DNA from: Methanomassiliicoccaceae archaeon | Lineage (GTDB): Archaea; Thermoplasmatota; Thermoplasmata; Methanomassiliicoccales; Methanomethylophilaceae | Direction of reading: 5' to 3' | DNA length: 36,695 nt | NCBI GenBank assembly: GCA_016281925.1 | Contig: JAEEJP010000012.1 | Span: 1-36,695 of the forward strand | Part shown: positions 1 through 36,695 of the stretch, piece by piece | How positions within the stretch are numbered: position 1 is the stretch's first letter | How the letters are laid out: the number at the start of each line of letters is the position of its first letter | Notes under the pieces: model-generated | What the model was told of the DNA's origin: nothing | The model's database searches: none | What the model saw: only the letters and a program-made list of their open reading frames with translations | Program-made: the position numbers and the translations under genes

Positions 1-13
1 CAAAAACGAAGTC

Positions 14-1219
14 ATGTCCCGTTTCGACAGGGACGTCTGCATCTGCGATACGACTATCAGAGATTCGGAGAACGCCTCGGGCGTAGTCCTGTCTATGACG
101 GAGAAATACAAGCTTGCGAAGCTTATCGACAAGACCTGCGTCTCCCAGATAGACGTGGGGATGCCGTCCATAGGCATCGAAGAGAAGAAGACCGTCAAGC
201 GCATCGCGCGCATGGGCCTCGAAGCGTCCGTCATGGCGTCCAACAGGGCGGAGATCTCCGACATCAACGACAGCCTGTCATGCGACGTGGACTCCGTCTC
301 CATCGCCCTCCCCGTCTCCGAGATCCTCTACGAGAACAGATACGGCGAGACCAGCGACTGGGTCCTGGACAAGATCTTCGAATCCGTCGAATACGCGAAC
401 AGCCACGGGCTGTACACATCCTGCGTGCTCGAGGATGCCGGACGCGCCAGCCTCTCTTTCCTGGTCAACTGCGCCATGAACGCGAAGCAGGCGAACGCGG
501 ACCGCATCGTATACTGCGACAGCATCGGAGTGGGAGAGCCGTTCGACACCTTCGAGAGAGTGAAGGTCCTCAGGCAGGCCACGGATATGGACATCGAAAT
601 CCAGGCCCGCAACGACTTCGGCATGGCCACCGCGAACAGCCTCGCCGGCATAAAGGCGGGAGCCAAATTCGTCGGAGCTTCCATCATGGGGATCGGAGCC
701 AGAGCCGGAAACGCTCCGCTCGAAGAGGTCGCCCTCATCGCGGAGGAGAAACTCGGCATCGACACGAAGATCGACCTCCCCGCCCTCAGGAACGTCGCTT
801 CCGCCCTGGCCAAATCCTCCGGCCGCAGGATATGGGAATCCAAGCCCATCTTCGGAAGCGGGTGCTTCGCCCAGGAGACCGGAATCACCGCCGACGGGAA
901 CTCCACCACCGGAGGAATCCTCGAGGCTTACGACCCTCTCCTAGTAGGGGGCCACAGGGAGATCGTTCTCGGCAAGCACTGCAATGTCGAGAGCGTCATC
1001 GCCGTGCTGAAGCAGCAGGGCCAGGAAATCGATCCCGACCAGGCGGAGAAGCTGACCGAAATGGTCAAGAGGAACGCTTCCGACCTCCACCGCTGCCTGT
1101 CCACCGACGATCTGCTGGAGCTCTACCAGGATCTGGTCGACGACCAGCTGTTCGACGAGGAGCCCGATGAAGAGGACGAAGACATAATCCAGATAAATTC
1201 GGACGACGACTCCGAATGA
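14..1219 (+). CDS. NifV/homocitrate-synthase-like DRE-TIM protein lacking metal-ligand histidines
   Basis: A 401-residue protein aligning along its length with homocitrate synthase (NifV/AksA) and related Claisen-condensing DRE-TIM enzymes, without the LeuA regulatory domain. Residues 12-20 (DTTIRDSEN) match the family DTTLRDGEQ, and 200-211 and 226-238 keep the NDxGxATANSLA and RAGNAxLEE blocks. The catalytic residues are altered: the metal-binding HxHND is QARND (Q197, R199), the GERAGN glutamate is alanine (A229), and the HESGIH motif is QETGIT (Q287, T292). The protein ends in a strongly acidic tail (about 380-401). Standard acetyl-CoA condensation looks unlikely, so this is probably a repurposed paralogue. 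The frame is open to the window edge and no clear Shine-Dalgarno precedes the ATG at 14, so the true start could lie upstream of the window. Family membership is sure; function is unknown. Confidence 0.85.
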   Translation: MSRFDRDVCICDTTIRDSENASGVVLSMTEKYKLAKLIDKTCVSQIDVGMPSIGIEEKKTVKRIARMGLEASVMASNRAEISDINDSLSCDVDSVSIALPVSEILYENRYGETSDWVLDKIFESVEYANSHGLYTSCVLEDAGRASLSFLVNCAMNAKQANADRIVYCDSIGVGEPFDTFERVKVLRQATDMDIEIQARNDFGMATANSLAGIKAGAKFVGASIMGIGARAGNAPLEEVALIAEEKLGIDTKIDLPALRNVASALAKSSGRRIWESKPIFGSGCFAQETGITADGNSTTGGILEAYDPLLVGGHREIVLGKHCNVESVIAVLKQQGQEIDPDQAEKLTEMVKRNASDLHRCLSTDDLLELYQDLVDDQLFDEEPDEEDEDIIQINSDDDSE

Positions 1220-1227
1220 AGAAACAC

Positions 1228-1256
1228 GGCCCTTCGGGGCCTGCTTCCTTTTAAAG
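1228..1256 (+). terminator. Hairpin plus T-rich tract after the NifV-like gene
   Basis: GGCCC (1228-1232) pairs with GGGCC (1237-1241) across a short TTCG-type loop and is followed by a T-rich stretch to about 1253. It begins 8 bases after the stop of the NifV-like gene and fits an intrinsic terminator. Confidence 0.5.
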
Positions 1257-1298
1257 ATCATTCCGAATCATTTGGATGCCCGTCCCGTCCCGGGCGTC

Positions 1299-2198
1299 TC
1301 ATCTGAGAGTCACCAAAGTCCCGCCGTATCTGGGGCTGTATTCGCTCTCCATCGGGCGCTCCGAATCGAAAGGCAGGACAGTGCTCAGCCCGGCGAGGGT
1401 CAGGGTGCTGTCGATGCAGACCACGTTTCCGTTGGGGTCGTCGCGGATCAGAAGCGTCTTGTGGTCGGCCGAAAGATGGACGAAATAGCGGGACTTTCTG
1501 AATCCGTCCGACCTGAGCGTATCCGGTCCGGTCCTGATGATGGGATGCTTCGAAGGCTTAAGCTTCTCCGCGAAGCCCTCCGGCGAATCCTCGGGCGGCC
1601 GGGGCGCGGAAGACTGGGTTCCGGCGGCTTCGGATGGTTTGCTCTCCATCATCAGCAGCTCCGCCTTCAGAAGTTCGACCTCATCCTCCTTGGCCGCGAT
1701 GATCTTGGAGTCCTCCTCCTTGATCCTGTTCAGCCCGTCGATCTGGGCGCTCAGATCGGCGATCGTCTTCTCCAGGGACGCAGTCTGCTCCCTGACTGCC
1801 TTCGCGATCTGCTCGTTCATGACGCTCTCGTAGATCTCCTGGAGGAACGGCTGAAGGATGGTCCTGTTGTTCTCCCAAAGATACTTGCTGAGAGAATCGA
1901 TCTGGTCCTTTTTCATTTCATAAAGGAACGAGCCGTCGATCCTCTTCAGAGGCTTTGCGAAATAGTTCTGCCCGGTGCTCGGATTCAAACTGAGGGAGAC
2001 GATCCATATCTCACCGGGGCTTATGTCCAGAATATGGTTGTTGTCCCTGTATACCCTCTTGCCATGGTACATTCCCGAGACATTGCTGCGGTCATCGTAA
2101 TCGAATCTCACGACCCCGGCTTCCATCAGCGGATCCCAGTCCTCGTCGGAAGTGCCGTATTTGTCATTGTTAGACGCGATCCAATCGTTGAATTCCAT
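1299..2198 (-). CDS. Hypothetical coiled-coil protein coupled to a NYN-domain gene
   Basis: About 299 residues and of no family I recognise. The start at 2198 (MEFNDW) is chosen because GGAGG lies seven bases ahead of it. The N-terminal third is rich in acidic and aromatic residues. The centre, roughly residues 125-190, is a heptad-rich coiled coil (SLEKTIADLSAQIDGLNRI and onward), and a Pro/Ser-rich linker leads to a C-terminal segment of about 75 residues that could be a small beta-rich domain. The gene begins inside the 3' end of the NYN-domain gene (73-base overlap, different frame), so the two are probably co-transcribed and translationally coupled. A role with the NYN protein, for example as a partner or scaffold, is inference from position only. 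Confidence 0.75.
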   Translation of the reverse strand: MEFNDWIASNNDKYGTSDEDWDPLMEAGVVRFDYDDRSNVSGMYHGKRVYRDNNHILDISPGEIWIVSLSLNPSTGQNYFAKPLKRIDGSFLYEMKKDQIDSLSKYLWENNRTILQPFLQEIYESVMNEQIAKAVREQTASLEKTIADLSAQIDGLNRIKEEDSKIIAAKEDEVELLKAELLMMESKPSEAAGTQSSAPRPPEDSPEGFAEKLKPSKHPIIRTGPDTLRSDGFRKSRYFVHLSADHKTLLIRDDPNGNVVCIDSTLTLAGLSTVLPFDSERPMESEYSPRYGGTLVTLR

Positions 2199-2758
2199 CG
2201 GACCGCCTCCGTATTTCCGTCCTGAAGGACATCGGAAAGATTCACGAGTGACAGTATGGGCTCTTTGTCCAGATTGTGGTAGACATCGCACTGACGCTCC
2301 ATCTCATCCGATTTGGATGTGCTGAACGCGGCGACCTCCACCCTTTTGCCGGCGGCCTGGACCTCCTGTATCGCGGGGATGAAATCTCTGTCTCCGCTGA
2401 CGACCACGGCGACATCGTAATTGTTCTTGTACGCATGGGTCACCATCTGGACTGCCATGGCCACGTCAACTTCCTTCTGCACGTTCTGGTCAGGATCGTA
2501 GGAATCCCTGGCGATGACCCGAAATCCTTTGTACCTGAGGTAATCATGGAAGCGCTTCGATTTATCGGTGGCATCGATGGCGCCTTTGCTGTCGAATACA
2601 TAGGCGGCAATCAGTTTTCTGGGGCCTTTAAGGCACCTCACCAGAGACACGTAGTCCACTCTGGAATACTTGGAATCCGCTGATACGCTTTTGACTATGT
2701 TCCTGAGATCGATGAAGATCATGATGCGGTCGTTCGCGTCGTAGGATATGATTGACAT
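2126..2758 (-). CDS. NYN-domain protein, LabA/DUF88 type (putative PIN-like ribonuclease)
   Basis: A 210-residue protein with the LabA-like NYN fold, a PIN-related RNase family. Residues 12-20 give the first acidic strand (IMIFIDLRN). The segment around 96-128 has the hallmark KEVDVAMAVQM ... AYKNNYDVAVVVSGDRDF, which supplies the Asp residues expected to bind Mg2+. The last 40 or so residues (after about 170) are poorly conserved-looking and overlap the start of the next gene. The start at 2758 has a strong purine-rich Shine-Dalgarno (AGAGGGGGA) upstream. The RNA target is unknown. The pairing with a coiled-coil protein recalls small RNA-processing or defence modules, but nothing here proves that. 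Confidence 0.88.
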   Translation of the reverse strand: MSIISYDANDRIMIFIDLRNIVKSVSADSKYSRVDYVSLVRCLKGPRKLIAAYVFDSKGAIDATDKSKRFHDYLRYKGFRVIARDSYDPDQNVQKEVDVAMAVQMVTHAYKNNYDVAVVVSGDRDFIPAIQEVQAAGKRVEVAAFSTSKSDEMERQCDVYHNLDKEPILSLVNLSDVLQDGNTEAVRWNSTIGSRLTMTNTALPTRTGIR

Positions 2759-3003
2759 TCTGATTCCCCCTCTTGCCGCAGATCTGGCGCGGCTTATTCC
2801 TCCCGGCAGGAACGGGTTTCAAAGAATGATATGGATTGCCAAATATTTAGGATATCCTATACTTATGATAAAAACATGCCTTCCAATAAAGCAACAGAAT
2901 GCATCCAACAATAATTATAACAACCAAGACCATTGGAACTCAAATGATATCACGTTATAATCGGCAATAATGCAAACAAAACTCATAGACAGTTTGTTTG
3001 ACT

Positions 3004-3016
3004 GGATATATTTTTT
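3004..3016 (+). promoter_or_regulatory. TATA box of the ribbon-helix-helix gene
   Basis: GGATATATTTTTT lies about 26-38 bases ahead of the ATG at 3042, the usual archaeal TATA-to-start distance for a leaderless or nearly leaderless transcript. Confidence 0.5.
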
Positions 3017-3040
3017 GTACATCAATGTAATATGATGTAC
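3017..3040 (+). promoter_or_regulatory. Palindromic operator immediately ahead of the RHH gene
   Basis: A perfect 8-base inverted repeat, GTACATCA (3017-3024) and TGATGTAC (3033-3040), separated by 8 bases. It ends one base before the ATG at 3042 and lies directly downstream of a TATA box. Ribbon-helix-helix proteins bind such repeats as dimers of dimers, so autoregulation by the downstream gene is the natural reading. The symmetry is observed; the role is inferred. Confidence 0.6.
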
Positions 3041-3041
3041 T

Positions 3042-3548
3042 ATGGGAACAGCAGGACAGACTTCTGTTCAGATATCAGTCAAAATCAGCACCGTGCTGAG
3101 GAAGAGGCTCGATGAAGAACGGTCGCTCCAAGGCGAAACAATCGCGGAACTTGTCAACGACGCGCTCAAATTCTATCTGGATTACAGAGAGAAAAGACGC
3201 ATCGAATACTGCCAGAACTATGAGATGATGAGGAATCTGGATCTGGTAATCCCGGAAAAAACAGATAACGCGAAGCACCCGGCGGAAAAATCTGCCGGAC
3301 CGCAGAATTGCGGGGGGGGGGAACGCCGATCAGGCTGCCATCCTGAAGGGGAACGGTTGATCTGGATGCCGATAGAGCGGATGCGTCCGGCCCGGGAACA
3401 TCCGGAAAGCATGCCGAATCCTATCGGCAGAACCCATGAACAATCTTACACCGGCCCGATACAGGATATCGTCGGGTTCCCGTGGCAGCCCGGACGGTAC
3501 TGGACTCGATCGCCGCCTGACACGGACGGACACATCGGCCGCGACTGA
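3042..3548 (+). CDS. Ribbon-helix-helix transcriptional regulator with a G10 tract; C-terminus uncertain
   Basis: Residues about 8-55 (VQISVKISTVLRKRLDEE, then IAELVNDALKFYLDY) form a beta strand and two helices typical of MetJ/Arc-type ribbon-helix-helix DNA-binding proteins. After residue 90 the frame passes through ten consecutive G (3312-3321) and continues as a low-quality Arg/Pro-rich tail to 3548. With nine Gs it would instead read NADQAAILKGNG and stop at 3360, giving a compact protein of about 105 residues. The tail as written is therefore probably a frameshift product, by sequencing error or slippage. No toxin gene follows. The upstream palindrome suggests autoregulation. The DNA-binding domain is convincing; the end is not. 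Confidence 0.7.
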   Translation: MGTAGQTSVQISVKISTVLRKRLDEERSLQGETIAELVNDALKFYLDYREKRRIEYCQNYEMMRNLDLVIPEKTDNAKHPAEKSAGPQNCGGGERRSGCHPEGERLIWMPIERMRPAREHPESMPNPIGRTHEQSYTGPIQDIVGFPWQPGRYWTRSPPDTDGHIGRD

Positions 3549-3871
3549 AATCAATGCGAAGAACGCTTGCCGGAAATGCTGCCGCGCCGCGGATGCGACG
3601 GCAGAATCAAGGACCTTTTTACCCATCTAAAGACCTGGGAAACACCTGATAAAACAGTCAATGAATAAGATGGACGGAACGGATCGGACTGTTATGAACG
3701 GGGCATCGATGCGCAGGGATGGCTTTGACATTCATATGAAATCCATACGAAATCAGTGCAGATTCCGTTCGCATCAGAACCTCAGATATCAGAAATCTGC
3801 TGCAGACTTTTCTTTAACAATCTTATACCACTCCTATGCCACTTTTAACCTGTAAAGGCATCTCACATGAC
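3549..3871. other. Intergenic stretch with no supported gene
   Basis: About 320 bases between the RHH reading frame and the winged-helix gene (about 510 bases if the RHH protein ends at 3360). Short open frames on both strands have compositions typical of noise and resemble no family. A weak AT-rich element near 3810-3835 could be the promoter of the next gene. Nothing else is seen. Confidence 0.5.
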
Positions 3872-4315
3872 ATGTCCTCAGAAGCTAATTTCAGGCTGTT
3901 CGAGACGAAACATGTGCTTCGCATACTGGTGTACCTGCATCTGTGCGGTCCGAAGAGCAAATCCGACATCTATAGGGCGGTATCCACCAATCCGCGGATG
4001 GCAGAGAAGCTGGATCTCATGGAATCCCGCGGGCTAGTGGAAAGGATGCCGATGGAATCCGGAAAAAAGAAGGTGATCTACGACCTTACGCCAAGCGGAG
4101 AGAACTGCGCATCGATGTTCTGCCGCATGGAGGAGGAATCGGGCGTGCCCCTTTCGGAGCTCAGATCCGATTTCCTCAGGAAAAGCATCCCAGAACTGAG
4201 GAATAACAAAGGAATCCGAGGCGGGGACTCCCGCCTCAATCATATTTCCTGTTGTCCGTCACATGCTTGGCCTTTCCCTCGAATCTTTCAAGGGTCCCGG
4301 GAAGCTCCAGCTTGA
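3872..4315 (+). CDS. Winged-helix (MarR-like) DNA-binding protein
   Basis: About 147 residues from the ATG at 3872, preferred over an upstream ATG at 3836 because the domain begins right after it. Residues about 8-75 (FETKHVLRILVYLHL, KSDIYRAVSTN, MESRGLVER, then a basic wing KKKVIYDLTPSGE) fit an archaeal winged-helix domain that predicts a single-domain regulator. The last 27 or so codons overlap the 3' end of the phenylacetate-CoA ligase on the other strand and read like an unselected tail (PSHAWPFPRIFQ), so the native stop may have been lost near the hairpin at 4218. Its target is unknown; control of the neighbouring ligase is only a guess. Confidence 0.7.
   Translation: MSSEANFRLFETKHVLRILVYLHLCGPKSKSDIYRAVSTNPRMAEKLDLMESRGLVERMPMESGKKKVIYDLTPSGENCASMFCRMEEESGVPLSELRSDFLRKSIPELRNNKGIRGGDSRLNHISCCPSHAWPFPRIFQGSREAPA
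4218..4237. terminator. Perfect 8-bp hairpin at a convergent gene junction
   Basis: GAGGCGGG (4218-4225) pairs perfectly with CCCGCCTC (4230-4237) across a four-base loop. It lies where the winged-helix gene (+) and the ligase (-) converge and includes part of the ligase stop codon. A bidirectional terminator is likely. Confidence 0.45.
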
Positions 4316-5537
4316 CGTTCGCTTTGATGTTCAGAACATCCTTGAGCCTTCTGGAAAGCTCGTTGGTCATATTATTGATCTCCACGGCATCGTCAGTCAG
4401 GGCGTCCTCGTTGAGCTCGACGGCGACGGTCATGGAGTCCATGTAATTCTCGTTGGTCAGCGTGATATGGTAGAACGGCGAAAGGAACGGAAGCTCGCCG
4501 ATGACGCTCTCTATCTGGGACGGGAACACGTTGACGCCGCGGACCACCAGCATGTCGTCGGAGCGCCCGGATATCCTCATGAGCCTGGGATGGGTCCTTC
4601 CGCAGGGGCAGGGCGACCAGTCCAAAGCGGAGATGTCGCCGATTTTGTATCTGATCAGCGGGAACGCCTCTTTCTTGAGCATGGTGACCACGATCTCGCC
4701 CCTTTCCCCGTCCTTGCAGGGGTTCCCGTTCTCGTCGAGAATCTCCATGTAGCAGAGATCCGCCCATATATGGAGCCCGCACTGCTTCTCGCATTCCAGG
4801 AACATAGGGCCGTAGAATTCGCTGGCTCCGTAGCAGTTATGCACCCTTATCCCGGTCCTTTCCTGCAGCTTCTTCCTCATGCTCTCGGACCAGGGCTCCC
4901 CTCCGGCGATGGCCAGCCTGACCTTGGTGTCCCTGCGGATGTCCACCCCTATCTGATCGCATGTGTCGGCGATATGAAACATATAGGAAGGCGTCCCGGC
5001 AACGGCCGTGACCGGAAGATCCTGCATCAGCTGTATCTGCCTGCTGGTGTTGCCGGTGCTCGTGGGAAGGACGGTGGCGCCGATCTTCTCGGCTCCGTAA
5101 TGCACTCCGAGCCCCCCGGTGAAAAGCCCGTACCCATGGAAATTCTGGAGCATATCCTTCTTCGTCATTCCGAAGGAAGTCATTCCTCTGGCCAGGGATT
5201 CAGACCAGTTGTCAAGATCGGTCTGGGTATAGCCTACGACGGTCGGCTTTCCGGTGGTCCCGGAAGACACGTGTATCCTCACCAGATCGTCATATGGCCT
5301 GACGAACAGTTTGTCCGGATAATTGTCGCGAAGATCGGACTTCCTCATGAAGGGTATCTTCCTGAAATCCTCGAAGCTGTTGATGTCGTCCGGAGTGAGA
5401 CCGGCGGATTCCATTTTCTTCCTGAAAAAACCGGAGAGGGAATACATCTCGCGTACCTTAGCCTTGATGAGCTCCAGCTGCATCTTCTCCAGTTCCTCGC
5501 GAGGCATAGTCTCCAATTCTTCGTTCCAGAAAGCCAT
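4236..5537 (-). CDS. paaK: Phenylacetate-CoA ligase family (AMP-forming aryl-CoA ligase)
   Basis: A 433-residue adenylate-forming enzyme of the PaaK family, normal in length, converting an aryl acid such as phenylacetate or indoleacetate to its CoA thioester with ATP. Counted from the ATG at 5537, the P-loop-like SSGTTGKPT is near residue 92, YGLFTGGLG near 136, and the GASEFYGP acceptor motif near 235; SGRSDDMLVVRGVNVFPSQIE marks the C-terminal lid domain. The start at 5537 (MAFWNEE) has a GGTG Shine-Dalgarno and matches the N-terminus of the paralogue at 33.7 kb. In methanogens such ligases accompany indolepyruvate ferredoxin oxidoreductase and interconvert aryl-CoA and aryl acid; that partner is not in the window. 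Unlike its paralogue, this copy has no ACT gene beside it. Confidence 0.92.
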   Translation of the reverse strand: MAFWNEELETMPREELEKMQLELIKAKVREMYSLSGFFRKKMESAGLTPDDINSFEDFRKIPFMRKSDLRDNYPDKLFVRPYDDLVRIHVSSGTTGKPTVVGYTQTDLDNWSESLARGMTSFGMTKKDMLQNFHGYGLFTGGLGVHYGAEKIGATVLPTSTGNTSRQIQLMQDLPVTAVAGTPSYMFHIADTCDQIGVDIRRDTKVRLAIAGGEPWSESMRKKLQERTGIRVHNCYGASEFYGPMFLECEKQCGLHIWADLCYMEILDENGNPCKDGERGEIVVTMLKKEAFPLIRYKIGDISALDWSPCPCGRTHPRLMRISGRSDDMLVVRGVNVFPSQIESVIGELPFLSPFYHITLTNENYMDSMTVAVELNEDALTDDAVEINNMTNELSRRLKDVLNIKANVKLELPGTLERFEGKAKHVTDNRKYD

Positions 5538-5702
5538 GTTCACACCTTGCTCCGTGCTATCAATTGACACACTGCAGTACCTGCATAGCGCACGGACTTT
5601 AAAGTATTGCGCAGAAAACCCGGTGCGGGAAGGCAGGTCCGGCCTCCGACGGCATCGGACCCGCTTATGCGCGCCGGCATAGGACTTCGGTGCGGGAATC
5701 CG

Positions 5703-6116
5703 TCAGCCCTTCTTTTCCGATATCGATTCTATCACATCATTATATCTTTTCATGACAAATACGGCATTGTTGATCATTATTTTGAGATCCTCCGGCTTCT
5801 TCAGGAATTTCGCCGGGAATGTCACCTGGAATGTCGGCATCAAACTGCCGTCTACAGTCTTGATCTCGAATCTGCCGCAATACAGATTCTTGGATTTGTC
5901 GAAGAGAACGGCGCTGGCTCTGTCGATGGACTCTTCGGATATCACGCGGCTGAAATTGAAAGCGGCCACTTCTATGTATGACTGATATACGGTCACCAAA
6001 CAGGGGACATTTCTGGAACGGGTCATCAGAACATAATCGTTGCCCGCGGCACTGTATTCCAGATCCAGCTTTTTCAGCTGCTTCTTGGTTCTCTTCAGCA
6101 GTTCGCTTTTCTTCAT
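5703..6116 (-). CDS. Small hypothetical protein, possibly YbjN/chaperone-like fold
   Basis: 137 residues, not confidently recognised. It opens with a basic helix (MKKSELLKRTKKQLKK), continues with a run of strands (DYVLMTRSRNVPCLVTVYQSYIEVAAFNF) and ends with helices. This pattern loosely recalls YbjN-like or type-III-chaperone-like small alpha/beta proteins. It has no signal peptide or membrane segment and is probably cytoplasmic. The start at 6116 is supported by a GGAGGGAGG Shine-Dalgarno. It stands alone between the ligase and the MATE gene on the same strand, with spacers over 130 bases on each side, so it is probably its own transcription unit. Confidence 0.75.
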   Translation of the reverse strand: MKKSELLKRTKKQLKKLDLEYSAAGNDYVLMTRSRNVPCLVTVYQSYIEVAAFNFSRVISEESIDRASAVLFDKSKNLYCGRFEIKTVDGSLMPTFQVTFPAKFLKKPEDLKIMINNAVFVMKRYNDVIESISEKKG

Positions 6117-6321
6117 AGCCTCCCTCCGTTTTTTTTGCGATTCGTGCTCTCATTCGGAATGATCGGCCGTCTGTTTCCGGTTTTGGACCGCCGTCATGCC
6201 TATAAGATTCAAATACACAATCCATTTTTGAATATTAATATCTATCCACTGAACCATCGCTCAGACAGAGCATAAAATCATCCCTCCCGGCTGGATCGCC
6301 TGGCGCAGACACTGCGGCGGC

Positions 6322-7680
6322 TCATGACAGAACCTTTCCAGGCCCCAAATATCCGTACATCCCGCCCAATCTAAGGATGAAAGCGACGGATACGCAGGCA
6401 GTCAGGAATTCGGTCAGAGGCAGGGCAAACCAGATGGCATCGATTCCGAACGCTTCGGGGAGCAGCAGAATCAGCGGGACGAGAAGCACGACAGAACGTA
6501 TGACCGATATGGCTGCGGAGACCCGTCCATTGGACAGCGACGTGAACAGCGAGGACGCGTATACATTGACGCACATGAACAGGAATCCTATCGAATATAT
6601 CGCCGCGCCTGAGACCATTATGTCCGTCACGGACGAGTCCCCGGCGAAGAACTCCGCTATATTCGAGGCGAATATCTCCATTATAGCGAAAGTGACCACG
6701 GAAAGGCAGCCGATGAATGCCATGGATATGCGGAACAGCTCCCCCATGGCCGGACGGTCCCCTTTGCCGTAATCGTATGACATCACAGGCGCCACCCCGT
6801 TGGAATAGCCTATGGCGGCCGCCAGAGCGAGGAAATGCGCGTATGACACGATGGTGATCGCGGAAACCCCGTCCGGCCCCATATAACGCATCATCACGGT
6901 GTTGTAGCAGAGCACCACCAGGCCTCCCGCCAGCTCGCTGGCCATCTCGGACATGCCGTTGGAGCACACGGAAACGATCACCGAGGGGTCTCTGGAAGGG
7001 GAAGAGAAACGGAGGGACATCCTGCCGCGGAAGAACAGTGCGATGCATACCAGAGACGGTACGGCCGACCCTATCCCGCTGGCTATGGCAGCACCGGTCA
7101 GACCCATGCCAAACACGCATATGAAAAGCCAGTCCAGGACGAGGTTGGTCAGCCCGCCGGCCACGGAAAGCGCGAATGACATCCCCGGCCTTTCCGCCAC
7201 TATCAGGAACTGTATCAGGACGAACTGGAGGAACACGAACGGCGCGAACGCTATGTATGCGCGGCCGTATTCCGCCGAGCCAGCTGACAGGGTCTCATCG
7301 GCGCCCATCAGCCCGACTAAGGGATCCATGAACGCAAATCCGAAGACGGCCAGCGCAGAAGAAATCAGAAGCGAAACCAGAGCTATCTCCGAGAAAGAGC
7401 GGTTCGCGCGCTCGGCCTCGCCTTTTCCCAGGAGATTGGCCACATAAGCGCTTCCACCCGTCGCGAACATGAAGCCCATCCCGGTGAGCAGAGAGGCAAG
7501 AGGCATCAGTATGTTGATGGATGCCAAAGCGTCGGTCCCGACGAAATTGGATACGAACGCGCCGTCGACCAGGCTGTAGGTCGAGATGAACATCATCATA
7601 GCAATCGAAGGGACGGCGAACTTCAGGGTCTTTGACCACCCTCTTATCTGTCCAAGCTCGCTTTCAGCGGTCTCGCCCAT
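6322..7680 (-). CDS. MATE-family multidrug/Na+ or H+ antiporter
   Basis: A 452-residue protein of the usual MATE length with about twelve hydrophobic helices in two homologous halves. The first half begins around residue 18 (KTLKFAVPSIAMMMFISTYS) with VDGAFVSNFVGTDALA, typical of MATE helix 1 and the loop after it, in the DinF/MepA-like branch. The second half starts near residue 235 (SNGMSEMASELAGGLVVLCYN). It probably exports cationic drugs or metabolites in exchange for Na+ or H+; the substrate cannot be read from sequence. The start at 7680 has a TATA box (AATATAAACG) about 25 bases ahead and no Shine-Dalgarno, suggesting a leaderless message. It is divergent from the small membrane protein at 7764. 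Confidence 0.93.
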   Translation of the reverse strand: MGETAESELGQIRGWSKTLKFAVPSIAMMMFISTYSLVDGAFVSNFVGTDALASINILMPLASLLTGMGFMFATGGSAYVANLLGKGEAERANRSFSEIALVSLLISSALAVFGFAFMDPLVGLMGADETLSAGSAEYGRAYIAFAPFVFLQFVLIQFLIVAERPGMSFALSVAGGLTNLVLDWLFICVFGMGLTGAAIASGIGSAVPSLVCIALFFRGRMSLRFSSPSRDPSVIVSVCSNGMSEMASELAGGLVVLCYNTVMMRYMGPDGVSAITIVSYAHFLALAAAIGYSNGVAPVMSYDYGKGDRPAMGELFRISMAFIGCLSVVTFAIMEIFASNIAEFFAGDSSVTDIMVSGAAIYSIGFLFMCVNVYASSLFTSLSNGRVSAAISVIRSVVLLVPLILLLPEAFGIDAIWFALPLTEFLTACVSVAFILRLGGMYGYLGPGKVLS

Positions 7681-7701
7681 ACCGCATAATCCTATGGCGC
7701 G

Positions 7702-7737
7702 TTTATATTGTTGCGCCCTCTGTCCTCCAATTTATAT
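7702..7737. promoter_or_regulatory. Divergent TATA boxes for MATE (-) and the small membrane protein (+)
   Basis: On the minus strand AATATAAACG (around 7703-7712) lies about 25 bases before the MATE start. On the plus strand ATTTATATCC (around 7728-7737) lies about 27 bases before the ATG at 7764. Both spacings fit leaderless archaeal promoters. Confidence 0.55.
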
Positions 7738-7763
7738 CCGTAACGCCATGCGCAACCGATAGT

Positions 7764-7925
7764 ATGGATCAGACCTGGTATATGGTGGGCGTGGCCGTAG
7801 TCGTCGTAATAATGTGCATCGGCATCCTGGGGATGTACATCGGAAGGGGAAAGAGGAAAGCCCGCCGATCGCATCTGCCTGAGGCGGTTCCGAAGAAAGA
7901 AATGTGGGCCCCTCGGATAAGATAA
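7764..7925 (+). CDS. 53-residue single-pass membrane protein
   Basis: A short frame starting at the ATG at 7764. Residues 6-27 (YMVGVAVVVVIMCIGILGMY) form one strong transmembrane helix, followed by a basic cytoplasmic patch (GRGKRKARR) and about 20 polar residues. That topology suggests an N-out, C-in anchor. A TATA box 27 bases upstream supports independent expression. It ends at a TAA 26 bases ahead of the chelatase-like start. It belongs to no family I recognise. Small membrane proteins often sit beside transporters or exported systems, but no role can be assigned. Confidence 0.6.
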   Translation: MDQTWYMVGVAVVVVIMCIGILGMYIGRGKRKARRSHLPEAVPKKEMWAPRIR

Positions 7926-7930
7926 TTAAA
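7923..7930 (+). promoter_or_regulatory. TATA box of the CbiK-like gene
   Basis: AATTAAAT lies 22-29 bases ahead of the ATG at 7952 with no Shine-Dalgarno between, consistent with a leaderless transcript. It also supports the 7952 start over the upstream ATG at 7904. Confidence 0.45.
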
Positions 7931-7951
7931 TCGGATGCGGTATCACTCCGC

Positions 7952-8725
7952 ATGGTCGAGAACAACAGGACGTACCTGACAGTCAGTTTCGGGGACGTCT
8001 CCGAGCCGATAGAGAGCGCGATTACGGAAAAGCATCCAAATTGCGAGGTCCGCAGGGCATTCACCAGCCGCATCGAGGCCAAGAAGATAGGGGCCGACCA
8101 TATCTCGGACGTCTTCCCTAAGCTCGCCGGCGAAGGCGTGACTCAGCTCACGGTCCAGCCTCTCCACGTGATCAACGGCACGGAATTCGAGATCGTAAAA
8201 GAGGAACTGACGAAGAATCTGGACCTTTTCCAGGACGTCCGCCTGGGCTCGCCGCTCCTGACCTCCGAGAGGGACTACCGCGCCGCCTGCAACGCCATCG
8301 TTAAGGACATAGTCCCCGAGGTGGAGGAATACATCGGCGAAGGCACGACCATCGTTCTCGTCGGCCGCGGATCCGACCATTACGCCAACTCCGCTTACTG
8401 CCAGCTGCAGGAGATGCTGAACCTTTCGGGAGAGGAGGATATCGTCCTCACCACCGTGGAAGGTTTCCCGTCCTATGCCGACACAGCCAAGAAACTGGCC
8501 AAGATGGGCGCGACCGACGTATCCGTGGTGCCGTTCATAGTGGCCTTGGGCGAGGAGGATTCCGAGGAGATAGCCGGGAAGGAGGAGATGTCCCTGAGGA
8601 TGATTCTCAAAGCCGAGGGCTTCAAAGTCAAATGCATCATGAAGAGCCTCGGGGAGCGCCCGGCATTCCAGAGGCTGTTCGCCGACCATGCCGACGCCGC
8701 CGCGATCCTCAAGAAAGAGCAGTGA
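7952..8725 (+). CDS. CbiK-like anaerobic chelatase homologue lacking both catalytic histidines
   Basis: 257 residues, close in length to Salmonella CbiK (264), the sirohydrochlorin cobaltochelatase of anaerobic B12 synthesis. The family signature is clear: YLTVSFG at 8-14, RRAFTSR at 34-40, LHVINGTEFE at 71-80, PLLTSERDY at 101-109, a GxGSxHxANSAY block at 138-149, and a gapless match around 192-216. Of the CbiK metal-site residues, the glutamate of NGxEY is kept (E78), but the GHG histidine (H145 in Salmonella) is R139 and the GDH histidine (H207) is E202. H143 nearby might compensate. Inserting Co2+ or Ni2+ in the usual way seems unlikely; it may bind a tetrapyrrole without chelatase activity. 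A terminator separates it from the nitrogenase-like operon 140 bases downstream. Confidence 0.85.
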   Translation: MVENNRTYLTVSFGDVSEPIESAITEKHPNCEVRRAFTSRIEAKKIGADHISDVFPKLAGEGVTQLTVQPLHVINGTEFEIVKEELTKNLDLFQDVRLGSPLLTSERDYRAACNAIVKDIVPEVEEYIGEGTTIVLVGRGSDHYANSAYCQLQEMLNLSGEEDIVLTTVEGFPSYADTAKKLAKMGATDVSVVPFIVALGEEDSEEIAGKEEMSLRMILKAEGFKVKCIMKSLGERPAFQRLFADHADAAAILKKEQ

Positions 8726-8731
8726 CCATGA

Positions 8732-8763
8732 TCCCCGCCCAGGGATGGCGGGGACTCCATTTT
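8732..8763 (+). terminator. Intrinsic terminator after the CbiK-like gene
   Basis: TCCCCGCC (8732-8739) pairs perfectly with GGCGGGGA (8747-8754) across seven bases and is followed by CTCCATTTT. It begins 7 bases after the stop and separates this gene from the nitrogenase-like operon. Confidence 0.6.
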
Positions 8764-8837
8764 AAAGAAACCATCTTTCTTTTTCTGATGGCCGATGCGA
8801 TTGCCTGATCTGTCTCTCCGATTATTAAGCGATATTG

Positions 8838-8846
8838 GATTATACG
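8838..8846 (+). promoter_or_regulatory. Putative TATA box of the nitrogenase-like operon
   Basis: GATTATACG lies about 20-28 bases before the ATG at 8866. There is no Shine-Dalgarno, so a leaderless operon transcript is plausible. The match to an archaeal TATA consensus is modest. Confidence 0.35.
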
Positions 8847-8865
8847 TCCATTGAGATTAGCCCGC

Positions 8866-10959
8866 ATGTATCGCATCGCATTCTACGGAAAAGGCGGCAT
8901 CGGCAAATCCACCATTTCCGCCAACGTCTCTTATCTCCTGTCGCTGGACGGGAGCACGGTTCTGCATGTGGGATGCGATCCCAAACACGATTCCACAAGG
9001 CTCCTGACGCACGGCAGAAACATCAGGACGTTCTCTTCGGACACTTCGGCGGACCCCATATGCGAAGGCCTCAACGGGATACGCTGCGCGGAATGCGGAG
9101 GCGCTGAGCCGGGAAAAGGATGCGCCGGAAAGGGGATGGAGCTCCTGTTCGACAGGATATCCGGGGAGAACGCCGATTACAGGGTGTGCGACGTCCTCGG
9201 CGACGTTGTTTGCGGCGGATTCTCCGTCCCTGCGAGGGCTGAGAACTGCGATTCCGTCATAATAGTGACGTCCGGGGAGTTCATGTCGCTGTTCGCGGCG
9301 AACAACATCCTCCGCGGGCTCAGGAACATCAACCCGGGAAAGTCGGTGATGGGCATCGCGTTCAACCGCAGAGGAGAGGAGAACGAAGATGCCCAAGTAA
9401 GAAGATTCGCGGATGCCGTCGGCCTGCCGATACTGTGCGATATCCCCCGCTCCAGACTTTTCGCCGAATCCGAGATCTCCGGGGAGGTGCTTTCCAAGTC
9501 GTTCCCCGATTCCCCTGAGACCGGAATCCTCCGCGCGCTGGCCGATGCCATCAGAAGCCGCCCTGAACGCCATCTCCCTAGGCCGCTGTCCGAGAAAGCC
9601 ATGTCAGATCTGGCCGCTGGAAGGCCGATAACCGCGGGCGATGAGGCCGGCAGAAGATCGGACTGCTGCTTCGAAGGGTATGACGCCGAAAGGAACATCA
9701 CATACGTGGGCGAATTCGCCATGCCCGCATGCACTTCGCACGGGGCCGCCGACGGCATAATGAGGATAAAAGACGCCGCCGCGGTGCTTCATGGCCCCAG
9801 GAACTGCGCGTACCTCATGGAGTTCGCCTTCCGGCGCAGAGTGATCAACGGAGCGATGGAACGCGGCGATTATCCGGGATCCCCGGGGATATACAGCACC
9901 GGGCTGGATGCCGACAAAGCTTTCAGGGATCCGGAGGGAATAATCGAAGATACCGTGCTCAGAGCCGCTTCCGACGGATACAGGCACATATTCCTGGTCC
10001 CCACCTGCACATCGGAGATCATGGGCGCCGACCTCACGAAAGAGGCCGGGAAACTTTCGGAGAAGCATTCCCTCGATGTTGCAGCGGTGAATCCGGACGG
10101 ATCTTTCCTATCCAGCAAGTTCGGGGGCACCTTCGGCCTTATGGACGCCCTGATATCACGCATGAAACCCCGGGAAACCGAGAAAGGAACCGTCAACCTC
10201 ATCGCAAGGTGGTTCTACGGCTTAGGCAGAGACAGGAATCTGGCTTCCATCCAGAAGGTCCTGTCGCTGCTGGGCCTGAAAATCAGATTCGGCTTCCTGG
10301 ACTTCGCCACCATGGCGGAGATCGAGGATTTCTGCTCCGCCGAATACGACATACAGATCGGCCGCGCCAAACTCAATTCCCGCATCGGGGAGAGGATCTC
10401 GGAGGCGACAGGAAGAAGGATCCCTCTGGATCTGGATGTGCCTGTAGGATTGAGCGGCTGCCTGGAGTGGGTTGACGCCCTCTCCGAATATGCTCCGGAG
10501 CTCGCCCCGATGGCGGAATCCGCGAAGGATTCGCTGAGAGCCGAATTCGAATCCATCGTGGGGAAGTACGGGCAGAAGATCCGCGGCAAAAAGGTGGCCA
10601 TCTATTGCGAGATGGTGCGGGACCTGAAATGGCAGGTGGATACGCTCAGGGCCCTCGGCGCCGACATAAGGGCGGTGCTGTTCTCGGACGGGCCGGTGAT
10701 AGACCACAACGTCCGCATCCCGGATTACGGCGGGATAAGGACGGAAAGCGGGAAGAATCTGTGCGACCTCAGAAAGCTGGCCGACGAAGACAGCATAGAT
10801 CTGGTGGTGACGAACGATTCGGACCGGGTCCGCCGCCAGGGATTCAGATATGCCCCGCTGGGATCGAGATATTATGGCCTGGACGGCGTGGAGGATTGGA
10901 CGGCTTCCCTGGCCGACAGCCTCGATTCCCCCATCCCTTCATGGGAGGGAGGGCTATGA
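8866..10959 (+). CDS. NifH-NifD fusion: nitrogenase-like reductase and catalytic-subunit-like protein
   Basis: 697 residues joining two normally separate subunits. Residues 1-255 are NifH/BchL/CfbC-like: P-loop GKGGIGKS at 8-15, GCDPKHDST at 36-44, and cluster cysteines C86 (GCAGKG) and C116 (GDVVCGGF), which equal NifH C97 and C132. The ADP-ribosylated arginine of CAGRG is lysine. After a linker (about 256-285), residues 286-697 are NifD/BchN/CfbD-like, with three cysteines at the P-cluster or [4Fe-4S] positions: C289 (PACTSHG), C314 (GPRNCAY) and C381 (PTCTSEIMGADL). I see no equivalent of the NifD FeMo-co ligands C275 or H442. The ATG at 8866 is preferred over an upstream TTG because it matches NifH N-termini. 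The partner gene overlaps by ATGA. An ATP-driven two-electron reductase is likely, but the substrate is unknown. Confidence 0.9.
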   Translation: MYRIAFYGKGGIGKSTISANVSYLLSLDGSTVLHVGCDPKHDSTRLLTHGRNIRTFSSDTSADPICEGLNGIRCAECGGAEPGKGCAGKGMELLFDRISGENADYRVCDVLGDVVCGGFSVPARAENCDSVIIVTSGEFMSLFAANNILRGLRNINPGKSVMGIAFNRRGEENEDAQVRRFADAVGLPILCDIPRSRLFAESEISGEVLSKSFPDSPETGILRALADAIRSRPERHLPRPLSEKAMSDLAAGRPITAGDEAGRRSDCCFEGYDAERNITYVGEFAMPACTSHGAADGIMRIKDAAAVLHGPRNCAYLMEFAFRRRVINGAMERGDYPGSPGIYSTGLDADKAFRDPEGIIEDTVLRAASDGYRHIFLVPTCTSEIMGADLTKEAGKLSEKHSLDVAAVNPDGSFLSSKFGGTFGLMDALISRMKPRETEKGTVNLIARWFYGLGRDRNLASIQKVLSLLGLKIRFGFLDFATMAEIEDFCSAEYDIQIGRAKLNSRIGERISEATGRRIPLDLDVPVGLSGCLEWVDALSEYAPELAPMAESAKDSLRAEFESIVGKYGQKIRGKKVAIYCEMVRDLKWQVDTLRALGADIRAVLFSDGPVIDHNVRIPDYGGIRTESGKNLCDLRKLADEDSIDLVVTNDSDRVRRQGFRYAPLGSRYYGLDGVEDWTASLADSLDSPIPSWEGGL

Positions 10960-12254
10960 ACTGCCGGCCGGACGGAATGATGGGCGCCATAATCGCGTCG
11001 GAATCGCTCGGTCTCACGGACACTCTGATCAACGGGGCCGGCGGATGCCGCTCGAGAGCCCAGATAATGATGCACGACCTGATTCCGGAATACTATCCGG
11101 AGAACAGGGCATGCTCCAGATCGAAATACTTCAGCAGGCAGTCCCGCCTTCCATGCACCTATCTCGGCAACGACGACATCGTTTTCGGGGCTTCCGCCAA
11201 GGTATCTGGCGGGATAGAATCGGTATCATCCATCACCGGCAGGAAAGCCGTGCTCCTGGATACGCTGGGCGCCTCCCTTATATGCACGGATTATTCTGGC
11301 CTGACAGGCTCGGCCGGGAAAGATCCCATAATTCTGGACGGGGATCTGTCGGGGATGACCATGCCGGAAGGTTACGATGCGGCGACATCCGCGATCCTAT
11401 CCTCCGCTGAAATCGGGGACAAAGGAAACGGCGGGGTCAACATCCTCGGATACGGCCTGATGGATCTGGGCTGGCAGACCGGTGCCGAAGAGATCCGCCG
11501 CCTGCTGGAGCCGATGGGGGCCGGGGTCAATTGCATCCTGGGCTGCATTCCCGGCAAGGAATCGCTGATGGGATGCGGCGGAGCGGAGCTGAACGTCATG
11601 ATCCACCCGGAATACTGCCGCCGCACCGCCGAGATGATGCGCTCAAGGTTCGGGATCCCGTTCCTGAGACCTTCTGAAGGCTCACCAGTGGGATATCCTG
11701 CGTCCAGAGCTTTCGTCAAGGAAGTCGCGGACGCCCTCGGCCTGGATTCCTCTCCTTCGCTGGATCTCATCGACCGCGACGCGGAAGCCGTCCATAGGGT
11801 TCTGATGAATTATGAGAGGATCCCGAGGTCCCTGCATTCGGAAGGCCTGTCCGTGGAAGGAGATTCCTCGACGGTCTATCCCCTTGCGAAATGGATTTCG
11901 GGGCTGTTCGGAATGGTCCCCAGGATTATGCGCCCCCATGACGGAGAATATCTGCCGGAGATACGCTCGTATCTGGAGTCGAACGGATTCGGAAGCGCCC
12001 TGGAAGGCTCCGAAGGGAACATCGAGGCCTATTTCACGGACGGGCTGGCCGCTCTAGAAGGGAATCTGTCCAGATCCACTGCGGCCTACGTCGAGATATC
12101 CATGCCGAGAGGGAGGCCCCTCGATCTCATGGGCAGGACCCTGATCGGGACTGAAGGCTGCAGATACCTTCTCGACAGCCTGATGAACGGGCTGAGAAGG
12201 TTCAGGTGCGGCCAGCCGGAAGAAATTGAGTACCGCCCAGGCCAAAGCGTATAA
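10956..12254 (+). CDS. NifK/NifE/BchB-like component-1 partner of the NifH-D fusion
   Basis: 432 residues of the nitrogenase component-1 family (NifK/NifE/NifN/BchB/BchZ). The start at 10956 overlaps the previous stop as ATGA and has a GGGAGGGA Shine-Dalgarno. C3 (CRPDGMMGA) aligns with NifK C70 (CQPLGA), and C31 in GAGGCRSRAQ with C95 in GPxGCVAY. LPCTYLGNDDIVFGAS at 66-80 matches the NifK SMTEDAAVFGG segment. The third NifK cysteine (C153, TTCMAEVIGDD) is replaced by leucine in LDTLGASLI, leaving only two of three ligands. NILGYGLMD near residue 165 begins the central Rossmann-like domain. It probably pairs with the D part of the fusion as a heterotetramer with a simple [4Fe-4S] cluster rather than a P-cluster. 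The substrate cannot be read from sequence. Confidence 0.85.
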   Translation: MNCRPDGMMGAIIASESLGLTDTLINGAGGCRSRAQIMMHDLIPEYYPENRACSRSKYFSRQSRLPCTYLGNDDIVFGASAKVSGGIESVSSITGRKAVLLDTLGASLICTDYSGLTGSAGKDPIILDGDLSGMTMPEGYDAATSAILSSAEIGDKGNGGVNILGYGLMDLGWQTGAEEIRRLLEPMGAGVNCILGCIPGKESLMGCGGAELNVMIHPEYCRRTAEMMRSRFGIPFLRPSEGSPVGYPASRAFVKEVADALGLDSSPSLDLIDRDAEAVHRVLMNYERIPRSLHSEGLSVEGDSSTVYPLAKWISGLFGMVPRIMRPHDGEYLPEIRSYLESNGFGSALEGSEGNIEAYFTDGLAALEGNLSRSTAAYVEISMPRGRPLDLMGRTLIGTEGCRYLLDSLMNGLRRFRCGQPEEIEYRPGQSV

Positions 12255-12258
12255 ACGG
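12249..12258 (+). promoter_or_regulatory. Possible internal TATA box ahead of the permease gene
   Basis: GCGTATAAAC lies 20-29 bases before the ATG at 12278, the standard TATA spacing, and contains the TAA stop of the NifK-like gene. The permease may be both co-transcribed with the nitrogenase-like genes and expressed from its own leaderless promoter. Confidence 0.4.
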
Positions 12259-12277
12259 GATCCTTAATCGCACGCGC

Positions 12278-13897
12278 ATGTTCGGCGCGGAAAGAATAGG
12301 GACATGGATCAGGGCAGAGTTTGTCCTTTTTGTCTCTGTTCTTCTCGCTCTGATTTCGATGGCTTTCGTGCCGCCGTCGGCGGGTTATCTGGACTACATC
12401 GACGTCCCGATGCTCTGCATCCTGTTCTGCCTCATGGCATCCGTAGCCGGGATGTCCGAATGCGGAGTGTTCAAGGCAGCCGCGTCGTGGATGGTCGGAA
12501 AGACAGGCTCTGCCCGCAGGATCTGCCTGGCGCTGGTTGCCCTGCCTTTCTTCGCGTCGATGGCGATAACCAACGACGTCTCGCTGATAACCTTCGTCCC
12601 TCTGGCCGTCGCTGTCCTTTCCGGCATAGACAGAAAGGACATGATAGCCCCTGTCCTGGTGCTCCAGACCGTCGCGGCGAACCTGGGGTGCATGCTCACG
12701 CCCATCGGAAGCCCCCACAATCTGTTCGTCTGCTCGAAGTATTCCATAGGCTTCGGGGACATGGTCTCGGTGATGCTCCCATATCTGGCTATCGGCGGCG
12801 CGGCGCTGTTCGCATCATGCGCGATAATTTGCCGCGGGGAATCGCCGAAACCGGATTCCGGGGATCATAAAGCAGAGAACATGCCTCTGCTGACCGCTAT
12901 GGCAGCCGTGTTCGCACTCAGCGTGCTGGCGGTATCCGGGACCGTCCCCTACTGGGCGGCCCTCATATGCGCCGCCGCCGCAATGGCAGCGTTCAAGCCG
13001 TCCCTGTTCGGAAAAGTCGATTACAGCCTGCTGCTGACGTTCGTGTTCCTGTTCATATTCACCGGGAACCTTTCAGAGATGGAATCGGTGGCATCATTCC
13101 TGGGAGGGCTGATGGGATGGGATCCGATGCTGGTCCCGGCTCTTGCCAGCCAAGGCATCAGCAACGTGCCGGCCGCTGTCCTCCTCTCGAATTTCACCGA
13201 CGACTGGCAGAGCCTTCTTGTCGGTGTGAACGTGGGGGGGTTCGGGACCCCTATAGCTTCGATGGCGTCGCTGATAACGTTCAGGCTGTACGCGAAAGAA
13301 AAGGAGCATGACGAAAAAAGATTCGCCGGAATCTTCCTCCTGGCCAACGCCATAGCCTTCGCCCTTCTGGCCGCGGCTTATTACGCGATGGGATCGGCCG
13401 GATTCCGATCGCATCATCCCCGCATCGGGATCGGTATCCGTTGCGGTGGACTCTTTCGGGCTTGTATCTTCCGTCCTTGTGCTCCGGCCTCGTTCTGGGA
13501 TGCCCGACCGCGATCAGGCAGAACGGCTTCACGCTGTCAGGAAGGTTCAGAGCCTTCGATACGGCGTCCATCCTGTCCTGGTGGGGCGCGATCCCTATCC
13601 AGACGGTGCCTATGCCACGCGACGTGGCTGCCAGAAGGATGTTCTGGGTCGCAGCCGCGAGATCCTGCTGCCACATCATCGGCGTCTTCATCAGGCCGAT
13701 GTTCCCGAGGACGGCGATGGCCAGAGGGGCCCTGCCCACCGGGGATGCGTACGGAGCGGCATGGGACAGCTCCTCCAGCATCTTTATGTCGTCTACTATG
13801 CAGAATTCCCAGCACTGCTGGTTCATGGCGGACGGGGCTGCCATCGCGGCCCTCATCAGAAGATCCTGGTCCTCCATTTTTATGGGCTCACCGGTGA
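12278..13897 (+). CDS. ArsB/CitMHS-type anion permease with an out-of-frame C-terminal tail
   Basis: The genuine part is about 375 residues with ten or so membrane helices of the ion-transporter superfamily (CitMHS, ArsB, NhaD, SLC13). Diagnostic repeats are TNDVSLITFVPLAV near 91, TPIGSPHNLFV near 142, and the second-half SNVPAAVLLSNF ... GVNVGGFGTPIASMASLI near 290-330. The last helix (IFLLANAIAFALLAAAYYAMG) ends near 13390. Beyond that the frame continues for about 160 residues of Arg/Pro/Ser/Cys-rich sequence that is the antisense of the nitroreductase gene and is almost certainly not selected. It begins 23 bases after the NifK-like stop, so co-expression is likely and it could move the substrate or product of that enzyme. 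The transported anion is unknown. Confidence 0.8.
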   Translation: MFGAERIGTWIRAEFVLFVSVLLALISMAFVPPSAGYLDYIDVPMLCILFCLMASVAGMSECGVFKAAASWMVGKTGSARRICLALVALPFFASMAITNDVSLITFVPLAVAVLSGIDRKDMIAPVLVLQTVAANLGCMLTPIGSPHNLFVCSKYSIGFGDMVSVMLPYLAIGGAALFASCAIICRGESPKPDSGDHKAENMPLLTAMAAVFALSVLAVSGTVPYWAALICAAAAMAAFKPSLFGKVDYSLLLTFVFLFIFTGNLSEMESVASFLGGLMGWDPMLVPALASQGISNVPAAVLLSNFTDDWQSLLVGVNVGGFGTPIASMASLITFRLYAKEKEHDEKRFAGIFLLANAIAFALLAAAYYAMGSAGFRSHHPRIGIGIRCGGLFRACIFRPCAPASFWDARPRSGRTASRCQEGSEPSIRRPSCPGGARSLSRRCLCHATWLPEGCSGSQPRDPAATSSASSSGRCSRGRRWPEGPCPPGMRTERHGTAPPASLCRLLCRIPSTAGSWRTGLPSRPSSEDPGPPFLWAHR

Positions 13898-13940
13898 AAT
13901 CCCTCACGCTGACCCTGTCGAAAATCAGATTAGCGGTCAT
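13281..13940 (-). CDS. Nitroreductase-family FMN oxidoreductase with a 3' extension
   Basis: The conserved part, about 168 residues, is a typical small nitroreductase. It has RVSVRDFTGEPI at 9-20, APSAMNQQCWEF near 36-47 (FMN phosphate and isoalloxazine contacts), the helix DLAAATQNILLAATSRGIGTVWIG, and the ending RYKPERVHRN. FMN-dependent hydride transfer with NAD(P)H is expected; the substrate is undefined. After VHRNGY the frame runs another 50 residues through the convergent permease gene to a TGA at 13281, so the native stop seems to be lost. The ATG at 13940 overlaps the stop of the YqaJ-like gene as ATGA, indicating translational coupling. Confidence 0.85.
   Translation of the reverse strand: MTANLIFDRVSVRDFTGEPIKMEDQDLLMRAAMAAPSAMNQQCWEFCIVDDIKMLEELSHAAPYASPVGRAPLAIAVLGNIGLMKTPMMWQQDLAAATQNILLAATSRGIGTVWIGIAPHQDRMDAVSKALNLPDSVKPFCLIAVGHPRTRPEHKDGRYKPERVHRNGYRSRCGDDAIGIRPIPSRNKPRPEGRRLWRWPGGRFRRIFFRHAPFLSRTA
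13400..13439. terminator. Imperfect inverted repeat at the permease/nitroreductase junction
   Basis: GGATTCCGATC (13400-13410) pairs with GATCGGTATCC (13429-13439) with one mismatch across an 18-base loop. It lies where both coding regions should end, so it may be a remnant of a bidirectional terminator. There is no T-run on either side. Confidence 0.35.
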
Positions 13941-14719
13941 CTCTTCTTCCTCTTGAACGCTTTGAGATACTTCAGCACTTCCTGGTCGCATTCGGAATCC
14001 GTCCATTCCGGCGTGTATCCGTTCTTCATGTAGGTGCCGTACCACTCCTCGCACTTCGCCATGATGGGCCTCATGTCCAGCTTTTCCTTGACGATAACGA
14101 AGGTATTGTCCTCGTTCGGGACCCATTGCTTCGGGCGGTCATAATCGGATTCCTCCAGGAAACCTACGAGGAAGACGATCCTATCCAGGCCGGAAAGCTC
14201 GGCGTACAGGGACGCCTGATACATGTATTGCATCGGAACGTTGGTGTATCCTCCGCTTCCGTCCTCCCATTTCTCTCTCACGCCGGACGTTTTGATCTCG
14301 AGGATCGTATTCCTGACGTTGTCTATCCTGATGTATCCGTCCACGAGGCCGCCGAACAGCTTCTCGCCGTGGAAATGGTCGTATCCGCATTGCTCCATCG
14401 GGACAGGCTCCTCCACGGATGCGAATGATCCCTCAGGAATTCCGAGAGGACCCCTGAGCATGGCGTTCGCATGGGTCCCGAGATAATCCCTCAGCACCGG
14501 CTCGAGGATGTTCCCGGCATCGATGTATTTGGTCGGTTTGTCCCCGGGATAAAGGCCGGCAAGCTCGCAGGCGACCTTGAAAGGGGAAGAGAAATCGATT
14601 TCGCCCAGTATGGGCCCGATGCGCGTCCCGGTCATCTTCTTCAGTTTATAGGTATCGAAATACACCGTGCGCTCATCGTCGTCGATGTCTTCGATTCCCA
14701 TTCTTCCGTCATAAGCCAT
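13937..14719 (-). CDS. YqaJ/lambda-exonuclease-like PD-(D/E)XK nuclease
   Basis: About 260 residues from the ATG at 14719. Nuclease motifs occur in order: the glutamate of GNILEPVLRDY near 77, GGLVDGYI near 143 (motif D), LEIKTS near 160 (the ExK of PD-(D/E)XK) and the QYMYQASLYAELSG helix near 185. This order is that of YqaJ viral recombinase and lambda exonuclease, which degrade one DNA strand 5' to 3' for recombination. A helix before the catalytic core (YFDTYKLKKMTGTRIGPIL) resembles the YqaJ N-terminus. The frame is open upstream without a stop as far as a TAG at 14924, so it is in frame with the preceding methyltransferase. No other phage gene is nearby. The start is uncertain (14701 and 14788 are alternatives). 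Confidence 0.8.
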   Translation of the reverse strand: MAYDGRMGIEDIDDDERTVYFDTYKLKKMTGTRIGPILGEIDFSSPFKVACELAGLYPGDKPTKYIDAGNILEPVLRDYLGTHANAMLRGPLGIPEGSFASVEEPVPMEQCGYDHFHGEKLFGGLVDGYIRIDNVRNTILEIKTSGVREKWEDGSGGYTNVPMQYMYQASLYAELSGLDRIVFLVGFLEESDYDRPKQWVPNEDNTFVIVKEKLDMRPIMAKCEEWYGTYMKNGYTPEWTDSECDQEVLKYLKAFKRKKR

Positions 14720-14923
14720 GATACGGTATCGCGTTTCAGGATAACATTGTTCGCCTGCATTTCGCTCCGGCCGCGGCCAATAGGCCATGGATTGTCGTCG
14801 CGGCGCCTCGCCTTCGGAGGACAGATGCCGCGCGGCCGCTATGGCGTTGCACCAGACGATGCCGCGCGATTCCTCGTGGCTCTCCCAGATTTCCAGCGGC
14901 CTGAATCCGGAATCCCCGCATAA

Positions 14924-15400
14924 CTATCTGAGGCGGTCCAGAGTCATATCTGTGAACCAGCGCGGTCCGCTGAACCCCTCCGAATCCCCCTTCTTGAAGC
15001 ACATGAACAGGATCCCGTTCTCTTTCAGGGCGGCCCTGATTCCTTCCAGAACAGCCGGCAGCTCCGCCGAAGGGACATGCAGAAGGGAGCTGCATGCCCA
15101 TACCGCATCGAATTCACTCTCGTAGTCCAGGTCGGAGAACAGCAGCCTCCTCACAGGGATTCCCGTGTTCTTTTCCGCGATGGCACACATCCCGGCGGAA
15201 CCGTCCGTGGGAACGGCTTCATACCCCTTTCCGATGAAGAACAGCGTGTCGCGACCGGAACCGCAGCCCAAATCGAGTATCCTGCCTTTATCAGGAACAT
15301 ATCTCAGAAACTTGTCCCTGATTTCAGAGACATCAGAGCAAAACGTTCTCTCTGAATATCCTTCCGGATCCGAGTCGTAGTAATCGAGGGTATCTGGCAT
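14924..15400 (-). CDS. Class I SAM methyltransferase interrupted by an in-frame TAG
   Basis: Residues 1-158 are a SAM-dependent methyltransferase: motif I ILDLGCGSGRDT at 41-52, motif II acidic residue near PTDGS at 63-67, LDYESEFDAVWACSSLLHV near 91-109 and the post-core FSGPRWFTDMTLDRLR. The frame meets TAG at 14924-14926, but the same frame continues with a well-matched family C-terminus (LCGDSGFRPLEIWESHEES, then GIVWCNAIAAA) down to about 14815 and never meets another stop before entering the YqaJ-like gene. So this is either a methyltransferase inactivated by an amber mutation (a CAG-to-TAG change would do it) or one read through as pyrrolysine if the organism encodes that amino acid. 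The substrate is unknown. Confidence 0.75.
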   Translation of the reverse strand: MPDTLDYYDSDPEGYSERTFCSDVSEIRDKFLRYVPDKGRILDLGCGSGRDTLFFIGKGYEAVPTDGSAGMCAIAEKNTGIPVRRLLFSDLDYESEFDAVWACSSLLHVPSAELPAVLEGIRAALKENGILFMCFKKGDSEGFSGPRWFTDMTLDRLR

Positions 15401-15556
15401 CCAACCGGGAAAATGGATTCGGATATGAAATGCCTGCGAATTATATCAGCAATTCATTAAACATCAGACGGTTTGATTGGACCAGTTCTTTGTTAGATTA
15501 TAATCTGAACTGATCACAACCCAACCGCTGATTAATAAGCATTGATCAAAACTTCG

Positions 15557-16585
15557 TTATACATCCAGAGGTGTATCAAAAGTTGAATAACCTTCATATG
15601 TTCTATTGAAGAACGGACCCGTTATTGTCCATGCATATAGTTCATTATAAGAATTTGTCACAAAATAAACATTATGGGATCCAAATGTTTCTATATCAAC
15701 AGTACCTTCATAAACATATACATAGAAATCAATTCCAGAATAATCATCACCCGTGGTATCTCCATATAATTCCTTACCTCTGAAATCAATGGATGCTTTG
15801 TATTTCAGTCCATGAAGATACAAGTCCAGCTGGGATTTGGCGGTTAGTAGGTTAAGATAATTCTCTTTGCTCATGGGTATTAAATCAATGTCGTTTTTTG
15901 AAACAAGCAGTGAACCATCTTCATTTATAGATTTGATTACATATTTATCATCATATTCAATGTAATCGCCAATTTTTATATCTACTGATGAAATGTCAAA
16001 TTTTATAGGAGAATCCCATTTAAAAGCTGAATCGTCTTTGATTGGAAAATGGATATTCGTATTTAAAATGCTATCATATGACGTTTCATCCATTGAGAAA
16101 GAATATGCCCATATAACCCCACGACTGTCAATTTCAAAATGTATCCTCCATGAATCGTCCATGCATTTTGCAGTACCTTCATATATTGCTACATTCACAG
16201 AGCCATTATTCTTTTCTCCGACATGTTTTGCTTTGATTTCATAATCGTACACAACATTACGATCTGTGAAGAAATGGTCAAACTGCTTTTTTGCAGACAT
16301 TTCATTTAAGAATTCACTTTTACTCATAGATACGGTTTTATCTCTAATGTCGTTACATAGACATTCGATAGTTAAATCATCTTTATTGATTTCTTTAACT
16401 CTGTACTTGTATCCAGTCCCATTTTCGATATATTCTATATAGCTGCCTTCTCTAAGAAATACAGACGACAAGTCTTCATCAATCGAATCCTTCCATCCTG
16501 AATCATCTGAATTTGTCATGATGAAAGCGACTGCGCCTATAGCCGCAATAATTATTGCAATCGATACAACAACACTAGTTTTCAT
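15557..16585 (-). CDS. AT-rich exported or membrane-anchored two-repeat protein
   Basis: 342 residues. Residues 4-24 form an uncleaved-looking signal anchor (VVVSIAIIIAAIGAVAFIM), so the rest is probably outside the cell. Two homologous units of about 150 residues follow. The first (about 43-175) has GSYIEYIENGTGYKYRVKEI, then MSKSEFLNEMSAKKQFDHFF. The second (about 202-335) has GDYIEYDDKYVIKSI, then MSKENYLNLLTAKSQLDLYL. Each ends with a VYEGT strand. No family is recognised. Its base composition is much more AT-rich and Asn/Lys/Ile-rich than its neighbours, suggesting recent transfer or a fast-evolving surface protein. A TATA-like TATATATAAG lies near 16650 and a GGA-type Shine-Dalgarno precedes the ATG. 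Confidence 0.85.
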   Translation of the reverse strand: MKTSVVVSIAIIIAAIGAVAFIMTNSDDSGWKDSIDEDLSSVFLREGSYIEYIENGTGYKYRVKEINKDDLTIECLCNDIRDKTVSMSKSEFLNEMSAKKQFDHFFTDRNVVYDYEIKAKHVGEKNNGSVNVAIYEGTAKCMDDSWRIHFEIDSRGVIWAYSFSMDETSYDSILNTNIHFPIKDDSAFKWDSPIKFDISSVDIKIGDYIEYDDKYVIKSINEDGSLLVSKNDIDLIPMSKENYLNLLTAKSQLDLYLHGLKYKASIDFRGKELYGDTTGDDYSGIDFYVYVYEGTVDIETFGSHNVYFVTNSYNELYAWTITGPFFNRTYEGYSTFDTPLDV

Positions 16586-17185
16586 TTAAACATCTTCCAA
16601 CAATATAGTCATAGAAAATCGTCAACTTTACTAAAAAGTATATACTTATATATAATGTTTATAGAATGACAATCTGGATTGACACCAAACTTAAACCTTT
16701 CAGATGATAAACGTCTTGATAACGCCTGATAGAGCCCGGACTGGGAAGAAAAATCTTCCGGCGTCGAAACGCTACAGACTGCGCCAGCATAGCCTGCGAT
16801 AATCTTTTGCTTGCCACACCCCGCAACTTGCAGAAAGCGACAGAATTATAATTCCCATGAAATGTATTTGGATTCTCAATTAAACTAATCGTGTGGATAA
16901 TCTCTACCCAAGCCCAGAACTGTCGAGGCCTTGAACACTGAACAAAGATGGGATGATTGCCGTCCGAATTTACAGTTGGGCTGAATTGATTGAATTAATT
17001 ATAAAAAAAATCCACATTAATGTCAATCTCCAAACTCAACCCTTTCTTGTGGGTCCTCCCACCGTGCCGGACACTCCACTGACGATTCTCACCGAATAAT
17101 GCGGTTCTCCTTCACTTATAGAACGGGACCAGCATCACCCTGTCAAATTCAAAAACAAGCGCTCTGACCCGATTACATCAAAAGT
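16586..17185. other. AT-rich intergenic island with no supported gene
   Basis: About 600 bases, mostly AT-rich, between the two exported-protein genes. The left end carries the promoter of the AT-rich gene (TATATATAAG on the minus strand near 16650). The rest has frequent stops on both strands. A GC-richer block at about 17037-17130 differs in composition from its surroundings and may be a fragment of a mobile element or an old coding end. I could not identify it. Confidence 0.4.
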
Positions 17186-17205
17186 GGGCGGATTTTACGC
17201 CGCCC
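17186..17205 (-). terminator. Intrinsic terminator after the large BspA-type gene
   Basis: GGGCGG (17186-17191) pairs with CCGCCC (17200-17205) across eight bases, 11 bases beyond the TAA of the large surface protein. On the minus strand it is followed by ACTTTTGATG. Confidence 0.55.
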
Positions 17206-17215
17206 GGTAACATGT

Positions 17216-20200
17216 TTACGCCGGGACCAATTTGGTCGCCTTGCCGACGAAAGTCATCCCCGACAGGGAATCGGCCGAGACGGAGATCCTCTTCCCGGCT
17301 TCCGGATCCCAGAACAGGCAGCCGTAGAACGAATTGCTCGTGACCGAGGATATCTCCCCGAAAGCGATTCTCTTGAGGCCCATGCATCTGTAGAACGCGC
17401 TGATCCCTATGCTCACGCCGTCGCAGAATTCCAGGGATTCCAGCGATGAGCAGCCGTAGAACGCGTATCCTTCGATCTTTTCCACGCCGCTCAGGGACGC
17501 CGACGCCAAAGACCTGCAGTTGGCGAACGCTTTCAGCCCTATGGCTCTGACATCGCCCAGATCGGCGGCGGTCAGATCCGCACATCCGTAGAACGCCTTC
17601 GTCCCTATTTCAGAAACAGAGAAGTCGAATCCCAGGTACCTGACCGATTTCGGGACGGCCAGACTCACGGGGGCCCCGCCTTCGTATCCGGTGAGGCTGG
17701 CTTCGGATCCGGAGATCAGCCTGTATTTCAGCCCGTCCGAAGAGAATTCCTCCCCTGCCGACGGCCTGTAAAGGGTCAGCGACCTGGAGCTTCCGGTAAA
17801 TCTGTGCCTCGCCAGCTGGTCGTCCCCCATCAGTTCGCCGTCCTCGGAATAGAATTTGGTCCCTATGAACGAATTCTTCCCCATCCTGAACGATTCCGGG
17901 AAGGTCACGTCGGAAAGGCTCCTGCAGCCGTCGAATATGTTTGTTCCCAAAGAAGTCTCCCCGGTGAATTCAATGGTCTTCAGATTGGTGCAGGAGTAGA
18001 ACGCGAAGAAATAGACGGATCCGCGTATTCTGAGAGACTCTAGATTGGAGCAGTACGGGAACGATTTGTATCCCACTTTGCCCACCGCGGAAAGGTCCGC
18101 CGTCACAATGGATTTGTTCCCGCTGAATGCCCTGTCGCCTATGCTTTCCACGGAATAAGACGCACCGCCGTATTCTATGGATTCCGGTATCACCAGATTC
18201 TTCCCGTAAGTTTTGGAGCAGCCGGTGACTTCCACCGCGTTGCCTCCGTCGTCCGAGCGCAGTATCGTATAGTAAAGGCCGTCGAGCAGGAAAGTGGAGC
18301 CAACCCCCACCGGACCGTATTGGGCATAGAAGCTCATGTCGGATTCGGGGACCAGCAATTCCCCGGCCACATAGTCCTTCCCGGTGCCGTCCGGCTCGGT
18401 GTTCCAGCTCCTGAACTCGGATCCGTCCGGTATCGGCGTCCCTTCGCGGATCCCCGGGAATGTCATGTCCTTTCCGGTTATCCAGATCTCCCGGTCCACC
18501 GTGCAGCTCTCCAGTACGCTGATCTCCCCGGTGACCGTCGTCCTCATGGTGCCCCTGTTGTTCAGAAGCTTCACGACGGCCGAGAATCTGTGCTTCCCTA
18601 TCTGCTCGAATGTGGGCTCCGCGACCAGCAGGGTCCTGTCGGCTGTGGAGCCGTCGGCATCGCATCTCATCCATCCTTCGGCCCCGGCAATGGATTTCAC
18701 GCCGAACATATCCTGCTGGGAAGTCCTGTTCAGAGCGAGGAACAGCTTCTGGCCGGCGGCTACCTCGAATTTCCCGATGTCGACTGTTCTGCCGTGGATT
18801 CCGGCGTCGGCCTCGGCGTAAGTATCCCATCCGGATTCGGCCATGTTGTAGAAGCTGAGCACATAGAATTCAGCGATGTCGTAATCCCTCATGGTGAACG
18901 TTCCGAAAGAAGCGCTTCTGGGACCGGATTCGCGCTCCTCCTCCGGCACACGGTGGGAACCGAACGAAGGGCATACTCCCGACGATGAGATCTCGAATCT
19001 GATGCTGATCCTCTGCCCCGGGACGACGTCCTGGGGGATCGTGACGGTGTCGAACGCCCCGTCTCTGCCGCAGACATACTTCTCGCCGAAGATCTCCATG
19101 GTCAGAGATGTATCCGCCCCGTATGGCTGGGCCGATGCCGGGACGCGGATCCCGGTGGCGAAGAAGCTTATCCTGTCCCCGGGCATGAACGACACCACCG
19201 ATCCGCTGTCCTGGTTGACCGCGTACATATGCATCTTCATGCCTCTGACGACTTGGTATGAGACTTTGCCGTCTTCTTCGACGGACACGATGTTCGGACC
19301 TGCGACGATCTTGGCGCGGCACCATGTATCGGACGCTCCCGTGGGGGATTTCGAGAACGATGCTATGCTGCCGCCTTCGAACACCGGATTGTACTGGAAC
19401 GATTTTCCGGCGTATTTCTTGTCGATGTACAGCAGACCTCTGGAGTAGGCGTCGGGATAATACAATACGTCCAGATCGGAATCGAAATGGTTTCCGCAGT
19501 CCCTGCCCGAGCCGCCGGTCTTGCTCTGCTTCACGCCGATATCCGGCCCGGCTCCGTCTCCGACGGTGACCACGAACAGGCCTGTGCATTCCGGGGACGT
19601 GGCGCTTAGAAGCTTGTCCTCCATCCCCGGGACGTTCAGATACCTCACGGAAATGGCGTCGCATGATATCAACACGAAGGCAGTGCCGTCCCTGGCCGCG
19701 GACATCCTGTTCCCGTCGAATTCCACCGCATCGCTCTCCCCTCCGTCGGGAGACATAGCGCGGAAGGAAAACTGCGGCCTAAGGAAGATCCCGTATCTGA
19801 AGTCGTCGTCGGTGTATGTGTTCCTCTGGGGATTGATCTCGAACGTGTCCCCTTCCTGCATCCTCAGGAACCCTTCGGCGTTGATGTTCAGCAGCACCTC
19901 CGACGGGCGGGCCGCATCGATCTCGTCTTTCGGATGCGATTCCATCTCTTCACGTGTGATAGCGGCCTTCAGCCCTTTCTTCATGACCATCACGCAGCAT
20001 GCATCGGCGCAGCCCTCCAGCGATACGCGGAACCCGTAGGTGTATCCGGGTATCAGCCTGTAAGAAAGGGCTGTCTCGTCGCCGGCTGTCTCGCTGGAGA
20101 TCGGCCTGATGGGGAACGGCGCGGCCCTGCCGGAAGATTCCATCCCCATGACCGTCTCCGATCCGGAAGGCACCGTAAGCATGAATTCGTATGCCGCAGG

Positions 20201-20755
20201 CAGGACGGACTTGTATGACGGTTTGACCGAGGACAGCGTCAGTGCCCTGTATACGGGGCAGAACCCGTGCGCGGCCCTCTCGTCCGTCGGTATGAACGTG
20301 ACCTCGGCCAGATCGCCCTTGTCTGCGACGATCTTCATCCCATTATCGCCTTCTGAAATGGGATTGAACGATGCCTTGCCTTTGTTCAGCAGGATCGATT
20401 CCCCATAGTCCGGCCCGTATTTCCACCCGGAATTGCCGGCGGATATCGTGGTGGCGAAGAACCTGTGCGTCCCTCCTGCCTCAGCGTCTATCTCTTTCTG
20501 ATAGTAGATGTTCCCTTCCGCGTCGCGGACGGACATGGTATATTTCCCTGGCTCCAGAGATGCGGCCGTTATGCGGTCGCAGATGCTGACGGCGCAGACT
20601 TCCTCACCTCCGGAGGCGAACACCGCTTCCGCCTGGAACGGAAGCGATCCGCTCACTTTCGTCTGGCACGCATCCCCTTCCGAATCCGGGGAAGGCACCA
20701 GTAGCATGATGGCAGCCGCCAGCAGGACGGCCGCCGCGATAAGTTTCTTTGTCAT
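17216..20755 (-). CDS. Large secreted BspA-type leucine-rich-repeat surface protein
   Basis: About 1179 residues from the ATG at 20755, chosen because a signal peptide follows at once (MTKKLIAAAVLLAAAIMLLV) and a GAGG lies 7 bases ahead. The first 780 or so residues are beta-rich extracellular sequence with no family I recognise. Around 780-845 is an InlB/Flg_new-type B-repeat (FRSWNTEPDGTGKDY, MSFYAQYG). From about 850 to the end are BspA-type LRR_5 repeats with the recurring AFYGCADL/AFANCRSL/AFYGCSSL pattern. There is no C-terminal membrane helix, so it is secreted or held non-covalently. Such proteins mediate attachment or interaction with other microbes in gut archaea. A hairpin terminator follows. 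Confidence 0.88.
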   Translation of the reverse strand: MTKKLIAAAVLLAAAIMLLVPSPDSEGDACQTKVSGSLPFQAEAVFASGGEEVCAVSICDRITAASLEPGKYTMSVRDAEGNIYYQKEIDAEAGGTHRFFATTISAGNSGWKYGPDYGESILLNKGKASFNPISEGDNGMKIVADKGDLAEVTFIPTDERAAHGFCPVYRALTLSSVKPSYKSVLPAAYEFMLTVPSGSETVMGMESSGRAAPFPIRPISSETAGDETALSYRLIPGYTYGFRVSLEGCADACCVMVMKKGLKAAITREEMESHPKDEIDAARPSEVLLNINAEGFLRMQEGDTFEINPQRNTYTDDDFRYGIFLRPQFSFRAMSPDGGESDAVEFDGNRMSAARDGTAFVLISCDAISVRYLNVPGMEDKLLSATSPECTGLFVVTVGDGAGPDIGVKQSKTGGSGRDCGNHFDSDLDVLYYPDAYSRGLLYIDKKYAGKSFQYNPVFEGGSIASFSKSPTGASDTWCRAKIVAGPNIVSVEEDGKVSYQVVRGMKMHMYAVNQDSGSVVSFMPGDRISFFATGIRVPASAQPYGADTSLTMEIFGEKYVCGRDGAFDTVTIPQDVVPGQRISIRFEISSSGVCPSFGSHRVPEEERESGPRSASFGTFTMRDYDIAEFYVLSFYNMAESGWDTYAEADAGIHGRTVDIGKFEVAAGQKLFLALNRTSQQDMFGVKSIAGAEGWMRCDADGSTADRTLLVAEPTFEQIGKHRFSAVVKLLNNRGTMRTTVTGEISVLESCTVDREIWITGKDMTFPGIREGTPIPDGSEFRSWNTEPDGTGKDYVAGELLVPESDMSFYAQYGPVGVGSTFLLDGLYYTILRSDDGGNAVEVTGCSKTYGKNLVIPESIEYGGASYSVESIGDRAFSGNKSIVTADLSAVGKVGYKSFPYCSNLESLRIRGSVYFFAFYSCTNLKTIEFTGETSLGTNIFDGCRSLSDVTFPESFRMGKNSFIGTKFYSEDGELMGDDQLARHRFTGSSRSLTLYRPSAGEEFSSDGLKYRLISGSEASLTGYEGGAPVSLAVPKSVRYLGFDFSVSEIGTKAFYGCADLTAADLGDVRAIGLKAFANCRSLASASLSGVEKIEGYAFYGCSSLESLEFCDGVSIGISAFYRCMGLKRIAFGEISSVTSNSFYGCLFWDPEAGKRISVSADSLSGMTFVGKATKLVPA

Positions 20756-20838
20756 ATCACAGCCTCGGCCTCGGGAACCGCGGGATTCCTTCGGCACCGG
20801 GCTCTGGCTGTGGGCGCTTATATCGGGATCGCGTGCGG

Positions 20839-21414
20839 TCACGCATCATCCGGGTATGTCCTGTACCAGAACACCCCGAAGCATTGGCATGGGGCCCCGC
20901 AGATTGGGCAGTTGTGCCCTCCCGGAGATGACACCATCCTGTTCCAGTATCCGCGCAGGGCTATGGTCTCGGACAGCCCCATTCCGGTCAGCACCCCGGC
21001 TATGTTCGTCTTTCCGCTGACGCTCTTCCAGGCCATGGCGCAGATCATCGTGCACCCTCCGGCCAGCATCTCTTCAGCGGACCTTCCGCACAGGAGCGTC
21101 CCGATCCCCCTGCCTTTCATCCCCTCTTTTATCGAGACCGAATCCAGAAGGCCTATCTTCCTCTGCCGCATCACCTCGTCCCTCTCGGGGCAGTCCGGGA
21201 GCCCCAAGGCATCCGGCTCCTCTTCCGGCGGGAACATGCGGCAGACCGCGAAACCTACCGGCACGCCGTCCGCCGATGCGACGTTGCAGAACTGTTCCGG
21301 ATCGTCCATCGCGCGGCGGAAATCCGATGCGTCCAGATAGTCTGACCCGAGTTCCCTGAGAGAAATCTCTAAAACAGCCGGGATGTCCTCCTCCCTGAGC
21401 CTGCGGATCTCCGT
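20839..21414 (-). CDS. GNAT-family N-acetyltransferase without a canonical start codon
   Basis: About 190 residues. The fold is GNAT: IRRLREEDIPAVLEI opens the first strand and helix, VGFAVCRMF is strand 4, and RGIGTLLCGRSAEEML is the acetyl-CoA pyrophosphate loop (R/QxxGxG/A). Further on are MVSSPGGHNCPICGAPCQC, with cysteines that could bind zinc, and a short C-terminus. The coding region begins where the pseudouridine synthase ends but in another frame, and there is no ATG, GTG or TTG near the expected start; an AGGAGG lies at 21426-21431. The given start (ACG at 21414) is a placeholder for the earliest residue of the domain. Either a non-standard start, a frameshift from the upstream gene or a sequence error explains this. 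The substrate is unknown. Confidence 0.7.
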   Translation of the reverse strand, partial: TEIRRLREEDIPAVLEISLRELGSDYLDASDFRRAMDDPEQFCNVASADGVPVGFAVCRMFPPEEEPDALGLPDCPERDEVMRQRKIGLLDSVSIKEGMKGRGIGTLLCGRSAEEMLAGGCTMICAMAWKSVSGKTNIAGVLTGMGLSETIALRGYWNRMVSSPGGHNCPICGAPCQCFGVFWYRTYPDDA

Positions 21415-22124
21415 CGCAGTCCCAGCCTCCTGTAAAGCTCTGTGCGCTCCGCCTTGCTGATGTCCCTGTAGCGGCCTTCTTTGAGCTTCCCCAGCTCGAT
21501 GTTCATGATTCTGACGCGCTGGAGATCCAGGACTTTGTAGCCGAAATGCTCGCACATCCTTCTGATCTGCCTGTTCAGCCCCTGCCTGAGGACGATTCTG
21601 AACTGGTCGTCCCAGATCCTCTCGACCTCGCATCTCTTCGTCATCGCTCCGTCATCCAGCCTGACCCCTTCGGACATCTTCCTGAGGAAGGCGTCGGTGA
21701 TTTCCTTGTCCACGGTGACGACGTACTCTTTGTCGTGCTCGAATCTCGAGCGCATGATCCTGTTGGCCAGCTCCCCGTTGTTGGTCATCAATAAAAGGCC
21801 GCGCGAATCCTTGTCCAGACGGCCCACAGAATAGATCCTCTTGGGATATCCTATGAAATCAATGACGTTGTCCGGATCGTCCGGGCTGGACGTGCAGGTG
21901 ATCCCGCGGGGCTTGTTGAACACCAGGATTATGTCTTTCTTCTCTCTGGATATGGGCTCCCCGTCGACGCAGACCACATCCCCGTCCCTGACTATGTCTC
22001 CCAGCTCCGCGGCTCTTCCGTTGATAGTTACCCTGCCTTTCCCGATCAGGCGGTCGGCCGCTCTGCGGGAAGCGACCCCGGATCCGCTGATGTACTTGTT
22101 GAGGCGGGTTCCATCCTCTTCCAT
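21369..22124 (-). CDS. RsuA/RluB/RluF-type pseudouridine synthase
   Basis: 251 residues. Residues 6-50 are an S4 RNA-binding domain (RLNKYISGSGVASRRAADRLI, GRVTINGRAA), followed by the TruB/RsuA-type catalytic domain with GRLDKDSRGLLLMTNNGELANRI near 99-121, where the catalytic aspartate is in RLDKDS, and LRQGLNRQIRRMCEHFGY near 178-195. It converts a uridine in rRNA to pseudouridine; RluF/RluB specificity cannot be settled. The last 15 or so residues (RRRSAGSGRRTSRLF) look out of frame, and the frame ends at a TAG (21369), unusual here. This subfamily is typically bacterial, so transfer is likely. It overlaps the GNAT gene. Confidence 0.88.
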   Translation of the reverse strand: MEEDGTRLNKYISGSGVASRRAADRLIGKGRVTINGRAAELGDIVRDGDVVCVDGEPISREKKDIILVFNKPRGITCTSSPDDPDNVIDFIGYPKRIYSVGRLDKDSRGLLLMTNNGELANRIMRSRFEHDKEYVVTVDKEITDAFLRKMSEGVRLDDGAMTKRCEVERIWDDQFRIVLRQGLNRQIRRMCEHFGYKVLDLQRVRIMNIELGKLKEGRYRDISKAERTELYRRLGLRRRSAGSGRRTSRLF

Positions 22125-22167
22125 GGACGCGGGATGGGCTTCATGCCTTTAACCATGCGCCCACGCA

Positions 22168-22179
22168 ATGTATTTTTAA
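22168..22179 (+). promoter_or_regulatory. TATA box of the pirin gene
   Basis: TGTATTTTTAAT lies about 22-33 bases ahead of the ATG at 22201. No Shine-Dalgarno is evident, consistent with a leaderless start. Confidence 0.45.
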
Positions 22180-22200
22180 TCCCGCGCCGATGGGTCAGGC

Positions 22201-23508
22201 ATGGCGTTTTTCTTAAGGAGACCCAAAGGCCCGTTCATCCTCAGGGAAGGCATGGCGATGCATTGGGACACGGAAGATCCGTTCATATTCGCGTCCCACC
22301 ATGAGGACGATTATCCTAAGGGGAACGCCCAGATGGCTCCCCCGCTCCAGGAGATCTCCGGGAGGAATCTCGGCAGGGACTACCAGAAATTCTTCGGGTT
22401 CAGGATGTACAACGGAAAAGTGGTCCCAGGATTCCCGCTCCATGCCCATTGGGGATACGAGACCGTGACGCTACCCCAGCTGGGTTACGTCGACCATTCC
22501 GACAGCGAGGGCAACACCGGCCGCTTCGGATTCGGGGACGTCCAATGGGTTTCTGCCCCGTGTTTTTACGAGCACTGCGAGATGTATCCTCTGGTGGATC
22601 AGGAGAACAGGAATCCCAACGACATCACGCAGCTGATGATCGCGCTCCCGCTGGAGATGAAGAACCTGCCGGAGATTTCGGTGAACACCGTCTGGAAAGA
22701 GAGGGTGCCTTCGGTATGCTCCGGAGGAAGCCGCGTCCAGGTCATCTGCGGGGATTTCGGTGGGCAAACCGCCGCATCCCCCAGCATACACAGCTGGGCG
22801 GACGGGACGCACGGCGTCAGGATCCTGAGGATCGAGATGGATCCGGGCGCTGAGATCAGCATAGACCCCGCGGCCGAGGGCGCCAACAGGAACCTGTACT
22901 ACGTCTCGGGCGACAGAGCCGAAATAATGGGCGAAGAGGTCGTCTGGAACACCAGGATGAAGATTGGCGCCTCCGAGGAAATAGGGATCCGCAACGGCAG
23001 AAAACCGTCGGTCCTGTGGCTTCTGGAAGGGATCCCGATCGACCAGCGCATGTCCATGTTCGGGCCGGTGATGCTGTCCAACGATACCGAGGTCAGGCAG
23101 GCCATGCAATCAATAAGGAAGCAGGAGCTGGAGCGCTGGCCATGGGAGCTGGTCGACAGGGTGAATCCGATGGATTCGGGGAGATTCCTGCTCCGCAAGG
23201 ATGGCACCAGAGAGATGCCGCCTGAGCGATCGCCTTCTGAAAAGGCCTTCATGCATGCCGTGGAACGCTACCAAAAGCAGAAGGAACGCGGCGATCAGCG
23301 ACATGGCAGGCAGAAGATAATCGGCATCCATCCTGACATGCCCGAAATCAGGCTCCATGCCGTCGTCGCTGAGGTATCCTCTCACGGTCTCCCCGCGGAT
23401 GAACTCCCCGATATAACGCGACGATACTTCGCCCTGGCCCGAGACCTCCTTTTCCGGCGACGCGTCATGCAGCATGGATCCCATGACGGCGCCGTGGGAT
23501 GTGCCTGA
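22201..23508 (+). CDS. Pirin-family bicupin protein with a probable read-through tail
   Basis: The first 370 or so residues are a divergent pirin. The N-terminal cupin keeps the metal-binding residues: HAHWGYETVT near 80-89 provides two histidines, and FGDVQW then FYEHCEMYP near 115-130 provide the third histidine and a glutamate. The second cupin lies around 240-300. Pirins bind Fe or Ni and act as dioxygenases or redox-sensing regulators; which one cannot be told. It is larger than usual (pirins are about 230-290). The final 65 or so codons overlap the 3' end of the exported protein on the opposite strand and look like unselected antisense (RRYFALARDLLFRRR). The native stop is probably near 23300. 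Confidence 0.83.
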   Translation: MAFFLRRPKGPFILREGMAMHWDTEDPFIFASHHEDDYPKGNAQMAPPLQEISGRNLGRDYQKFFGFRMYNGKVVPGFPLHAHWGYETVTLPQLGYVDHSDSEGNTGRFGFGDVQWVSAPCFYEHCEMYPLVDQENRNPNDITQLMIALPLEMKNLPEISVNTVWKERVPSVCSGGSRVQVICGDFGGQTAASPSIHSWADGTHGVRILRIEMDPGAEISIDPAAEGANRNLYYVSGDRAEIMGEEVVWNTRMKIGASEEIGIRNGRKPSVLWLLEGIPIDQRMSMFGPVMLSNDTEVRQAMQSIRKQELERWPWELVDRVNPMDSGRFLLRKDGTREMPPERSPSEKAFMHAVERYQKQKERGDQRHGRQKIIGIHPDMPEIRLHAVVAEVSSHGLPADELPDITRRYFALARDLLFRRRVMQHGSHDGAVGCA

Positions 23509-24315
23509 TCTGCTCCCGCCCATGTCCCTGCGATAGGATGAATGCCCGGAATCGGATTCGATGTCCACCCTGATGTCTGCGGTATCGTCCCTGCCGGTCC
23601 ACCTGCAGTACATCTCGTCCCCTTCCCTCACATCGTCCTCCCGGCCGTCGAAAATGAAATCGGCGACGGTGACCGAGCCGACCCTGGATAAGACGCGGAT
23701 GGAAGCGCCGGATTCTATCCAGTCATGGACGAAATGCGCATCCAGAACCATCGAAAGCACGGAATTCCCGATTATAGTAGAGGAATCTATCGCAAAGATG
23801 CCGGGGTCATACCGCTGGGCTATGCCTGTGTCGCGCATCTCTACATCTCCGGACATCGAAACGTGGCCTGATATCCGTCCTGAATCCTTCTGGGAGTACT
23901 TCTCGAACGGAAACGCATCGCCGACGATCTCCCTGTCGAAAGCTATGAAACCGCCTTTATCCGCCTTGATCTCCGCGTATATGTCGAATTCCAGATGGTA
24001 TCTGTATTCAGATGCGATCCAGCGGGCTTCACCGCCCCTCCCTTCCTGGGAATCCGAAGAGAAATCCAGGCCGAAGCTTATGCCGCGCATAGACACGGAA
24101 ATGGGGCATCCCTTCCCGGTAGCTATTATCCCGGCCGACTCCAGTGCCCCGCGGCAGACCATGTCCCTGTAATCGCTCCCGAAAACAGCGTCGAAATCTT
24201 CTTCCGGCAGGGATTCGTATGAAACCCCGAAATCGGATGCCGCATCTGTCTGGACGCAGGAAACGGCGGCCAGGACGGCGGCGGCGAATGACAGAACCAG
24301 CGCAGAACGCTTCAT
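23110..24315 (-). CDS. Exported membrane-anchored protein coupled to a BspA-type gene
   Basis: 401 residues from the ATG at 24315, chosen because a signal peptide begins there (MKRSALVLSFAAAVLAAVSC) and it overlaps the upstream stop as ATGA. The middle is an extracellular domain of about 300 residues rich in Asp/Glu/Ser and beta strands, and no family is recognised. A single membrane helix (MSLIAAFLLLLVAFHG) near the end is followed by FRRRSLRR, giving an outside domain with a short cytoplasmic tail. The last 35 or so residues (ILAEQESPRIHRIHPVDQL) overlap the pirin gene and may be spurious. Tight coupling to the leucine-rich-repeat protein suggests they act together at the surface. Confidence 0.78.
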   Translation of the reverse strand: MKRSALVLSFAAAVLAAVSCVQTDAASDFGVSYESLPEEDFDAVFGSDYRDMVCRGALESAGIIATGKGCPISVSMRGISFGLDFSSDSQEGRGGEARWIASEYRYHLEFDIYAEIKADKGGFIAFDREIVGDAFPFEKYSQKDSGRISGHVSMSGDVEMRDTGIAQRYDPGIFAIDSSTIIGNSVLSMVLDAHFVHDWIESGASIRVLSRVGSVTVADFIFDGREDDVREGDEMYCRWTGRDDTADIRVDIESDSGHSSYRRDMGGSRSGTSHGAVMGSMLHDASPEKEVSGQGEVSSRYIGEFIRGETVRGYLSDDGMEPDFGHVRMDADYLLPAMSLIAAFLLLLVAFHGMHEGLFRRRSLRRHLSGAILAEQESPRIHRIHPVDQLPWPALQLLLPY

Positions 24316-25727
24316 CGGCTTACCTTCATGTATCCGCTGGCAGAGCGGTCGTAAACGAAATCTCCGCGGACGTAGTAGTTGCTGGCCATCCTGGTACCAT
24401 CGGCCGAATAGAACGTCTCGGACAGGGACGCCTGGATGGGGAACGCATAGCCGCCTATGGATAATCCGCCTTTCCCCGAGAATGTTATTTCCTTGATGGC
24501 GGAGCAGCTCCAGAACGCCTCGCCGCCGATGGAAACTATGGCCGCGGGAAGAACAACGGACGTGAGCGATGAGCACCCGGCGAATGCCCTGTCGCCGATA
24601 GATCCGAGGTCGCCAGGCAGGGAGATGCTTCCCAGCGAAGAGCATCCCTCGAAAGCCCTCGGGCCTATTTCCGATACGGACCCGGGAAGGGATGCCTCTT
24701 TGAGCGACGAACAGCCGAAGAACGCCGAATCGCATATCCTTGCCACATCCTCCGGGATGGCGGCCGATATCAGGGAGGAGCAGCCGTAGAACGCCTTGTC
24801 CCCGATCTCCGTCATGCGCATGGGCATCTTCGCGCTGGCCAGCGAGGAGCATCCCTGGAACGCACCCGAGATGTCGGCTATTCTGGGCGGTATGACCGCT
24901 TCCTTAAGCGACGAGCATCCGCTGAAAGCGTTCCAGCCGATCGACTCCAGGTTATCCGGGAGGTCGATGGAAACCAGCGAGGAGCATCCCTGGAACGCGC
25001 CCGCGCCGATGGACACCACGGACTGCGGCATCGAAACCGATGACATCCTGGAGCATCCGTTGAAGGCATAATTCCCGATCTCGGTTATCCCGTCGGGAAT
25101 GCATACGGATTCCACCCAGCTTCTGTCGAAACCGAACAGCTGGCTGGATTCGCCCTTCGATATCGACGATACCGTGGACGGCAGGATCACTTCGCCCCTG
25201 TAAGCTTCCCTCCAAGCTATCCTGGAAATGGAATCCCCGTCGAATGTGAATACATAGGCCTCCTTCCACGCTCCACCGGAGAAACAGTATGCCGCCCCCG
25301 GCTCTGCTCTGGAAATTCCGTTTCCGCCGATCATGCCGGATGATATGGAAAGGGTCCCGTCCAAAGCGTTGATAATCGTGATGTCGCCGGGGCCGTCTAT
25401 GATCCGGGAAGTTCCGTTCAAAGAGACGCTTCCGGCGCCGGAGAATGTCAGAGATTTCAGCGAAGAACATCCTGAGAAAGCCCCGCCTCCGATGGACAGA
25501 ATCCCCGACGGAATGGTCATGTGCCTGAGATTCTCGCATCCCGAGAAGGCTCCCGAGGATATCGATACGGTTCCGCTGGGAAGAGTAAGCGAAGACAGAG
25601 ACAGGTCGCCGGGACGGGGCGCAATCTCCTCGGCTTCCTCTTCATTTCCGGCCAAGACTGCCGCGGCGGAAGCTATGATCGCGGCCGCGACCGCAATAGC
25701 GATGGCCGCTTTCGTGGACATGACCAT
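24312..25727 (-). CDS. BspA-type leucine-rich-repeat surface protein
   Basis: 471 residues. The N-terminus is a signal peptide or anchor (AAIAIAVAAAIIASAAAVLAG), followed by an acidic linker and then 12 or more LRR_5 units of about 23 residues with the pattern AFxGCSSLxSxxLPxxvxSIG. The repeats are almost pure from residue 215 to 420, and a degenerate block (about 105-190) separates two leading repeats from the main array. The repetitive DNA makes the array prone to recombination. There is no C-terminal anchor, but the next gene, coupled by ATGA, encodes a membrane-anchored partner. Such proteins are common in gut Methanomassiliicoccales and resemble Bacteroides and Treponema adhesins. A TATTAATAAAA element about 30 bases upstream fits a promoter. 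Confidence 0.9.
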   Translation of the reverse strand: MVMSTKAAIAIAVAAAIIASAAAVLAGNEEEAEEIAPRPGDLSLSSLTLPSGTVSISSGAFSGCENLRHMTIPSGILSIGGGAFSGCSSLKSLTFSGAGSVSLNGTSRIIDGPGDITIINALDGTLSISSGMIGGNGISRAEPGAAYCFSGGAWKEAYVFTFDGDSISRIAWREAYRGEVILPSTVSSISKGESSQLFGFDRSWVESVCIPDGITEIGNYAFNGCSRMSSVSMPQSVVSIGAGAFQGCSSLVSIDLPDNLESIGWNAFSGCSSLKEAVIPPRIADISGAFQGCSSLASAKMPMRMTEIGDKAFYGCSSLISAAIPEDVARICDSAFFGCSSLKEASLPGSVSEIGPRAFEGCSSLGSISLPGDLGSIGDRAFAGCSSLTSVVLPAAIVSIGGEAFWSCSAIKEITFSGKGGLSIGGYAFPIQASLSETFYSADGTRMASNYYVRGDFVYDRSASGYMKVSR

Positions 25728-25755
25728 GTTATCGGTATCCTATCGGGGCATTTTA

Positions 25756-27147
25756 TTAATAATCGGCGCAAAGCACCGCCGTCAGATCAGCTTCTCGAAT
25801 TTGTGGCCGCAGTTCCGGCAGAAATCCAGATCCGGATCGCGTTCGGTCCTGCATTCCGGGCAGACGCTTTCGATGTCGAATCTGCGGACGGTGCTCCTTC
25901 CGATCGGCGCATTCTCCGTCTTCTTGTCGGCTCCGGACCTCAGGAGCGGCGGCACTATGGCGATGGATGCGGCTGCGATGGCTATCAGGACGTAGACCGC
26001 CCAGTTCCCCGAGGCAGCCTTCCCGGCAGACGCCCCTGAAATCAGCCCGTAAGATGCCGCGATTCCCGAGGAACCGAAGCCATCCGGAACGCATGGTCCG
26101 ATTCCGTCCCCTGCAATGCCCTCGCTTACGGACGGAAGGCCGTCTGAAACGGATTCGCATATGGCCGGGACTATGGCCAGGGCGGCCGCGACCGCCAGGA
26201 TCAGAGCCGATCTCAGGGGAGACATGAGCGCATGTATGCTGTGTTCGGTTATGAACTGCTCTGCCGGCTTTGGGCTCCAGACTGAGAAGGATCACCGACG
26301 CCAGTATCAGCGCTATACCGGCCATACCCGAGATGCCAGGGGTCTCGCCGAAGAACGCGAATCCGGCCAGAGTGGCCACCATCGGCTCCGCGAAAGCCAG
26401 GACGGATGCTTTCCCGGCTTCCATGCGGTTGAGCCCGTAGGTATACAGGAAGTAAGGAATCAGAGTCGAGACGATCCCGAGCGCGGCCATGATCCCCAGA
26501 TTCCGGGGCATCGCCGCGGCGGATGCGATTTCCGGCAGGCAGGAGAACGGCAGGATGCATATGGCGGCCACCAGGAACGTATAAAGCGTGACGGTGAAAG
26601 GATGGTATTTCCTGAGCGCGAACTTGCCGAATATGCTGTACAGCGCATATCCGAAGCCCGACCCTATCCCCGCCGCTATCCCGGCCGCGCTCACTCCGGC
26701 CGCCCCTCCGAGGATCCCCGAAGTCAGCACGCATCCGATGAATGCCGCAACGAGGGCCAGCGCTTTCCTGCGGGTTATCCTCTCCTTGAAAAGGACCGCA
26801 GACATAACCACCACGAAAGACGGGGCCGTGTACAGAAGCACAGCCGCCACCGAAAGCGTCGCTAGCTCTGCGGCCGTAAAATACAGGATGCTGAACATGG
26901 ATATGCTCAGAAGGCCTGTGCCCACGAACATCCATGCGTCGCGGACCGATATCCTGAGGAGCTTCCTGTCGAAAGCCAGCAGCATGGCCAGCATGCCGGC
27001 CGCCGTGATGCAGCACCTGACCCATGTGATCTGTATCGGGTTCAGGCCCGAATCTCCGAGGGATCTCGTGAAAATCCCGATGATGCCCCATAAAGAGGCC
27101 GCGGCTATCACGCATGCGACAGCCGCATCGCACCCGGCCCTGGGCAT
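25756..27147 (-). CDS. EamA/DMT-family transporter, with an out-of-frame tail over the next gene
   Basis: The first 295 or so residues are a ten-helix drug/metabolite transporter in two EamA repeats: CVIAAASLWGIIGIFTRSL at 11-29 opens repeat one, and GFGYALYSIFGKFALRKY near 164 opens repeat two, ending in YGLNRMEAGKASVLAFAEPMVATLAGF and IALILASVILLSLEP. This is the expected full length, and such proteins export amino acids or other metabolites. The frame then continues about 165 codons through the zinc-ribbon gene in another frame, Arg/His/Gly-rich and unselected. A single-base shift near residue 290 would end it at a TAA at 26249, before the zinc-ribbon start. The ATG at 27147 follows the TGA of the preceding gene with no space. 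Confidence 0.85.
   Translation of the reverse strand: MPRAGCDAAVACVIAAASLWGIIGIFTRSLGDSGLNPIQITWVRCCITAAGMLAMLLAFDRKLLRISVRDAWMFVGTGLLSISMFSILYFTAAELATLSVAAVLLYTAPSFVVVMSAVLFKERITRRKALALVAAFIGCVLTSGILGGAAGVSAAGIAAGIGSGFGYALYSIFGKFALRKYHPFTVTLYTFLVAAICILPFSCLPEIASAAAMPRNLGIMAALGIVSTLIPYFLYTYGLNRMEAGKASVLAFAEPMVATLAGFAFFGETPGISGMAGIALILASVILLSLEPKAGRAVHNRTQHTCAHVSPEIGSDPGGRGRPGHSPGHMRIRFRRPSVRKRGHCRGRNRTMRSGWLRFLGNRGILRADFRGVCREGCLGELGGLRPDSHRSRIHRHSAAAPEVRSRQEDGECADRKEHRPQIRHRKRLPGMQDRTRSGSGFLPELRPQIREADLTAVLCADY
25782..26225 (-). CDS. Membrane protein with a C-terminal zinc ribbon
   Basis: 147 residues. A signal peptide-like segment (5-20, RSALILAVAAALAIVPAI), a Gly/Ser-rich stretch and a membrane helix (about 75-93, WAVYVLIAIAAASIAIVPPLL) lead to a zinc ribbon at the end (CPECRTERDPDLDFCRNC, 18 residues), with four cysteines as zinc ligands. 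The ribbon is presumably cytoplasmic. This double-membrane-segment plus zinc-ribbon layout is frequent in small archaeal membrane proteins of unknown role. It lies inside the out-of-frame tail of the EamA gene and upstream of the repeat-protein gene on the same strand. Confidence 0.75.
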   Translation of the reverse strand: MSPLRSALILAVAAALAIVPAICESVSDGLPSVSEGIAGDGIGPCVPDGFGSSGIAASYGLISGASAGKAASGNWAVYVLIAIAAASIAIVPPLLRSGADKKTENAPIGRSTVRRFDIESVCPECRTERDPDLDFCRNCGHKFEKLI

Positions 27148-27519
27148 TCAGTTCAGATCCATGTAGTTCTCTTCGTCGTGGATCTCGTATTTGATGCCGG
27201 CGCCGTCGAGGATCTCGCGGTATTTGGCCACGATGCTCTTGAGATCGCCCACTTTCTCGTAGGATTTGAGATAGAACTCCTTCCTTTCCATCGGGAACAC
27301 GAGCCTGACCTTGCCTTTCCTGTTGTATCCCTCAGGCTTCCTGTTCTGGCTGAGATCAGCGAGGTTCAGCTCTATGTACATATGGAGGATCTCCTCCTCT
27401 TCAGGCATCTGTCCGATCTCCTCCAGGAGGACTTTGAGCATGTCCGGGAAAACCGGGGCCAGGCTCTTGTAATTGGATTTGCCTTTGAGAACGAAATGGG
27501 TGCAGACGACCTTCATCAT
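27148..27519 (-). CDS. Hypothetical cytoplasmic protein upstream of the EamA gene
   Basis: 123 residues, not recognised. The N-terminal third (VVCTHFVLKGKSNYKSL) is followed by an acidic loop (MPEEEEILHMYIELNL) and a basic/aromatic helical region (FPMERKEFYLKSYEKVGDL). No signal or membrane segment is visible, so it is probably a small globular alpha/beta protein. Its TGA is immediately followed by the ATG of the EamA transporter, so the two are surely co-transcribed. It could be an accessory or regulatory protein of the transporter, but only position supports that. Confidence 0.7.
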   Translation of the reverse strand: MMKVVCTHFVLKGKSNYKSLAPVFPDMLKVLLEEIGQMPEEEEILHMYIELNLADLSQNRKPEGYNRKGKVRLVFPMERKEFYLKSYEKVGDLKSIVAKYREILDGAGIKYEIHDEENYMDLN

Positions 27520-27578
27520 CGGCCCAGCAACCGCAGACGTGTATTAAACGGTTTTCTGAGTTTTCTTTGATTGGGATA

Positions 27579-27588
27579 ATATATAAGT
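27579..27588 (+). promoter_or_regulatory. TATA box of the ThiD-ThiN gene
   Basis: ATATATAAGT lies about 19-28 bases ahead of the ATG at 27607, a strong archaeal TATA match at leaderless spacing. No TPP riboswitch-like structure is seen in the short leader. Confidence 0.55.
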
Positions 27589-27606
27589 AAACCATAAAGG
27601 CCGGCG

Positions 27607-28893
27607 ATGAGAACAGCACTTACGGTGGCGGGTTCGGATTCCATCGGAGGGGCAGGCGTACAGGCAGACGTTAAAGCCATGTCCGTCGTCGGAGTCCACG
27701 CCGCTTCGGTCATCACAGCAATCACAGCCCAGAATACCCAGGGCGTTTCCGGCATACTCCCGATATCGGAGGAGTTCGTAAAGATGCAGCTGGAGGAGGT
27801 CCTCCGCGACTGCGACGTGAAAGCCGTCAAAACAGGCATGCTCTACAGCGCAGAGATCGCCGGGACGGTGGCAGACATCCTCGAGGACCATGACATGCCT
27901 CTGATCGTCGATCCCGTCCTCGTATCGGGGACAGGATGCGATCTGGCCGAGGCCGATCTGGTGAAGGCGCTCAAAAGGGAGGTGCTCCCGATATGCGAGC
28001 TTGTCACCCCCAACAGGCACGAAGCGGAAGTATTGTCCGGGATGAGGATACAGAGCAAGGACGACCTGATGCTCGCCTGCGAGATAATCGGCAAGCAGGG
28101 GACGTCGGTATACATCAAAGGAGGGCATTTCAATACCCCTTCAGTGGTGGATTACCTCTACCTTTCATCCGAATTCACGAAATACGAATATCCCCGCCTC
28201 AGGAAATCCGGACATGGGAGCGGATGCATCCTGTCGTCCTACATCACGGCCAACATGGCCAAAGGGATAGACATCGTCAACTCCGTGCTGAAATCCAGGG
28301 AGCTGATCCAGGAGTCCATCGCGACCCAATACAAGATCGGAAAGGGCGATCTGGTCGCCAATCCGATGGTCAGATTGAAAGGGGAAAGCGACAGATCCGC
28401 AGTTCTGGAGTCTCTGGACAAAGCTACGGCCAGGATACTGGACATAGTCCCGGACGAATTCGTCCCGAAGAGCGGCATGAACATCGCGATGGCGATGAAG
28501 GACGCCGCCGGGCCGGAGGAGATCGCCGCAGTGGAGAAGAGGATGACCGTCCACAACGGAATCCTCAGGAAGAACGGGCAGGTCAAGTTCGGCGCCGCCG
28601 ACAATCTGGCCTATGTGCTTCTGACGGTGATGAAGCATGACCCTACCGTCAGATGCATCATGAGCATCGCATACTCTTCCGACGCCGTCGGCGTGATGGA
28701 GGAGGTCGGTCTGGACGCCGTCACAGCCGAGATGGACAGGGACCACCCGATGGAATCAACCGAAAAAGCCCTTTCCAAACGCAGAAACATTCCCGACGCC
28801 ATAATAGACAAGAATTCCAGGAAGGAAAGGATCATCAGGCTCCTGGCCAAGGACAGCGACGACATGCTATCCAAGCTGGAGCAGATCCTCTGA
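27607..28893 (+). CDS. thiDN: ThiD-ThiN: HMP(-P) kinase fused to ThiN-type thiamine-phosphate synthase
   Basis: 428 residues. Residues 1-245 are ThiD: AGSDSIGGAGVQADVKAM at 8-25 binds hydroxymethylpyrimidine, DPVLVSGTG near 102-110 and RKSGHGSGCILSSYI near 199-213 carry the ribokinase-type anion hole and catalytic base. It phosphorylates HMP to HMP-P and HMP-PP. Residues about 260-428 are ThiN (PKSGMNIAMAMKDAAG near 289, IMSIAYSSDAVG near 352, IPDAIIDKNSRKERIIRLL near 396), which joins HMP-PP to thiazole phosphate in archaea that lack ThiE. In some archaea the ThiN domain instead serves in ThiR repressors, but a fused ThiDN is normally catalytic. A ThiE gene is also in this window, so the two overlap in function. 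Confidence 0.93.
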   Translation: MRTALTVAGSDSIGGAGVQADVKAMSVVGVHAASVITAITAQNTQGVSGILPISEEFVKMQLEEVLRDCDVKAVKTGMLYSAEIAGTVADILEDHDMPLIVDPVLVSGTGCDLAEADLVKALKREVLPICELVTPNRHEAEVLSGMRIQSKDDLMLACEIIGKQGTSVYIKGGHFNTPSVVDYLYLSSEFTKYEYPRLRKSGHGSGCILSSYITANMAKGIDIVNSVLKSRELIQESIATQYKIGKGDLVANPMVRLKGESDRSAVLESLDKATARILDIVPDEFVPKSGMNIAMAMKDAAGPEEIAAVEKRMTVHNGILRKNGQVKFGAADNLAYVLLTVMKHDPTVRCIMSIAYSSDAVGVMEEVGLDAVTAEMDRDHPMESTEKALSKRRNIPDAIIDKNSRKERIIRLLAKDSDDMLSKLEQIL

Positions 28894-28902
28894 TTTTAAG
28901 CG

Positions 28903-28930
28903 GGGGCATCAGCCCTCCTCTTTTCCTTTT
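28903..28930 (+). terminator. Intrinsic terminator after thiDN
   Basis: GGGC pairs with GCCC across a short loop at about 28904-28916 and is followed by a TCCTCTTTTCCTTTT tract, 10 bases beyond the TGA. The stem is short but the T-rich run is good. Confidence 0.45.
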
Positions 28931-29023
28931 CATTGGCTTTCCCTATTAAAGACGGCAGCCGAGTCTGATGGAATCTCAGAAAAAAGAAGTTGTTTGGGAA
29001 AGGGTTTCAGGCCGGAATCCAGC

Positions 29024-29938
29024 TCATTCTTTGAAGGATTTCAGCTCGATCTCGAAGTAGAGGTCTTCGTTGACGGTTCCTCTGTCGGAAGTCTTGTAGC
29101 TGAAGGTTCCGTTGTCGACCTCAGTCACATACCACTTCTCGTCGCCGAAATCGAACGATTCCATCTGGATCGTTTTTCCGGACACGGCGGTGTAGTTCTT
29201 GAATGCGAGATCGCAGACGATATCCTCGGCGGTCTTGGAGGTCACAGTGAAAGTGAGCTTCTCTTTTCCGTCTTCAGGAGCGTCTCCCCCGGGGGAGAAG
29301 GTGTAGGTCTTTCCCGCGACAGGCATGTTGTTTATCTCGACCATGTTGGAGTTGGAGACCAGAACGGCCATTGCATCCCATCCGTATACGGTCTTGAACT
29401 GCGTGCCGACATAGGCGACCTTCATGCCGTAAAGACTCTCGAACTGGCTGGAAGTCATGCTCTGCGTGACAGGAACGACGAATCCGTTGAGGGGGACTGT
29501 GTTCTTGGTCTCCGCTCCGACATATCCCTTGTCCTTGGGGATCAGCACCTTGAATTTGTCTCCGACTTTGTGCCCGACGATGGCGTTCTCGAACATCTCG
29601 AGGGCTCCGCCGGATCCGATGGTGATGTCCAGAGGGCTGTAGGAAGATCTGGTAGTGAAATCGTCTGACTTAGCGATGCTGTCATCGTTGGCGACGCTCT
29701 TGTAGCTGGTGTCGAAAACGAGGGCTCCGTCGCTGCCGATATAATCATAGAAGGTTCCCGTGTAGTCGACGGTGACCGAATCGCCGTATGCCGCCGTTCT
29801 ATCCTCGCTTGACGAGAGGTGGTCGATGGCGAATACGCCGAGCACCGCGGCGCACGCGATCAGGAAAAGCACAAGGCAGACCATGAAAATGGGATCGTGC
29901 TCTTTGCGCTCCTTAACTTTATTCTCTTCGCCGGCCAT
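29024..29938 (-). CDS. Membrane-anchored FKBP-type peptidyl-prolyl isomerase
   Basis: 304 residues from the ATG at 29938, chosen for TATA spacing. After a charged start (GEENKVKERKEHD) there is one membrane helix (PIFMVCLVLFLIACAAVLGVF, with about 17-40 spanning it), so the enzyme faces outside. The FKBP domain begins at DSVTVDYTGTFYD near 57, and VFDTS and FENAIVGHKVGDKFKVLIP near 120-140 supply the active-site aromatic pocket. It is archaeal long-type, with a C-terminal insertion of about 150 residues (from about 150) likely to be chaperone-like. It folds or helps fold exported proteins. It has its own TATA box (TTTTATAAG near 29970). Confidence 0.88.
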   Translation of the reverse strand: MAGEENKVKERKEHDPIFMVCLVLFLIACAAVLGVFAIDHLSSSEDRTAAYGDSVTVDYTGTFYDYIGSDGALVFDTSYKSVANDDSIAKSDDFTTRSSYSPLDITIGSGGALEMFENAIVGHKVGDKFKVLIPKDKGYVGAETKNTVPLNGFVVPVTQSMTSSQFESLYGMKVAYVGTQFKTVYGWDAMAVLVSNSNMVEINNMPVAGKTYTFSPGGDAPEDGKEKLTFTVTSKTAEDIVCDLAFKNYTAVSGKTIQMESFDFGDEKWYVTEVDNGTFSYKTSDRGTVNEDLYFEIELKSFKE

Positions 29939-29995
29939 TATAACCATCGCTCGCATAATAATGACCTTATAAAACGTTTATTATGAAAATAGTCT

Positions 29996-30398
29996 GTATG
30001 AAACAACCTTGACTGACCGACGCTCCGGATCGCCCGCCAAGCTCCAGGCGGCCTCAAGAACCCGAAAACCTCGAACCCGCCCCCGACAGACACGGCCTCC
30101 GACCAGACCTGCGCCCCGTTTTCCTCGGTGTCGAGGAAGATCTTCCCGTCCTCCGCTTCCAGCTGCCGGCGCGGCCGATCTCATGATCGTCGTCGAGCCC
30201 TCTCCGGGACAGAGATCCTTCGGGATGAGCTGCAGGTACCTTCCGCCCTGCTCGAACATGAACATGAACCTGGCCATGGCCTTCTGCATCGGCGGGACAC
30301 ACTCGTAGCACCCGGGCCCTCCGCGCTCCTCCATGCTCGTTTGAGATCGGGATCCGGGCGTCAATCTCGCTGAAATTCCGCAGACCCTCTATGCTCAT
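29996..30398 (-). pseudogene. Decayed paralogue of the 138-residue protein next upstream
   Basis: Pieces of one protein lie in different frames. MSIEGLRNF begins near 30398 and matches a start. MQKAMARFMFMFEQGGRYLQLIPKD follows in another frame and matches the intact paralogue's SKVMFTEDGRLLMMMEKPAD. EAEDGKIFLDTEENG then QVWSEAVSVGGGFEVFGFL in a third frame matches EEEDGKILFDSG then GEAVSPWVEI. At least two indels are needed to restore one frame. This shows a tandem duplication in which the downstream copy has decayed. The original function is unknown. The 3' limit is approximate because there is no clear stop before the FKBP promoter. Confidence 0.6.
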
Positions 30399-30525
30399 GG
30401 CTCTCCCTCAGCATCGGGCCGGCGATGTCCGATTGCAGTTCAAATCGTCATGCATGCTATAAATAACAAGCACGAGAAAAGCGATGGCGCCCCTGCCCGG
30501 CATCAGGCAGAGGCTGAAAAATGAT

Positions 30526-30942
30526 TCAGTCCCTTACAAGCTTGTAGGAGAACAGGAACAGCTCTTCGTCGCTCCCTTTAATCTCGACCCAGGGCGACAC
30601 GGCCTCTCCGAAGATCTCCCCCTTCATCCCGGAGTCGAACAGGATCTTGCCGTCCTCCTCCTTCCAAGGGTGCTTCTCGTACACGAGATAGCCGTCGTAG
30701 AGCTCCATCTCGCCCTCCGCGACCATCTCGTCGACCTCCTCCTGGGACATATCGGCGGGCTTCTCCATCATCATGAGTAACCTCCCGTCCTCGGTGAACA
30801 TGACCTTGCTCATGAACAGGTCCTTGTCATCGATGCTGTCGTCCGCGAGGACGTCCTCGACTGGCCTCCAGGTCTTATTGAGATCGGAATCCAGCATCTG
30901 GACCTCCTTGATCTTCCATCTTCCAACGACGTTCATCGCCAT
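30526..30942 (-). CDS. Hypothetical 138-residue protein, intact member of a tandem pair
   Basis: A small, acidic cytoplasmic protein I do not recognise. The start at 30942 is preferred because a TATA box (GTTATATACG, minus strand) lies about 25 bases ahead. It opens with VVGRWKIKEVQML and is mostly Asp/Glu/Met-rich, with a central beta pattern MFTEDGRLLMMM and a final EEDGKILFDSGMKGEIFGEA, then EELFLFSYKLVRD. This recalls lipocalin-like, META-like or ATPase-inhibitor-type small beta barrels that begin with GxW, but no firm assignment is possible. A decayed copy lies immediately downstream. It shares no operon with a known gene. Confidence 0.75.
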   Translation of the reverse strand: MAMNVVGRWKIKEVQMLDSDLNKTWRPVEDVLADDSIDDKDLFMSKVMFTEDGRLLMMMEKPADMSQEEVDEMVAEGEMELYDGYLVYEKHPWKEEDGKILFDSGMKGEIFGEAVSPWVEIKGSDEELFLFSYKLVRD

Positions 30943-30962
30943 GATGAAACACCGTCGTGCGC

Positions 30963-30972
30963 CGTATATAAC
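30963..30972 (-). promoter_or_regulatory. TATA box of the 138-residue protein gene
   Basis: On the minus strand GTTATATACG lies about 22-31 bases ahead of the ATG at 30942. No Shine-Dalgarno is seen, consistent with a leaderless start. Confidence 0.5.
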
Positions 30973-30973
30973 G

Positions 30974-31681
30974 CTAATCCCGGCAGGATGCTCGGCGCTG
31001 TTCTCGAGACCGTGCGAACAGCCCCTGTCGAAGCATCGGCTCGGAACAGCCGTCAGACGGATGTCCATCAGCCATCACAGACCGATCCGCTCGGCGGACT
31101 CTGAAGGCTACCCCGAATCTGCCGGCGATTTCCGCGCATTTCCTCTCGGATTCCTCGGGGATGTACCCTCCGACGATGGATACTGTGACGCCCTGGATAA
31201 GTTCCCTGCATTCGGCTATGAAATCCAGCACCGCCTGGTAGGATCCGATCCCGAATCTGCTGCGTGTGATCTCGAGGTATTCCGCCGGATCGGAGGCGTT
31301 CAGGCTTATGGATATCCTGTCCACGCATCCGGCCAGATCAGGGACTATGTCCCGGCCGTTGATGAGATTCCCGAGGCCGTTGGTGTCAAGGCGGACCTTT
31401 TTTCCGAGCTTTTCCTTCACCATCTTCGCCGCCGCGATCAGGTCGTCCAGCCTTTCTGTCGGCTCCCCGTATCCGCAGAATACGATTTCGCCGGATTCCG
31501 ACAGATCTTTCGTCTCCAGCTCCGAGATCACCTCTTCCGGGGTAGGCTCCCTGTCGAGCCAGAGGCATTCCGCGTCGCCCAGCGCATCTGTCCTGTTTCT
31601 GACGCAGAAAATGCACTTGCACGGGCAGCGGTTCGTCAGATTGACGTAATAAGTCTTCCCGTAGCGGTAGACGATGGTCAT
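30974..31681 (-). CDS. Radical SAM protein of the TatD-associated type, C-terminus extended
   Basis: 235 residues. NLTNRCPCKCIFCVRN at 14-29 gives the CxxxCxxC that binds the [4Fe-4S] cluster of radical SAM enzymes, GEIVFCGYGEPTERL near 65 is the GGEP-like SAM-binding segment, and VRLDTNGLGN and VDRISISLNASDPAEY complete the partial TIM barrel. The short barrel ending in VAFRVR and the NLTNRCPCKC start are characteristic of the family associated with TatD-type hydrolases, of unknown reaction. No tatD gene is adjacent here. The last 40 or so residues (from RRADRSVMADG) look out of frame and reach a TAG at 30974 in the promoter of the next gene. It is divergent from ThiE. Confidence 0.83.
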   Translation of the reverse strand: MTIVYRYGKTYYVNLTNRCPCKCIFCVRNRTDALGDAECLWLDREPTPEEVISELETKDLSESGEIVFCGYGEPTERLDDLIAAAKMVKEKLGKKVRLDTNGLGNLINGRDIVPDLAGCVDRISISLNASDPAEYLEITRSRFGIGSYQAVLDFIAECRELIQGVTVSIVGGYIPEESERKCAEIAGRFGVAFRVRRADRSVMADGHPSDGCSEPMLRQGLFARSREQRRASCRD

Positions 31682-31752
31682 GCGCCCCCATCCAGATCCG
31701 CATAGAAAGGCTTTGGCATAACGCTATCTACCTGCCGGCGCTATTCATTGGC

Positions 31753-32427
31753 ATGTTCGATCTGTATGTGGTGACCGACGCATCGCTTTCGAGGAGGCTC
31801 TCGGAGGCCCAGACCGCCGAGCTGGCCTACAGAGGCGGCGCGGATGCGGTCCAGCTCAGGATGAAAAGGGCGGACGGCAGAGCCATGCTGGAGCAGGCCG
31901 ACGCCATAAGGAAAGCGGCCGACGATTACGGCAGATTCTTCTTCGTCAACGACAGGGTGGATATCGCCATGATCTCTGGCGCAGACGGAGTGCATCTGGG
32001 CCAGTCCGACATTCCTGTGGCGAGAGCGAGGGACATCATGGGCGAATCGGCCATCATCGGAGCATCCGTAAACACGCTGGAGCAGGCGGTGAAGGCCGAA
32101 GAAGAAGGCGCAGACTACGTAGGGGTCGGATCGGTGTTCACGACGTCCACCAAACCAGACGCGAAGCAGGCGATCGGATTGGGCCCGGTATTCGAGATTT
32201 CCCGCGGGATAGGCATCCCGGTCGTGGCCATCGGAGGGATAAACCGCGGAAACATCCAGGATGTCATCAAAGCAGGCGCCGATTCGGCCGCGGTCGTTTC
32301 CGCCGCCGTCGGACAGCCCGACATCTCCGCCGCGGTGCATGAGCTCAGGGACCTGATCCTGAAGGTCAGGCCGCATGTGGCCCCGGATGCCAGAGGGGAT
32401 TCCCTCAGAAGGAACCTCGCGATCTGA
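31753..32427 (+). CDS. thiE: Thiamine-phosphate synthase ThiE
   Basis: 224 residues, the normal length. ThiE motifs are all present: DLYVVTDASL at 3-12, AVQLRMK at 33-39 (diphosphate-contacting QLR(E/M)K), FFVNDRVDIAMISGADGVHLGQSD near 58-81 (Mg2+ aspartates), and GSVFTTSTKPDA near 122-133, followed by VVAIGGIN near 158. It condenses HMP-PP with thiazole phosphate to thiamine phosphate. With ThiDN at 27.6 kb the genome has both the ThiN and ThiE routes. ThiE is transcribed alone, with a 70-base divergent spacer from the radical SAM gene. Its last 23 bases overlap the methyltransferase on the other strand. Confidence 0.94.
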   Translation: MFDLYVVTDASLSRRLSEAQTAELAYRGGADAVQLRMKRADGRAMLEQADAIRKAADDYGRFFFVNDRVDIAMISGADGVHLGQSDIPVARARDIMGESAIIGASVNTLEQAVKAEEEGADYVGVGSVFTTSTKPDAKQAIGLGPVFEISRGIGIPVVAIGGINRGNIQDVIKAGADSAAVVSAAVGQPDISAAVHELRDLILKVRPHVAPDARGDSLRRNLAI

Positions 32428-32992
32428 GCGGCTTCCTGAACAGGCATTCGGCGCGGGATCTGACCGTCCCGAATCTGGTGGGCTCATCCTTCCTTTCCGA
32501 GGACACGACTTCCATCGACGGGAACAGGGCGCATATCCCGTCGGCGCCGAAGTATCTATAGAAAAATCCGTCCCTTCTCGCTCCCGAACGCATGTCGTCA
32601 GGCGTGAAGCATCTGACAAAGATGTATCCGCCCGGTGCCAGCACCCTCTCCATCTCTCCGGCGGCTTTCTCAAGCTTCCCGTCCTCCAGATTCTCGAGCA
32701 CATGGACGGCGGTGACATAATCGAACGATCCGCCGGGGAAAGGCAGCTCGGAGGCGTCCGACACGAAGAATTCCGCGTCCGGGAAGAGCTCGGCGCATTT
32801 TCCGACGGCAGCAGGGGAGAAATCTATCCCGGCGACCCGGAATCCTGCATCCAGAAGCGAGGAGACAGTCTTTCCGTTTCCGCAGCCCACATCCAACGCC
32901 CTCCCCGAGCAAGGCACCGGGATTCCTGAATTCCCTCTCCATGCGCGGGGATTCCCGCGGTAGAAGGCGTCCCACAGTTCCCTCTGGTCCAT
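32405..32992 (-). CDS. Class I SAM-dependent methyltransferase (UbiE/type-11-like)
   Basis: 195 residues from the ATG at 32992, selected for the GGGAGGG Shine-Dalgarno. Motif I ALDVGCGNGKTV is at 32-43 and the acidic residue at GIDFSPAAV near 54. SDASELPFPGGSFDYVTAVHVLENL near 78-102 is the motif II/III region and VLAPGGYIFVRCF the motif IV strand, as in UbiE and tellurite-resistance-type methyltransferases. The substrate is unknown. It follows the HEPN-like gene on the same strand, whose frame overlaps its first 168 bases, and its 3' end meets ThiE convergently. A functional link to the HEPN-like protein would be guesswork. Confidence 0.85.
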   Translation of the reverse strand: MDQRELWDAFYRGNPRAWRGNSGIPVPCSGRALDVGCGNGKTVSSLLDAGFRVAGIDFSPAAVGKCAELFPDAEFFVSDASELPFPGGSFDYVTAVHVLENLEDGKLEKAAGEMERVLAPGGYIFVRCFTPDDMRSGARRDGFFYRYFGADGICALFPSMEVVSSERKDEPTRFGTVRSRAECLFRKPLRSRGSF

Positions 32993-33609
32993 CGGTCCCT
33001 CCCGCATAAGGATGACATCCACCTGTAGGTGAGCATCGCCGCCTCCGAGGACAGCATGACGTACGTGTACGGGGGCCCTTTCATCATCCTCTCCGGGCGC
33101 ATGGATATCCTCAGGCCGTCAAGGAGGAACACCTCGGACCGGTCCGACACGGCATTGTTATGGACGACGAGATTCCTCATGAGGAGGATCTTCTCCCATC
33201 TGGCGAGGTCGTCCCCGTCTATGTATCCGAGCTCCGCCGAAGCCGATATTATGTCGCGGAGATACATCCTTCCGCCCTTCTCCATCGCCTTCGCCCTTAC
33301 CGGGGAGTCTTTGAGGAGCCTCATGCAGTCCCTGGCCCCCTTCTCGGCGGAAGACATGGCATTCACGAAAAGATTCCTGGTGGAGACCATGATCCTGTCG
33401 ACCATCTCGTCCTCGGTGCCTTCCTGGCCTTCCCAGACGCTGCCGTAGAAACCGACGATCTCGCGCGTCATGACGGCCTGGTTGTGCATGTTCCAGAAGC
33501 ATACCGGACGAGGATCGTTCTCCCGGTCCGCTATCTTCGATCCGGTCTCGGATGCCAGCCTTGCGGTCTCCTCGGCGAATGCGTCCAAACGATCGGTGAC
33601 AGTGCTCAT
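32824..33609 (-). CDS. HEPN-like protein with an RNxxxH motif
   Basis: The first 200 or so of 261 residues are helical. Residues 145-150 read RNLVVH in ARWEKILLMRNLVVHNNAV, a textbook HEPN R-x4-H motif, with two helices on either side; HEPN proteins are often RNases in toxin-antitoxin and defence systems. No MNT nucleotidyltransferase partner is next to it. A second part, RPVCFWNMHNQAVMTREIVGFYG near 34-56, suggests an unknown fused region. From about residue 200 the frame runs out of frame into the methyltransferase gene and ends at TAG (32824), so the native protein probably ends near 32995. The HEPN reading is moderate because a single motif carries it. Confidence 0.65.
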   Translation of the reverse strand: MSTVTDRLDAFAEETARLASETGSKIADRENDPRPVCFWNMHNQAVMTREIVGFYGSVWEGQEGTEDEMVDRIMVSTRNLFVNAMSSAEKGARDCMRLLKDSPVRAKAMEKGGRMYLRDIISASAELGYIDGDDLARWEKILLMRNLVVHNNAVSDRSEVFLLDGLRISMRPERMMKGPPYTYVMLSSEAAMLTYRWMSSLCGRDRWTRGNCGTPSTAGIPAHGEGIQESRCLARGGRWMWAAETERLSPRFWMQDSGSPG

Positions 33610-33647
33610 TCGTTCTCATGGAAAAGCATGAACGGCCACTTATATCA

Positions 33648-33658
33648 ATTTAATATAG
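33648..33658 (+). promoter_or_regulatory. TATA box of the ligase-ACT-aSelBL operon
   Basis: AATTTAATATA lies about 37-47 bases before the ATG at 33695. On the other strand TGATATAAG (about 33637-33645) could serve the divergent HEPN-like gene. Confidence 0.45.
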
Positions 33659-33694
33659 ACGTTAGACGCTAAACCGCCAACAGGAGAACGAGCA

Positions 33695-34993
33695 ATGTTC
33701 TGGAACAGCAAGATCGAATGCATGAAGACGGAGGATCTCAGGAAACTCCAATACCGTGAGCTCAAATCCTTGGTCAACAACCTGTATTCGTTCAATAGAT
33801 TCTATCACGACAGGATGAAGGATCAGAATGTCCATCCCGACGACATCACCTGCCTCTCCGACATATCCAAGCTTCCGTTCATGTACAAGCAGGATCTGAG
33901 GGACAACTACCCCACCAACATGTTCACGGCGTCCAATTCCGAGGTCGTAAGATACCACGTCTCATCGGGAACCACCGGGAAGCCGACCCTTGTGGGGTAC
34001 ACCCGCAACGATCTGGACTACTGGACCGAAGCCCTCGCCAGATCCCTGACCTCCATCGGAATAGGGTCCGAAGACACCATGCAGATTTCCTACGGATACG
34101 GGCTGTTCACCGGCGGACTCGGGCTGCATTACGGCGCCGAGAAAGTCGGGGCTACCGTGCTCCCCTCCGGAACCGGCGGCACCGAGCGCCAGATCGAGCT
34201 CATCAAGGACCTCGGCGTCACCGCGATCGCCTGCACCCCGTCCTATCTCGTCCACATCGGGGACGTTGCCAAGAAGATGGGGGTAGACATCCGCAGGGAC
34301 ACCAAGCTCAGAAAGGCAGTCCTGGGCGCGGAGCCCTGGTCCGACAACATGAGGAAGCACATCGAGGAATCCATGGGAGTCAGAGCCTACGACATCTACG
34401 GCACTTCCGAAATGGCCGGCCCCATGTTCACCGAGTGCGAGGAGAGGAACGGCATCCACATGGCCGGCGACATCGTCTACTGCGAGATCATCGACCCCGA
34501 TTCCGGCGAGACGCTGGAGGAAGGCCAGAAAGGGGAGCTCGTCGTGACGATGCTCAAGAAGGAAGCCATGCCTATGATCCGCTACAGGATCAAGGACATC
34601 ACGTCCCTGAGCAACAAGGAATGCGCTTGCGGGCGCACCTCCCCGAGAATCTCCAGGATTTCCGGGCGTTCCGACGACATGCTTATCATACGCGGGATCA
34701 ATGTGTTCCCGTCCCAGATAGAGTACACTCTGCTCCGCATCCCCGAGCTTGCGGGCCACTACATGATCTACGTCACCAGGGAAGGGGCCCTCGACAGGCT
34801 CCTGATCCAGGTGGAGATCAAGGAGGAGGCTTTCAGCGACAAGATCGAGGACATGAACAGGCTCAGGGCCCGCGTTGAGGCGGAGCTGAAAAGATACCTC
34901 AACATAGCGGCCGAAGTGGAGCTCAAGGCTCCCGGCGAGCTCCCAAGGTTCGAGAGCAAATCGAAGAGGGTAATCGACAAGAGGGTGATCTGA
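33695..34993 (+). CDS. paaK: Phenylacetate-CoA ligase family, operon with ACT and aSelBL genes
   Basis: 432 residues, full-length and close to the paralogue at 4.2 kb. SSGTTGKPTLVGYT near 90-103, YGLFTGGLGLHYGAEKVGATVLP near 130-152, YGTSEMAGPMF near 231 (the acetyl-type acceptor loop) and SGRSDDMLIIRGINVFPSQIE near 330 cover all adenylation and lid motifs. It makes an aryl-CoA from aryl acid, ATP and CoA. In archaea this family couples to indolepyruvate oxidoreductase. Its TGA overlaps the start of the tandem ACT gene (TGATG), so the two are translated together. An ACT protein joined to such a ligase in many genomes suggests sensing of an aromatic amino acid. Confidence 0.93.
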   Translation: MFWNSKIECMKTEDLRKLQYRELKSLVNNLYSFNRFYHDRMKDQNVHPDDITCLSDISKLPFMYKQDLRDNYPTNMFTASNSEVVRYHVSSGTTGKPTLVGYTRNDLDYWTEALARSLTSIGIGSEDTMQISYGYGLFTGGLGLHYGAEKVGATVLPSGTGGTERQIELIKDLGVTAIACTPSYLVHIGDVAKKMGVDIRRDTKLRKAVLGAEPWSDNMRKHIEESMGVRAYDIYGTSEMAGPMFTECEERNGIHMAGDIVYCEIIDPDSGETLEEGQKGELVVTMLKKEAMPMIRYRIKDITSLSNKECACGRTSPRISRISGRSDDMLIIRGINVFPSQIEYTLLRIPELAGHYMIYVTREGALDRLLIQVEIKEEAFSDKIEDMNRLRARVEAELKRYLNIAAEVELKAPGELPRFESKSKRVIDKRVI

Positions 34994-35430
34994 TGGCAGA
35001 CAGCATAATCGAGCAGCTTTCCATATTCGTGAACAACGAGCCCGGGCGCCTGGCTTACGTGGCGTCCGTGCTGAAGGAATGCGGGATCAACATGCACGCA
35101 TTCAACCTCGCCGAATCCACCGATTTCGGCATCCTCAGAGCGATCGTGGACGATCCTGAGGAGTCCTACCGCAAGCTGAAGGACAAGGGCATAATCGTGA
35201 AGAAGACCGAGGTCATCGCCGTCTCCATCGAGGACACCCCCGGCGCGCTGTTCGCCGCGGCCGACGCCTTCGGAAAGGCCGGGATCAACATCGAATACGG
35301 CTACGCCTACTCCGGGAAGAAGGCTTCCCTGTTCTATATGAGAGTGAACGACCCCCGGAAAGCGGTTGAGATCCTGAAGAACAACGGCATTCGCCTGGTC
35401 ACCAGCGGGGAAATCCGATGGGAAACCTGA
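34993..35430 (+). CDS. Tandem ACT-domain regulatory protein
   Basis: 145 residues made of two ACT domains, each with the beta-alpha-beta-beta-alpha-beta pattern: QLSIFVNNEPGRLAYVASVL at 8-27 and AVSIEDTPGALFAAADAFGK near 77-96, each with the xxPGxLxxxxxxL loop that binds amino acids. No catalytic domain is attached. Freestanding ACT pairs next to a phenylacetate-CoA ligase occur in many archaea and bacteria, and their ligand is thought to be an aromatic amino acid. It sits between the ligase (1-base overlap) and the aSelBL gene (13-base overlap) and is surely co-translated. Confidence 0.92.
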   Translation: MADSIIEQLSIFVNNEPGRLAYVASVLKECGINMHAFNLAESTDFGILRAIVDDPEESYRKLKDKGIIVKKTEVIAVSIEDTPGALFAAADAFGKAGINIEYGYAYSGKKASLFYMRVNDPRKAVEILKNNGIRLVTSGEIRWET

Positions 35431-36380
35431 ACATCGCGGTTCTGGGCGCCAAGGATTTCGCCGGGAAGATAGGGAAGAAGGGCACCGTCACCGACATGAC
35501 CTTCTACGACTACAAGGAAGGCCACGATTCCTTCACCCTGATAGAACCTTCGAAATACCCCGAGAAGCTCTCGTCGCTGTTCTATTCGGTGGCGATGTCC
35601 GAATTCGGGATCCTGGTCGTCGACGGGATCGACGCCTCCCTCGGGGAGACCATCGTCATGGCCGATTCGCTGGGGCTCAGCAGAGGCTGGCTCATCCTAA
35701 GGAACTACATCCAGCCCGAGCAGGTAAGGCCGCTGCTGGCCGGCACCGCTCTGGAAGGGTACGAGATCCGCGAGGACGACCCCATAAAGCTCCGCGAAGA
35801 GCTGATTGCCCTGGCCAAAGCCGAGGCCAAGCAGCCCGGCGAAGGCAGCTGCGGCTCCTGCCCGGTAGACTCCCATTTCAACGTGAAAGGGGTCGGGACC
35901 GTCATCCTCGGCTCCGTCATAGACGGATATTTCAGGAAGCACGACAAGATGACCGTGTTCCCGGTGAAGAAGGAAGTGATCCTCAAATCCATCCAGAAGC
36001 ACGACATCGACGCCGACGACGGGGTCAAAGGAGACCATGTGGGCCTCGCGCTCCGCGGGATAGAGTCCGACGAGCTGGACAGGGGATTCGTCGTCACCAC
36101 CGACCCTTCGGTGAAGATGAGCAGATCCGTGAAGGGGAAGGTGTCTCTGGTGAAATACTGGGGCGCGCCTCTCAAGGAAGGGATGGTCATACACCTGGGC
36201 CACTGGATGCAGATGATCCCGTGCAGGATCACGTCCGCGGACAGCGGACCGGATTTCAGATCCGCAGAAGTGACCTTCGAGCTGGATTCCGACATGATCC
36301 ACAAGCCCGGCGACAGGGCAATAATCATGTACCTGGAAGGCGGCAAGCTCAGGGTGGCCGGGTCGGTAGTCCTTCCCTGA
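35418..36380 (+). CDS. aSelBL: archaeal SelB-like EF-Tu-domain protein with a degenerate GTPase domain
   Basis: 320 residues. The N-terminus (LNIAVLGAKDFAGKIGKKGT, 4-23) resembles the first strand and loop of a translational GTPase but has no GHVDHGK P-loop, and I see no NKxD guanine motif. Then follow EF-Tu domain 2 (VKGVGTVILGSVIDGYFRKHDK near 156, SIQKHDIDADDGVKGDHVGLALRGI near 191) and domain 3 (RSAEVTFELD). This matches the known aSelBL family, archaeal SelB paralogues that lost GTPase residues and whose function is unknown. A CGSC (near 148) could bind metal. It is the last gene of the ligase/ACT operon (13-base overlap, GGGG Shine-Dalgarno). A hairpin terminator follows. Confidence 0.85.
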   Translation: MGNLNIAVLGAKDFAGKIGKKGTVTDMTFYDYKEGHDSFTLIEPSKYPEKLSSLFYSVAMSEFGILVVDGIDASLGETIVMADSLGLSRGWLILRNYIQPEQVRPLLAGTALEGYEIREDDPIKLREELIALAKAEAKQPGEGSCGSCPVDSHFNVKGVGTVILGSVIDGYFRKHDKMTVFPVKKEVILKSIQKHDIDADDGVKGDHVGLALRGIESDELDRGFVVTTDPSVKMSRSVKGKVSLVKYWGAPLKEGMVIHLGHWMQMIPCRITSADSGPDFRSAEVTFELDSDMIHKPGDRAIIMYLEGGKLRVAGSVVLP

Positions 36381-36390
36381 AACCATTCCT

Positions 36391-36424
36391 CCGCGTCCGG
36401 ATCCGGGGCGCGGGGACCTTTTTC
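36391..36424 (+). terminator. Terminator after the aSelBL gene
   Basis: CCGCG (36391-36395) pairs with CGCGG (36409-36413) with GTCCGGATCCGG in between, followed by ACCTTTTTCC. It begins 11 bases after the aSelBL stop and could also serve the convergent ABC gene. Confidence 0.45.
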
Positions 36425-36431
36425 CTGATTT

Positions 36432-36695
36432 TCAGTCGCAGTTCTCGAACTGGCTGTCGTAGAGCTCCCTGTAGAATCCACCTCTGTCCAGAAGCTCCTG
36501 GTGGGTGCCTCTCTCGATGACGTTCCCGTCCTTCACCACCAGTATGAGGTCGGCGCCCATTATAGTGGACAGCCTGTGGGCTATGACGAATGACGTGCGG
36601 CCTTCCATGAGCCTGTCCATCGCTTCCTGGATGTGCCTTTCCGTCCTGGTGTCCACCGAGCTGGTGGCCTCGTCTAGAATGAGGATCGGCGCGTC
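36432..36695 (-). CDS. ABC exporter ATP-binding protein, C-terminal fragment cut by the window edge
   Basis: About 87 residues of the C-terminal end, with the rest beyond the right edge. Walker B is seen as [14 protein letters not shown], followed by the D-loop and the H-loop motif [15 protein letters not shown] with its switch histidine, then [15 protein letters not shown]. This is the ABC-type MsbA/MDR exporter pattern, in which the nucleotide-binding domain follows a six-helix membrane domain. Multidrug, lipid or peptide export cannot be distinguished from this fragment. It converges on the ligase/ACT/aSelBL operon. Confidence 0.92.

Follow-up and report, generated by a model that had tools for sequence, protein, structure and literature searches.

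Introduction

Class II chelatases keep their metal-binding histidine pair in one half of the protein, the C-terminal half in CbiK or the N-terminal half in SirB and CbiX-L, following the duplication of a small ancestor (PMC7689651). The active-site pair of CbiK, His145/His207, is confined to the C-terminal half (PMC7689651), and the empty second site of SirB holds Arg134 and Leu200 (PMC11301274), with Arg134 at a position matching a CfbA His9. Paracoccus CbiX is inactive in vivo once either His127 or His187 is replaced by alanine (PMC4063343), and the ferrochelatase HemH is still active with one histidine replaced by Glu (PMC7689651). P. gingivalis FetB (PDB 9b86) has the CbiK fold and is named a heme-binding protein rather than a chelatase. 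Among nitrogenase-like enzymes, CfbC/CfbD and DPOR (BchLNB) combine NifH with NifD/K-type domains and carry conserved Fe-S-type cysteines, and the characterized members include a C-S reductase (PMC12552129).

The stretch of DNA analyzed here, hereafter the window, comprises 36,695 nucleotides from a Methanomassiliicoccaceae archaeon. At positions 7952..8725 of its forward strand it encodes a CbiK-fold protein without the metal-binding histidines, which we call CbiKv, next to genes for a nitrogenase-like enzyme.

A CbiK Family Member without Catalytic Histidines

CbiKv runs from an ATG at 7952 to a TGA at 8725 and is 257 amino acids long. It matches the PF06180 CbiK profile at 156.9 bits against a gathering cut-off of 26.2 (E 8e-46), and its phmmer matches are Salmonella CbiK (1qgo, E 2e-21), FetB (9b86, 4e-20), and D. 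vulgaris CbiKP (2xvx, 8e-18). The family motif GHG reads GRG and GDH reads GEE, both sites being free of gaps in the phmmer alignments to all three structures, and in an alignment of 52 homologues R139 and E202 fall in the columns of Salmonella His145 and His207. The original prediction of a CbiK-type protein that has lost its two catalytic histidines, with no gap at the GEE site, a CGC codon for R139, and nitrogenase-like genes alongside, thus holds. It had also considered an alignment shift that would place H143 at the metal site; this can be set aside, as both columns hold histidine in canonical CbiK, H143 corresponding to H149, a separately conserved residue across the whole family.

CbiKv resembles Salmonella CbiK (PDB 1qgo; PF06180) in family, length, many surrounding motifs, and the retained equivalents of Glu89 and Glu175 (E78 and E170 in the 52-homologue alignment), but differs from it in carrying Arg/Glu for His145/His207 and in two shortened loops, the one after SFGT by about 8 residues and the second by about 6 relative to canonical CbiK. 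The shortened loop beside the N-half site may mean that the tetrapyrrole pocket has itself been altered. SirB and CbiX-L are similar in that one half is without a histidine pair, yet they carry the pair in the N-terminal half, and a search for such a pair in the N-terminal half of CbiKv found none: the equivalent columns hold F13 (Tyr in its two orthologues) and E78, and His is absent from them in all three proteins. Phe/Tyr and Glu at these positions mean that neither half has a histidine pair. The column match between this half and SirB we take partly from the internal repeat and partly from what we assume of the fold. A model predicted from two sequences has a pLDDT of 53, too poor for distances, and its top Foldseek ranks are still FetB and CbiK.

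By homology, then, CbiKv belongs to the CbiK family, but it is without the defining catalytic residues, and since these are missing the name cobaltochelatase should not be used. The equivalog profile for cobaltochelatase CbiK (NF047852) does not discriminate here: CbiKv scores 117.6 against a cut-off of 400 bits, but the canonical CbiK of the same genome also falls below, reaching just 250. Because alanine at either histidine kills a related chelatase (PMC4063343), loss of ordinary cobalt insertion in CbiKv is likely.

A Single Conserved Clade

Homologues were sought in 147 genomes of the order, and 51 of them cover both sites. Arg and Glu (R/E) occupy the two sites in just three of these 51, namely the window protein and those of G080 (MAG SIG7; loci L006/L070) and G092 (locus L071), and the carriers are three related gut-type methanogen genomes. 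All three members of the CbiKv group have R and E where 43/43 canonical homologues have two histidines (H/H). A profile of CbiKv searched across the phylum, in a sample without G092, drew high scores from the window and G080 copies alone. Two further paralogous CbiK groups retain the histidines and are without one or both glutamates. In a second divergent group, Gln stands at the Glu89 position and Ser/Thr at that of Glu175; its genes (L068 5904-7247, contig C68 of the window's own genome; L113 7283-8050; L114 7214-8020) have FecCD and ABC importer genes nearby in each of the three loci for which context is available.

The two other R/E proteins share 68% and 74% identity with that of the window. 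The three genomes share the codons CGC for R139 and GAG for E202, and loop 201-206, EEDSEE (in the block EEDSEEI), is identical in all. Three separate assemblies agree, which excludes chance or a sequencing or assembly error as the source of R/E. A pseudogene was likewise rejected, given frames open in all three, the common replacements and EEDSEE block, and a dN/dS within the clade of about 0.13-0.31, which indicates purifying selection, this ratio being approximate because dS is high.

The R/E proteins form one clade (support 100/100), so they do not represent three independent events. Its stem branch is long, at 1.68 changes per column, and many otherwise invariant sites are changed in it. 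The changes are clustered: all three R/E proteins depart from canonical CbiK at 19 of its conserved positions, and 10 of these lie at the first histidine or in loop 196-207, which holds the second-histidine site. The sister of the clade is a CbiK of G086 that has both histidines, with support of 84/90, or 94/89 once long branches are removed.

The Gene Neighborhood of CbiKv

About 140 bp 3' of the CbiKv stop begins a gene that we call NHD (8866..10959, +), a NifH-NifD fusion with a P-loop and conserved Fe-S cysteines, and after it NK (10956..12254, +), a NifK/BchB-like subunit. The ATG of NK overlaps the NHD stop (ATGA), and the two are therefore probably translationally coupled. The three R/E loci, like G084, all keep a CitMHS-type ion transporter downstream (12278..13897, +, in the window). 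A nitroreductase-family gene (13281..14126, -) and, upstream of CbiKv, a MATE-family exporter gene (6322..7680, -) are also kept in the three R/E loci, each as an association only. Directly upstream of CbiKv lies a small open reading frame (7764..7925, +) of 53 amino acids with one hydrophobic stretch (MDQTWYMVGVAVVVVIMCIGILGMYIGRGKRK...). It is present in 3/3 R/E genomes (L070 8226-8336, L071 14184-14291), at 35-53 amino acids and with a basic tail, and found no convincing match elsewhere in the loci examined.

The order CbiKv, NHD, NK, CitMHS is the same in G080, and in G092 a FecBCD importer stands between CbiKv and NHD. A degenerate copy of a repeat described below (TTGGATTATACGTCCAT, two mismatches; 8835..8851, +) overlaps the TATA-like box of the window's NHD, and no copy lies upstream of CbiKv. 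This difference, together with a T-rich stretch and a separate promoter-like box between the two genes, suggests that they are probably not one transcript. In G080 and G092 a methanogenesis-marker-8 gene (TIGR03275) is also close to CbiKv; that of G080 (L070 5548-6387) has an in-frame TAG at 6049-6051, a codon that members of this order may translate as pyrrolysine.

It had been proposed to survey whether homologues with R/E always neighbor NifHD-K genes. They do in these genomes, since all three R/E proteins have NHD-NK within 5 kb, but the neighborhood is not theirs alone, as 1/44 H/H proteins counted is also found there (hypergeometric p 2.5e-4, with the R/E proteins forming one clade). That exception is the CbiK of G086, the sole CbiK found in its genome, which stands in divergent orientation beside an NHD of a different clade. 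It may simply be that genome's cobaltochelatase, with the repeat in common. A homologue with both histidines in this context had been named beforehand as counting against the original reading, and in a narrow sense this one case is such a homologue. Its two histidines mean that the context does not require their loss, and this hints that CbiK may have entered the NHD-NK neighborhood with its histidines still present, association coming first and loss later. CbiKv is not an obligatory NHD-NK partner, as no CbiKv lies beside four closely related pairs (G073, G077, G084, and G096). CbiKv and the neighboring NHD share one branching order, (window,(G080,G092)).

Other Tetrapyrrole Genes of the Same Genome

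CbiKv, unlike CbiK, is not near corrin genes, and the same genome carries a further CbiK, of canonical type, on contig C22, as well as corrin TP_methylases. Contig C20 carries an F430 cluster of cfbC, a fused CfbA-CfbA-CfbE frame, cfbD, and cfbB. The fused frame (L069 4301-6706, -), between cfbC and cfbD, joins two CfbA-like chelatase domains and CfbE in 802 amino acids. Given a canonical CbiK, CfbA, and the full F430 cluster in one genome, CbiKv represents a specialized extra copy. The separate cfb cluster likewise led us to reject NHD-NK as the F430 enzyme.

NHD-NK belongs to the nitrogenase superfamily (Fer4_NifH and Oxidored_nitro domains). Its likeness to CfbC/CfbD and DPOR extends to the cluster-type cysteines, which in NHD are conserved in aligned homologues at 83 and 113 of the NifH part and 286, 311, and 378 of the NifD part (numbering from base 8875). 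The NifH part scores best against CfbC, but NHD-NK differs from all of these in its NifH-NifD fusion, in scores far below every equivalog cut-off, and in residing in a genome that has its own CfbC and CfbD. Against NF033200 the NifH part reaches 224.8 of 402 bits, and the genome's own CfbC is also below that cut-off (327.7).

A Repeat Common to NHD-NK, FecBCD, and cbiK Genes

NHD homologues were found in 119 of the 147 genomes, a count that includes NifH-type genes alone, such as CfbC; NK accompanies NHD in 73/74 loci examined, and many genomes of the order have several copies of the pair. FecCD permease genes occur in 40/74 NHD loci vs 4/42 canonical CbiK loci, and nine of 10 NHD genes among the matches listed lie within 8 kb of FecCD, where rotation predicts 1.1 (five single-contig genomes, FecCD as listed). 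FecCD permease genes are themselves very many, with at least 7-31 per genome and at least 28 in that of the window. A fusion of a methyltransferase domain with an ArsR-type HTH also recurs beside NHD-NK and FecBCD, in 10/74 loci (e.g., L119 6137-7264).

An operator-like repeat, TTGGAT-N5-ATCCAA, overlaps the TATA-like box and is common to NHD-NK pairs, FecBCD importers, and many canonical cbiK genes. Defined post hoc, after looking at the same data, it precedes 42/75 NHD genes when up to two mismatches are allowed (control 1.4%) and lies within 250 bp upstream of 17/52 CbiK-family genes. Perfect copies number 2-19 per genome, where base composition would predict roughly 0.05, and 17/26 of them are by FecCD or NHD genes (null 1.6). 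G086 has the repeat upstream of CbiK, NHD, and a TP_methylase gene. The carriers, which include L072, L118, L121, L125, and others, make NHD, FecBCD operons, cbiK, and one TP_methylase gene a candidate regulon. A literature search for the repeat found no paper. A different palindrome upstream of the G080 NHD (TCACTATAGTGA) was dropped, as it is not common to other loci.

The repeat points to a link between the NHD-NK system and corrinoid or metal-chelate uptake. Together with the close FecBCD linkage, the shared repeat makes it probable that NHD-NK takes part in taking up and processing corrinoids or metal chelates. The existence of a C-S reductase among nitrogenase-like enzymes (PMC12552129) means that NHD-NK need not act on a tetrapyrrole.

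Possible Functions of CbiKv

The original reading of CbiKv, as a tetrapyrrole-binding or carrier protein or a chelatase for another metal, is supported in part, by the histidine loss, the NHD-NK linkage, and the canonical CbiK of the same genome. Tentatively, and with a confidence that falls somewhat short of even, we favor reading CbiKv from its sequence as a specialized CbiK paralogue that does not insert Co2+ in the usual manner and instead handles a tetrapyrrole or chelate near NHD-NK. CbiKv would keep the two-lobed cleft and bind in it a tetrapyrrole or related metal chelate; it could then serve the NHD-NK reductase as a carrier, a chaperone, or a partner that presents the substrate, within a wider system that probably acts in corrinoid or metal-chelate uptake and processing. 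In a putative geometry, the former metal position may be occupied by Arg139, paired either with Glu202 or with a carboxylate on the ligand ring. FetB offers a precedent for a CbiK fold in a binding protein, but it retains both histidines, and by eye CbiKv has no obvious signal peptide, unlike FetB.

Whether CbiKv belongs to the NHD-NK pathway at all can be disputed. It might work elsewhere, for instance in regulation or on another ligand together with the small membrane reading frame and MATE, with the linkage to NHD-NK due to a genomic island that one clade has inherited. NHD is matched in constancy by the MATE gene and the small frame upstream, CbiKv is without the shared repeat, an importer separates it from NHD in G092, and the three R/E genomes, as one clade, record one evolutionary event. 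Two observations count against such an island: the next relative, with its histidines, also lies beside an NHD-NK pair and itself has the repeat, and CbiKv agrees with its NHD in branching order. We consider a function outside the pathway rather unlikely.

A role in metal handling is also unlikely, by a slightly stricter judgment. Here CbiKv would be a chelatase or dechelatase for Fe2+ or another metal, with a carboxylate site composed of E78, E170, E202, and the EEDSEE loop. The kept Glu89/Glu175 equivalents and the identity of that loop in three sequences are consistent with this idea, as is the activity of HemH with Glu for one histidine (PMC7689651). However, the His-to-Ala data run in the opposite direction (PMC4063343), the first histidine has become Arg, a residue found at the non-catalytic SirB site (PMC11301274), and the cited literature holds no superfamily chelatase without histidines in both halves. 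A decaying or functionless paralogue left from a cbiK duplication, for which the long stem branch and the many changes at otherwise invariant sites might speak, is very improbable in view of the open frames, the low dN/dS, and replacements and an EEDSEE block that are the same in all.

Within the favored reading of CbiKv as a tetrapyrrole or chelate handler, a narrower version is doubtful: that CbiKv is a tetrapyrrole (possibly corrinoid) carrier feeding or draining a NifHD-K reductase that is co-regulated with FecBCD, the small membrane protein tying CbiKv to the membrane. If it were true, gut methanogens would take up metal-tetrapyrroles and process them reductively, a dead chelatase being the handling protein.

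Implications

Class II chelatases have been sorted by the half that keeps the histidine pair, and a conserved branch with the pair in neither half would give the same duplication a third outcome. The R/E branch is thus a natural test of what the chelatase fold can do without its metal ligands. More broadly, orphan enzymes built of NHD and a NifK-like subunit become testable, as their position and a shared repeat tie them to FecBCD and cbiK, pointing to corrinoid or metal-chelate chemistry.

Follow-up and report, generated by a model that had tools for sequence, protein, structure and literature searches.

A widespread nitrogenase-like family with a fused NifH–NifD subunit has members beside genes for corrinoid uptake and salvage

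The window, a 36,695-nucleotide stretch of a Methanomassiliicoccaceae contig, contains two overlapping plus-strand genes for a nitrogenase-like protein, here called HDK. The first, an intact open reading frame (8866-10959, stop codon 10957-10959), encodes a 697-residue protein in which a NifH-type domain is joined to a NifD-type domain. The H domain (8866..9600), a NifH-type ATPase or Fe protein, matches Pfam Fer4_NifH over residues 3-250 (210 bits) and retains the P-loop motif YGKGGIGKST (codons 8887-8913) and both H-cluster cysteines, C86 (9121-9123) and C116 (9211-9213). Its AlphaFold2 model resembles NifH structures with a TMt of about 0.80-0.85. The D domain (9730..10959), the catalytic alpha-type subunit, matches Oxidored_nitro over residues 289-654 (138 bits), and its C289, C314 and C381 (codons 9730-9732, 9805-9807 and 10006-10008) align with the three P-cluster-type cysteines of NifD. 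The HD stop codon overlaps the start of the second gene as ATGA. This gene (10956-12254) encodes a 432-residue K-type subunit (Oxidored_nitro, 81 bits) whose best fold match by structure comparison is BchB of the protochlorophyllide reductase DPOR, with a TM score of about 0.7. Three cysteines in D are thus accompanied by a single invariant cysteine in K, C31 (codon 11046-11048), an arrangement in which one intersubunit cluster is likely held by three D cysteines and one K cysteine. This architecture agrees with the original prediction, made from the sequence alone, of a complete NifH-type reductase fused to a NifD-type subunit and followed by a K/E-type partner.

The H and D domains are separated by a largely disordered linker (9601..9729), with pLDDT values below 50 across residues 258-287 in the AlphaFold2 model of HD. 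The pTM of 0.60 for this model leaves the relative placement of the two domains unsure. Across the family, the linker measures between about 41 and 127 residues. The suggestion that a covalent H–D link challenges the usual docking-and-release cycle is accordingly weak, as a disordered linker of variable length would permit a tethered version of that cycle. Purifying selection acts on both the HD and K reading frames (dN/dS about 0.13-0.24; dS is close to saturation) and the fused form is kept in more than 100 loci, which together exclude chance or a sequencing artefact such as a frame break between H and D.

Rather than a lone oddity, HDK is a widespread family that forms a distinct branch of the nitrogenase superfamily. 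Fused HD is found at well over 100 loci. Most genomes of the archaeal order to which the window belongs encode full-length fused HD with K, often in multiple copies per genome; the combination is rare in Clostridia, Spirochaetia and other methanogens. The phylogenies that the original prediction called for place the fused D sequences in one clade and the fused K sequences in another (support 100), both set apart from NifD/E/K/N and from Bch sequences, although the Bch rows in these trees are long-branched; the H parts separate from CfbC. The fusion itself received a passing mention in 2014, when an ORB table named a 'fused nifH/nifE' of Ca. Methanomassiliicoccus intestinalis as a landmark (PMC4153887). 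That fusion very probably belongs to the same family as the window HD, and the passages of that paper that mention it give no function, partner or B12 link.

We compared HDK with the characterized members of the superfamily. CfbC/CfbD, the Ni-sirohydrochlorin a,c-diamide reductive cyclase of F430 synthesis, likewise pairs a NifH-type ATPase with a NifD-type [4Fe-4S] partner for tetrapyrrole chemistry in the same organisms, and CfbC is the best model for the window H part. However, that match reaches 225 bits against a cut-off of 402, and CfbD is homodimeric, shorter, unfused and lacks a K partner. The genome also carries a separate cfb set, in which CfbA, CfbD (376 bits against a cut-off of 268) and CfbE exceed their curated cut-offs and CfbB and CfbC are best matches below theirs. 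An F430 role for the window HDK is therefore rejected, as the original prediction had anticipated. Nitrogen fixation, which it had considered unlikely, is rejected as well, because the NifD FeMo-co ligands Cys275 and His442 have no counterpart in the aligned window D. The methylthio-alkane reductase MarHDK (group IV-A; PDB 9fmg/9d9u) shares the HDK composition, and 9d9u chain C is the best sequence match of the K profile. Passages of PMC12552129 describe this enzyme as working with nitrogenase metalloclusters. Judged on NifD-type FeMo-co ligands, which HDK lacks, and on a corrinoid rather than sulfur gene context (no sulfur genes were seen in the inspected HDK neighbourhoods), this identity is also rejected. 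Similarity to all three enzymes is at the level of the superfamily, and that HDK is any one of them is hardly credible. DPOR (BchLNB) and COR (BchXYZ) offer a functional parallel as three-component, ATP-driven tetrapyrrole reductases without FeMo-co; the K fold is nearest BchB, and related HDK loci carry a BchH/CobN-type chelatase with ChlI/D. In HDK, by contrast, H is fused to D and the link is to B12 uptake and salvage instead of chlorophyll. HDK scores far below the cut-offs of the BchL/N/B and BchX/Y/Z models and forms a separate clade, with the caveat of the long Bch branches. BchB of DPOR provides an aspartate cluster ligand where the K subunit of HDK has its invariant cysteine, and COR is closer in this respect.

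The gene context of relatives connects HDK to B12. Of 16 bacterial fused loci, 5 have a cobalamin riboswitch (RF00174) upstream in the same orientation, where 0.15 would be expected from the measured riboswitch density (P about 2e-7). The same element also precedes sister HDK operons without the fusion, in Phascolarctobacterium faecium, in Sporomusa acidovorans and in one MAG each of the Negativicutes and the Bacillota. The association is not universal: the remaining 11 bacterial fused loci, among them most of those in Lachnospiraceae and that of Clostridium tetanomorphum, lack a nearby riboswitch, and their neighbours are mixed. No cobalamin riboswitch was found at the archaeal fused loci, yet these have the same gene partners as the bacterial ones. 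Salvage partners (BtuFCD, CobU, CobT, CobS, CbiR/CbiZ, CobN) occur at L187, L058, L052, L158, L070 (P. faecium), L085 and L098. In the spirochaete locus L187, HD and K are embedded in an operon reading riboswitch-BtuB-BtuF-BtuC-BtuD-HD-K-CobU-CbiR-CobT-CobS, in which CbiR and CobT, along with an upstream CobQ, score above cut-off; L058 has the same layout. At L158, HDK is surrounded by CobN (above cut-off), ChlI/D, a CbiZ/CbiS-like protein and FecCD, and Methanoregula L052 has the same set by Pfam (CbiZ, FecCD, a substrate-binding protein (SBP) and CobN). CobN also lies near HDK in Dialister and, with a CbiZ/CbiS-like protein, in P. faecium. In Sporomusa, HDK, FecCD and an ATPase gene are followed downstream by the adenosyltransferase CobA (above cut-off). 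In single-contig archaeal genomes, 9 of 11 HD genes have FecCD no more than 9 kb away against 1.3 expected, so that chance proximity in FecCD-rich genomes can be rejected. One further candidate partner, the L055 gene at 845-1882, was considered as a CbiR but discarded, being a TIM barrel with no NCBIfam match.

These neighbourhoods and riboswitches indicate that the substrate reduced by HDK at the expense of ATP is most likely a B12-type molecule and not nitrogen. The absence of FeMo-co ligands and the likeness of the K fold to a tetrapyrrole reductase support this reading. Among the substrates that the original prediction had proposed, a tetrapyrrole, specifically a corrinoid, gains support from the neighbours of relatives, whereas nothing supports a methylthio-alkane. 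We infer a cluster type, substrate and reaction as follows. The HD fusion and K would form an (HDK)2-type reductase in which a ferredoxin-type donor passes an electron to a [4Fe-4S] cluster bridging two H domains. Hydrolysis of MgATP would push the electron onto the [4Fe-4S] cluster held by D and K, and from there to a metallo-tetrapyrrole bound between the two subunits, as in DPOR and CfbCD. Such an enzyme would act in cobamide uptake and salvage, most plausibly converting Co(II) to Co(I) on a corrinoid that has been imported or freshly metallated, ready for adenosylation by a CobA-type transferase, a proposal to which we give roughly even chances. HDK would then be the anaerobic counterpart of CobR, downstream of CobN/ChlID. 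Co(II) reduction is not the sole reductive step that salvage could involve, and sequence alone cannot separate reduction of the cobalt from reduction of the ring.

Our literature searches (open-licence PMC papers) found no published link between HDK and corrinoids, and the association is new here. CobR and the corrinoid reductive activases RamA/RACE likewise reduce Co(II) to Co(I) at low potential, the latter with ATP. CobR is a flavoprotein and RamA/RACE is an ASKHA ATPase, and neither fold is related to HDK. If the proposal is correct, HDK would add a third solution, one of the nitrogenase type. In its full form, which we hold somewhat less firmly than the reductase assignment, a self-tethered H–D protein and K would work with CobN/ChlID to make Co(I) for adenosylation in anaerobes, would occur in nearly all gut methanogens, in multiple copies, and also in gut bacteria, and would have diversified in the window subclade towards another metallo-tetrapyrrole. 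A nitrogenase-like machine within the B12 gene set would connect three questions: where strict anaerobes and methanogens obtain Co(I) corrinoids for adenosylation, what aerobic-type CobN chelatases do in anaerobes, and why Methanomassiliicoccales have so many BtuC clades (PMC10804542). It would also extend the nitrogenase superfamily by one branch and bear on corrinoid competition in gut and rumen, where methylotrophic methanogens require cobamides for methane formation. P. faecium DSM 14760, S. acidovorans and C. tetanomorphum DSM 4474 are cultivable and offer a direct test.

We weighed several other reactions. The strongest contender, although we consider it unlikely, is that HDK acts on the ring itself of a tetrapyrrole taken up from outside (a corrinoid precursor, a haem- or chlorophyll-derived ring or a Ni-hydroporphyrin), reducing it in the manner of DPOR, COR and CfbCD, with CobN/ChlID handling the metal before or after. 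The BchB-like K fold fits this idea, the combination of CobN (a BchH homologue), ChlI/D and HDK resembles the pairing of BchHDI with BchLNB, and the presence of several HDK copies in one genome, next to different FecCD importers, hints at more than one ring substrate. However, known corrinoid salvage includes no such step, and the operons with CbiR, CobU, CobT and CobS (L187, L058) serve finished corrin rings. Importers, CbiZ/CbiR remodelling enzymes and chelatases would also suit the reductive removal or exchange of an axial ligand or metal of imported corrinoids (compare CblC decyanation and dealkylation) that does not feed an adenosyltransferase. This is improbable, as simple thiol- or flavin-dependent proteins perform such reactions without ATP, making a nitrogenase-type machine costly, and CobA beside HDK in Sporomusa better matches Co(I) supply. 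The Peptococcaceae locus L056, where a riboswitch lies immediately 5′ of HD-K in an operon with no other cob gene, would instead fit a B12-independent stand-in for a corrinoid enzyme, induced at low B12. We judge this very improbable, since most linked loci contain importers, remodelling enzymes or chelatases in place of a B12-dependent counterpart, and the archaeal loci keep these partners with no such riboswitch found.

Under the Co(I)-supplying model, the window copy would be a divergent paralogue, presumed to perform the same reaction on a related tetrapyrrole. Its own substrate is less certain than that of the family because it belongs to a fast-evolving subclade (branch lengths of 1.19 changes per column for D and 1.01 for K) and has no adjacent importer; beside it we found no functional cob gene, and a riboswitch search of the window returned no cobalamin riboswitch. 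Just upstream of HD lies a CbiK-like gene of the class II chelatase family (7904..8725, plus strand; Pfam CbiK, 157 bits). Relative to L148, its motifs GHGTEHHAN and GDHANND read GRGSDHYAN and GEEDSEE, and those of orthologues L141 and L142 are likewise changed. The gene is probably degenerate, with its chelatase motifs lost, which weakens its candidacy as an active partner. An SBP–FecCD importer and an ArsR-type methyltransferase adjoin 4 of 14 members of this subclade, and together with the long branches and the degenerate CbiK-like neighbour this raises the prospect that its substrate is now a metal chelate or metallophore other than a corrinoid. Such a shift is rather doubtful, somewhat more so than ring reduction by the family: all cluster residues are retained, and the close orthologue L142 still sits beside a FecCD importer and a CbiK-like gene. 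The window copy is otherwise flanked by a MATE-family transporter (6322..7680, minus strand; Pfam MatE), also near L141 and L142, and by a CitMHS-type anion transporter (12278..13897, plus strand; Pfam CitMHS), which follows K at L141 and L143 as well.

The window encodes a 697-residue NifH-NifD fusion (HD; 8866-10959, forward strand), with a NifH domain at residues 3-250 and a nitrogenase component 1 domain at residues 289-654, and a second component 1 protein (K; 10956-12254, forward strand) whose gene overlaps that of HD by ATGA, in the reading frame originally predicted. The H part retains the P-loop and both cluster cysteines, and the D part keeps three cysteines that correspond to P-cluster ligands of NifD, as foreseen; the FeMo-co ligands are absent as well, with no counterpart of Cys275 or His442 found in the window D. 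Across an alignment of archaeal and bacterial members, Cys31 is the sole invariant cysteine of K. The three kept D cysteines and this single K cysteine would be expected to hold a [4Fe-4S] cluster together.

Residues 258-287 of the H-D linker have pLDDT <50 in the predicted HD model, and H-to-D spacing ranges from ~41 to 127 residues across the family. Where the original prediction saw a covalent challenge to docking and release, a simpler reading of this low-pLDDT, length-variable linker is a flexible tether that would raise local concentration. With such a tether, each D2K2 complex would be served by no more than one H2, except where complexes share. Ten HD genes from other genomes of the order (L194-L203) contain exactly one internal stop, which is TAG in 10/10 and falls within the short H-D linker in 4/10. 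The order encodes pyrrolysine, so read-through may switch these copies between free H and fused HD.

Some HD-profile match occurs in 145 of the 147 genomes of the window's order, most of which carry full-length fused copies, up to several each. Judging by the named matches, this order is probably Methanomassiliicoccales. Outside the order, fused HD+K was found in Methanoregula, Methanosarcina KYL-1, Clostridium tetanomorphum DSM 4474, Sporobacter, Peptococcaceae, Treponema, Lachnospiraceae and others; counted as open single frames, bacterial examples are rare (5/391, 6/299, 2/297 and 1/295 sampled genomes). When D and K are placed in one tree, fused D falls into one clade (99) and fused K into another (100), both separate from NifD/E/K/N and Bch; nearest to them are the unfused HDK (separate H, D and K) of Negativicutes, Methanomicrobiales and a Bacillota MAG. 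The H parts group together (97) and stand separate from both NifH and CfbC; one fusion, from Myxococcota (L062), is placed outside. The few 'unfused' rows inside are copies that are interrupted or cut off by a contig end. This placement of the H parts agrees with the original view that the operon is not CfbC/D.

Besides the pair in the window, its genome (1.96 Mb in 122 contigs, 86% complete) has two HD+K pairs, on contigs 29 and 97, and an additional K at the end of contig 66 that is almost identical to that of Ca. Methanomethylophilaceae L051. FecCD-type importer genes directly follow the contig 29 pair and adjoin the contig 66 K. Contig 20 carries a separate cfb set (CfbC, CfbA-CfbA-CfbE, CfbD and CfbB), in which CfbD, CfbA and CfbE score above curated cut-offs; CfbB and CfbC, identified as best matches, stay below theirs. 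F430 synthesis is thus covered, which excludes the CfbC/D alternative for the window locus. Here CfbE (F430 synthase) shares a single open reading frame with both copies of CfbA (nickelochelatase) (L014:8298-10310).

Within 9.5 kb of 46 archaeal loci, we found FecCD permeases near 29, ABC ATPases near 30, binding-protein-like genes near up to 25 (two clusters, 18 and 7), CobN at 8, ChlI/D at 6 and CbiZ at 4. Of the 11 HD genes in seven single-contig genomes, 9 have a FecCD gene <=9 kb away, against 1.3 expected from random positions. The Methanoregula locus L052 and loci L157-L159 carry CbiZ, ChlI/ChlD, FecCD, ATPase, HD, K and CobN. Three loci (L015:13731-17459, L129 and L130) contain secreted binding-protein-like ORFs of ~1240 aa that adjoin FecCD and HDK and bear an Asp-rich dockerin-like stretch at the N-terminus; members tested gave no Pfam or NCBIfam match.

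In bacteria, a same-strand cobalamin riboswitch precedes the HD operon at five of 16 fused loci (L055, L056, L058, L060 and L187), against an expectation of 0.15 (P about 2e-7) given 103 cobalamin riboswitches, over or near cut-off, in the ~41 Mb of these 16 genomes. The spirochaete operon L187 runs riboswitch, BtuB-like, BtuF-like, BtuC-like, BtuD-like, HD, K, CobU, CbiR, CobT and CobS, with CobQ upstream (CobQ, CbiR and CobT above curated cut-offs); L058 has the same layout. Strong cobalamin riboswitches also lie upstream of unfused sister HDK operons in Phascolarctobacterium faecium DSM 14760 (L070), a Bacillota MAG (L074), Sporomusa acidovorans (L085) and a Negativicutes MAG (L098). Partners of such operons include CobN (L070 and L079), a CbiK-type protein (L085 and L098), CbiZ/CbiS-like proteins and, in Sporomusa, CobA adenosyltransferase.

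H-type proteins spend ATP to pass low-potential electrons to the [4Fe-4S] cluster of a D-K type partner. Corrinoid adenosylation needs Co(I), at a potential of about -0.5 to -0.6 V, and the known steps following CobN-type cobalt insertion are Co(II) reduction (CobR) and then adenosylation (CobA/CobO). DPOR, COR and CfbD act on tetrapyrroles, and the main rival reading is that HDK reduces a tetrapyrrole ring instead; the company of CobN/ChlID, CobA and CbiZ/CbiR suggests an anaerobic corrinoid reductase, which would act on Co(II) between cobalt insertion (CobN/ChlID) and adenosylation (CobA). In the open-licence literature, we found no paper that connects a nitrogenase-like enzyme with cobamide salvage or with cobalamin riboswitches, and by that measure the link of HDK to salvage appears to be new. 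The fusion is already named in passing in PMC4153887 (2014), and a study of the order (PMC10804542, 2024) stresses five BtuC clades, leaving nitrogenase homologues unmentioned.

The window copy is one of 14 sequences in a long-branched subclade. Each of the 12 intact members checked retains all P-loop, H-cluster and D-cluster residues, and dN/dS between the window copy and its two closest orthologues is ~0.13-0.24. FecCD lies near 6 of the 14, including the close orthologue L142, and is absent near the window copy itself. Upstream of HD, a CbiK-like protein (7904-8725) has altered chelatase motifs (GHG to GRG, GDHANND to GEEDSEE); the alterations are common to two orthologues, and the lost residues are kept in the L148 protein. 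Could this be a repurposed tetrapyrrole-binding protein? With long branches, no nearby FecCD and this altered neighbour, the corrinoid role of the window HDK is therefore presumed from family membership. Four subclade loci (L145, L146, L151 and L152) adjoin SBP-FecCD and a SAM methyltransferase with an ArsR-type HTH domain, which may point to a modified or different substrate.

Downstream, a CitMHS ORF (12278-13897) exceeds the length of its L141 orthologue by ~168 residues, with a tail antisense to a nitroreductase gene (13281-14126); this suggests that a stop was lost or the frame shifted. Two BspA-type leucine-rich-repeat proteins are encoded at 17216-20842 and 24312-25727.

Follow-up and report, generated by a model that had tools for sequence, protein, structure and literature searches.

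The window analysed here is the whole of contig JAEEJP010000012.1 (36,695 nucleotides; C31 of our set) from a genome of 1.96 Mb in 122 contigs, estimated to be 85.89% complete. On its (−) strand a small methyltransferase (MT) gene is followed in the same frame by a putative nuclease gene. The first part of the MT (14927–15400 (−), ATG at 15398–15400) comprises 158 codons and contains the SAM-binding core with the motif DLGCGSGRD. The open reading frame 15400–14924 (−) ends with MTLDRLR and then TAG, so the interruption of the MT frame by the TAG at 14924–14926 (−), reported in the initial annotation, stands. This codon occupies position 159 of the MT and is proposed here to encode pyrrolysine (Pyl). 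Another 31 codons (14831–14923 (−)) cover the end of helix 154–163 and the strands 167–176 and 181–189. They are followed by a stop-free spacer of 37 codons (14720–14830 (−)), the would-be linker of a fusion, in which the MT stop of other genomes is missing. The spacer includes an AT-rich promoter-like element, AATGTTA (14742–14748 (−)), 23–29 bases upstream of the ATG of the YqaJ-like or MAGa7180-like putative nuclease (13937–14719 (−)), which starts with MAYDGRMG and ends at the TGA 13937–13939. The open frame of 487 residues described earlier is exact, as no further stop occurs until the nuclease TGA; with the TAG read as residue O159, the MT spans residues 1–190 and the nuclease residues 228–487.

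The MT is a class I SAM-dependent methyltransferase. It matches PF13649 with 48.3 bits (cut-off 27), and the Pfam match, the AlphaFold2 model and the PDB matches together give motif I, the Rossmann core and the C-terminal strands 6 and 7. The model of residues 1–190, built with 16 sequences, has a mean pLDDT of 95.6 and places the TAG site inside helix 154–163, with the strands 167–176 and 181–189 after it. Hence, according to the model, a product ending at residue 158 would lose strands 6 and 7. The top PDB match is the SAM-dependent methyltransferase RPA2492 (PDB 3e23), with TM 0.88 by query and 32% identity over 192 alignment columns; unlike the archaeal MT, it is bacterial. A restriction-modification DNA amino-methyltransferase was also considered. 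The catalytic motif IV of those enzymes is [DNS]PP[YFW], and the matching MT region reads, by sight, WACSSLLHV; since the motif is missing there, this assignment was dropped.

The C-terminus DSGFRPLEIWESHEES had been called family-like, and it is: all 15 aligned relatives from the genus continue across the TAG column, with W183 invariant and W172 nearly so. This alignment holds 16 of the 17 MT sequences of the genus, L016 being omitted as nearly the same as L015. At the TAG column its 15 relatives carry R, S, Y, D, A, G, E, P, K or I. Among the best 80 of 435 confirmed loci, which include L107 from a Candidatus Methanomethylophilaceae archaeon of sheep rumen, the column is filled by a residue in 78, most commonly E (25), Q (8), D (7), S (7), R (6) and K (6). 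The alignment of homologues proposed in the initial annotation, with Gln, Tyr or Lys in mind, thus gives sense residues at this column, in the wider set mostly E, and Q, K and Y also occur. At E ≤ 1e-30 the MT is found in 17 of 31 genomes of the genus and in 21 of 102 in the family.

Log-odds scores from a coding model trained on the source genome change sharply along the read-through frame, from +4.4 (+0.14 per codon) over the 31 codons that follow the TAG to −22.4 over the 37 beyond them (14720–14830). Together with the alignment, these scores argue for a family protein that extends to about 14831, followed by a spacer that happens to be free of stops. Selection was assessed on either side of the TAG with a codon model giving the source-genome branch its own omega. 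Before the TAG, this omega is 0.12 (background 0.083) and omega = 1 is rejected (2 dlnL 20.7). After the TAG it is 0.175 (background 0.131), and the test against omega = 1 falls short of the 5% level (2 dlnL 3.44). Neither value differs from its background (2 dlnL 0.91 before the TAG and 0.09 after it). The residues after the TAG diverge no faster than in the TAG-free relative G008: summed by rows, identities to 13 outgroup sequences are 147/383 for the source MT and 149/383 for G008. The relative rate and the omega values argue against a long decay; they do not argue against a very recent stop, since the branch to the source genome is long and a recent TAG would be invisible in omega.

The earlier suggestion that decoding is possible in principle, to be checked by looking for the pyl genes, is borne out by the genome, where PylS, tRNA-Pyl, PylB, PylC and PylD are all present. 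PylS (255.9 bits), PylC (306.8 bits) and PylD (198.5 bits) score above their cut-offs, and tRNA-Pyl with the anticodon CTA (CUA) adjoins pylS on its 5' side. PylB is split by a contig break, its halves lying at the ends of C94 and C8 and covering positions 6–178 and 193–347, and each half scores below the full-length cut-off. The source genome also has two genes for the monomethylamine methyltransferase MtmB, with one TAG per gene. Folding of the sequence after the MT TAG, in a search for a Pyl-insertion hairpin, gave an unexceptional result (z −1.64; 7 of 200 shuffles as stable or more).

Use of TAG was counted with a codon-model gene caller over 336 kb, or 17.1% of the genome. The 228 ORFs kept end with TGA in 182 cases, TAA in 25 and TAG in 21 (9.2%), where the 21 include the MtmB genes, other internal TAGs and doubtful ORFs. 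The share is well above the 1.6% given for M. alvus in a published survey (PMC4153887), although it is raised by the internal TAGs and doubtful ORFs counted in it. An earlier count on longest-ORF calls (TAG in 35 of 223) was dropped in favour of the codon-model set, because many of those ORFs looked false. In the samples from relatives, TAG ends 7 of 61 ORFs in G020, 7 of 80 in G008 and 2 of 29 in G018; several of these have a coding-like continuation, and two of those in G020 are its MtmB genes. In the source genome, sequence beyond the stop is coding-like in 7 of 21 TAG-ended ORFs vs 17 of 207 ended by TAA or TGA (Fisher p 0.003). When only continuations without a separately called in-frame gene are taken, the counts are 4 of 21 vs 4 of 207 (Fisher p 0.003). 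Three TAG-ended ORFs (L078 1129–1542, L085 721–1260 and L078 9647–10243) have a further stop 0, 5 and 19 codons past the TAG, respectively, and look like true ends. These ends and the TAG share of 9.2% speak against a code in which all TAG codons are sense, and no such code is claimed for the source genome.

Another gene with an internal TAG encodes diphthine synthase (L080:12627–13421 (−)). Read through TAG188, it matches TIGR00522 over residues 5–257 (278.3 bits vs 114.3). The enzyme has a match in 28 of the 31 genus genomes (E ≤ 1e-20), and the internal stop occurs in the source genome only: the other 27 genomes have E, L, A, T, Q, D, K or I at this column, and the 95%-identical G019 has GAA. 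A HAD hydrolase likewise matches TIGR01460 across its own TAG (130.5 bits vs 100.15). An NTP transferase and a Sel1 protein have coding-like sequence past the TAG; for the NTP transferase, the best-scoring match above the Pfam cut-off stops before the TAG. The comparison of TAG sites with relatives covered the diphthine synthase and the MT.

Some further cases of altered gene ends were observed. An ORF at L086:11628–12662 (−) has two in-frame TAGs and a coding-like continuation, with no Pfam match and weak FliH-type matches past the first TAG. In an RluF-like pseudouridine synthase gene (window 21369–22124 (−)), 7 of 7 relatives have their terminal TGA near LGL, in five of them at the very codon that is CGA in the window; there a TAG follows 15 codons on, with 65 codons more to a stop. 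This would be a second lost TGA within one window. The ORF at 32824–33609 (−) of the window passes the point where the next methyltransferase gene (32405–33022) starts and meets no stop before a TAG; its continuation past this TAG is strongly noncoding-like, and perhaps another stop has been lost here or a frameshift has occurred.

The gene joined to the MT falls below the cut-offs of both families it resembles (PF09588, 21.6 bits with a cut-off of 22; NF045870, 128.3 bits with a cut-off of 225), and its LEIKTS fits the E-x-K motif by sight. An alignment of 36 sequences combined 15 of the 17 MT rows (two of them as fused proteins) with 21 of 26 nuclease references. The nuclease is present in 27 of the 31 genus genomes, 10 of which lack the MT at E ≤ 1e-30. 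In the 17 genus genomes with the MT, the nuclease is fused to it or lies within 61 bases downstream in 9 and is 359–551 bases off in 4; the locus as fetched contained no nuclease in the remaining 4. In G024 and G023 (loci L021 and L022), the MT-nuclease spacer of about 360 bases shares segments, for example AGTGCGGGCAGTCCGGTG, and a small RNA gene may lie within it.

The same join is found in the sister genome G020, a relative from the genus, there in the absence of a TAG. The MT stop of G008 is a TGA; the same codon is CGA in G020, and the G020 spacer is open and resembles that of G008. A single base of the stop codon, next to a spacer that was already open, thus accounts for the G020 join. 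In the window the usual MT stop is gone as well. G019, the closest genome by diphthine synthase, gives ten DNA matches of 81–222 bases to window positions 11000–18500, all within the stretch belonging to the gene 17216–20842, so that the ancestral state of the join is not readable from it. In the whole-protein model, residues 194–234 fall below pLDDT 50; its overall confidence is lower (mean 75.0, pTM 0.46), and parts of the nuclease also score low.

Counted over the 27 genus loci, positions −29 to −23 before the nuclease ATG each have 70–96% AT, and −11 and −10 have 89%; elsewhere only −33 (74%) exceeds 70%. This is the spacing expected for an archaeal promoter with a leaderless transcript. 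The AATGTTA element is thus a candidate promoter, promoter-like in sequence and position, that fits leaderless transcription of the nuclease. The linker is noncoding-like and predicted to be disordered, and the nuclease has a conserved promoter-like element of its own, hence the nuclease is probably an independent gene and the fusion a tolerated extra product. The fusion by read-through proposed in the initial annotation therefore holds as a predicted frame, with the same join in G020, and is unlikely to be the chief feature of the locus. Literature searches on leaderless transcription in this order and on YqaJ-methyltransferase fusions in methanogens yielded nothing relevant among the papers listed.

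More distant MT relatives, bacterial ones among them, seen among the best 80 of the 435 loci, bear on the question of a nuclease partner. In L131 and L151 the MT carries a fused PLD/ResIII-helicase part, and in L145 it forms one protein with an HNH nuclease. An HNH_4 gene lies directly upstream of the MT in 9 of 54 loci (L110, L133, L142, L150, L153, L161, L168, L172 and L184, the L153 match being below the cut-off). A ResIII helicase is next to the MT downstream in 5 of 53 and upstream in 3 of 54 (4 and 2 of them identified). Most neighbours in the same set are of other kinds, with CvfB upstream in 15 of 54 and ABC transporters downstream in 10 of 53, and all these counts are raw, taken without a matched background. 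The 54 upstream neighbours come from 61 on the same strand, and the 53 downstream ones searched against Pfam are 52 of 59 on the same strand plus the opposite-strand neighbour of L107; the same 7 loci, with matching neighbour coordinates in related clostridia, were omitted on both sides. With the PADLOC models, the window MT hits mad2 (43.8 bits); for the L131 and L151 proteins the hits are to models of type IV restriction enzymes. These associations make a nuclease partnership plausible for part of the MT family, and a functional MT-nuclease protein in the source archaeon possible. We also note two loci of unusual layout. In L110:1374–5563 (+), from a Clostridia-labelled MAG of horse faeces, the MT is flanked by the HNH_4 gene on one side and, on the other, by a gene with the REC and PI domains of Cas12a (Cpf1). 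In L167:2501–5569 (+) the MT is extended in frame by about 830 residues with no Pfam match.

We suggest that the TAG is a sense codon for pyrrolysine in a small class I MT, and that its fusion with the nuclease most likely came about as a tolerated side product when a stop was lost. On the sequence evidence, we put the probability of this reading at about 0.78. In this gut/rumen-group Methanomethylophilaceae archaeon, tRNA-Pyl(CUA) and PylRS would decode the TAG in the MT, and ribosomes are expected to insert Pyl at residue 159. Pyl would be tolerated there rather than catalytic, as relatives hold exchangeable residues at this position. Because the usual MT stop is missing, a ribosome that passes the TAG would read on to the stop that closes the nuclease gene, giving a two-domain protein of 487 residues. 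The nuclease is most likely also made alone, from a leaderless transcript starting at its own ATG, and the fusion would then be a by-product of the lost stop and not a dedicated enzyme. Several points count against decoding, among them that the gene is accessory, that the loss of the usual stop could be a second sign of decay, and that TAG is not rare in the sample.

The opposite view is a nonsense pseudogene. The initial annotation had left the choice between it and read-through undecided; the tests run favour read-through, and we consider the pseudogene unlikely. If it were correct, the TAG would terminate translation, the 158-residue product without strands 6 and 7 would be inactive and decay would have begun, with the nuclease unaffected because of its own promoter. 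Such a fate suits a dispensable MT, found in 17 of the 31 genus genomes at the threshold above, and the close relative G019 has a weak MT match (E 3.7e-5) and no nuclease match; the lost MT stop and the independent promoter-like element of the nuclease fit it as well. However, the part after the TAG is as conserved as in the TAG-free G008, the branch omega is low, and in-frame TAG also occurs in MtmB and the diphthine synthase of the same genome. An error of assembly or sequencing, with a true sense codon such as CAG, GAG or AAG, is highly improbable: the assembly is fragmented into its 122 contigs, but the frame is intact on both sides of the TAG, and several in-frame TAG cases in the source genome, two of them in MtmB, indicate that such a codon is normal there.

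An evolved functional fusion, with MT and nuclease working as a single protein whose amount is gated by Pyl decoding, gains from the in-frame join in two species, from the fusions and proximity to HNH, PLD-helicase and ResIII genes among the best 80 of 435 loci, and from the mad2 match. We nevertheless regard it as quite unlikely, given that the linker is noncoding-like and disordered, that the G020 join takes one base in a stop codon plus an open spacer, and that 10 of the 27 nuclease-bearing genus genomes do without the MT while the nuclease keeps a promoter-like element of its own. Still more speculative, and improbable in our view, is the idea that the MT works alongside DNA nucleases in defence-like modules, next to or fused with HNH, PLD-helicase and YqaJ-like nucleases in unrelated microbes, and that in this archaeon the pair forms one protein made only with Pyl. 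If true, the supply of methylamine or Pyl would control the synthesis of an MT-nuclease effector.

The locus is further evidence for TAG decoding by Methanomethylophilaceae in ordinary genes beyond the methylamine enzymes, and the diphthine synthase is a striking second case. Since TAG would be decoded in ordinary genes, standard gene calling would truncate such proteins. A side effect may be that, where TAG is not terminating and native stops drift, neighbouring genes become joined in frame; the present locus suggests that in such joins a leaderless-type promoter can keep the downstream gene independent.

The classical Pyl enzyme is MtmB, which has an amber-decoded residue, as is proposed here for the MT. 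In MtmB the Pyl is catalytic and conserved. The MT differs in that its TAG column is variable, and Pyl would stand in there for exchangeable residues. An archaeal genetic code with all TAG codons read as pyrrolysine has reportedly been described by Kivenson and colleagues (Science 2025), and such a code would predict exactly this kind of MT read-through.

In the order itself, Borrel et al. listed for M. alvus 16 extra predicted Pyl proteins, including a 262-residue putative methyltransferase and a Sel-1 protein, and among the homologues they name, half have no TAG in the other two genomes (PMC4153887). For ISO4-H5, 46 genes with an in-frame amber codon are given, with the methylamine genes counted in (PMC5011839), and a review notes that tRNA-Pyl and the release factor compete (PMC9499178). 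The present case resembles these published Methanomassiliicoccales cases in having an in-frame TAG in ordinary genes of a gut genome with pylTSBCD (PMC4153887, PMC5011839). Pyl in ordinary proteins of this order is thus an already published prediction, to which the MT adds one more probable case. Unlike the published Methanomassiliicoccales cases, as far as they are described in the passages cited, read-through of the MT would here also join the neighbouring gene.
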